From Candidatus Peribacteraceae bacterium (GTDB taxonomy: Bacteria; Patescibacteriota; Gracilibacteria; Peribacterales; Peribacteraceae), in NCBI GenBank assembly GCA_028699155.1, contig JAQVVD010000014.1, positions 1-37,553 of the forward strand: a DNA stretch of 37,553 nucleotides. Direction: 5' to 3'. The notes under the pieces are model-generated. The model had not been told where the DNA came from and ran no database searches. It was given only the letters and a program-made list of their open reading frames with translations. Within the stretch, counting starts at the first letter, position 1. The number at the start of each line of letters is the position of its first letter. This document shows, in pieces, positions 1-37,553 of this stretch. The translations under genes were made by a program, and so were the position numbers.

Positions 1-93
1 CCTTCGCACAAGTTTTCTCTGTATTTGAAGGAGTGTGAATTCCGGTTTAATCATCGGAACGAAAATCTGTATACTGTTCTTCTGTTAGTCCTC

Positions 94-115
94 AAAAAAT
101 TCTAGTTTCCTAGGG
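94..115 (-). terminator. Possible weak terminator after tyrS
   Basis: On the minus strand, about 20 nt after the tyrS stop, two CTAG tetramers (110-113 and 102-105) enclose a GAAA tetraloop and are followed by a run of six T (99-94). The stem is only 4 bp plus possible wobble pairs, so this is a weak candidate. Nothing coding is visible in bases 1-133. Confidence 0.3.
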
Positions 116-133
116 GAGAGCCTAAATATTTTT

Positions 134-1468
134 TTATTCATTTGGTGTTATCCTTAAGAACTTCCGTTTTCCCACCCGTACGATCACCTCCTTCACTGAT
201 GCTCCGGCGGCCAGGCCCTCCTCAACTTTTGCATCAATAGAAGTCACCGGCTGATCATTCACCCTGATACCACCCTGCTCAATAAGCCGCCTCGCTTCTG
301 ACTTGGAGGCGATGAGCTTCTCTTGCACCAGCACATCGATGAGCAGCGTTCCCTCCTTCACCTTCACTTCCGGCATATCCTCGGGCAGGCCGCCTTCTTT
401 GAAGACACTGATGAATTCCTGTTCCGCAGCGAGTGCCGCCGCTTCCCCGTGGTAGATCGTCACGATCTCGCGCGCCAGGCGCGCCTTGGCATCGCGGGGC
501 TTGCCCTTGAGGATCTTCTGTACCTCCTCCATCGGCACATCCGTGCAGCACTCGAAGTACTGTGCCATCAGATCATCGTTCACAGACAGCACTTTGCCGT
601 ACATGTCATTGGGCTCATCTTCTATGTAGATGCAGTTGCCGTACGTCTTGCTCATCTTGCGCCCATCGGTTCCTTCCAACAGCTTGACCGTGAGCACGAA
701 CTTCTCACGCTTGCCGAATGCCTTCTGCAGTTTTCTGCCGCAGAGCATGTTGAAGAGCTGGTCGTTCCCGCCGATTTCGCAGTCCACATCCAGCACCACG
801 GAGTCGTATCCCTGCATGAGCGGGTACAGGAATTCGTTCGGGCTGACTGGATCTTCCTCCAGCAGGTTCTTCTCCGAGAGCTTGAAGGAGTGGCTGCACT
901 CCGGGCACTGCACAGTCGCCCTGCTCTGCTTGAGCTCCTCGAGGTTCGTGTCCGTTGAACGTGCGACGGGGAAGACCGTGCTGCACTTGGGGCAGGTGGT
1001 CTTGAAGGACATGCGCTTGCGGAACATGTCCCGCTGGAGCATCTGCTGCACCGTGAAGTGCTGGGAGAGCCCCATGATGTCTGCGAAGTTCATCTTCTCC
1101 AGCCACTCGTGGTTGTACACGACCCGCAGATTCGTAAAGTCGATGATCCTGCCCGCCTGCTCCATGTACGTTTCGAAGTTCCTCTGCACATCTTCCTTCG
1201 TTAAGGGTTTGCGCATGGCATCCTGACCCGTCGGATCGCCCACCATTGCCGTGAAGCTCCCGATGAGGAGGATCATCTCGTGCCCGGCATCCTGGAATGC
1301 TTTGAATTTGCGCAGTGGGACGGCGTGGCCCAGGTGGAGCTTGGAGCCCGTGGGATCAATGCCCCAGTAGATACGGAGCGGTTTGCCGGATGCGAGTTTC
1401 TCCTCCGCGAGCTTGCGGGGAACGACTTCGTTGACGGCACGGGTGAGGAGGTCTGATGGAGTACGCAT
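134..1468 (-). CDS. tyrS: Tyrosyl-tRNA synthetase with an inserted zinc-ribbon-like segment
   Basis: This cytoplasmic class I aminoacyl-tRNA synthetase charges tRNA-Tyr. The HIGH-type motif (HLGHA), the GGNDQ binding motif and the KMSKT loop are all visible. A C-terminal S4 RNA-binding domain ends the protein, which is 444 aa from the chosen start. An in-frame GTG lies 9 nt upstream at 1477, but it overlaps a TATCGT -10 box that sits 7 nt before the ATG at 1468, so the ATG is preferred and the mRNA is probably leaderless. An unusual segment (bases about 854-1006) carries two CxxC pairs, CPKC and CPEC, about 26 residues apart. It sits just before the conserved EFLYPLMQGYDS block, where the family normally has only a short loop. 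The gene is divergent from the downstream-facing pseudouridine synthase gene. Identity is secure; the role of the insertion is unknown. Confidence 0.95.
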   Translation of the reverse strand: MRTPSDLLTRAVNEVVPRKLAEEKLASGKPLRIYWGIDPTGSKLHLGHAVPLRKFKAFQDAGHEMILLIGSFTAMVGDPTGQDAMRKPLTKEDVQRNFETYMEQAGRIIDFTNLRVVYNHEWLEKMNFADIMGLSQHFTVQQMLQRDMFRKRMSFKTTCPKCSTVFPVARSTDTNLEELKQSRATVQCPECSHSFKLSEKNLLEEDPVSPNEFLYPLMQGYDSVVLDVDCEIGGNDQLFNMLCGRKLQKAFGKREKFVLTVKLLEGTDGRKMSKTYGNCIYIEDEPNDMYGKVLSVNDDLMAQYFECCTDVPMEEVQKILKGKPRDAKARLAREIVTIYHGEAAALAAEQEFISVFKEGGLPEDMPEVKVKEGTLLIDVLVQEKLIASKSEARRLIEQGGIRVNDQPVTSIDAKVEEGLAAGASVKEVIVRVGKRKFLRITPNE

Positions 1469-1528
1469 TGGCAGCACGATACCATAGGGCAGAGGCGAGG
1501 AGTAGGCATCCTCCTGTCATCTTGTCCT

Positions 1529-2494
1529 GTGATGGTGCAGAATACGGCGGTGCAACAGTTTCCCGTCACAGCGAAACAGCGCCTCGATCTCTTCCTCGTC
1601 GCAGAGGCGGGCTTAAGCCGTGCCAGGGTGCAGGGGCTCATCAAGGAAGGACGCGTGAAGGTCAATGGCCACGCGGTCACGAAGGTCGCGCAGGTGCTGC
1701 ATGCGGGGGAGGTCGTCGTGCTCGCTTCCTCTGATCATGTGCCCAAAGACAGTGCGGTGACCTGGCCTGCGGATCTCAAACTCACGGTCCTCTACGAGGA
1801 TGATGCGTGTCTCGTCCTCAATAAACCTGCCGGGTACGCGGTGCATCCCGCGCCGACGACGAAGGGAGAGAAGACGATCCTCCACGGGGTGGCGCACCTC
1901 TTCAACGCGCGCTCACTCCCCTTCTCCGCCGATGCGGTGCTGGTGCATCGGCTCGATCGCGAGACGACAGGCTGCCTGCTCATCGCGAAAACCGCGGAGG
2001 CGCACGGCGCGCTGCAGAAGCAGTTCGAGGAACGTACCACGCGCAAGACGTACCTCGCGCTCGTTGCGGGTGTCCCGCAGCCGCCGGAGGCGGTGATCGA
2101 CGCGCCGGTCGGGCGGCAGCTCACCGACCGCACCCGGATGTCCGTGTTCAAGACATCCGTGAGCCGCGAGGCGAAGACAACGTACAGAACGCTGAGTGCA
2201 TCACAGGGCTGCGCGTTCCTTGCGTGCGACCTGCACACCGGGCGCACGCACCAAGTGCGCGTACACCTCTCCTCCATCGGGCACCCGATCCTCGGCGATC
2301 CCACTTACCGTTCTCCGGAGAGCGAGAAGCTCACGGAGGAATTTGCCGTGCAGAACCTCTGCCTCCATGCGTGGCAGCTCACATTCCGCTCTCCCGCAGA
2401 CGGGGAGAAGCACACGGTGGAAGCGCCGTTGCCTGCAACGTTCAAAACAGCAATTCAATCCGTTGGAGTGGAGTTTGTGCATAATGAGTCGTGA
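1529..2494 (+). CDS. RluA/RluD-family 23S rRNA pseudouridine synthase
   Basis: The product isomerises uridine to pseudouridine in structured RNA, most likely 23S rRNA. An N-terminal S4 domain (about residues 15-70) is followed by the RluA catalytic domain with the signature HRLDRETTG, in which the Asp is the nucleophile. A second conserved block, HTGRTHQVRVH, lies nearer the C terminus. At 321 aa the length is normal for the family. The GTG at 1529 is immediately followed by an ATG at 1532 in the same frame; either could be the start, and no clear Shine-Dalgarno sequence or -10 box separates them. Which family member (RluD, RluC and so on) it represents cannot be decided from sequence alone. 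The gene ends in a perfect hairpin shared with the convergent FecR gene. Confidence 0.9.
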   Translation: MMVQNTAVQQFPVTAKQRLDLFLVAEAGLSRARVQGLIKEGRVKVNGHAVTKVAQVLHAGEVVVLASSDHVPKDSAVTWPADLKLTVLYEDDACLVLNKPAGYAVHPAPTTKGEKTILHGVAHLFNARSLPFSADAVLVHRLDRETTGCLLIAKTAEAHGALQKQFEERTTRKTYLALVAGVPQPPEAVIDAPVGRQLTDRTRMSVFKTSVSREAKTTYRTLSASQGCAFLACDLHTGRTHQVRVHLSSIGHPILGDPTYRSPESEKLTEEFAVQNLCLHAWQLTFRSPADGEKHTVEAPLPATFKTAIQSVGVEFVHNES

Positions 2495-2536
2495 GTTGTG
2501 AGATGTGAGTGAGCTTAAGACTCACATCTCACAACT
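2494..2536. terminator. Bidirectional hairpin between convergent genes
   Basis: A perfect 17-bp inverted repeat has arms AGTTGTGAGATGTGAGT (2494-2510) and its complement (2520-2536) around a 9-nt loop. It starts on the last base of the pseudouridine synthase stop codon and runs into the stop codon of the convergent FecR gene (2535-2537), so it can serve both transcripts. The GAGTTGTGAG unit recurs in the hairpin at 34507-34590. Confidence 0.7.
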
Positions 2537-4277
2537 ACCCCCGCGGATCGAACTCGATCACGTACGTGAAACGGTCGAGAATCTTTCCGTCCGCGTCACG
2601 CGCAACGATCTCGTACGCGTTCTCGCCGCGTTTCATCGTGTTGAGCTTCGTGCTCGCGATGTAGTTCCAGTACAGCTTGCCTATTTCGTAGAGCTGCAGC
2701 TTGTACCCGTTCACCCACACGGAGTTCGTGCCTGCGGGGACGGTGCCTTCGATGAGGAACTCAATCGCATCGGTGCCGCTGGCCGTGTGCCGCGTCCCCG
2801 GCGTCGGCGCCGTGACGGAGATCGTTCCGGGCTGCAGAGGATCGTTGTCCGGCAGCGCCGTCGGTTCGATCTGTCCGCCTTCGCCGGCGCTCTCTTCCGG
2901 ATTCCCGGCAATGACACCCTCCGTCTCCCCGCCCAGGACGATCTTCATCGTCACAGGCTCGCTCTTGTATCCTCCTTGATTGATTGCCACTGCGGTGAAC
3001 GTATTCTCCCCCAGTTTCAGGTTGTCTAAGTTGGTGCTGGCGAGGTACTTCCATGTCTTGTCGCCGGGCGAGAAGAACTGCAGGCGGTAGTCATTCACGA
3101 TGACGCCGATTGCGTCTGCCGGCGCGCTGCCGGTGATTTCGAACTGGGTGCGCTGCGTCTGGTACGTCTCGCCGTCTTTCGCCGGCGTAAGGAAGTGCGG
3201 CGGCTCCGGCGGCTCCCGATTGCGCAGCACCGTCCTCATCGTCTCCGCCATGGTAATGCCGTCTTTGTCCGTGGCGATGATGTTGATCGTCGCCTCGTCT
3301 TTGTCCGGCAGCGTGATTTCCAATGCGAATGCGCCTGCACTGTCAATCGGGGCCGCGTACCCGTTGATCTGCACGGCGGTCACCATTTCCGGATTGACTA
3401 ATCCCTTCACTTCCAGGCTCGCCGTCTGCACGGCCTGCCGGTCCGTGGGTTGCGAGACAGAGAGGATTGTTCCTGTAGGCATCACTATCGGATCATCTTC
3501 CTCCTCCATCGTCGTTTGGGGTTGGTCGTTCTGCCGGTGCAGCGCGAATGCCTGTCGGCTCTCTTCCAGGAACGGCGCCGCGAATGCACGCGGGTCAAGG
3601 GCGTTCCTGAATGCATACAGGTCATCTCCTGCGTTCAGAGGGCCTTCCGGCAGCGAGAAGAGCTGCCCCTCGCCCACGATCAGCGGTTGTTTGGCGCCTG
3701 CGACCTGCACGGTGCAGCCGATTCCGTCGCCGTCGAAGACGCTGATCGAGCGTTCCGTGATGAGCGCTTCGGTTCTGGTCGGCAGGCTGATGCGCAGCAT
3801 GCCTGTCGTGACGAGCCGCAGCATCGTGCCGGAGAATGCCTGCGTCGTGGGAGTGGCGATCCATACACTGCCGCTCTCCAACTGCGCCGAGAGCTGCGAT
3901 TCGTCATCGTTCAAGTCGCTCTCGACGATGCGAATCGTGGTGTCCTCTCCCAGCCGCATGTACGTGCCGTCGAAGAATGCCAGTGTGGCATTGGCATTCG
4001 CCCCCGTCGTGACACGGTCTTCGGGATAGAGCTTGAGTGACTGGTCTGCGCGTTTCCACTCGTCGTTTTCTATAGAGACGCGCACGATGCCGCGCTCCTC
4101 CGGCGTGAGCGCGATCGCCATGCTGTGGTTCTGTCCATAGCCGAAGAGCCCGATGAACCACGATCCCACCAGGTAGACGAGCGCGACGACGATTAGCAGA
4201 CCGATGAACGGGCGGTACCGCGTCCAGGGCGGCCGTCTCTCCAGATACATGGGCCGGTGGCAGTGTCGTCGACGCAT
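2535..4277 (-). CDS. Membrane-anchored FecR-domain protein with Ig-like repeats
   Basis: An N-terminal membrane anchor (about residues 22-45, rich in L/V/I) is preceded by an Arg-rich cytoplasmic tail, so the bulk is probably extracytoplasmic. A FecR-like domain follows, with the segment LYPEDRVTTGANANATLAFF. Three Ig-like modules come next; the second and third are clearly related (YRLQFFSPGDKTWKYLAST versus YKLQLYEIGKLYWNYIAST). Such modules usually mediate surface or cell-wall interactions. No FecI-type sigma factor or TonB receptor lies nearby, so classical iron signalling is unlikely. An upstream ATG at 4298 overlaps a TACTAT -10 box, so the ATG at 4277 (580 aa) is chosen. The function is not established. 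Confidence 0.85.
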   Translation of the reverse strand: MRRRHCHRPMYLERRPPWTRYRPFIGLLIVVALVYLVGSWFIGLFGYGQNHSMAIALTPEERGIVRVSIENDEWKRADQSLKLYPEDRVTTGANANATLAFFDGTYMRLGEDTTIRIVESDLNDDESQLSAQLESGSVWIATPTTQAFSGTMLRLVTTGMLRISLPTRTEALITERSISVFDGDGIGCTVQVAGAKQPLIVGEGQLFSLPEGPLNAGDDLYAFRNALDPRAFAAPFLEESRQAFALHRQNDQPQTTMEEEDDPIVMPTGTILSVSQPTDRQAVQTASLEVKGLVNPEMVTAVQINGYAAPIDSAGAFALEITLPDKDEATINIIATDKDGITMAETMRTVLRNREPPEPPHFLTPAKDGETYQTQRTQFEITGSAPADAIGVIVNDYRLQFFSPGDKTWKYLASTNLDNLKLGENTFTAVAINQGGYKSEPVTMKIVLGGETEGVIAGNPEESAGEGGQIEPTALPDNDPLQPGTISVTAPTPGTRHTASGTDAIEFLIEGTVPAGTNSVWVNGYKLQLYEIGKLYWNYIASTKLNTMKRGENAYEIVARDADGKILDRFTYVIEFDPRG

Positions 4278-4296
4278 AGGAAAGGAATGGTCTACC

Positions 4297-4326
4297 ATAG
4301 TACGTAGGTTCTCCTGTCGCGGACAA
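4297..4326 (-). promoter_or_regulatory. Promoter of the FecR gene
   Basis: TTGTCC (4326-4321), an 18-bp spacer and TACTAT (4302-4297) predict a transcript start near 4290, about 13 nt before the ATG at 4277. The -10 box overlaps the more upstream ATG at 4298, which argues against that start. Confidence 0.5.
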
Positions 4327-4417
4327 GGCGAATATTCTTCACAGTGAACACATTTCCTACTCTCTTGACGAAGAACCAGGAACCACTATCCAGGAACCAA
4401 CGAAAGAATGCAGTTCG

Positions 4418-5524
4418 TTATACCGTCACTCGTTCCACCTCCGTCCTGGAGGTCAGCGATGCGTCGATGACCATCTGCCCCCATTCCTTCATGGTCTTGT
4501 AGCCGCCCTTTTTCGCAGTTGCCAGGATGGCGTCCGATGTCTCGTTCATCAGGATCAGGTTGCGGATCTGGTCATCGACGACCAGGAGTTCCGGGATGGC
4601 GATGCGCCCGCCGTACGTCTCCCTCGCCGCCGGGTCGTACGTTGCGTCTTTCGTGCGGTACTCCTCCTTGAGCGTGCGCACGAGCCGTTGCGCCAGCACG
4701 CCGCGCAGCGACGGTGCGAACGTGTACGGGCTCACTCCCATGGAGAGGAGGCGCGGGATCGCTTCGATTGCGGAATTCGTGTGGAGTGTGGAGAGCACGA
4801 TGTGCCCCGTGAGCGCCGCATCAATCGCCGTCTGCGCTGTTTCCAGGTCGCGGATTTCCCCCACGAGGATCACATCCGGGTCATGGCGCAGAATCGAGCG
4901 GAGTCCGGAAGCGAACGTGTAGTCGTGCGTGTGGTCCACCTGGCTCTGCACGATGCCGGGCAACTCGTACTCGATCGGGTCTTCCAGTGTGATGATGTTG
5001 CGCGATTTGCCGACCTGCGTGCTCAGGAGCGCGTAGAGCGTCGTCGTCTTTCCCGAACCGGTCGGTCCCGTGACCAGGAAGAGGCCGTTTGGCATGTTCG
5101 CGATGTCTACCATCTGTTGGTGGAGTTCCGGGGGAAATCCCAGTTGCTCTAAGGGGATGATCCCTTTCTCCGGGTCCAGCAGTCGGAGCGTGAACGTTTC
5201 GCCGAAGCGCGAGGGGATGCTCGCGACGCGGACGTTGACCTGCCTGCCCGGCGCATCGAAGGTGTACTGCCCGTCCTGGGGGACGTTTGTCAGGTTCAGC
5301 TTCAGTTTGGATTTGAACTTCACGCGGCGCACGTAGTCCTCGTAGTCCTTGTGTGCGATCTTTCCCAGCAGCTCCAGCATGCCGTGCAAGCGTACTTCCA
5401 GCCGAACGAAGTCCTTCTCGGGCGAGGTGTGAATGTCCGAGATTCCCTCGGACACGCTGTACTGCTCCAGCGCCTGGAGCAGCTCTTCGCCTTTCATGGC
5501 CTCCCATGTATTATTTTCAGGCAT
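4418..5524 (-). CDS. PilB/GspE-family type IV pilus assembly ATPase, short form
   Basis: This is a hexameric secretion ATPase that should power pilus extension at the inner face of the membrane. Visible motifs are Walker A GPTGSGKT (about residues 153-160), Walker B ILVGEIRD (about 219-226), the catalytic Glu in TLEDPIEYE and a His box STLHTN. The DGQYTF and RFGETFTLRLL stretches are PilB/GspE-like rather than PilT-like. It is only 368 aa and lacks the N-terminal domains of full PilB (about 560 aa) and the usual four-cysteine zinc motif. The open frame extends upstream to 5794, but that part is repeat A sequence. The ATG at 5524 has TACAAT 8 nt before it, implying a leaderless start; an ATG at 5497 is an alternative. 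Confidence 0.85.
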   Translation of the reverse strand: MPENNTWEAMKGEELLQALEQYSVSEGISDIHTSPEKDFVRLEVRLHGMLELLGKIAHKDYEDYVRRVKFKSKLKLNLTNVPQDGQYTFDAPGRQVNVRVASIPSRFGETFTLRLLDPEKGIIPLEQLGFPPELHQQMVDIANMPNGLFLVTGPTGSGKTTTLYALLSTQVGKSRNIITLEDPIEYELPGIVQSQVDHTHDYTFASGLRSILRHDPDVILVGEIRDLETAQTAIDAALTGHIVLSTLHTNSAIEAIPRLLSMGVSPYTFAPSLRGVLAQRLVRTLKEEYRTKDATYDPAARETYGGRIAIPELLVVDDQIRNLILMNETSDAILATAKKGGYKTMKEWGQMVIDASLTSRTEVERVTV

Positions 5525-5587
5525 TTCATAGTATTGTACCAGAAAATGCTGTTCTTTGCCATGCCTGTGCACTACGTGTCTCTTATC

Positions 5588-5877
5588 TGGCACTTTTTTT
5601 AAAAAAGTGCCCAAAAACTTTGTCCGTTCCAGACTCGCGCAAAGCCATCGCACATGTCCCAATCTGTGCGCACTCTCAACCAAGATTGCTAAAGCAACTT
5701 GGCATTCGAGTGCTAACAAGATGTCCATACCGTGCTGCTTTGCGCTCAAACATATGGAACGGACGAGTATTGGACACCTCATTCTGTCGATCATTACGAG
5801 TACAGTTAGGAGGGTAAAGGGGGTTTGGGGGACTCAGGGAACCGGATAAGGTTCCCCTAGCCCCCCGAGGAAAAAAA
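5588..5877 (+). repeat. Mosaic hairpin repeat, copy A
   Basis: This non-coding region consists of palindromic modules. Module 1 has GGCACTTTTTT (5589-5599) opposite AAAAAAGTGCC (5601-5611). Module 2 (5622-5764) has terminal inverted repeats GTCCGTTCC/GGAACGGAC and nested stems GCAAAG/CTTTGC, GCACTC/GAGTGC and CCAAG/CTTGG. Module 3 (about 5791-5877) has a C/G-rich hairpin, GGGGGACTC to TAGCCCCCC. Bases 5589-5765 match the reverse complement of 27661-27837 (copy C) with only scattered differences. Module 3 is in opposite orientation to copies B and D. It fills the gap between the divergent pilB-like and penicillin-binding protein genes. Confidence 0.85.
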
Positions 5878-5898
5878 TATGCTATCCTCTGCGCTCAC

Positions 5899-8427
5899 GT
5901 GCGGTACCGTCCATCCCACCAATTGAGCGAGACGCAGCGCAAGCGGTCGTTGCACCGGCGCATGCTGCTCGTGCACGTGCTCTTTGGGTTCTGCCTGCTC
6001 ATGATCGTATCGCGCCTGCTGGAACTACAGCTGCTGCGCGGATCCGAGTACCGGGCGCTCGCCCAGTCGCAGCACTACGGCGGCGTGGCGCTCCCCGCGA
6101 AGCGCGGCGAAATCCTGAGCGTGAACGCCAAGACGGGTGAGACGAGCATTCTCGCAACCAATACGACGCTCGATCTGCTGTACGTGGATCCGCTCGTTAC
6201 CGATGACCCCACGCTGATCGCAGAATCGCTCTCCGATCTGCTGGTGACGGAGGAGTTCTACGCGCTCTGTAAACAGGGCAACAGCGAGTGTCCCCGTGAA
6301 CTCATGCCCTTCTTCACGCAGGCGTTCGATCCTATGGCACGCGTACAGGTGCTCATGGAGGGGGATATCTATGAGCCATTGCCGCAGAATCCCCTGCCCA
6401 TCGACGAGAGTGCATTCTCCGATCTCACGGAGGTGCGGCGGCTGTTTGCCCGCGCCATCGAGAAGCGCATCAGCGAAAAGCGCGTACGCTACGTGCCGCT
6501 CCTCTACGGGGCCAACAAGCAGCAACTGCGCGCTGTGGAAGAACTTGCCATTCGCGGCGTTTCCGTCTCGTGGGAGAGTCGTCTCATCTACGCCGACCCC
6601 GAGCAGGTGGATCAGCTGCGCGTTGCGGCGATCGCACGCACGCTGGCGGATCCGTTGGGCTTAGATTCCGCAGTGCTCTTCTCGAGTCTGCGCAGCCGTC
6701 CGCTTCGGTACGCGGCCATCATGCGCAAGTTGCCTGCCAAGCTCTCAGCACAGATTCGTTCTCTCAAGGCGGATTCGCAGGAACTCACTGCCGCCAAGCG
6801 CGCGCAGGCGCCCAATAGGGAGGCCGCTCAGCGCATTCAGGATCCGTTCCGTTGCGTTGCGCTTCTCCCCGAACACTGGCGCTACTACCCCGACGGGACC
6901 GTTGGATCGCACGTCGTAGGATTCCTGAATGCCAACCAGGAGGCCCAGTACGGGGCGGAACGTACCTTCAACCCGCATCTCCGTGGGCAGGAGGGGCGCA
7001 TCATCGCCGTGAGCGATCCGACAGGCGGGCAGATCGTGACGGGCGACCAGACGGTGGTGGATCCGCGCGACGGCGATACGGTTGTGCTCACGATTGATCG
7101 TTTCATCCAGAAGGAAGCCGAGCGCCTGCTCGCCGAAGCCGTTTCGCAGTACGATGCGGACAGCGGACAGATCATCGTGATGGATCCCAAGACGGGCCGC
7201 ATCCTCGCCATGGCGAATGCGCCCGTCTTCGACGGTAACCAGTACAGCGCCGTCTTCGAGAAGGAGCCGATCGTGCTGAGTGAGAACCAGCGGCGTCAGG
7301 TAGTGGTGGAGCTCTACCATCCAGAGGAACACTCTTTCATCATCAAGGCGTACGCGGATGACATCTTCACCGCCTCGGGTCGATCGCTCCTCTCCAAGGA
7401 GAAGCAGGATGATCTTGCGGCGCTCGAGAATCTCTACGACCTCCGGGATATCGTGCGTTACTACTTCTACATCGGCGAGAACAGCCGCCGTGAGATCTTT
7501 CCCACGGACCGGCCCGATGTGTGGCTCAAGTACAAGAATAACCTCGGGGTCGGCGCGTATCTCAATAACGCGATTCAGGGCATCTACGAGCCGGGGTCCG
7601 TGTTCAAGTCGGTCACGATGGCCATCGCGCTCGACCAGGGCGAGGTGGTGCCGACGGATGTGTACGACGATATCGGCCCGGTCGAGGTGGATGAGTACAC
7701 GATCAAGAACGCGCTCAATGCGTACTACGGAAAAGTGACGATGACCAACTGCCTGGAATTCTCAATCAACACCTGCATGACGGATGTTTCTTCCAAGTTG
7801 GGGAAGAAGCTCTTCCATCGTATGATCGAGCGCTTCGGGTTCGGCGCGATCACGGGCATCGAGCTGGAGGATGAGCTCCCCGGAGAAGTGCAACCGTGGA
7901 AGAAGTGGAGCAATGCGTTGCTCGCCACCGCATCGTACGGTCAGGGTATTTCCTCCACCCCGCTGCAGGTGATCACCGCCTACACGCCGCTGGCGAATCG
8001 CGGCAAGCTCATGCGTCCGATGATTGTCGACCGCATCCTCCGGAGCGACGGAACTGTCACCAGTATGGAACCGCACGTCGTGGACCAGGTCATCCGACCG
8101 GAGACGGCGGACACCATCACCGCGATGCTCACGAGTTCCGTGAACGTCGGGTTCGCCAAGGTCGCCAAGGTGCCCGGGTACCGCATTGCGGGCAAAACGG
8201 GAACGAGCCAGATCGCAGGTCCGGGCGGCAAGTACGAGACGGGCACGGGTTCCACCATCGCCACCTTCGCGGGGTACGCACCCATCGAAGATCCCAAGTT
8301 CCTCATACTCGTCAAATTCGACCGTCCCCGCAAGGACGAGTACGGATCGAAGACTGCAGGCCCCGTCTTCCAGAAGATGGCGGCGTTCCTGTTCAAATAT
8401 TATGGCATACCGCCGGATGATCTTTAG
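5899..8427 (+). CDS. Class B penicillin-binding protein (peptidoglycan transpeptidase)
   Basis: The product cross-links peptidoglycan outside the membrane during elongation or division. One membrane segment at about residues 22-43 is followed by a dimerisation/linker region and the transpeptidase domain. All three catalytic motifs are present: SVFK with nucleophile Ser567, SIN at 622-624 and KTG at 766-768. At 842 aa it is long for the family. Much of the excess lies between the ILAMANAPVFDGNQY block (ending near residue 450) and the SxxK motif, a gap of about 115 residues; in typical members I expect roughly 40. The start is GTG, with TATCCT ending 10 nt upstream. The stop codon overlaps that of the convergent sigma-factor gene. 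FtsI-like and PBP2-like roles cannot be told apart here. Confidence 0.92.
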   Translation: MRYRPSHQLSETQRKRSLHRRMLLVHVLFGFCLLMIVSRLLELQLLRGSEYRALAQSQHYGGVALPAKRGEILSVNAKTGETSILATNTTLDLLYVDPLVTDDPTLIAESLSDLLVTEEFYALCKQGNSECPRELMPFFTQAFDPMARVQVLMEGDIYEPLPQNPLPIDESAFSDLTEVRRLFARAIEKRISEKRVRYVPLLYGANKQQLRAVEELAIRGVSVSWESRLIYADPEQVDQLRVAAIARTLADPLGLDSAVLFSSLRSRPLRYAAIMRKLPAKLSAQIRSLKADSQELTAAKRAQAPNREAAQRIQDPFRCVALLPEHWRYYPDGTVGSHVVGFLNANQEAQYGAERTFNPHLRGQEGRIIAVSDPTGGQIVTGDQTVVDPRDGDTVVLTIDRFIQKEAERLLAEAVSQYDADSGQIIVMDPKTGRILAMANAPVFDGNQYSAVFEKEPIVLSENQRRQVVVELYHPEEHSFIIKAYADDIFTASGRSLLSKEKQDDLAALENLYDLRDIVRYYFYIGENSRREIFPTDRPDVWLKYKNNLGVGAYLNNAIQGIYEPGSVFKSVTMAIALDQGEVVPTDVYDDIGPVEVDEYTIKNALNAYYGKVTMTNCLEFSINTCMTDVSSKLGKKLFHRMIERFGFGAITGIELEDELPGEVQPWKKWSNALLATASYGQGISSTPLQVITAYTPLANRGKLMRPMIVDRILRSDGTVTSMEPHVVDQVIRPETADTITAMLTSSVNVGFAKVAKVPGYRIAGKTGTSQIAGPGGKYETGTGSTIATFAGYAPIEDPKFLILVKFDRPRKDEYGSKTAGPVFQKMAAFLFKYYGIPPDDL

Positions 8428-9224
8428 CAGGGCAAGGCTCCTGTGAACATTCTGCGCACTTGTTCCATTGCTCGTTCCTGCAATTGGCGGACACGTTCGC
8501 GACTAATGCCCATGTCTTCCGCAAGTTCCCCGCGCGTTTCCTGTTGGGACGTAAATCCGAAGAGCCGGCAGATGATTTCACGTTCACGTTCCGGAAGAGC
8601 TGCAACCGCTTTCCTTACCATTGCATGTTCCTCTTTGCGTATGAGTGTATTTTGTGGGCATTCATTGTGCGCATCCTCCTGTTTCAGGGTTGTCTGGCCT
8701 GATCTGTGCCCTAGGCGTGTTGCACGGATTTTCACGGCATGCATGCGGGAATAGCCTATGCTGGCACACACATCTTCTTCGGTATAGGCGGTATTGCCTT
8801 GGCACAAGTGTTTTTCTGCTTCATTCCATTTCTGCGTCACCTGTTTTGCATACAGCGATGAGATGTGTTTCTGCTTATACCTGCGCTCATTGGCTTTGCG
8901 CATTCCCATGCAGATCCATGGGACTATATAGGTATTGAATCTGTAGCGTGCATCGAAACGTTTTTTGTGCAATTCTTCGAGCATTGCTACGTTTCCTTCC
9001 TGGATCAGGTCATCTGTGTCCATGTGTGCGCATGGACTCTCTTCCGCTATGCGCGTCACGAGGAATACGTTGCGCCTTGCGAATTCCTGTACCGCTGCGG
9101 GATCTCCGCTCTTGAGCTTTTCCGCCCATTCCTGTTCGTCTGCATGGGACATGAGGGGAACCTGTTCTTGGATGTAGGAGGATGCAGGCCTCCGTTCGCG
9201 ATTCTGTGATATATGGTGTTCCAT
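8424..9224 (-). CDS. RNA polymerase sigma-70-family factor, region 1.1 absent
   Basis: This is a transcription initiation factor of 266 aa. Region 2 is visible (DLIQEGN, then FNTYIVPWICMGMRKANERR). A central region-3-like part follows, then region 4 with the helix-turn-helix GISRERVRQLQERAMEQVR near the C terminus. The size and degenerate region 2.4 suggest an alternative (group 3-like) factor rather than the housekeeping one. The open frame continues upstream to 9305, but a promoter with TTGATT, a 17-bp spacer and TATAGA ends 9 nt before the ATG at 9224, so that ATG is the likely start with a leader of about 3 nt. The gene is convergent with the penicillin-binding protein gene, sharing stop-codon bases. 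Confidence 0.88.
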   Translation of the reverse strand: MEHHISQNRERRPASSYIQEQVPLMSHADEQEWAEKLKSGDPAAVQEFARRNVFLVTRIAEESPCAHMDTDDLIQEGNVAMLEELHKKRFDARYRFNTYIVPWICMGMRKANERRYKQKHISSLYAKQVTQKWNEAEKHLCQGNTAYTEEDVCASIGYSRMHAVKIRATRLGHRSGQTTLKQEDAHNECPQNTLIRKEEHAMVRKAVAALPEREREIICRLFGFTSQQETRGELAEDMGISRERVRQLQERAMEQVRRMFTGALPC

Positions 9225-9233
9225 GGATGGGCT

Positions 9234-9262
9234 TCTATATCTCATGGGCACTCTCCAATCAA
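9234..9262 (-). promoter_or_regulatory. Promoter of the sigma-factor gene
   Basis: TTGATT (9262-9257), a 17-bp spacer and TATAGA (9239-9234) form a near-consensus sigma-70-type promoter. The predicted start is about 9227, almost on the ATG at 9224. The -35 box overlaps the end of the upstream small gene (stop 9261-9259). Confidence 0.65.
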
Positions 9263-9513
9263 GACTCAAGCTGATTTTTTTCCTTATAGAGCACAATTGC
9301 TGCATCTATTATTTCTTCGCGTTGCATGTTTGGGAATTGCGGCTCAGCGTAATAGCGCGGGTTGTATCCTTCCAGGCGCTCTTGAAGATTTGGCGTGCTC
9401 GCAAGAAAATCCCGAAGGTTCCAACCGAAGCGCCGAATCAAAAAGGCTATTCTCTCTGCATCTGCAGGGAGAAAGGTACGAAGCTCTTCGGGGATATCTG
9501 GTGTTTCCATCAT
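9259..9513 (-). CDS. Small uncharacterised protein coupled to glmS
   Basis: An 84-codon frame overlaps the glmS stop codon in an ATGA arrangement (ATG at 9513, second ATG at 9510, glmS TGA at 9512-9510). This is typical of translational coupling. The product is soluble-looking, with EELRTFLPADAERIAFLIRR, an FGWNLRDFL stretch and a C-terminal helix REEIIDAAIVLYKEK. No family is recognised. Support for coding comes from the overlap geometry, the balanced composition and the way its end abuts the next gene's promoter. It could act with GlmS or merely share its transcript. Confidence 0.6.
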   Translation of the reverse strand: MMETPDIPEELRTFLPADAERIAFLIRRFGWNLRDFLASTPNLQERLEGYNPRYYAEPQFPNMQREEIIDAAIVLYKEKNQLES

Positions 9514-11285
9514 TTGACCGTGACGGACTTCGCCAGGTTCCTCGGCATGTCCGGATCTTTGCCGCGCTTGACTGCCAGGAAGTACGCCAGGATCTGAATG
9601 GGGATGATGTTCACGAGCGGCTGCGCCGCGCCTCCTTCCGGAACTTTCAGCCACTCATCAAAGACGTCGTAGCGTTCGGGCGCGACGCCGATCACGAATG
9701 CGCCGCGCGCTTTGAGCTCGATCGTATTGCTCAGGATATCCGTGGTGACTTCATCCTTCCCGACGAGCGCGATGCAGGGAGTTCCTTCCTCGATGAGCGC
9801 GATCGGCCCGTGCTTGAGCTCCCCTCCGGCGAATCCCTCTGCATGGATGTAACTCACCTCCTGGATCTTGATGGCGCTCTCCATGGCCATGGGGTAGTTC
9901 CAGCTCTTCCCGATGATGTAGAGATCCTGTTTCCTCTGGATGCGCTCGGCGAGCTTTTCGATGCGTTCCATGTAGCGCGGGTTCAACATGTCGTTGATCT
10001 TCGCGCCCGTTTCCAGCAGGAGCGTCTTGCCCTCCTGCAGCTTGTCTGCCAGCGCGTACGCGATGAGGATGAATACCGCCATCTGCCCCGTGAGCGCCTT
10101 GGTGGATGCGACTGCGCGCTCGGGTCCCGCATTAATATGGAGGGAGTAGTCTGCTTCCCTGTCGATCGTCGAACCCTTCGCATTCACGATCGCAAGCACT
10201 TTGGAGCCTTTGGATTTGGCGATCTTCATGGCTTCCAGCACGTCCGCCGTCTCTCCGCTCTGGCTCACCACGATGAGCAGGCTCCGGGATGTAAGGAAGT
10301 GGTGGTAGAGCTTGAACTCGCTCGCCGGCGCGAAGTTGACGTGCTTGCCGGCGATGACGGAGAAGAAGTACTCGGCTGCCATGCAGGCTTTACCCGCGGT
10401 GCCGCAGCCGACGAGGAAGGTGCCCTGCGCGTTGCGGATCGCTTCCGCCAGCGTCATGATCTGTTCCTCATCCTGGTTCACGGCGCGGGTGATGCTCTCC
10501 TTCTGCTCCATGATCTCCTTGAGCATGAAGTGCTTGTAGGCACCCTTCTGCGCTTCCTCGATCGTCCAGGTGATCTCGATTTCGCGCTTGGGGCGCTCCT
10601 CTCCCGTCGCGATATCCGTGAAGAGGATGCTCCTGCCATCCGTCACCACCATCTCGCCGTCATCCAGGTACTGCACCGTGCGGGTGTAGTCCATGAAGGC
10701 GGGAATATCCGACGCGATAAAGTACCCGTCCTTGCGCGTTCCTCCCACGATCAGGGGCGAGCCGGTGCGCGCGGCGACGAGCGTCTGCGAGAGCGTGTGG
10801 AGCGCGAGGAGGCCGTAGCGTCCTTCGAAACGATTGCAGGCATTGCGCACCGCCGATGCGAAATCATCGGTGGATTTCAACTCCTCCTCTATGAGGTGCG
10901 GGATGATTTCCGTATCCGTTTCCGACTGAAAAGCGTGCCCTTTCGCTTCGAGTTCCCGGCGCAGTTCGGCGTAATTTTCGATGATGCCGTTATGCACCAC
11001 GGCGATCGTCCCGTCGCAGCTCATGTGCGGGTGCGCATTGCGCTTCGTCACCCCGCCGTGCGTCGCCCAGCGCGTGTGGGCGATTGCGAGCGAACACGCG
11101 TCCGCGAATGCGGAACTATCCACCGTGCTGATCTTGCCGATGTCCTTCTCCATGCGGATTTCCGTTCCGATCTTGCAGGCGACGCCCCAGGAGTCGTACC
11201 CCCGGTACTCCAGGTTCTTGAGGCCATCAATAACAAGCTTGCCGGCGTCGGTGCGGCCACCGACGTACCCGAAGATTCCGCACAT
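9510..11285 (-). CDS. glmS: Glutamine-fructose-6-phosphate aminotransferase
   Basis: This enzyme makes glucosamine-6-phosphate from fructose-6-phosphate and glutamine, the first step towards UDP-GlcNAc for peptidoglycan and surface glycans. The N-terminal class II glutamine amidotransferase domain starts MCGIFGYVG with the catalytic Cys exposed after Met removal. Two SIS sugar-isomerase domains follow (GCGTAGKACMAAEYFF, SQSGETADVLEAMK), and the C terminus ends in PRNLAKSVTVK, a typical GlmS tail. At 591 aa it is full length. A strong promoter places the transcript start on the ATG itself, so there is no 5' leader and therefore no room for a glmS ribozyme. It is followed without a gap by the coupled 84-codon gene. 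Confidence 0.97.
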   Translation of the reverse strand: MCGIFGYVGGRTDAGKLVIDGLKNLEYRGYDSWGVACKIGTEIRMEKDIGKISTVDSSAFADACSLAIAHTRWATHGGVTKRNAHPHMSCDGTIAVVHNGIIENYAELRRELEAKGHAFQSETDTEIIPHLIEEELKSTDDFASAVRNACNRFEGRYGLLALHTLSQTLVAARTGSPLIVGGTRKDGYFIASDIPAFMDYTRTVQYLDDGEMVVTDGRSILFTDIATGEERPKREIEITWTIEEAQKGAYKHFMLKEIMEQKESITRAVNQDEEQIMTLAEAIRNAQGTFLVGCGTAGKACMAAEYFFSVIAGKHVNFAPASEFKLYHHFLTSRSLLIVVSQSGETADVLEAMKIAKSKGSKVLAIVNAKGSTIDREADYSLHINAGPERAVASTKALTGQMAVFILIAYALADKLQEGKTLLLETGAKINDMLNPRYMERIEKLAERIQRKQDLYIIGKSWNYPMAMESAIKIQEVSYIHAEGFAGGELKHGPIALIEEGTPCIALVGKDEVTTDILSNTIELKARGAFVIGVAPERYDVFDEWLKVPEGGAAQPLVNIIPIQILAYFLAVKRGKDPDMPRNLAKSVTVK

Positions 11286-11291
11286 GGGCGT

Positions 11292-11319
11292 ATTCTACTT
11301 GTTTTCCGCATTTGGTCAA
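11292..11319 (-). promoter_or_regulatory. Leaderless promoter of glmS
   Basis: TTGACC (11319-11314), a 16-bp spacer and TAGAAT (11297-11292) are followed by only 6 nt before the ATG at 11285. Transcription should begin at or one base from the start codon. The -35 box overlaps the stop codon of the upstream glycosyltransferase gene. Confidence 0.75.
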
Positions 11320-12221
11320 CGAAAACGACCGCCAACCAGGCTCCCGGAGAATCGGGCGATTGCAGTGCCCATGCAGGCGAGGGATTGCCGGAATTCGCCG
11401 TGCCGCGCGTACTGGAAGCCGGCGCATGTCCACAGGAGCGCGCAGATGCGGTCTGCCTTGGCAGGAGAGACGTGCTGCTCCCAGCCGCGCACATTCGCGA
11501 GAAAGTCCTCGATGACAGCGACCCAGTTGTGGAACGTATTTTTGTGTACTCTGCTCAGGTTGATTTCTTCCCTATTCGCTTCGGCAATGCGGCGGTCCAT
11601 CACCATGGGCGCTCCCGGCGCTGCAAGCCATGGTCCGCGAAGGCTCAGCGGGAGCAGGAATGTGAGATCTTCTGTGCCAAGCAGGTTCGTTTCGTCGAAA
11701 CGAATATCTCCGATCATTGCGGTACGGAAGACGGTGCAGGAGAGGATGCCTCCTCCGTGGCGCATGAGCCACTGCGGCGCGTTTCGCGCCAGATGGACGG
11801 CGCTGTTTCTCTTGCGCATGCGTCCATTCGCGCGGATACGCTGGCGGTCGCAGCTTGCTGCGACAGCGGTCGCATCGCCCGCGATGGCCTGCAGGGTGCG
11901 CTCCAGAAAATCCGTTGGCCAGAGGTCATCTGAATCGAGGAATGTGATGTACGCGAATGTGTTGAGCAGTGTCATCGCCTTGTTGCGTGCGGCCCCTGCG
12001 CCCCGATTGCGCTCGCAACGTACCACTCTCCATGCACAACTCGGCCGTCTCGCTCTCAGCCACTGTTCCACTGCATCCGCCGAGCCGTCCGAGGAGCCGT
12101 CATCGACGATGACCAGGGTGTCGGGCTGCCGCGTCTGCTGCAGGATGCTCTCCAGCGTGCGCAGCACGGTGTTTGCCCTGTTGAATACGGGGACGACGAC
12201 GGCAACATCTTTCCTGTCCAT
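11316..12221 (-). CDS. Family 2 (GT-A) glycosyltransferase
   Basis: This 301-aa protein is predicted to transfer a sugar from a nucleotide-sugar donor, probably in surface glycan synthesis. The N terminus shows the GT2 pattern: VAVVVPVFNRANTVLRTLES, then DDGSSDGS and the metal-binding FLDSDDLW (DxD). No transmembrane helix is evident, so it would act at the cytoplasmic face. The open frame runs upstream to 12302, but TACAAT lies 7 nt before the ATG at 12221, which fits the leaderless pattern and starts the protein exactly at the fold (MDRKDVAVVV). Donor and acceptor are unknown. It is followed 30 nt later by glmS, whose product feeds amino sugars to such enzymes. Confidence 0.85.
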   Translation of the reverse strand: MDRKDVAVVVPVFNRANTVLRTLESILQQTRQPDTLVIVDDGSSDGSADAVEQWLRARRPSCAWRVVRCERNRGAGAARNKAMTLLNTFAYITFLDSDDLWPTDFLERTLQAIAGDATAVAASCDRQRIRANGRMRKRNSAVHLARNAPQWLMRHGGGILSCTVFRTAMIGDIRFDETNLLGTEDLTFLLPLSLRGPWLAAPGAPMVMDRRIAEANREEINLSRVHKNTFHNWVAVIEDFLANVRGWEQHVSPAKADRICALLWTCAGFQYARHGEFRQSLACMGTAIARFSGSLVGGRFR

Positions 12222-12293
12222 CGCACCGATTGTACGGAGTCGGGGGAGAGAAAGGAACAGGTGTTCCCTCGTGGAAAGAAGCCTCCTGATTCC

Positions 12294-12322
12294 TTGACGC
12301 ACCGCCGGGCCTTCCGTACCCT
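12294..12322 (+). promoter_or_regulatory. Promoter of rpsT-ruvX
   Basis: TTGACG (12294-12299), a 17-bp spacer and TACCCT (12317-12322) predict a start near 12329 and a leader of about 34 nt. This is one of the few genes here with a real 5' leader. Confidence 0.6.
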
Positions 12323-12362
12323 TTTGCAGTTCTCGATTTCATTTTTCTTACACGTAAAGGAC

Positions 12363-12629
12363 ATGCCACTCATCAAATCAGCCATCAAGCGCGCCAAGCA
12401 GAATCCTGTACGCCGTGCGCGCCGCCAGCCCGTGAAGACCTACATGAAGACGATGCTCAGGAAAGTGTCAGACTTCACCAAGGCCGGCAAGAGGGAGGAG
12501 GCAATCAAGATCCTGCCAGAGACCTACAGTGCGATCGATATGGCTGCCAAGAAGAACATCATCCACCCGCGCAACGCCGCGCGGAAGAAGTCGCTCGTTG
12601 CGCGCCTCGTTGCCTCTCAGGCACAATAG
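12363..12629 (+). CDS. rpsT: Small ribosomal subunit protein bS20
   Basis: This 88-aa basic protein binds 16S rRNA in the 30S subunit. It matches the bS20 pattern throughout: MPLIKSAIKRAKQNPVRRAR at the start, a Lys-rich middle and the signature IHPRNAARKKSLVARL near the end. The frame is open upstream to 12261, but bS20 begins at this Met, and the promoter at 12294-12322 makes the upstream part untranslated. A short AAGG lies 2 nt before the ATG, a weak ribosome-binding site. ruvX follows after 5 nt and is probably cotranscribed. Confidence 0.96.
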   Translation: MPLIKSAIKRAKQNPVRRARRQPVKTYMKTMLRKVSDFTKAGKREEAIKILPETYSAIDMAAKKNIIHPRNAARKKSLVARLVASQAQ

Positions 12630-12634
12630 GCGCG

Positions 12635-13018
12635 ATGCGCACATTCCTGGCTCTCGATGTAGGGAACAGGCGAACGGGGGTGGCGTTTTCCAGTGGAGCG
12701 ACGGGCGTCGCCGTCGCGCTCGCGACGCTGCATCACTCTTCGTACGAGGAGTTCCGTTCGCAGGTGCTCTCTCTGCTCGCACAGCGCAGCGTTTCCGACC
12801 TGATCGTCGGGCTGCCGCTGCTGCTTTCCGGCGAGGAGGGCGAGCAGGCGCGCACGGTTCGCTCCTTTGTAGAGCGTTTACCGGTCCCCTCTCACATCAC
12901 CCTTCACTTTCTGGATGAACGCTACTCCACACCGCCCTCCTCCTCGGGGCATTCCGATCCAGATTCGGCTTCTGCCTGCGCAATACTCGATACCCACTTG
13001 CGCAGAGAAAGTATTTGA
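12635..13018 (+). CDS. ruvX: YqgF/RuvX-family RNase H-fold nuclease
   Basis: The family is a small RNase H-fold enzyme implicated in pre-16S rRNA 5' processing. The visible pattern is LALDVGNRRTGVAFS at the N terminus with the first catalytic Asp, a central DLIVGLPLLLSGEEG block, and LDERYST before a terminal D-S-A-CAILD segment. At 127 aa it is slightly short of the usual 135-145. It follows rpsT closely, so ribosome assembly is a natural shared theme. The start ATG is 5 nt after the rpsT stop, indicating one operon. Confidence 0.88.
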   Translation: MRTFLALDVGNRRTGVAFSSGATGVAVALATLHHSSYEEFRSQVLSLLAQRSVSDLIVGLPLLLSGEEGEQARTVRSFVERLPVPSHITLHFLDERYSTPPSSSGHSDPDSASACAILDTHLRRESI

Positions 13019-13058
13019 CATAATTAAATATATAGTTAAAATATATTCCTTTAGTTCT

Positions 13059-13187
13059 TTGACAGGTTCGCCAAAAAATCTCTCGGTAGGTGTTTCGGTG
13101 CCGAATCGTGAAGAAGCAACATCTTTTTGATTCCGTCTAGTCAAACATCTACCCGATCTTTTGTACCTGTCAATATTCTGGTATAAC
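13059..13187 (+). promoter_or_regulatory. Promoter and inverted pair upstream of the sigma4-HARE gene
   Basis: A TATAAC -10 box (13182-13187, with an upstream TGG) is preceded by TTGTAC (13161-13166, spacer 15). The nonamer TTGACAGGT (13059-13067) and its exact complement ACCTGTCAA (13165-13173) lie about 98 bp apart, the second between the -35 and -10 boxes. They could be paired operator half-sites. The stretch 13019-13058 is very AT-rich. Confidence 0.4.
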
Positions 13188-13213
13188 GAGGGTTGTTATT
13201 TACCCCGCTCCCA

Positions 13214-14317
13214 ATGCCCAACCTCGCGTCCCCCACTGTTTCCCCTACACAGCAGAGCGCCTCCGCTCAGCTCAGCCTGAATCTGCAGGAGATGCTCAGC
13301 AATCTCTTCCTCGTACTGACAGAGAAGGAATCCATGGTGATCAAGCGGCGTTTTGCGCTGCAGGGTAACCAGAAACAGACCCTGGAGAAGATTGGGAAGC
13401 ACTTCAATGTGACGCGGGAACGCATCCGCCAGATTGAGAGCATCGCACTGGGCAAGCTGCGCCGCACCGTGCGCACCACGCGGTTGGAAGAGGTCAATGA
13501 CCTCGCGAAGGCGATTCTGCGGGCACACGGCGGAGTGATGCGCGAAGACGACCTCATCTCGCAGGCGTTGCAGCGCATCAAGGGCAGTGCGGAACTGGAT
13601 GGAGCGGTCCTGCGCCTCTCCTTCTCCATCGATAACGAGATGGTTGCCGGCAAGCGCTCCAACACCTACGTGCCGTTCTGGCGCCTCGATTCGCTCGCGA
13701 TGCAGGATATCAGCCTGATTGTCAGCAACATCGTGAAGATCCTGCGCAAGCGCAAGTCCTGCATGAAGACGGAGGAGATCATCTCCTCCATCCAGGCGCT
13801 CAATCTGTTCGAGGGCAGGATGCCGAGCCCGGAACTGATCTGCAGCTGCCTGAAGATCGATGAACGCCTCCGCGAGATCGCGGAAGGCTGGGGTCTCACC
13901 GAGTGGCGTTTCGTCCGACCGCGCAGCATCCGCGATAAAGTGGAGATCATCCTGAAGAAGGCGGGTGAACCCCTGCACTTCATGGAGATTGCCAACCGCA
14001 TCCGCGAGTCGCAGTTCGACCACAAGAACGTCACCGTTCAGGCTGTCCACAACGAGCTCATTCGGTATCCGGAGTTCGTGCTCGTCGGTCGCGGTCTCTA
14101 CGCACTCAAAGAGTGGGGCTACGAATCCGGCACTGTCGCAGATGTGATCGAGCGGATTCTCCAGGAGAAGGGGCCGCTCTCCAAGAAGGAGATCATCGCA
14201 GAAGTCGCCAAGCAGCGGACGGTGAAAGTGGGAACGATTTCCCTCAACCTGCAGAAGATGCCGTACTTCAAGCGCGTCGGCCGCGCCGTCTACGCCTACG
14301 AGCCTTCCGCGAAGTAA
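13214..14317 (+). CDS. Sigma-region-4 protein fused to HARE-HTH domains
   Basis: This putative transcription regulator or RNA-polymerase-associated factor has 367 aa. Residues about 34-85 form a sigma region 4 (LTEKESMVIKRRFAL, then the recognition helix VTRERIRQIESIALGKLRR), but no region 2 exists, so it cannot be a normal sigma factor. The C-terminal third carries two winged-helix HARE-type repeats (IRDKVEIILKKAGEPLHFMEIA ending in GRGLYALKEWGY, then GTVADVIERILQEKGPLSKK ending in GRAVYAYE). The HARE-HTH fold is also found in the RNA polymerase delta subunit. The first ATG after the -10 box is at 13214; an upstream in-frame TTG at 13193 would coincide with the transcript start. The lipoprotein gene follows after 22 nt. 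Confidence 0.8.
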   Translation: MPNLASPTVSPTQQSASAQLSLNLQEMLSNLFLVLTEKESMVIKRRFALQGNQKQTLEKIGKHFNVTRERIRQIESIALGKLRRTVRTTRLEEVNDLAKAILRAHGGVMREDDLISQALQRIKGSAELDGAVLRLSFSIDNEMVAGKRSNTYVPFWRLDSLAMQDISLIVSNIVKILRKRKSCMKTEEIISSIQALNLFEGRMPSPELICSCLKIDERLREIAEGWGLTEWRFVRPRSIRDKVEIILKKAGEPLHFMEIANRIRESQFDHKNVTVQAVHNELIRYPEFVLVGRGLYALKEWGYESGTVADVIERILQEKGPLSKKEIIAEVAKQRTVKVGTISLNLQKMPYFKRVGRAVYAYEPSAK

Positions 14318-14339
14318 CACGCTCCTCTCCCCTGCACCA

Positions 14340-15194
14340 ATGCGCATGCCTCGTGTTCGTACGTGCTCTCTTGTCGCCGTGGCATCGTTTGCCGCTCTCA
14401 TGACGCTCTCACTCGTCGGGTGCGGGGGCGATGCGTTGCCGCCGCTGCCGGAGGGGCCGCAGATCCTCACAGGCACGCTCCTGCCGACCGACCTCTCGCT
14501 CCTGCGCAGAGGGACGCATCTCCTGCAGATCGGTGGCGTCGATACGTACTACGTGGAGAGCACGTTCGAGAACCTGCGCAAGTACGAGCGCAAGACGGTG
14601 GTGCTGGAAGGGACGCTCTCCCGCAACGTCGAACCGACGTTCCTGCCGGTCCTGGACGTGCTGCGCGTCGTCGATGTGCTGGGCGATTCACAGAAGAAGT
14701 GGGAGATACGCTCCCTCAACCTCACGCTCTCCGTTCCGGAATCCTGGAGCGCCGAGGTGCAGGAAGGCGCCGCGACCTTCCGTTCCCTGGGGAGCGCCGA
14801 TCCTCTCGTGCGCATCACGCGCGGCACGGGGGCGATCATCGACGTGAGCGGCGGGACGCCGATCGTTCTGGGGAATGCACGGGCAATGCGCATCATCCAT
14901 GAGGCAACGGGTGCGCAGACGGTCGTGGTGGAGCGCGGCGAGGAAACCATCGTCTTCTCCTTCACGCCCGGGGAGCGGCAGAATGCGCTCGAACTGCGCG
15001 AGGACTGGCTCACGCTCCTCTCCACTGTCTCCTTTAGCAGGGAGAACGCTCCTTCCTCCGTCGCTCCGGGGACCGGTTCCGGTGCGGTTGCCGGCATGCC
15101 GTGCGGCGGCACCGCGGGCATCCTCTGCCCGGAGGGCTACTACTGCGATGTCGTGAACCTGCAGGAGAATATCGGAGTGTGCAGGAGGCTATGA
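14340..15194 (+). CDS. Lipoprotein with cysteine-rich C-terminal tail
   Basis: This 284-aa secreted lipoprotein of unknown function has a signal peptide at residues 1-27, with an Arg-containing n-region, a hydrophobic core and a lipobox LVGC. Lipid attachment at Cys28 is therefore expected. The middle contains an OB-like segment (ILTGTLLPTDLSLL, VVLEGTLSRNVEP) and a beta-rich part. The end is a compact four-cysteine module, PCGGTAGILCPEGYYC to NIGVC, reminiscent of small disulfide-bonded extracellular modules. It probably shares a transcript with the preceding sigma4-HARE gene. A diverged second copy of the cysteine module lies directly downstream but is split by the toxin-antitoxin insertion, so the ancestral protein may have been longer. 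Confidence 0.7.
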   Translation: MRMPRVRTCSLVAVASFAALMTLSLVGCGGDALPPLPEGPQILTGTLLPTDLSLLRRGTHLLQIGGVDTYYVESTFENLRKYERKTVVLEGTLSRNVEPTFLPVLDVLRVVDVLGDSQKKWEIRSLNLTLSVPESWSAEVQEGAATFRSLGSADPLVRITRGTGAIIDVSGGTPIVLGNARAMRIIHEATGAQTVVVERGEETIVFSFTPGERQNALELREDWLTLLSTVSFSRENAPSSVAPGTGSGAVAGMPCGGTAGILCPEGYYCDVVNLQENIGVCRRL

Positions 15195-15237
15195 GTGCAT
15201 CGTGAAGGGCGCTCCTCCGTGCGGTGGAATCCTGCGA
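15190..15237 (+). pseudogene. Left half of a split cysteine-rich repeat
   Basis: Read one frame shifted from the lipoprotein end, the DNA continues as Y-E-C-I-V-K-G-A-P-P-C-G-G-I-L and then stops. PCGG and IL match the lipoprotein's own PCGGTAGIL. The matching right half (GAYYCDVTNLQENIGTCK) lies at 16675-16731. The intervening 1.4 kb holds the Panacea toxin-antitoxin pair. Confidence 0.5.
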
Positions 15238-15260
15238 AAATAGCGGCCAGGAACCAAAAT

Positions 15261-15288
15261 ATCATTTTGCCGACGCCGGTAAAATGAT
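15261..15288. repeat. Inverted repeat downstream of the lipoprotein gene
   Basis: ATCATTTT (15261-15268) and AAAATGAT (15281-15288) form an 8-bp stem that can be extended by an internal CCG/CGG pairing. It may be a terminator or processing hairpin, although no T-run follows. Confidence 0.4.
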
Positions 15289-15315
15289 CGAAACAGACGA
15301 ATTATTGCAAAATCA

Positions 15316-15340
15316 AACTGTTGCAAACTTTGCAACAGTT
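15316..15340. promoter_or_regulatory. Perfect 25-bp palindrome upstream of the Panacea gene
   Basis: AACTGTTGCAAA (15316-15327) and its exact complement (15329-15340) flank a single central C. A palindrome this perfect with no T-tract is more like a protein-binding operator than a terminator. It lies about 60 bp upstream of the toxin-antitoxin promoter. Confidence 0.5.
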
Positions 15341-15373
15341 CAAAAAGAAGGATGCAAAGAAGTGAGGCGCGAA

Positions 15374-15426
15374 ATGTAAAATAACCTGACATGGATATTG
15401 ACAGATAATTTTACATAGATTACCCT
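15374..15426 (+). promoter_or_regulatory. Promoter and candidate autoregulatory operator of the toxin-antitoxin operon
   Basis: TTGACA (15398-15403), a 17-bp spacer and TACCCT (15421-15426) are followed by 7 nt and then the ATG, predicting a leaderless transcript. ATGTAAAAT (15374-15382) and ATTTTACAT (15408-15416) form an inverted pair that brackets the -35 box, a plausible site for the encoded HTH antitoxin. Confidence 0.65.
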
Positions 15427-15433
15427 AGTATGT

Positions 15434-16213
15434 ATGCTCTCTAAGTTCATCCATCAGCAGCGCACCAGCCGCAACCTCACGCAGGAATACCTCGCGTCGC
15501 AGCTCAAGATCTCCAGGCCCACCTACGTGCAAATCGAGCGGGGGCAGCGGGAATTGACGATCAGCGAGGCACAGAAGCTCGCGGAGGTGTTTGGTATGAC
15601 AATGGACGACTTTCTCCATGAGCGTGAGGAAGCATTGCCCGTTGTAGAGATCGCGCAGGCGAAGAAGAAACCTATGCCGAAGGCGGAGATCCGTATCAAT
15701 ATTCCTCAGGAGAAGGCGGATAAGTTTGAGCAAACACTGCTCTATATTCTCCGGAAGATCGGTGGCAAGCCGAACATCGGCCAGACTGTCCTGTATAAAT
15801 TGCTGTACTTCATCGATTTCGATTACTACGAAAAGTACGAGGAGCAGCTGATCGGCGCGCAGTATATGAAAAACACCTACGGGCCGACTCCGGTCATGTT
15901 TGCCAAAATGATCGAGCGGCTGGAACAGGAGCGCAAAATTGAAACGGTCAAAAGCAGGTTTTACACGCATGAGCAGACGAAGTATCTGGTGAACCCGGCC
16001 CTAGAGCCGGATATGTCTGCGCTTTCATCCAAGGAACTCGCGCACATCGATTGGGAAATCAGCCGTTTCGGGGATATGACGGCCGTGCAGATTTCGGCAC
16101 TCTCACACAAAGACACGCCCTGGCTTGCCGCGAAAGACAGGGAACCGCTGGAGTACGAACATGTGTTTTACCGTCCAGAAGAAACTTCCGTACGGACGTA
16201 TGAACCGCTTTGA
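15434..16213 (+). CDS. HTH-Panacea (DUF4065) antitoxin
   Basis: The N-terminal Xre-type helix-turn-helix (residues about 5-60: LTQEYLASQLKISRPTYVQI, then IERGQREL) should bind its own promoter. The C-terminal half is a Panacea/DUF4065 (SocA-like) domain, seen in KLLYFIDFDYYEKYEEQLIG, TYGPTPVMFAKMIERL and LSHKDTPW. Panacea domains are known as antitoxin modules that neutralise many unrelated toxins. The gene is 259 aa and overlaps the downstream toxin frame by 14 nt, the usual toxin-antitoxin layout. The promoter is near-consensus with essentially no leader. The whole unit sits inside a disrupted cysteine-rich repeat, which suggests acquisition by insertion. Confidence 0.88.
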   Translation: MLSKFIHQQRTSRNLTQEYLASQLKISRPTYVQIERGQRELTISEAQKLAEVFGMTMDDFLHEREEALPVVEIAQAKKKPMPKAEIRINIPQEKADKFEQTLLYILRKIGGKPNIGQTVLYKLLYFIDFDYYEKYEEQLIGAQYMKNTYGPTPVMFAKMIERLEQERKIETVKSRFYTHEQTKYLVNPALEPDMSALSSKELAHIDWEISRFGDMTAVQISALSHKDTPWLAAKDREPLEYEHVFYRPEETSVRTYEPL

Positions 16214-16550
16214 TTTTTGGCCTGCGTGCGAGAAGGAATGGCAGCGGCTCTCGAAAAGGTTCAGGACATTGCGAGACGACATGGAGAGCCTCAAAGCCGT
16301 TCTGGCCGCATGTCCGACGGGTCTCGGCAAGAACTTTACCGTGTTGCATGCCGGTGCGGGACTGCGCATTGTGAAAGCTCGTATGGCATGCCGTGCCCTG
16401 CGCAACCGTTCGCTTCGTTTGATCTATGCATTCCACGAAACGGACCGGCGCATCGTGTTCATTGAGTTGTACTTCAAGGGCGACAAGGAACATGAGGATA
16501 GGAAGCGTATTGAGGACTATGTGCGGATCAACCGAGAGGGCGTACGATAA
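16200..16550 (+). CDS. RelE/ParE-like toxin partner of the Panacea antitoxin
   Basis: This 116-aa basic protein lies directly after the antitoxin, starting at an ATG that overlaps the antitoxin's last codons. The order KNFTVLHAGAGLRIVKARMA, then RLIYAFHETDRRIVFIELYF and KGDKEHEDRKRIEDYV resembles the beta-sheet and C-terminal part of RelE/HigB-type toxins. In that fold Arg/Lys residues act on mRNA at the ribosome. The frame is open further upstream to 16125, but only inside the antitoxin gene. Target and mechanism are inferred from fold resemblance and position; catalytic residues cannot be assigned with confidence. Confidence 0.75.
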   Translation: MNRFDFWPACEKEWQRLSKRFRTLRDDMESLKAVLAACPTGLGKNFTVLHAGAGLRIVKARMACRALRNRSLRLIYAFHETDRRIVFIELYFKGDKEHEDRKRIEDYVRINREGVR

Positions 16551-16647
16551 TATATCACCACACGAATATGTAGCACACTATGGCATTCATGCATCATGAA
16601 GCCGAAAACAACCTGTGCAAAAATTACACAAGACGGTAGTTTTTGAG

Positions 16648-16668
16648 CTATCCGGAAATTCCGGATAG
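16648..16668. repeat. 21-bp perfect palindrome after the toxin gene
   Basis: CTATCCGGAA (16648-16657), a central A, and TTCCGGATAG (16659-16668). It lies 7 nt before the remnant of the cysteine-rich repeat, close to the presumed right end of the inserted DNA. It may terminate the toxin-antitoxin transcript or mark the insertion boundary. Confidence 0.5.
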
Positions 16669-16674
16669 TTGTTT

Positions 16675-16731
16675 GGAGCATACTACTGCGACGTTACGAA
16701 CCTGCAGGAGAACATCGGCACATGTAAGTAG
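16675..16731 (+). pseudogene. Right half of the split cysteine-rich repeat
   Basis: This reads G-A-Y-Y-C-D-V-T-N-L-Q-E-N-I-G-T-C-K-stop, closely matching the lipoprotein C terminus (GYYCDVVNLQENIGVC) with synonymous and conservative changes. It has no start of its own. It pairs with the PCGG-containing left half at 15190-15237. Confidence 0.7.
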
Positions 16732-16750
16732 CTATAAAAAAGGAGCTTCC

Positions 16751-16779
16751 TTGACCTGAGGAACACCGGCGTTTACAAT
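16751..16779 (+). promoter_or_regulatory. Near-consensus promoter of a very short transcript
   Basis: TTGACC (16751-16756), an exact 17-bp spacer and TACAAT (16774-16779). The predicted start is about 16786. The only thing downstream on this strand before a strong terminator is about 49 nt of non-coding sequence. Confidence 0.65.
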
Positions 16780-16785
16780 GGAAGT

Positions 16786-16834
16786 ACTTTCGGGATTTTC
16801 CCGCGACCCCCGGTAGCTTCCGGGGGAATTTTTT
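16786..16834 (+). ncRNA. Candidate small RNA of about 49 nt
   Basis: Promoter at 16751-16779 and intrinsic terminator at 16807-16834 define a tiny transcript. It has two potential stems: CGGGA-TTT-TCCCG near the 5' end and the terminator hairpin. The ATG at 16778 overlaps the -10 box and would lie outside the RNA, so no coding is expected. The alternative is an orphan promoter left by a lost gene. The terminator also runs into the stop codon region of the convergent mazF-like gene. Confidence 0.45.
16807..16834 (+). terminator. Strong intrinsic terminator
   Basis: CCCCCGG (16807-16813), a 6-nt loop and CCGGGGG (16820-16826) are followed by AA and six T. This is the clearest rho-independent terminator in the window. 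Its T-run is on the plus strand, so it serves the short transcript rather than the convergent mazF-like gene. Confidence 0.8.
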
Positions 16835-17258
16835 ATAGGTAGAGATTTTTGAATCCTACTTTCACCTTTCGAAAGTCGCTATCATCCAGTTCTCCTACCT
16901 TGGACCATAAGCGGCGATAATCAATAATACGCATTTGCTGTAAGCAGGCAGTGCATTCTCTTTTATGGTGCGCAAATGGAACGAACCAGCTTCCGCTTCT
17001 CTGCTGTGTTGTCGTAGGAATGACGCAGTAGAAGCCCCTTGCCAGTTTTTTAAAAATAATGACTGGGCGCGAAAAGCGGTCACTCTTGCCGTTGATCTCA
17101 TATCCCACGTTCTCTCCGATGCTTGCCCACCAGATTTCACCGTCCGAAACGAATGGCGGTTTGTGGTGCTTTCCGTGCAGTTTTTCTTTCAGCTGCATCC
17201 ATTCGGAGAATCTCTTTTGTGGTACTCCATATTCATCCATATGCTCGTCGGTATCCAT
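16833..17258 (-). CDS. Orphan MazF/PemK-family toxin
   Basis: Members of this family are usually sequence-specific mRNA endoribonucleases. The core pattern GEIWWASIGENVGYEINGK, then RPVIIFKK, FYCVIPTT and, near the end, a QMRIIDYRRLWSKVGEL block matches MazF/PemK. The 141-aa product has an extra N-terminal stretch of about 35 mostly polar residues before the barrel. An upstream GTG at 17279 lies inside the operator and before the likely transcript start, so the ATG at 17258 is chosen. No antitoxin gene lies directly upstream or downstream on this strand, which is unusual for the family. Its -10 box (TACACT, 17276-17271) is embedded in an 18-bp palindromic operator shared with recA and the DinD-like gene, so damage-inducible control is likely. 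Confidence 0.8.
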   Translation of the reverse strand: MDTDEHMDEYGVPQKRFSEWMQLKEKLHGKHHKPPFVSDGEIWWASIGENVGYEINGKSDRFSRPVIIFKKLARGFYCVIPTTTQQRSGSWFVPFAHHKRECTACLQQMRIIDYRRLWSKVGELDDSDFRKVKVGFKNLYL

Positions 17259-17270
17259 ACTACAAAGGGG

Positions 17271-17288
17271 AGTGTACACCCGTACACC
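17271..17288. promoter_or_regulatory. SOS-like operator 1 (mazF promoter)
   Basis: AGTGTAC-ACCC-GTACACC, an almost perfect dyad. On the minus strand the mazF-like -10 box (TACACT) lies inside it, so a bound repressor would block that promoter. It is also about 45 bp upstream of the divergent hydrolase start. Confidence 0.7.
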
Positions 17289-17332
17289 TCCCTCTTGTAA
17301 AGTCTCATTTTTTGCTGTGCTAGAATCACTCT

Positions 17333-17884
17333 GTGAAAACAGCTTTTATGCTCCACGGCGCGTACGGTACCCCGAACGAGAACTGGTTCCCGTGGCTTAA
17401 AGGTAAGCTAGAAGCTGAAAGCTTCAAGGTGATTCTTCCCCAGTTCCCTACGCCGGAGGGCCAGTCGCTCGCATCATGGATGGAGGTCTTTGCCCCGTAC
17501 CTCCCGGAACTCGATGGAGATTCCATTCTGATCGGGCACAGCCTGGGTGCAGCATTCATCCTGCGCGTATTGGAGCAGTTGGAGAGTCCCGTGCGAGCGA
17601 GCCTGCTCGCCGCCGGGTTTACCAAACTGCTCGGGATCCCGAAGTTCGATACGATCAATGCGAGCTTCCTGGAATCCCCTTTCGATTGGCAGAAGATCAG
17701 AGCAAACGCCGGCGCGTGCACGGTGTTCCATGGGGAGAATGACCCGTATGTGCCGCTTGCATTCGGGCAAGAGCTTGCGAAGAACCTCGGTGCGGATTTG
17801 GTTGTGATCCCCGGTGGCGGGCATTTGAATGCAGGTGCGGGATACGAGGAGTTCCCGGCACTGCTTTCTGCGATTGAGGGGTGA
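17333..17884 (+). CDS. RBBP9/YdeN-like alpha/beta hydrolase
   Basis: This small serine hydrolase of 183 aa has nucleophile motif GHSLG (Ser70), a likely catalytic Asp in ENDPYVP (about residue 137) and His in GGGHLNAGAG (about residue 164). MLHGAYGTPNENWFPWLK at the N terminus is typical of RBBP9/YdeN proteins, whose substrates are mostly unknown. The start is GTG, preceded by TAGAAT and exactly 6 nt, so a leaderless transcript is expected. A diverged copy of its last 40 codons lies at 18761-18883, beyond the DUF3800 gene. It is divergent from the mazF-like gene across the shared operator. Confidence 0.85.
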   Translation: MKTAFMLHGAYGTPNENWFPWLKGKLEAESFKVILPQFPTPEGQSLASWMEVFAPYLPELDGDSILIGHSLGAAFILRVLEQLESPVRASLLAAGFTKLLGIPKFDTINASFLESPFDWQKIRANAGACTVFHGENDPYVPLAFGQELAKNLGADLVVIPGGGHLNAGAGYEEFPALLSAIEG

Positions 17885-17915
17885 CTTTTAGTCGATTGGT
17901 GTTATTGTTGCCTAC

Positions 17916-18572
17916 ATGTGGTTTTTGTATTTGGATGAAAGCGGCGATCTTGGGTTTGATTTTGTGAATAAGCACCCATCAAAGTTCTTTACCATTACGG
18001 TTGTTGCAGTACATGGGAAACAAGGCAATCGTGATCTCAGGAAAGCTGTGCGAAAAACACTGGAGAGAAAATTAAATCCAAAACACAAGAGGATACGTTT
18101 GGTGCATGAATTGAAGGGGACGAAAACGACACTATCGGTGAAGAAGTACTGTTTGCAGCAACTTGAGAATTCCAAAGTGCCTTACATGATTTTTTCTCTC
18201 ACAATGGATAAACGAAAACTCTATTCCCGTTTAGTGAGGGAGAAAGAACGGGTCTATAACTATCTTGCAAGAAGGCTGCTCGATACGATCCGGTTTGAAA
18301 ATGCCGATACTCGCGTATATCTCTCTATTGATAAGAGTAAGAGCAAACCGGAAATTGCAGATTTTAATCAGTACATTGAACGCTCTATCCAAGCCAGATT
18401 GGATCCGAATGTCCCCTTACATATTCTGCATGAGGATTCACAAGACCAGCCGGGCTTACAAGTTGCCGATATGTTCTGCTGGGGAATTTTTCGCAAATAT
18501 GAACGTGGTTCCGATGATTGGTATGCGTGTTATGAACAGCGTATACGTTTAGATGAATTATTGTTCAAATAG
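17916..18572 (+). CDS. DUF3800 protein
   Basis: This 218-aa protein of the DUF3800 family has no proven function that I can name. Hallmarks are the N-terminal YLDESGDLGF and the C-terminal DSQDQPGLQVADMFCW. The conserved acidic residues (Asp7, Glu8 and Asp11, and the Asp of QVAD) suggest a metal-dependent nuclease-like site; that is inference. The gene is clearly more AT-rich than its neighbours and uses many AT-ending codons, a sign of transfer. TATTGT lies 7 nt before the ATG. It is flanked by an intact hydrolase gene and a 3' fragment of a hydrolase copy, as if inserted between duplicates. Confidence 0.85.
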   Translation: MWFLYLDESGDLGFDFVNKHPSKFFTITVVAVHGKQGNRDLRKAVRKTLERKLNPKHKRIRLVHELKGTKTTLSVKKYCLQQLENSKVPYMIFSLTMDKRKLYSRLVREKERVYNYLARRLLDTIRFENADTRVYLSIDKSKSKPEIADFNQYIERSIQARLDPNVPLHILHEDSQDQPGLQVADMFCWGIFRKYERGSDDWYACYEQRIRLDELLFK

Positions 18573-18760
18573 AGCAAGCCCTCCGTCCTTGGGATGTCCC
18601 CGCTTTTGCCTACCAGATGGAAGGGAACACGGGAGACGGGACGAAGTGGTCTTAATGCTCGTTTTCATTGTAATGTTTTTGGATCCGGTAGTCCAGTAGA
18701 CTTGACTTGCTATTTATCGATTGTTTTTTTAGTGGGTGAGGCTAGGGACTCCATGGGGGG
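18573..18760. other. Non-coding stretch after the DUF3800 gene
   Basis: No plausible frame, tRNA or strong hairpin is visible. A TTGACT occurs near 18698 without a convincing -10 box. The sequence joins DUF3800 to the hydrolase fragment and may hold the rest of a decayed gene copy. Confidence 0.4.
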
Positions 18761-18883
18761 CTTGCGAAGCACCTCGGTGCGGCTGGGGACATGGTTGTTA
18801 TCCCCGGCGGCGGGCATTTGAATGCAAGTGCGGGATACGAGGAGTTCCCGGCACTGCTTTCTGCAATTGAGGGGGTGATTTGA
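18761..18883 (+). pseudogene. 3' fragment of a hydrolase gene copy
   Basis: Translated from 18761, this gives LAKHLGAAGDMVVIPGGGHL and continues NASAGYEEFPALLSAIEGVI then stop. It matches the last 37 residues of the intact hydrolase at 17333-17884 with a two-residue insertion. The final 70 bp are nearly identical. The catalytic Ser and Asp parts are missing and there is no start codon. Confidence 0.85.
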
Positions 18884-18941
18884 GAAACGAGAGAAAACTG
18901 CATGTTTATTCTAGCCACAATCTTCAGTAGAATGCTTGCCA

Positions 18942-21900
18942 ATGCCTGAAGCAAATACGCAAAAACCACTGTTTCATAGCGAGTCTGCTGTGGCAATGCG
19001 ACAACCGAAAACAGACCGCCTCATTCTCAAGCGGCTGCTTCAAGAAGCTGCCCGTGATATGCGACTGGACGAAGAGGAGCTACAGCGATCCCACGCAATC
19101 ATGCTCAAGTGGTCCGATCTGGAACGTGCAGGAAGTCTGGAGCACCTTAATGAAACGCAAATGCAGGGCGATTTTCTCGCGCAAGTGTTCGGGGATGCTT
19201 TGGGGTATACAAGCGAGCTGGATGGCAAAGAAACATGGTATCGCATTCAGCACGAAGCAGTGGGAGGAGAAACGCCTGATGCGGTGCTCGGCAGATTCTC
19301 TGCGGCAACAGTGCATACGCCCTCGGTTGTCGTGGAACTCAAGGGACCGAAAATCCACGTTGATCGCCATCGGAGCAACGGTCGCACGGCAGTGGATCAG
19401 TGCTGGGATTACATAGTGAACACGCCGCCGAGCTGCCGATGGGGCATCGTCAGTAATATTGTGAGCTTTCGGCTTTATGAACGGAATTCAACCAAACGCG
19501 CATACGAGCACTTCTCGCTGGAAGCACTCAGGGATTTTGAGATATTCAAACAATTCTACGTGCTTTTCCACCGTGAAGGTCTCTTGGAATCCGCCGTGTT
19601 TGGTCCTGGGAGGGCTGCTGCATTACTCGGGGAATCCACGAATAGGCAACGAGAAATCGGCGATGCTCTTTACGACGAATATTCGGGGTACAGGACGGAT
19701 CTCATCCAGCACTTACACTTCAAAATAGGGCATTCGGTGGATGAGTCCATTGAAATGACACAGCGCCTCTTCGACCGAATTATGTTCGTTGCATTCTGCG
19801 AGGACAGGGGCCTCCTGCCAAAGGAGACGCTGGCCAAAGCATACCTTGCCGAGGGGTTCCATGCCGTTACCAATCCTCGTTGGCAGAATTTCAAGCATCT
19901 CTTCCAATTCATCGATCAGGGAAACGACGCGCATAACATACCGCATTACAACGGTGGACTCTTTGCCCCTCATGCCGTTGATGAGCTGGAACTGGAAGAT
20001 GAGCCGTGGACGACATTCTTTAAATCAATCAGTGGTTATGACTTCAGCGATGAGGTGAATCTTGATGTGTTGGGGCATTTGTTTGAAAAATCCATTACCG
20101 AGATCGAGAAGCTTAAAGAGTCCGGTCTCTTTGGGGGTGACGCGGAAAAGACGGAGGAATTTGCCACCATGCCGCAGTCCGCCAAGCGCAAGCAGCTGGG
20201 TGTGTACTACACCCCGCCCGAACTGACGGGGAAGATTGTCGAGTACACATTGGAGGAATTGATTACAGAACGGTTCCGGGAAGCTGCGGAGCACTATGGT
20301 ATTGCCAAGAAAGACGCGGCACACGGCATGGCGCCCGATGATCCCGCCTACTGGCAGGAGTGCCTGCATATTTTGCAGGATTTGAAAATCGTAGATCCTG
20401 CCTGCGGGAGCGGAGCGTTCCTCTTTCAGGCGTACAATGTGCTGGAGCAGCGGTATAACGAAGTCATTGGGTATCTTGAGCAATCCGGAGAGAAAGGAAC
20501 AAAAGAGCTCTTCGATCAGGTTCCGCAGTTTATCTTGCAGAAGAACCTGTACGGCGTGGATCTTTCACCGGAAGCGGTGGAGATTACACAGTTGGCTCTC
20601 TGGATCCGCTCCGCGACTCCCGGCCACACACTGGCGAAACTCGCCGATAATATCGTCCACGGCAATTCCCTGGTACACGATCCGAAGGTAGATACAAACG
20701 GATTTAAGTGGGAAGAGCGATTTCCAGATGTGTTTGAAGGAGAAGCAGGCGGTTTTGATTGCGTAGTAGGTAATCCGCCGTGGGAGCGGATCAAGTTGCA
20801 GGAGCGCGAGTTCTTCGCCGTCTCTGCGCCGGAGATCGCCACGGCGACCAATGCCGCCAAGCGCAGAAAACTTGTGGAAGCATTGAAGGCGGAAAATCCT
20901 GAACTCTATAGGAAGTATCAGGAAGCGCTTGCAGGTGCGGAAGCGCATCTGAAGTACTGTCACAAGAGCGGCGAGTACCCGCTGACTGGCAAAGGTGATA
21001 CCAATCTCTACGCGGTATTTGCAGAACTTGCGTTCCAGCTCGTGTCTCCTCGCGGGCGCGTAGGGTTTCTGGTGCCCTCCGGCATTGCGTCCGATAAGAC
21101 GACAAAAGACTTCTTTGCCGCCATTGCGGAATCCAATCGGCTTATCCGACTGTATGATTTTGAAAACAAGAAGAATTTCTTCCCGGATATTGATGGCCGT
21201 ATTAGGTTTTGTATTCTTAATTTTGGCGGAGCAGAGAGCGCCACCGATGCTGCAGATTTCGTTTTCTTTATTCACCGTATTGAGGAATTGCAAGACCGCA
21301 AGCGGCACATCGCCCTGAGCGGAGAAGATATTAAGCTCCTCAACCCAAACACCCGCACTTGCCCCATTTTTCGCTCGCAGCGCGATGCGGAAATTACGAA
21401 AGATATTTACCGCAGGGTACCAGTACTGATTGATGAGAATCGGAAAGGAGACACGGGCAATCTGTGGGGCGTCAAATTCCATACTATGTTTCACCAGACC
21501 AACGATGCGGAGCTCTTCCAAGAAGCAAAAACGCTCAAGGAAAAAGGATGTAAGCTGGAAGGAAACAGGTGGGTGAAGGGCAAGCAGGTTTATTTGCCGC
21601 TGTATGAGGCGAAGATGTTTAGACCATATGATCACAGGTTTGGCACAGTTTTTGAAGATACCTCAAATTGGGTTAACCAAGGGCAAACAACCCAAACCAC
21701 CATAGTGCAACATAGCAATCCGGAATTTGTTGTGCTGCCAAGATGGTGGGTTGACGCCTCCGTGGTAGGAGAACGATCTGGGCCCATTGTGAACCCCGCA
21801 ACCATCGGTTTCCGTGATGTGACTCGTGCGACTGATACGCGCACGTTTCTTGCTACCTTTCTGCCTAAAGTTGGTAGTACAAACAAAGTGCCTCTTATAG

Positions 21901-22403
21901 CAACAAATCAGGTGTCGATTCGGGAACTATGCCTCCTGGCCAATCTGAATGCTTTTCCCTTAGATTTCTGCGCCAGGCAGAAGTTCGGTGGCATTTCGCT
22001 CAATTTCTTTATTGTCGAACAGTTACCTATTCTTCCTCCCGAGTTTTACGAAAAACCATGTTCTTGGAGCTCAAAACACACCCTTGAAGACTGGATCAGC
22101 GAGCGCGTACTCAAACTCACCTGCACGGCAGAAGACATGCTGCCGTTGGCGGAAGCCTGCAATTTTACAAGCGGGAGTTTCCAGAAGGAGTATGGCGGCA
22201 AGCTCCACAAATGGGACGAGCAAGATCGTGCGGAAATCAGAGCAGAATTGGATGCCGCTTACTTCCATCTTTACGGCATCAATCGGGAAGATGCTGAGTA
22301 TATTCTCTCTACTTTCAATGGCATCCACGAGAATGAGTCGCTCTTCCCGGAGCATTGCAGCATGGCGGAGCGGATACTGAAGAAGTATGAGGAGATGGCG
22401 TAG
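18942..22403 (+). CDS. Type IIG restriction-modification enzyme
   Basis: This single-chain enzyme of 1153 aa should both cut and methylate DNA as a phage or plasmid barrier. The N-terminal nuclease is a PD-(D/E)XK type: ETPDAVLGRF with Asp113 and VVVELKG with Glu132 and Lys134. A helical linker leads to the adenine methyltransferase, with motif I DPACGSGAFL at about residue 485 and motif IV NPPW at about 611. GVYYTPPELTGKIV precedes motif I as in Eco57I-like enzymes. The C-terminal third would be the target recognition domain. TAGAAT 8 nt before the ATG at 18942 predicts a leaderless start; an in-frame TTG lies 6 nt upstream. No separate specificity or BREX/DISARM partners are present. All core motifs look intact, so activity is likely. 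Confidence 0.88.
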   Translation: MPEANTQKPLFHSESAVAMRQPKTDRLILKRLLQEAARDMRLDEEELQRSHAIMLKWSDLERAGSLEHLNETQMQGDFLAQVFGDALGYTSELDGKETWYRIQHEAVGGETPDAVLGRFSAATVHTPSVVVELKGPKIHVDRHRSNGRTAVDQCWDYIVNTPPSCRWGIVSNIVSFRLYERNSTKRAYEHFSLEALRDFEIFKQFYVLFHREGLLESAVFGPGRAAALLGESTNRQREIGDALYDEYSGYRTDLIQHLHFKIGHSVDESIEMTQRLFDRIMFVAFCEDRGLLPKETLAKAYLAEGFHAVTNPRWQNFKHLFQFIDQGNDAHNIPHYNGGLFAPHAVDELELEDEPWTTFFKSISGYDFSDEVNLDVLGHLFEKSITEIEKLKESGLFGGDAEKTEEFATMPQSAKRKQLGVYYTPPELTGKIVEYTLEELITERFREAAEHYGIAKKDAAHGMAPDDPAYWQECLHILQDLKIVDPACGSGAFLFQAYNVLEQRYNEVIGYLEQSGEKGTKELFDQVPQFILQKNLYGVDLSPEAVEITQLALWIRSATPGHTLAKLADNIVHGNSLVHDPKVDTNGFKWEERFPDVFEGEAGGFDCVVGNPPWERIKLQEREFFAVSAPEIATATNAAKRRKLVEALKAENPELYRKYQEALAGAEAHLKYCHKSGEYPLTGKGDTNLYAVFAELAFQLVSPRGRVGFLVPSGIASDKTTKDFFAAIAESNRLIRLYDFENKKNFFPDIDGRIRFCILNFGGAESATDAADFVFFIHRIEELQDRKRHIALSGEDIKLLNPNTRTCPIFRSQRDAEITKDIYRRVPVLIDENRKGDTGNLWGVKFHTMFHQTNDAELFQEAKTLKEKGCKLEGNRWVKGKQVYLPLYEAKMFRPYDHRFGTVFEDTSNWVNQGQTTQTTIVQHSNPEFVVLPRWWVDASVVGERSGPIVNPATIGFRDVTRATDTRTFLATFLPKVGSTNKVPLIATNQVSIRELCLLANLNAFPLDFCARQKFGGISLNFFIVEQLPILPPEFYEKPCSWSSKHTLEDWISERVLKLTCTAEDMLPLAEACNFTSGSFQKEYGGKLHKWDEQDRAEIRAELDAAYFHLYGINREDAEYILSTFNGIHENESLFPEHCSMAERILKKYEEMA

Positions 22404-22425
22404 GTAAAAACATGCTTTACAAACG

Positions 22426-22443
22426 GGTGTACACTTGTACACT
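22426..22443. promoter_or_regulatory. SOS-like operator 2 (DinD-like gene)
   Basis: GGTGTAC-ACTT-GTACACT, a near-perfect dyad 29 bp upstream of the DinD-like ATG and just after the restriction-modification stop. It overlaps the expected -35 area of the downstream gene. Confidence 0.7.
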
Positions 22444-22472
22444 GTTTCCTGTATCTATTTTCTCTCCTTACA

Positions 22473-23342
22473 ATGACAACGAAAATTTCTCTCTTCCAGG
22501 GTAAGAAAGTGCGTAAAACAACATATAAAGATGAATGGTGGTTTGTGATTGAAGATGTTGTTGCTATCCTCACGGATTCCTCCGACCCCAAGCAATACAT
22601 TCAACGCATGAAACAGCGTGATACAGAACTTGGTCAAGGGTGGGTACAAATTGTACATACCCTTGACGTAGCAACAGAAGGTGGCAAACAAAGAATGAAT
22701 TGTGCAAATACCGAAGGTTGTTTTCGCATCATCCAGTCCATTCCCTCTCCCAAAGCGGAGCCTTTTAAGCGCTGGCTGGCCAAAGTCGGCTACGAGCGCG
22801 TGCAGGAGATTGAAGATCCGGAATTGGCGACGAAGCGCACCCGTTCCTTGTACAAGGCGAAGGGATACCCGGAAGACTGGATAGAAAAACGTATGCGCGG
22901 TATTGCGGTCCGCGGGCAACTCACAGATGAGTGGAGCAAACGCGCAGTGAAGGAGGGGCGGGAATATGCCATTCTCACCGCGGAGATTTCCAAAGCGACA
23001 TTCGGCATGACGCCTGCTGAATACAAAAAGAAGAAAGGACTGGAACGCGAGAACCTGCGCGACCACCCACCTTCGCCCTCTGCTTTTTATTGCATCAAGG
23101 GAAGGCTGCGGTGGGCAGGCATGAACGATCTGGAGCTGATCTTCACCATGCTGGGAGAGGCATCCACGACGGAGATTGCCAGGACTAAAGATGCGCGTGG
23201 GTTTGAAGAAAACAAGGATGCGGCACAGAAGGGCGGCACGATCGCGGGTGGTGCTCGCAAAGCGCTGGAGCTGGAAAGCGGGAAGAATGTGGTGAGCAAA
23301 GAGAATTATTTGGACGGTGCAGATGATCAATTGCTGGTCTAG
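22473..23342 (+). CDS. DinD/BRO-family DNA-damage-inducible-like protein
   Basis: This 289-aa protein has an N-terminal Bro-N domain, seen in WWFVIEDVVAILTDSSDPKQ and the NCANTEGCFRIIQSI region; the domain is also found in phage antirepressors. Its DinD-like C-terminal half ends TEIARTKDARGFEENKD, AGGARKALELESGKN and VVSKENYL. E. coli dinD is an SOS gene whose product acts on RecA filaments. Here the gene lies immediately upstream of recA and has the same palindromic operator in front of it. These two facts support a damage-response role over a phage antirepressor role. The start is the first ATG after the operator; a TATCTA at 22452-22457 is a possible -10 box. The downstream gap to recA holds two more operators. 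Confidence 0.8.
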   Translation: MTTKISLFQGKKVRKTTYKDEWWFVIEDVVAILTDSSDPKQYIQRMKQRDTELGQGWVQIVHTLDVATEGGKQRMNCANTEGCFRIIQSIPSPKAEPFKRWLAKVGYERVQEIEDPELATKRTRSLYKAKGYPEDWIEKRMRGIAVRGQLTDEWSKRAVKEGREYAILTAEISKATFGMTPAEYKKKKGLERENLRDHPPSPSAFYCIKGRLRWAGMNDLELIFTMLGEASTTEIARTKDARGFEENKDAAQKGGTIAGGARKALELESGKNVVSKENYLDGADDQLLV

Positions 23343-23345
23343 AAG

Positions 23346-23363
23346 GGTGTACTCTCATACACC
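23346..23363. promoter_or_regulatory. SOS-like operator 3 (recA upstream, distal)
   Basis: GGTGTAC-TCTC-ATACACC, with one mismatch between half-sites, located 3 bp after the DinD-like stop codon. Confidence 0.65.
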
Positions 23364-23428
23364 ACAACACAATAGGGCTTCGCGCAATGGCTTCTGCATT
23401 GACCTTTTCCCTGCAATCATGAAAATAG

Positions 23429-23446
23429 GGTGTACGTACATACACC
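23429..23446. promoter_or_regulatory. SOS-like operator 4 (recA upstream, proximal)
   Basis: GGTGTAC-GTAC-ATACACC, the same asymmetric half-site pair as operator 3, ending 43 bp before the recA ATG. A TTGACC at 23399-23404 could be the -35 box of the recA promoter, which would put the operator just past its -10 region. Confidence 0.7.
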
Positions 23447-23489
23447 TCTTTGTACTTTTTATTTTTCACTTCTCTCCCCATCCCCTATC

Positions 23490-24557
<1,068 letters not shown>

Positions 24558-24566
24558 GGGTGAAAG

Positions 24567-24644
24567 TTTTCCACACTTCTTCCACATTCGCCGCACGGTT
24601 GCGCCGTTTCCCTTGCGAGGAAGTGTGGACAGCGTGCAAGGGAA
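24567..24644 (+). promoter_or_regulatory. DnaA-box-like cluster and interlocking inverted repeats before dnaB
   Basis: TTTTCCACA (24567-24575) fits the DnaA-box consensus TTWTNCACA exactly. TCTTCCACA (24578-24586) differs at one position, and the complement of 24624-24632 (CTGTCCACA) at two. In addition CCACACTTC (24571-24579) pairs with GAAGTGTGG (24620-24628), while TTCCCTTGC (24608-24616) pairs with GCAAGGGAA (24636-24644). The order A-B-A'-B' makes the two stems mutually exclusive or pseudoknotted. Confidence 0.4.
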
Positions 24645-24650
24645 CTTGCA

Positions 24651-24678
24651 TTGCTCTCCTGGCGGCGCTCCCTACAAT
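24651..24678 (+). promoter_or_regulatory. Promoter of dnaB
   Basis: TTGCTC (24651-24656), a 16-bp spacer and TACAAT (24673-24678) give a start near 24685 and a leader of about 9 nt before the ATG at 24694. Confidence 0.55.
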
Positions 24679-24693
24679 GAGCACCCTGCACGT

Positions 24694-26055
24694 ATGCCGG
24701 TTACCAACGCTTCCCCATCGGTCCAGACTCAGCCGCATTCCCTGGAAGCAGAGAAGACGGTGCTGGGGGCGTTGCTGCTGGATCCGGATGCGATCATCAA
24801 AGTGAGCGATTTCCTTAAAGCTGAGGACTTCTACGATCCGGTGTACCGCCAGGTCTACGAGGCGATCACCTCGCTCTACCATGAGCACGAGCCGGTGGAT
24901 TTCGTGACGGTCTCCACCAAGCTGCGCGACCATCCCAAGGTGCAGCAGCTGGGAGGCAGCGCGTTCCTCGCGGAGCTTGCCTCTGGCGTGCCGACCTCCT
25001 CGCACGTGTACCAGTACGGCCAGATCGTGAAGACGAAGGCGGTGCACCGCCGCATCATTGGCGCGGGGCAGAAGATTGCCGGCATGGGGTACGAGGAGGG
25101 TCGAGCGGTCGCGGAGATCCTGGATGAGGTGGAGAAGACGGTCTTCGACATTTCCAATACCTTCCTGAAGGATAAGTTCATTCATATCAGGGAGATCCTG
25201 GATGCGCGCTACGAGAAGTTCGCAGAGATGCACGAAGCGGATGATGACGATGCGGTCAAAGGCATCCCCACAGGGTTTAAATCCCTCGATTACAAGCTCT
25301 CCGGCCTCCAGCCGAGCGATCTATTAATCATCGCGGCGCGTCCCAGCATGGGAAAGACGAGCTTCATGCTGAATATCGCGCAGAACGTTGCGATCAAGTT
25401 CGGCAAGAGCGTGGGGATCTTCTCGCTGGAAATGAGCAAGGAACAGTTGGTGGATCGCCTGTTCGCCTCCATGCTCGGAGTGGATTCCTGGAAGCTGCAA
25501 CGCGGCAAGCTCGAGGACAGCGACTTCCAGAACCTGGGGCCCATTATGGACGAGCTCAACAAGGCGAACATCTTCATCGACGACTCCGTCGCCTCCACCA
25601 TCCCGGAGCTGCGCGCCAAGGCTCGCAGGCTCCAGATGGAGTTCGGCCTCGATCTCCTGATGGTGGATTACCTCCAGCTGATGAGCACGGGTAACCAGAG
25701 TTACGCGGGCAACCGCGTGCAGGAGATCTCCGAGATCTCGCGTTCCCTCAAGCAGCTGGGCCGTGAGCTTCGCATTCCGATCATCGCGCTCTCCCAGCTC
25801 TCGCGCGCGGTGGAGAGCCGCCCTGGGAACATCCCGCAGCTCTCTGACCTGCGTGAGTCCGGTTCCATCGAGCAGGACGCGGACGTGGTGATCATGATGT
25901 ACCGCGAGGACTACTATGAGGAGGACAGCGATCGTCCCGGTATGACAGACCTCTACATCCGCAAGCATCGTAACGGACCGACCGGCCGCATCGAGCTGAT
26001 GTTCAAGAAGGAGCAGATGCGGTTCTACGACATCGACAAGGCGCACAGTGCTTGA
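24694..26055 (+). CDS. dnaB: Replicative DNA helicase DnaB
   Basis: The hexameric replication-fork helicase, 453 aa. The N-terminal domain (SLEAEKTVLGALLLDPDAI) precedes the RecA-like motor, which has Walker A ARPSMGKTS, Walker B LLMVDYLQLM, and the DLRESGSIEQDADVV and RKHRNGPTG blocks typical of DnaB. No intein is present. Open sequence upstream to 24613 is not part of the protein family and precedes the promoter. The gene is followed by repeat copy B, whose first hairpin may end the transcript. The recA-dnaB gap carries DnaA-box-like sites. Confidence 0.96.
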   Translation: MPVTNASPSVQTQPHSLEAEKTVLGALLLDPDAIIKVSDFLKAEDFYDPVYRQVYEAITSLYHEHEPVDFVTVSTKLRDHPKVQQLGGSAFLAELASGVPTSSHVYQYGQIVKTKAVHRRIIGAGQKIAGMGYEEGRAVAEILDEVEKTVFDISNTFLKDKFIHIREILDARYEKFAEMHEADDDDAVKGIPTGFKSLDYKLSGLQPSDLLIIAARPSMGKTSFMLNIAQNVAIKFGKSVGIFSLEMSKEQLVDRLFASMLGVDSWKLQRGKLEDSDFQNLGPIMDELNKANIFIDDSVASTIPELRAKARRLQMEFGLDLLMVDYLQLMSTGNQSYAGNRVQEISEISRSLKQLGRELRIPIIALSQLSRAVESRPGNIPQLSDLRESGSIEQDADVVIMMYREDYYEEDSDRPGMTDLYIRKHRNGPTGRIELMFKKEQMRFYDIDKAHSA

Positions 26056-26070
26056 TTTACTACTTTTGTT

Positions 26071-26391
26071 TGGCACTTTTTTTAAAAAAGTGCCCAAAAA
26101 CTTTGTCCGTTCCAGACTCGCGCAAAGTAATCGCATTTTTTTCTTTGGGGGGCTTAGGGAACCGAACAAGGTTCCTTAAGTCCCCCAATCCCCCCTTACC
26201 CTCCTAACTGTACCCGTATCACTCGCCAAAATGACGAGTAGTACTTCCTCATGAGGTTCCATTGATACATCCTGCGAAAAATGCCTGTTTGAGATAAAAG
26301 CACGGCTTTCTTCCGGAGGCAGAAGAGACGTGCTGCAAGCGAGTTCATTTTTCGCGCGGTTTGCGCCACTTTGCCAAGACAAAGTGGCATG
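26071..26391 (+). repeat. Mosaic hairpin repeat, copy B
   Basis: Modules in order: module 1 hairpin (GGCACTTTTTT start); only the left terminal repeat of module 2 (GTCCGTTCC to GCAAAG); module 3 hairpin at 26145-26188; module 4 (about 26226-26391). Module 4 contains GCGAAAAATG/CATTTTTCGC, AGCACG/CGTGCT and a terminal GCCACTTTG/CAAAGTGGC hairpin. From 26189 to 26391 it matches copy D (28976-29178) with no difference I could see. The matching 68-codon frames in B and D reflect DNA identity and are not treated as genes. The repeat lies between dnaB and mraY. Confidence 0.85.
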
Positions 26392-26450
26392 ACACTGCAA
26401 CATCTTGCGCTTGATGACATCTCTCCTCTTTCGTGTAAGCTACCTCCACT

Positions 26451-27506
26451 ATGATGACCGCTCCCGATCCAGGCCTGTCGCTCATTGCCGTGCTCGGCTA
26501 CGCGCTCTTCGCGTTCCTCCTCGGCGTGCTGCTCACGCCCTCGTTCGTCCGGTTCCTCAAGAAGAATCGCCTGGGCAAGCAGCTGCGCGTGGAGACGGTG
26601 GACGGGCGGGAAGCGGAGATCTTCCGCAAGTACCACCAGGACAAGTTCGGTACGCCGACGATGGGCGGCATCCTCATCTGGAGCTCCATTCTCTTCACTG
26701 TGCTCTTCTCCAGGTTCCTCTCCTTCCACGGGGTTGTGGAATTCTCGCTCCTCCACAGAGGGCAGGTGTACCTTCCCCTCTTCACTCTCGCGACGATGGG
26801 GCTCCTTGGCGCCGTTGACGATTACTTCAACATCGCCGGCATTGGACGGAAGAAGGGATTGAGCGTCCTGCCAAAGATCAGCACGCTCATGCTCATCGCC
26901 CTCCTCGGTTCCTACTGGTTCTTCGTCCGTCTCGGTTACGACCAGATTCACATTCCCTTCTGGGGCGACCTCTCTCTTGGGTGGTGGTATGTGCCGGTGT
27001 TCCTCTTCATCATCGTGGGGACCGCGAATGCGGTGAACATCACCGACGGGCTCGACGGGCTCGCAGGCGGGTTGCTCGTGATTGCCTACGGGGCGTTTGC
27101 GGTGATTGCGTACGTGTCGGGTTTTACCGTTCTCGCAGCTTTCTGCGCCGCATGCGTCGGCGCCATCGCTGCGTTCCTGTGGTACAACGTGCCTCCCGCA
27201 CTCTTCTTCATGGGAGATACGGGATCACTTGCCCTCGGGGGGACGCTCGGCATCATCGCGCTCATGACGGATAACGTGCTCGTGCTCCCGTTCGTGGGAG
27301 CCGTGTTCGTTTTGGAGACGCTCTCCGTGATCATCCAGCTCACGAGCAAGAAGCTGCGCCACGGGAAGAAGGTGTTTCGCGCCGCGCCGATCCACCATCA
27401 CTTCGAGGCGCTCGAGTGGGGGGAGAGCAAGGTGACGATGCGCCTCTGGATTCTGGGAGCATTCTGCGCGGGTTTCGGCGTGATCATCGGGATTCTGGGG
27501 AGGTAA
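26451..27506 (+). CDS. mraY: Phospho-N-acetylmuramoyl-pentapeptide transferase MraY
   Basis: This integral membrane enzyme of 351 aa makes lipid I by transferring phospho-MurNAc-pentapeptide to undecaprenyl phosphate. About ten hydrophobic helices are visible. Signature motifs are GTPTMGG, the catalytic DDY in GAVDDYFN, NITDGLDGLAGG, FMGDTGSLALGG and PIHHHFE. Two adjacent ATG codons (26451, 26454) are possible starts; TAAGCT lies 9 nt before the first. The gene stands alone, outside any mur/dcw cluster, and is flanked on both sides by repeat copies (B and C) in opposite orientation. Confidence 0.96.
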   Translation: MMTAPDPGLSLIAVLGYALFAFLLGVLLTPSFVRFLKKNRLGKQLRVETVDGREAEIFRKYHQDKFGTPTMGGILIWSSILFTVLFSRFLSFHGVVEFSLLHRGQVYLPLFTLATMGLLGAVDDYFNIAGIGRKKGLSVLPKISTLMLIALLGSYWFFVRLGYDQIHIPFWGDLSLGWWYVPVFLFIIVGTANAVNITDGLDGLAGGLLVIAYGAFAVIAYVSGFTVLAAFCAACVGAIAAFLWYNVPPALFFMGDTGSLALGGTLGIIALMTDNVLVLPFVGAVFVLETLSVIIQLTSKKLRHGKKVFRAAPIHHHFEALEWGESKVTMRLWILGAFCAGFGVIIGILGR

Positions 27507-27516
27507 CTGTTTCTTT

Positions 27517-27838
27517 ATGCCACTTTGTCTTGGCAAAGTGGCGCAAACCGCGCGAAAAATGAACTCGCTTGCAGCACGTCTCTTCTGCCTCCGGCAGAAA
27601 GCCGTGCTTTTGCTCAAACAGGCATTTTTCGCAGATGCTCGAATGCAATGACGCAGTACCCGTCCGTTCCATATGTTTGAGCGCAAAGCAGAACGGTATC
27701 ATCATCTTGTTAGCACTCGAATACCAAGTTGCTTTAGCAAGCTTGGTTGAGAGTGCGTACAGATTGGTACAGATGTGATGGCTTTGCGCGAGTCTGGAAC
27801 GGACAAAGTTTTTGGGCACTTTTTTAAAAAAAGTGCCA
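27517..27838 (-). repeat. Mosaic hairpin repeat, copy C (inverted)
   Basis: On the minus strand the order is module 1, complete module 2 and most of module 4 (about 27517-27634), with module 3 absent. The module 1-2 part (27661-27837) is the closest relative of copy A; the module 4 part matches B and D up to the GCGAAAAATG arm. Relative to B and D it is inverted, so mraY (B-C) and gap (C-D) are each bracketed by inverted repeats of about 115 bp. Confidence 0.85.
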
Positions 27839-27850
27839 AGAAGAAGCCAC

Positions 27851-27878
27851 TTGCCTGATCGTTTGAGTTTAGTATCAT
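27851..27878 (+). promoter_or_regulatory. Leaderless promoter of gap
   Basis: TTGCCT (27851-27856), a 16-bp spacer and TATCAT (27873-27878), then 6 nt to the ATG at 27885. The predicted transcript start coincides with the start codon. Confidence 0.6.
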
Positions 27879-27884
27879 GCTACT

Positions 27885-28904
27885 ATGATCAAAGTTGCAA
27901 TTAATGGATACGGTCGCATCGGGAGGAATGTGCACCGCCAGTTCGTGCAGCGTTTCGCAGGTGAAGTGGAGGTCGTTGCTATCAACGCCTCCTCCAGCGC
28001 CAAGGTTCGCTCGTACCTGCTGCGGTACGATTCCCTCCACGGGAAGTTCGAAGCGGATGTGCGAGTGGAAGGAGAGGATATGATGGTGAACGGGAGGACG
28101 GTGAACGTCGTCAAGGAGCGGGATCCTGCGCAGTGTCCCTGGAAGGAGCTGGGTGTGGATATTGTCGTGGAGGCGACGGGACACTTCCGGACGGCAGATG
28201 CGGCGCGCGGACACCTGGATGCGGGGGCCAAGCGCGTAATCGTGACTGCTCCCATGAAGGATGAGACGCCGACGTTCGTGAAAGGCGTGAATGATCACCT
28301 GCTCACGAAGGATATGCTGATTGTTTCCAATGCTTCCTGCACGACGAACTGCATCGCACCGGTCATCAAGGTGATGGATGAAGCATTCGGGATCGAGCAC
28401 CTGCTCGTGAGTTCCGTCCACGCCTACACCGTCACCCAGAATCTGCTGGATAACAAACCGGAGGGTGACAAAGACCTGCGCGGCGCCCGTGCAGCTACGC
28501 TCTCTGTGATCCCCTCCTCGACCGGCGCGGTCAAAGCGTGCGGCGTCATCTTCCCGCACCTCAAGGGCAAGATGGACGGCATGGCGTTCCGCGTCCCCGT
28601 GCCCACGGTTTCCTGCGCGTACATGGCGTTCTCCGTCGCCAGGGATACCTCTACCGAGGAAGTGAATGCACTGCTCAAGAAGGCATCGCATGATCCGGCG
28701 TTCCAGGATGTGCTTGGCATCAGCGAGGAGGAGCTCGTGAGCATAGACTTCATGACGGATCCCCGCAGCTCGATTGTGGATGCCGGGTATACGAAGGTCG
28801 TCGATGACAAGGCTGTGCAGATCCTGAGTTGGTATGACAATGAGTGGGGGTACGCCATGCGCGTGACGGAGATGGTGGAGAAGATGGGCAAACTGATGCA
28901 GTAA
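27885..28904 (+). CDS. gap: Glyceraldehyde-3-phosphate dehydrogenase
   Basis: This type I GAPDH interconverts glyceraldehyde-3-phosphate and 1,3-bisphosphoglycerate in glycolysis and gluconeogenesis. The Rossmann start INGYGRIGRNVHRQF, the catalytic SNASCTTNC, and the C-terminal WYDNEWGYAMRV block are all present in 339 aa. The start ATG follows a TATCAT box by 6 nt, the same geometry as fbp downstream, hinting at coordinated expression. Coenzyme preference (NAD or NADP) cannot be read with certainty. Repeat copies C and D flank the gene. Confidence 0.97.
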   Translation: MIKVAINGYGRIGRNVHRQFVQRFAGEVEVVAINASSSAKVRSYLLRYDSLHGKFEADVRVEGEDMMVNGRTVNVVKERDPAQCPWKELGVDIVVEATGHFRTADAARGHLDAGAKRVIVTAPMKDETPTFVKGVNDHLLTKDMLIVSNASCTTNCIAPVIKVMDEAFGIEHLLVSSVHAYTVTQNLLDNKPEGDKDLRGARAATLSVIPSSTGAVKACGVIFPHLKGKMDGMAFRVPVPTVSCAYMAFSVARDTSTEEVNALLKKASHDPAFQDVLGISEEELVSIDFMTDPRSSIVDAGYTKVVDDKAVQILSWYDNEWGYAMRVTEMVEKMGKLMQ

Positions 28905-28923
28905 ACTGCATTATTATTAACAT

Positions 28924-29214
28924 TTTTTCTTTTGGGGGACTTAAGGAACCTTGTTCGGTTCCCTAAGCCCCCCAATCCCCCCTTACCCTCCTAACTGTAC
29001 CCGTATCACTCGCCAAAATGACGAGTAGTACTTCCTCATGAGGTTCCATTGATACATCCTGCGAAAAATGCCTGTTTGAGATAAAAGCACGGCTTTCTTC
29101 CGGAGGCAGAAGAGACGTGCTGCAAGCGAGTTCATTTTTCGCGCGGTTTGCGCCACTTTGCCAAGACAAAGTGGCATAAAGAAATAATTTTTCAAAAAAG
29201 TGCCAACAAAGTGC
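28924..29214 (+). repeat. Mosaic hairpin repeat, copy D
   Basis: Module 3 hairpin at 28932-28975, module 4 to about 29178, then a degraded module-1-like end (TTTTTCAAAAAAGTGCC). Its 44-bp module 3 hairpin is the exact reverse complement of that in copy B (26145-26188), whereas everything to the right is in the same orientation and appears identical. It lies between gap and fbp. Confidence 0.85.
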
Positions 29215-29263
29215 CCCAAGAAGAAAAACTACATTTTCCCACGGATTCTTGTATCATTCGGAT

Positions 29264-30193
29264 ATGAAGATTCCCGCCCGCACGCGATCCTCGCTCAATC
29301 GACACCTGTTTGACGATGCCCAAGTGCCCGATGCGCTGCGCCATCTCCTGGTGGATATCTCGCGCGCCGCCAAGTACATCAGCTACGCAATCCAGACCAC
29401 CGAGGCGGGACTTGCCGGGGCAGTGAACCAGTTTGGCGAGGAGCAGCAGAAGCTCGATGTCCTGAGCGATGACATCGTGCGCGAATTCCTCTGTGAGAAC
29501 CATTTGGTGAGCACGTACGTTTCCGAAGAGCAGAAAGAGGTGATCGAACTGGAGGCCAACGCGCCGTACTCCGTCGTCTTCGATCCGCTCGACGGTTCCT
29601 CGCTCATCGAAGCAAATTTTGCGATCGGTTCCATCTTCGGCGTGTACGAGGGGAATACGGTTCTCGGGCGCAAGCCCAAGGAGCAGGTTGGCGCGCTGTA
29701 CGTGCTCTACGGTCCCCGCACGGTACTTGTGTACACCACGGGGAAAGGAGTCCACATGTTCATCTTAAACGACGTGGGCGAATTCATTCTCCTGGAAGAG
29801 AACATGGGCGTTGCGGATGATGCGAAGAACTACAGCCCGGGCAACCTGCGTGCGCTCGATGAGAATCCGGGATACAGGAAGGCGATGGATCGCTGGCTCA
29901 CAGAGCACATGACGCTGCGGTACTCGGGGTGCATGGTGGCGGATATTCACCACATCCTCAGCAAGGGCCAGGGCGTCTTCACCAACGTCGGCGGTTCCAA
30001 GTATCCCGAGGGCAAGCTGCGCCTGCCGTTCGAGTGCGGTCCGTTTGCGTTCCTCATGGAGCAGGCCGGCGGCACGGCGACGGATGGCACGCAGCCCATC
30101 ATGGAGAAGACGATTCAGTCCGTCGACCAGCGCACGCCGCTCATCATCGGGTCGAAGAACGAAGTGGAGCGGATTGTTGCAATGATGCAATAG
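29264..30193 (+). CDS. fbp: Fructose-1,6-bisphosphatase, class I
   Basis: This gluconeogenic enzyme hydrolyses fructose-1,6-bisphosphate to fructose-6-phosphate, the GlmS substrate. The metal and substrate motif DPLDGSSLIEANFAIGSIFG and the C-terminal GGSKYPEGKLRLPFECGPF and EQAGGTATDG blocks are typical of class I. Its length is 309 aa. The frame is open 15 nt further upstream, but TATCAT ends 6 nt before the ATG at 29264, fixing a leaderless start. Together with gap next door it supports an upward carbon flow to sugars for cell-wall and glycan synthesis. Confidence 0.95.
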   Translation: MKIPARTRSSLNRHLFDDAQVPDALRHLLVDISRAAKYISYAIQTTEAGLAGAVNQFGEEQQKLDVLSDDIVREFLCENHLVSTYVSEEQKEVIELEANAPYSVVFDPLDGSSLIEANFAIGSIFGVYEGNTVLGRKPKEQVGALYVLYGPRTVLVYTTGKGVHMFILNDVGEFILLEENMGVADDAKNYSPGNLRALDENPGYRKAMDRWLTEHMTLRYSGCMVADIHHILSKGQGVFTNVGGSKYPEGKLRLPFECGPFAFLMEQAGGTATDGTQPIMEKTIQSVDQRTPLIIGSKNEVERIVAMMQ

Positions 30194-30204
30194 CAAGGAA
30201 AGCC

Positions 30205-30543
30205 TCAGTCCCAGTACGGTTGCGCAACTGCTTTCTGCATTGCTTCCTCAAGCGGGCGACTCCGTTCCGGCTCCTTCTCTTTCCCCTCGACCCGGTACAC
30301 GCGCCTGGCCGTGCGGTACGAGCACCATGGGTAGTACTGCTTCCTATTACTCCTCCTCTTCCTGTGCCCCTTCTCCTTCTCCTGCTCCTTTTCCTTTGTT
30401 CCTTCCGCTGCGTCGCTGTCACCTTTCCTCTCCGGGATCGGCATTGCCTTGGCTTTCCCGGATGGGAGCCATTCTACAGGGCCAATGACCGTCCGGTTGT
30501 TCGGGTCGATGTAGACGAGGTCGCTGTCAGAGAATGTAGCCAC
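30205..30543 (-). CDS. Uncharacterised 112-aa protein with a charged middle
   Basis: The GTG start is preceded by TACCAT and exactly 6 nt, the geometry of other leaderless genes here, which supports a real gene. The N-terminal 40 residues look folded (FSDSDLVYIDPNNRTVIGPV). The middle is a low-complexity Lys/Glu run (KEKEQEKEKGHRKRR), and the end has RPLEEAMQKAVAQPYW. No family is recognised. It lies 21 nt after the membrane-protein gene on the same strand and converges on fbp with an 11-bp gap. Confidence 0.55.
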   Translation of the reverse strand: MATFSDSDLVYIDPNNRTVIGPVEWLPSGKAKAMPIPERKGDSDAAEGTKEKEQEKEKGHRKRRSNRKQYYPWCSYRTARRVYRVEGKEKEPERSRPLEEAMQKAVAQPYWD

Positions 30544-30564
30544 GGAGAGATGGTAGACAAATAA

Positions 30565-31191
30565 CTACTTCCGCGGAAGCAAATGACGGGTATTGTGCGC
30601 TTCCGGCTCCGGCGCCGGTGGCGGCTCTGGCGTGTGGAAGAGCGGGTGCTGCTGCGTTTGCTGCGGTTTCTTCTCCTGGCGATCTTCCTGCGGCAGATCC
30701 TCGTCTTCCGGGTGGTGGAACATCTGGCGCACCTGCGCGCGATGCTCTTCCTGGTAGGCCAGGAATGCGTAGAGCGTTGCGATGAGGGTGCCGACGAGCG
30801 TCACGTAGACGCCGAACCGTACTTCCAATCCGGGGGATTCGAACGTGACTTTGTACAGCACGGAGAGCGCCGCGAGCGTCAGGATTGCAGCCAGGCTCGT
30901 CATGAGCAGCCGCACGGTGTTCTTGTGCCGCTTGCGGATGATCGTTGTGCTGCTCGTGAGCGGGACGACCGTGATGAGGAGGACGTAGGTCACCAGTGCG
31001 AGGATTGTGATTCCGATGAAGCCCGTGTGGAAGCCGAGACCGGTGAAAATCCTGCTCGTATCGTCTATCAGTGATTCCTTGCCGCCGATCCAGGGGAAGA
31101 AGATTCCCACGAACGCGATGAGCAGGCTGCCATTGAGGATTTTCTCCTCGAATTCCAGTGCCCTGATCTTCTGTAGAATCTGCATGGCCAT
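30565..31191 (-). CDS. Four-helix membrane protein with Pro/Gln-rich tail
   Basis: This 208-aa protein has four hydrophobic segments (around SLLIAFVGIFFPWIGG, GFIGITILALVTYVLLITVV, LLMTSLAAILTLAALSVLY and VYVTLVGTLIATLYAFLAY). A polar C-terminal tail rich in Gln, Glu and Pro is probably cytoplasmic. No family is recognised. The frame is open to 31362, but that part lies inside the divergent glycosyltransferase gene. TATCCT 7 nt before the ATG at 31191 supports that start and leaves a 49-bp divergent promoter region. Its function is unknown. Confidence 0.65.
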   Translation of the reverse strand: MAMQILQKIRALEFEEKILNGSLLIAFVGIFFPWIGGKESLIDDTSRIFTGLGFHTGFIGITILALVTYVLLITVVPLTSSTTIIRKRHKNTVRLLMTSLAAILTLAALSVLYKVTFESPGLEVRFGVYVTLVGTLIATLYAFLAYQEEHRAQVRQMFHHPEDEDLPQEDRQEKKPQQTQQHPLFHTPEPPPAPEPEAHNTRHLLPRK

Positions 31192-31240
31192 CGCAGACAG
31201 GATAGCATTGATGCCGGAAGATACACTAGACTGGAGGTCC

Positions 31241-32296
31241 ATGCGTATTGCCATCGACGTTCGGGAAGCATGCCGTCCCCGCCCTGCGGGCAAGGGTGTG
31301 TGGGTGCGCCGGTGCACGGAGGCGCTCCTCCGGTCGCGCGAGCATACGTTCCTCCTCTTCACCGACTGCGCAGTTCCCGTATCCTGGCGGCAGGAACATG
31401 TGCAAGTTCGCGTTCTTCCGCGCGGGTGGCGGTGGCACCTTGCCGCACGCCGCGCGCTCCTGCGCGATGTGCCGGATGTCTACCTGAGTCCGACGAGCTT
31501 CCTGGTTCCCGCGCTGGTCGGGGCAGCGGTTCCCTGCGTTCCCGTCATCCATGACCTCATCGCCTTCCTCCCCGGCGCGCACGACCGCAAGGCCGTGCTG
31601 CTCGAGAGGCTCCTGCTCTCCCGGGTCCTGCGGCATGCGCGGCGTGTTCTCTGCATCAGCGCGGCGACGAAGGATGACCTCCTCACGCGGTTTCCCCGCG
31701 TTCCGGCCGACGCCGCAGCAGTCGTCTATGCCGGGCCGACGCTGGATGATCCCGCGCCCAATGCGCCCGACAGGAGGACGATCCTCTCCATCGGGACGCT
31801 CTGCCCTCGCAAGAATCAACTGCGCCTGATCCGGGCGTACGCGCTCCTCCCTGCAGAACTGCGCGAACGCTGCAGGCTCGTGCTGGTGGGAGGTCGCGGC
31901 TGGCGGGACGAGGAGATTGTCCGGCTGGCTGCGGCAACGGATGGCGTGGAGTGGAAAGGGTACCTCTCCGGGAAAGAGTGCGATGTGCTGCTGTCTTCCT
32001 GCGCGCTCTTCGCGTTCCCCTCGCTCTACGAGGGTTTCGGCATCCCCGTACTCGATGCGCTGCGGCGCGGCATCCCCGTGCTCACGTCCGGCAGAGGCAG
32101 CCTACCGGAAGTCGCGGGAGATGCTGCGCTGTACGTCGATCCCACGGATGTGCGTGCCATCGCTGATGGGCTCATTGTGCTCCTCACGGACGCGGCGCAG
32201 CGGCAGCTCCTGCAGGAACGTGCTCTTCGCCAGTCACTGCGTTACTCATGGGCGAAGACGGCAGATTCTGTCCTCCGTACGCTTTCGCAGGAATGA
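31241..32296 (+). CDS. GT4-type glycosyltransferase
   Basis: This 351-aa GT-B fold enzyme probably works in surface polysaccharide or glycolipid assembly. The N-terminal acceptor domain begins MRIAIDVREACRPRPAGKGV. The donor-binding domain shows ILSIGTLCPRKNQLRLIRAY, and the family signature FPSLYEGFGIPVLDALRRG contains the nucleotide-sugar-binding E-x7-E arrangement. A GGAGG lies 3 nt before the ATG, one of few Shine-Dalgarno-like sequences seen here. The gene is divergent from the four-helix membrane protein gene. It resembles the second GT4 at 35473, and the two may act in one pathway. Confidence 0.88.
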   Translation: MRIAIDVREACRPRPAGKGVWVRRCTEALLRSREHTFLLFTDCAVPVSWRQEHVQVRVLPRGWRWHLAARRALLRDVPDVYLSPTSFLVPALVGAAVPCVPVIHDLIAFLPGAHDRKAVLLERLLLSRVLRHARRVLCISAATKDDLLTRFPRVPADAAAVVYAGPTLDDPAPNAPDRRTILSIGTLCPRKNQLRLIRAYALLPAELRERCRLVLVGGRGWRDEEIVRLAAATDGVEWKGYLSGKECDVLLSSCALFAFPSLYEGFGIPVLDALRRGIPVLTSGRGSLPEVAGDAALYVDPTDVRAIADGLIVLLTDAAQRQLLQERALRQSLRYSWAKTADSVLRTLSQE

Positions 32297-32318
32297 GAAG
32301 CTGATAGAATGTCGGTGC

Positions 32319-33215
32319 ATGCTGCAGTACAAGCGTATCGGAGTGACGGTCAAATCCCGCCTTGCAGGCAAGGATGAAGCCATATCGCAGATCTGCACCA
32401 TCCTCTCGGAGACGGGGGCGAAGGTGCTCTTCGATCCCAAGCGTGCCGATGAAATTCCCTGCGCGCAGGGCATGTCGCGCTACAGCGAGGATCAGAGCGA
32501 CATCGACCTCCTCCTCGTGATCGGCGGAGACGGCACGATTCTCCGCGCCGTGCGCGAGATGCAGAATTTCGATGTCCCCCTCCTGAGCGTGAACAGGGGC
32601 ACAGTCGGATTCCTCGCAGAGACGAACGTCGAGGAGGCGGCGCAACTGATCCCAAAACTGCTCTCCGGCGACGGCATTCTGGAAGATCGCTACCTGCTGG
32701 CCGTCCATGCGAGGCGGGGCAGCGAGGATGTCTTCTCTGGATTCTCCCTGAATGAAGCCGTGATTGCGCAGGGGACGATTGCGCGCATCGTCGATCTGTG
32801 TACGACGGTCAATGACGAACCCGTGACCACCTACCACGCCGATGGGCTGATCATCTCCACGCCCACCGGTTCCACCGCCTACTCGCTGGCGGCCGGCGGG
32901 CCGATCGTGCACCCGGGTCTCTCCGCGACGATTCTCACGCCGATCAACCCCCACAGCTTCTCCCAGAAGCCGATCGTGATTCCCGGGGGCAGCGTCGTGC
33001 AGGTGGATGTGCGGGTCCCCTCTGCCAAGTTCGAGGATTTTGAAGTGTTCCTGACGATCGACGGTCAGGTCTCCGTTCCACTCAGCAACGGCGACAGCAT
33101 TCGTGCGAAGATGAACGCCCACACGGTCAAGTTCCTCCGCAGGAAGGAAGACACGTTCTTCGGGACACTGCGTGCGAAGCTCAAGTGGGGGGAACGGCCG
33201 GAGCGCGAGTACTAG
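32319..33215 (+). CDS. nadK: NAD kinase
   Basis: This enzyme phosphorylates NAD to NADP, setting the NADPH pool. Motifs are GGDGT in LLLVIGGDGTILRAVREM, an NE pair in FSLNEAVIA, and TPTGSTAYSLAAGGPIVHP. At 298 aa it is normal in size. The frame is open far upstream, overlapping the glycosyltransferase gene, but the protein family begins near the ATG at 32319 (MLQYKRIGVTVK). TAGAAT ends 8 nt before that ATG, giving a leader of about 2 nt. Its stop codon overlaps that of the convergent purA gene in the palindrome CTAG. Confidence 0.93.
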   Translation: MLQYKRIGVTVKSRLAGKDEAISQICTILSETGAKVLFDPKRADEIPCAQGMSRYSEDQSDIDLLLVIGGDGTILRAVREMQNFDVPLLSVNRGTVGFLAETNVEEAAQLIPKLLSGDGILEDRYLLAVHARRGSEDVFSGFSLNEAVIAQGTIARIVDLCTTVNDEPVTTYHADGLIISTPTGSTAYSLAAGGPIVHPGLSATILTPINPHSFSQKPIVIPGGSVVQVDVRVPSAKFEDFEVFLTIDGQVSVPLSNGDSIRAKMNAHTVKFLRRKEDTFFGTLRAKLKWGERPEREY

Positions 33216-34453
33216 TTCTTCACGATCATGTGCTCCCGTTCAGGACCTGTGCCGATCAGTGCGACCGGCACGCCGGTTTGTTCCCCGATGTACCGGATGT
33301 ACTGCCGGGCATTCTCCGGTAAGCCCTCAAACGACGTGATGCCGATGGTGGAAGCCTGCCAGCCCGGCAGGTAATCAAATACGGGCTTGCCCTGCGCATC
33401 CACGCCTGTGCCGATGGGGATTTCCTTCTCCTCATCCAACACATCGAGCTTCGTGATGTTCCAGTGGGTGAAGCCGTTCGTGAGTGCGCCCCTGCACAAG
33501 TCCGGCAGGTGGAGCCAGCCGCAGCGGCGCGGTCTCCCGGTTGTGGCGCCGTACTCCCCTCCCCTGTCGCGCAGCCGCTGCGCATCTTCCTCCGGGGCTT
33601 CTGTGAGGAACGTGCCGGATCCGACGCGCGTGCAGTACGCCTTGGCGATGCCGATGCAGGATGTGAGCGCGTTCGGCGGGAGCCCGAGCGCCTGGAGCGC
33701 TCCGGCGGAGGAGGTGGAGCTGCTGGTGACGAACGGGTACGAGCCGTGGTCAATATCCAGGAGCACGCCCTGCGCCCCTTCCACGAGAATGGTTTTCCCT
33801 TCACTGCGATACCGGTGGATGAGATCAACCGTATCGCTCACCCGATCTGCCAGGAGAGCTGCCGCTTCTTTGAGCGCAGCGAGTTCCTCCGCACTCTCCA
33901 CCGTGACGCCGTACAGCGTCTGCGCGTCCTTCGCCCTCTGCTGCAATTCCTGTGAGAGGTCGTCTTCCAGACGTTCCATGCGGATGCCGCTGCGGGCAGC
34001 TTTCTCCGTGTAGGCGGGGCCGATGCCGCGCTTCGTCGTGCCGATCCCCTGCCCTTTCGCTCTGGAGCGCCGTTCCTCCAGTGCGGCGTCCATAGCTTTG
34101 TAGTAGTTGAAGATGATGTGCGCCTCATGGGAAATGTGCAGCCGGGGGAGGATGTCGATGCCGGCTTCCCTGAGCGTTGCGATTTCCTCCAGCAGCGTTG
34201 GCAGGTGGATCACCATTCCGGCTCCCAGAATTACAGGTTTTCCTTCGTGCAGGCAGCCTGATGGCAGCAGGTGGAAGACGTGCTTCCTGCCCTTCACCAC
34301 GATCGTATGGCCGGCATTCGCCCCGCCGCAGGCACGCGCGATCACGTCAAAATGCCCGGCGAGGATGTCGGTTGCCTTGCCCTTCCCCTCGTCCCCCCAC
34401 TGCGCGCCGATGATTGCGCAGACGCGTCCGAGGGAGGAGAGGAACTGTTGCAC
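33212..34453 (-). CDS. purA: Adenylosuccinate synthetase
   Basis: This enzyme catalyses the GTP-dependent first step from IMP to AMP. The N-terminal GAQWGDEGKGKATD, the GGANAGHTI motif, the GTTKRGIGPAYTEKAARSG region and the C-terminal nucleotide-binding end (VALIGTGPEREHMI) are all present. An upstream ATG at 34504 would give 430 aa with an odd N terminus. A strong promoter instead puts the transcript start at the GTG at 34453 (413 aa, VQQFLSSLGRVCAIIGAQWG), making that GTG the likely leaderless start. Convergent with nadK; prmC lies upstream on the same strand behind a hairpin. Confidence 0.95.
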   Translation of the reverse strand: MQQFLSSLGRVCAIIGAQWGDEGKGKATDILAGHFDVIARACGGANAGHTIVVKGRKHVFHLLPSGCLHEGKPVILGAGMVIHLPTLLEEIATLREAGIDILPRLHISHEAHIIFNYYKAMDAALEERRSRAKGQGIGTTKRGIGPAYTEKAARSGIRMERLEDDLSQELQQRAKDAQTLYGVTVESAEELAALKEAAALLADRVSDTVDLIHRYRSEGKTILVEGAQGVLLDIDHGSYPFVTSSSTSSAGALQALGLPPNALTSCIGIAKAYCTRVGSGTFLTEAPEEDAQRLRDRGGEYGATTGRPRRCGWLHLPDLCRGALTNGFTHWNITKLDVLDEEKEIPIGTGVDAQGKPVFDYLPGWQASTIGITSFEGLPENARQYIRYIGEQTGVPVALIGTGPEREHMIVKN

Positions 34454-34459
34454 GGCGTA

Positions 34460-34488
34460 GTTATAGCATAGTGGCGGATTGTTGGCAA
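34460..34488 (-). promoter_or_regulatory. Leaderless promoter of purA
   Basis: TTGCCA (34488-34483), a 17-bp spacer and TATAAC (34465-34460), then 6 nt to GTG at 34453. This is among the best promoters in the window and shows that the upstream ATG at 34504 would not be transcribed from it. Confidence 0.75.
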
Positions 34489-34506
34489 AAATGCTTTTGA
34501 ACATTG

Positions 34507-34590
34507 AGTTATGAGTTGTGAGCTATGAGTCATGAGTCATGAGTGATTAGTAGAGAGATACTCATAGCTCAAGACTCACAACTCATAACT
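34507..34590. terminator. Hairpin of GAGTTGTGAG-type repeats after prmC
   Basis: Left arm AGTTATGAGTTGTGAG plus CTATGAGT (34507-34530) pairs with the complementary 34560-34590, with a short extra segment in the right arm. The loop contains further TCATGAGT units. The right arm overlaps the prmC stop codon (34585-34583), just as the related hairpin at 2494-2536 overlaps the FecR stop. Confidence 0.6.
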
Positions 34591-35374
34591 TATTCACCTG
34601 TTCTTCCCTGCATTCAAGCACCATCCCTCTGCACAGCTGGTGCGCCCTCGCCTGAGCGACCAGTGCCTTCAGTACATCGGTGCCGTCTTTCCCGGCGAAG
34701 AGCGCTCCGTGCGGCTCGTATCCTTCCACATCCTCCATCAGCTTCTCTCCTTCCGGAATGTAGGGCGGATTGGAGACGACGATGAAGGGTTCCTGCAGAT
34801 CGGCAAGCGGCGCAAGCAGGTTGCCGGAGAAGAAGTCGATCCGCATATCCACGCCGTAGTGCCGCGCATTCTCTTTCGCGGTTTCCAGTGCCAGCGCATC
34901 TACGTCGGTCGCGAGAATGCGAATGTCCGGCTGCTCGAGTGCGAGCGTGATTGCGATGCACCCGCTCCCCGTTCCGACATCCGCGACCGTCGCCACGCCT
35001 TTCAGGTCATCGTACCTCCTCGCGTAGCCGACGATGCCCGTGTCCAGCGGGCGGATTTGTTCCTCTCCGGTTTCCAGGAATATGAGTGCGAGCTCGGTGA
35101 GCCCTTCCGTCGAGGGGCGCGGGATGAGCGTGTGACTGTTGACTACAAACATCCTGCCGTAGAATTCCTTCTCTCCCAGGATGTACGCGATCGGCTCCTT
35201 CTTTTCTCTGCGCTTCAGCCATGTCTGCAGCTGCATCCACTCGCCTTCCGCGAAGACGGTTTCGGGGTGGGCAAGGACCCACGTCCTGTCTTTGTGCAGC
35301 AGTGCCGCGATGAGGATCTCCCTGTCCAGCAGCGCGACGTTTCCTCTGGTTTTCAGTACTGTTTCGATGTTCAT
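34583..35374 (-). CDS. prmC: Release-factor glutamine methyltransferase
   Basis: This SAM-dependent enzyme (HemK family) methylates the Gln of the GGQ motif in peptide release factors. The N-terminal helical domain is followed by the Rossmann methyltransferase with DVGTGSGCIAI and the catalytic NPPYIPEGE. The IPRPSTEGL stretch matches the family's conserved IPRPDTE. At 263 aa it is near the normal 275-290. ATG codons at 35380 and 35374 are both possible; 35374 (MNIETVLK) is chosen as closest to the family start. No release factor gene is adjacent. A 12-bp hairpin lies in the divergent gap upstream. Confidence 0.9.
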   Translation of the reverse strand: MNIETVLKTRGNVALLDREILIAALLHKDRTWVLAHPETVFAEGEWMQLQTWLKRREKKEPIAYILGEKEFYGRMFVVNSHTLIPRPSTEGLTELALIFLETGEEQIRPLDTGIVGYARRYDDLKGVATVADVGTGSGCIAITLALEQPDIRILATDVDALALETAKENARHYGVDMRIDFFSGNLLAPLADLQEPFIVVSNPPYIPEGEKLMEDVEGYEPHGALFAGKDGTDVLKALVAQARAHQLCRGMVLECREEQVNKL

Positions 35375-35387
35375 ACGCATGCATACT

Positions 35388-35423
35388 ACATGCCACACTG
35401 AACGTCGTCGAAGTGTGGCATGT
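35388..35423. repeat. 12-bp-arm hairpin and dispersed-repeat-like sequence
   Basis: ACATGCCACACT (35388-35399) and AGTGTGGCATGT (35412-35423) flank a 12-nt loop. The adjoining sequence to 35457 contains TTCGACTGCGCTCATCATGA, which resembles a class of short dispersed repeats common in many bacterial genomes. It lies in the divergent gap between prmC and the second GT4 gene. Confidence 0.5.
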
Positions 35424-35472
35424 TCTTCTGTCCCGGTTCGACTGCGCTCATCATGACAGCTACCATATTCCC

Positions 35473-36510
35473 ATGAAACGCGTAGGAATCGACTGCCGTT
35501 TCGCCGGTTCCGATACCGGCCTTGGACGCTATACGCGCGAACTCACCACATACCTGCTCAAGCGGGAAGACGGCCTTGCCTACACAGTCTTCGTGCGTTC
35601 CAAAGACGAGCCGTGGCTGCGGGGAATTTCCAATGCAACGATTGTGGAGGCGGCGATTCCCCACTACTCCTTCGCCGAGCAGACCACGCTCCCGCGCCTG
35701 CTCCTTCTGTCCAGGGTCAACCTCCTCTTCTCGCCGCACTTCAACGTCCCCTACGCGTGTCCGGTGCCCTTCGTTGTGACCATCCATGACCTGATCCTCC
35801 ACCGTTACCCGAATCATGCGTCCAAACTCAGGCGGCTCTTCTACCGGTTCCTCATGCGGCGGTCGGTTACCAAAGCCAAAGGGATCATTGCCGTGAGCGA
35901 CTTCACTGCGGGCGAACTTGCCAGAGAGTACGGCAATCGGATCGCAGCCAAGACGACGGTGATCCGTGAGGGCGTGCATGAACGGTTCGTTCCCGCATCG
36001 GTTGCGCAGCAGGAGCGCGTGCGCAGGAAGTACGATCTGCGGCGCCCGTTCTTCCTCTACGTTGGCAATGCCAAGGAGCACAAGAACGTGCCGCTGCTCA
36101 TGGAGGCATTCGCCGGGTTGGGAGGAGACCTGGAACTCGTGCTTGCAATGAACGGTCCCGAAGCCATGAAACTCACGCTCCCCTCTCGCGTTTCCCGGAT
36201 TACCAAGGTGCCCGAGGCGGATCTGATCGCCCTCTACAGCAGCGCACTTTCCTTCGTCACTGCATCCGCCTACGAGGGATTCTGTCTGCCGGTAGCAGAA
36301 GCGCAGGCGTGCGGGTGCAGAGTGATTGCCAGTAACAAGGGGGCGATCCCCGAAGTTGCGGGACCGAGCGCCGTGCTCGTTGAGCCAACGGTAGATGCGC
36401 TGCGCGATGCAATGGCAGCGGTCGAGGATATCTCGAAGAGCGAACCGTTCAGGCTCGGCTGGGAAGATGCGGCGAGAGAAGTCGCAACCGTATGCGAGAC
36501 GGTTTCGTGA
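35473..36510 (+). CDS. GT4-type glycosyltransferase, second copy
   Basis: This 345-aa GT-B enzyme begins MKRVGIDCRFAGSDTGLGRY, with the glycine loop of mannosyl- or rhamnosyl-type GT4 proteins. It carries FFLYVGNAKEHKNVPLLMEA at the domain junction and the signature SAYEGFCLPVAEAQACGCRV with the E-x7-E motif. TACCAT ends 6 nt before the ATG at 35473, fixing a leaderless start although the frame is open upstream into the hairpin. It is paralogous to the GT4 at 31241 and convergent with the PLOD-like glycosyltransferase, suggesting a shared surface-glycan role. Sugar specificity is unknown. Confidence 0.88.
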   Translation: MKRVGIDCRFAGSDTGLGRYTRELTTYLLKREDGLAYTVFVRSKDEPWLRGISNATIVEAAIPHYSFAEQTTLPRLLLLSRVNLLFSPHFNVPYACPVPFVVTIHDLILHRYPNHASKLRRLFYRFLMRRSVTKAKGIIAVSDFTAGELAREYGNRIAAKTTVIREGVHERFVPASVAQQERVRRKYDLRRPFFLYVGNAKEHKNVPLLMEAFAGLGGDLELVLAMNGPEAMKLTLPSRVSRITKVPEADLIALYSSALSFVTASAYEGFCLPVAEAQACGCRVIASNKGAIPEVAGPSAVLVEPTVDALRDAMAAVEDISKSEPFRLGWEDAAREVATVCETVS

Positions 36511-36531
36511 GGTCACATCTTTTCCTGTTGC

Positions 36532-37407
36532 TCAGCGTACTTTCCTGAGGATGCGCACGAAAATGCGTTTTGTTATCCGGCGCAGTCGGCGCCATCGGGG
36601 AACGATCCTCCGTAGGATCCAGAGATTGCTCACGGCACTCAGATTTATAAAAATCTTTGCCCTGCTATCTACGCGTACTGCTGGATAGTATTCCCGAAAC
36701 ATCCAGTGCATAATGACTTGCTCGCTTTCCCCTATCGGACGAGATCCCTGAATACGTGCGGGCAGAAGTCCCTGATCGATGAGCGTCCGCACATCACGCG
36801 TATGAGCATCCTGAAAAAATCTGCGGCAAAACGCCGTTCGTCCAATCCATACTCCGGCATTCAGGAAGCAGAAAGGACCATGTGCGACACTCTTTTCAAA
36901 CCGTTCCCATTCGTTGAGCAAATGTCCCTCGTTCCTTTTTACACTCTTTGGATAAAAGGCTCTTCCACCATTGAACAACAGATCGCATTGTGATTCCTGT
37001 AAGGCCGTAATGCAGCGTTGCGACATGTCCAATACCAGTACGTCGAACGCATCACAGCACATGACATACTCTGTTTGTATTGTGGACAATGCCTGATGCA
37101 GGTAATCAATTTTCTTCCTGTTGCACCAATCTGTTTCAGCTTTTCCTAAGACTGCGTACTCGATCTGCAGGCGATCCAGGGATGTTTCCAGGATACTCTT
37201 CTCACATGATGTATTGAACGTGAGAATCGTCAAATTCGATGGCTTGTGCGCGATCTGATCGCTCTCCGAATCGCGCTGCCATCGTCGGATAATGGATTCC
37301 CACAACGAATTGCGAATGCCTGTGTAGTTGTTATACGTGCCTGGAGCATGCACAACGCCCGGATTCGTTCTGGTCCGATGGCAACGAATATATCTCACGC
37401 AGTGCAT
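36532..37407 (-). CDS. PLOD/procollagen-galactosyltransferase-like glycosyltransferase
   Basis: This 291-aa protein has the order seen in the glycosyltransferase domain of PLOD-type proteins: KIDYLHQALSTIQTEYVMCC, then DAFDVLVLD (metal-binding D-x-x-D region), GGRAFYPK, CFLNAGVWIGR and, towards the end, GESEQVIMHWMF. Relatives occur in animals, giant viruses and scattered bacteria, where they glucosylate or galactosylate proteins or glycans. The C terminus is strongly basic (RRIVPRWRRLRRITKRIFVR), perhaps a membrane-surface anchor. The start is uncertain: ATG at 37407 has no clear upstream -10 box. The gene is more AT-rich than its neighbours. Confidence 0.6.
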   Translation of the reverse strand: MHCVRYIRCHRTRTNPGVVHAPGTYNNYTGIRNSLWESIIRRWQRDSESDQIAHKPSNLTILTFNTSCEKSILETSLDRLQIEYAVLGKAETDWCNRKKIDYLHQALSTIQTEYVMCCDAFDVLVLDMSQRCITALQESQCDLLFNGGRAFYPKSVKRNEGHLLNEWERFEKSVAHGPFCFLNAGVWIGRTAFCRRFFQDAHTRDVRTLIDQGLLPARIQGSRPIGESEQVIMHWMFREYYPAVRVDSRAKIFINLSAVSNLWILRRIVPRWRRLRRITKRIFVRILRKVR

Positions 37408-37431
37408 TGTAGACGATCGCGCACGAGGGAA

Positions 37432-37553
37432 CTAGACCAGAAGTGAGTTGGTTTTTCTTGTGAGGAGGGCGGAAAGAACAGAGACACGAGTCTTGTAGTC
37501 GCGAATATTGTACCGAAACATGAATTCCGAAAGAAACATAGGCAGTGTTGCTC
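37432..37553 (-). CDS. 3' end of a possible transposase gene (partial)
   Basis: The last 39 codons of a gene enter from beyond the window edge. They include LPMFLSEFMFRYNIRDYKTR, and the frame closes with TRKTNSLLV and a stop at 37434-37432. The EF-x-FRYN pattern is like the C-terminal part of IS1595/ISXO2-type transposases. With so few residues the assignment is tentative. It stops 25 bp upstream of the PLOD-like gene on the same strand. Confidence 0.4.
   Translation of the reverse strand, partial: ATLPMFLSEFMFRYNIRDYKTRVSVLSALLTRKTNSLLV

Follow-up and report, generated by a model that had tools for sequence, protein, structure and literature searches.

The LexA boxes described for Cyanobacteria (RGTACNNNDGTWCB) and B. 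subtilis (CGAAC-N4-GTTCG) are palindromes with a 4-bp centre, and the targets in both groups include lexA, recA and ssb (PMC3091678). In E. coli, several toxins, often RNA-cutting, are also SOS-controlled, such as yafNO, dinJ-yafQ, symE, tisB and hokE (PMC2814082). The SOS network of Patescibacteria was the subject of a 2017 study by Sanchez-Osuna, Barbe and Erill, which deals with the same superphylum as the present work (doi 10.1111/1462-2920.13826) and is known here from its citations in PMC8565304 and PMC7739468. We analyzed a stretch of 37,553 nucleotides (hereafter, the window; positions 1 to 37,553 of contig JAQVVD010000014.1, assembly GCA_028699155.1) from a Candidatus Peribacteraceae bacterium, which has four operator-like dyads near a mazF-like gene, a Bro-N domain gene and recA (Table 1). 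We consider it likely that the word GGTGTAC-N4-GTACACC is a LexA operator and that it defines an SOS regulon composed of repair genes and an antitoxin-less MazF. The palindrome with its 4-bp centre and the lexA, recA and ssb targets are shared with the two regulons above, and the likeness to the cyanobacterial box suggested in the earlier note is fair, as that box has a GTAC-N4-GTAC-like core (PMC3091678). In contrast to both boxes, the predicted operator described here has longer arms with outer GGT/ACC and is confined, within its class, to one family of Peribacteria with tiny genomes.

Table 1. Predicted LexA operator sites and adjacent genes in the window (site scores are from the family matrix).
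Feature	Position	Strand	Location or annotation	Score
MazF/PemK-family protein, 141 aa	16833..17258	-	Pfam PF02452	32.5 bits, over cut-off
LexA operator site 1 (predicted)	17271..17288	.	over mazF promoter, between the divergent mazF and hydrolase genes	23.6 bits
Alpha/beta hydrolase (Ser_hydrolase)	17333..17884	+	divergent from mazF; Pfam	
LexA operator site 2 (predicted)	22426..22443	.	before Bro-N gene	25.7 bits
Bro-N domain protein	22473..23342	+	Pfam PF02498	56.5 bits
LexA operator site 3 (predicted)	23346..23363	.	upstream recA site	24.6 bits
LexA operator site 4 (predicted)	23429..23446	.	downstream recA site	27.8 bits
recA	23490..24557	+	TIGR02012	517.6 bits

The four dyads with a common N4 centre, first pointed out in the earlier note, were recovered at the same positions with scores far above chance. 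A weight matrix derived from 164 distinct sites in other genomes of the family (the window's own genome was excluded) gave 23.6–27.8 bits for these sites, compared with 1.0 bits for the next-best position in the window and a maximum of 20.3 bits for 1.1 million positions drawn at random under a mononucleotide model. All four sites have an exact 12-bp core, GTGTAC-N4-RTACAC. The full 18-mer, GGTGTAC-N4-RTACACC, had been reported for every site, but only the two recA sites match it exactly, and the mazF and Bro-N sites are each one outer base off. Each site is intergenic and upstream of mazF, the Bro-N gene or recA. The Bro-N gene starts 30 nt downstream of the end of the site 2 core, and its stop codon is followed 4 nt later by the beginning of site 3. 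recA indeed has two sites, which are spaced 83 bp apart.

Both a genome-wide scan and a search for lexA, proposed in the earlier note, gave positive results. In the genome to which the window belongs (1.18 Mb, 44 contigs, 96% complete), which was examined through pattern scans and individual stretches, the exact core occurred at five places, four in the window and the fifth at C35:65287, whereas a reversed-pattern control gave none. The lexA gene, located on contig C41, codes for a 203-aa protein that matches the TIGR00498 equivalog (144 bits versus a cut-off of 111), and its Ala-Gly cleavage bond and catalytic Ser and Lys residues align with those of solved LexA proteins. The genome encodes a LexA with an HTH, an Ala-Gly site and a Ser/Lys dyad, as expected for an SOS regulon. 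The lexA promoter, which the earlier note had proposed to check for the motif, carries a one-mismatch site (G000:C41:4572) 91 bp upstream of the start. The C35:65287 site, together with a second one-mismatch site 36 bp away, precedes comM (YifB/ComM AAA ATPase); a one-mismatch site is located 57 bp upstream of ssb (C28), and a two-mismatch site 23 bp upstream of an rmuC-like gene (C20), which was named on the basis of its N-terminal sequence and of RmuC targets in relatives. The predicted operator precedes the repair genes recA, ssb, comM and rmuC in this genome. Other one-mismatch matches were within ORFs, as expected by chance. When up to two mismatches were allowed, the genome was at control level and nearly all such sites were within ORFs; weaker sites were therefore set aside, the rmuC-like one being the only two-mismatch site kept. 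No convincing target was found for one place on C32 (14.2 bits).

The motif was conserved in the relatives. Of 57 family genomes, 56 contained the exact core (control counts were mostly 0 and never above 2) and 52 had LexA. In a sample of the class, 17/17 family genomes contained the exact core versus 4/100 others, the latter near control level, and the predicted operator is specific to one family of the class. Our strongest independent test involved lexA promoters, which were chosen by gene and independently of the motif: 29 of 30 had a site (≤2 mismatches), compared with ~1% of shuffled stretches. A second, weaker site 24 bp further on was common in these promoters (L081-L110). Paired sites 80–84 bp apart were present at 18 of 19 recA loci; most of these loci were fetched via a single site, a choice on which neither the other site nor the spacing depends. 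A separation of approximately eight helical turns would place the two sites on the same side of the helix, which might allow looping.

Sites collected in relatives with the motif as the sole criterion were found before recA, comM (~23 loci), ssb (~8 loci), lexA and rmuC. Additional targets included genes for a Y-family polymerase (polymerase promoters were among those that the earlier note had proposed to check), a PIF1-like helicase, DinD, Bro-N proteins, N6/N4 DNA methylases and a 23S-IVP-like protein; priA-, recG- and C5 DNA methylase-like genes, recognized by eye, were also preceded by sites. Some sites in relatives had no sensible target. Compared with the regulons of Cyanobacteria and B. 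subtilis, this regulon is distinguished by the spaced recA pairs and by the presence of comM, Bro-N genes, DNA methylases and a new small protein.

The proposal that the repressor is LexA is supported by the lexA equivalog, by the sites at lexA, ssb, comM and rmuC and by the family-wide conservation of the motif at lexA and recA. A different repressor could read the motif, for example the HTH-Panacea protein whose gene is in the same island beside recA (see below) as the mazF and Bro-N sites. We regard this as very improbable, since the motif occurs throughout the family at the promoters of lexA, recA and ssb, whereas the fetched loci gave just one further match to the Panacea gene, a weak one (32% identity). 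Apart from LexA, the genome has a single S24-type match, which by its sequence is a signal peptidase. Judging from sequence, LexA very probably binds this family-specific word upstream of recA, lexA and further repair genes, and in the window's genome also upstream of mazF. LexA dimers would repress lexA, ssb, rmuC and the Bro-N gene, as well as recA and comM through two sites each, and in the window's species also a MazF-family mRNA interferase with no antitoxin in its unit. Upon DNA damage, RecA filaments would stimulate self-cleavage of LexA at the Ala-Gly bond, the repair genes would be switched on together with MazF, and MazF would cut RNA and slow growth until the damage is cleared and LexA is back. 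Having a concrete predicted LexA operator for this hard-to-culture group would make the damage responses of this family of Patescibacteria readable from sequence.

The mazF-like identity suggested previously was confirmed by the PF02452 match and by structure comparison. An AlphaFold2 model of the protein (mean pLDDT 83) matched MazF structures from M. tuberculosis, B. subtilis, E. coli and S. aureus with a Foldseek probability of 1.00, and, by its modeled fold, the product is a genuine MazF. Its nearest named relative (61% identical) is in a Candidatus Peribacteria genome. The description of this MazF as an orphan holds for its transcription unit, in which no cognate antitoxin (mazE) was found; however, an antitoxin-like gene, HTH-Panacea, is located ~620 bp away in convergent orientation, with its own downstream neighbor. 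At the 3' end of mazF (window 16751-16836), a promoter-like TTGACC-17-TACAAT is directly followed by a strong terminator, possibly giving a short RNA of ~50 nt.

Site 1 is between two divergent starts, with that of the hydrolase 45 bp away, which raises the question of whether the regulon is LexA-controlled but this site serves mainly the hydrolase, or both genes, so that mazF is not specifically damage-regulated. We find this improbable. Three hydrolase relatives, including one beside recA in G147, had no site within 200 bp (the best had 5 mismatches), and the hydrolase was rejected as the target on these grounds; in addition, site 1 is upstream of a possible hydrolase -35, and its core ends 13 nt from the mazF ATG, a typical position for repression. 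Because the hydrolase relatives lack the site, it most likely goes with mazF. As scored by the family matrix, the mazF site is as strong as the recA sites. It is not a conserved feature of mazF genes: no site (≤2 mismatches) was found in the stretches around 29 relatives in the phylum, the close relatives L173, L174 and L111 likewise lacked one upstream, and a conserved mazF site was rejected since no mazF relative examined had one. The predicted mazF-LexA link is species-level, and the function of the mazF site rests on one genome.

An RNA-cutting toxin in an SOS regulon is plausible given the E. coli precedent (PMC2814082), and the toxin-type gene within a LexA regulon is common to both. The E. 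coli toxins are accompanied by an antitoxin or an antisense RNA, whereas the Peribacteria MazF-family protein is alone behind its own LexA site. A toxin without antitoxin would need tight repression, and an alternative is that the protein is a tamed RNA-processing or regulatory protein under SOS control rather than an active toxin. Consistent with this, the MazF-like family has multiple copies and a patchy distribution across Patescibacteria (32/287 phylum genomes and 6/74 genomes of the Peribacteria family), the unit has no antitoxin partner, no solved structure matched the protein by sequence, and ~40 residues precede the MazF core, an extension common to Patescibacteria relatives and, like the missing mazE, a difference from MazF/PemK toxins. 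Nevertheless, the protein shares the RP motif with these toxins and retains a PTTT-like stretch, its modeled fold matches active MazF toxins, and 11 alignment columns are invariant in 27 relatives, including R64 and P65, the former of which we take to be the catalytic arginine. We therefore view a tamed protein as rather unlikely and favor a MazF that would cut RNA after damage. If true, a LexA-gated toxin without antitoxin would couple growth arrest to DNA damage in a very simple way.

The mazF and Bro-N genes belong to an inserted island. In most relatives, recA directly follows a homolog of the gene at window 14340-15194 (gap roughly 80–200 bp), or, in G147, is separated from it by a hydrolase. 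In the window, ~8 kb separates the two genes, and the order is a dinD remnant, the HTH-Panacea gene, its downstream ORF, mazF, the hydrolase, a DUF3800 gene, an Eco57I-type methylase and the Bro-N gene. The dinD remnant (ESCENSGQEPKYHFADAGKMIE) was found at 15206-15380, immediately after gene 14340-15194. The next gene combines an HTH with a SocA/Panacea antitoxin-like domain and is followed by ORF 16125-16550 (window 15434-16550 for both); this ORF had no Pfam match and is RelE-like by eye only, and the two likely form a separate toxin-antitoxin pair beside mazF. In addition, 3' ends of host genes are duplicated on both sides of inserted genes (15138-15192/16681-16735 and 17773-17881/18760-18874), marking the insertions as if gene ends had been rebuilt. 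The mazF branch of the regulon looks like a species-level recruitment via insertions beside recA.

The Bro-N gene had been called DinD-like. As a LexA-boxed target it proved recurrent, with seven boxed sites at relatives of the gene in four other genomes, but its identity as DinD did not hold: the protein has the Bro-N domain and gave no NCBIfam match, including the DinD equivalog NF008573, at E 0.001, and membership in the DinD family was rejected for this reason. The LexA box and a BRO-like N-terminal domain are what it has in common with DinD. Thus, the Bro-N gene is, by these comparisons, a predicted recurrent SOS gene of the family outside the DinD family. A true LexA-boxed DinD was present in the relative G323 (L151, 328.9 bits to NF008573). 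In another relative (G302:C17, L176/L221), a LexA site is followed by a truncated dinD, a different MazF, a second LexA site and a Bro-N gene; this clustering indicates that MazF and SOS accessory genes have met at least twice.

Among the LexA-boxed genes of relatives was one for an unnamed small protein of 70–115 aa with the consensus VVIDWS...LxxWVxxxPxxxxxHVYL...RxLxxxLQxLGCTVT (loci L240-L269, e.g., L247 at G310:C24:11033-11272). Matches to it (E 0.01) came from 56 of 74 family genomes and, in a phylum sample, in 10/13 family genomes versus 0/274 others. An exact LexA site was present at 29 of the 30 best loci, usually with 7–10 nt between it and the start codon; the one remaining locus (L244) was a scan miss, as the same gene carries an exact site in L202. 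The model of the protein has a small beta-alpha-beta-alpha-beta fold. It had no relative in Pfam, and a fold search against the PDB gave no significant match (a single hint, to NYN, was weak at E 0.024), so that naming it by either route was rejected. The window's genome yielded no copy of the gene. Several relatives have it near the tyrosyl-tRNA synthetase gene, and because tyrS (134-1477) is at the contig end in the window, the small-protein gene may have been lost to an assembly gap. Should the SOS response of the family include a checkpoint effector, this protein is a ready candidate for the role. We tentatively propose, as somewhat less than an even prospect, a family-specific SOS response that would halt growth by its own effectors, usually the small protein and, in the window's species, also the LexA-held, antitoxin-less MazF.

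Exact LexA sites were also observed at DNA methyltransferase genes in relatives (L051, L075, L113, L120, L125, L129, L169, L209, and L154, L165), and restriction-modification genes seem to join the SOS regulon of the family repeatedly. Another gene with an exact LexA site encodes a four-helix protein similar to 23S-rRNA-intervening proteins (L116, L127, L156, L208, L215, L229, L236); in several of these loci it adjoins an adenylate kinase-like gene.
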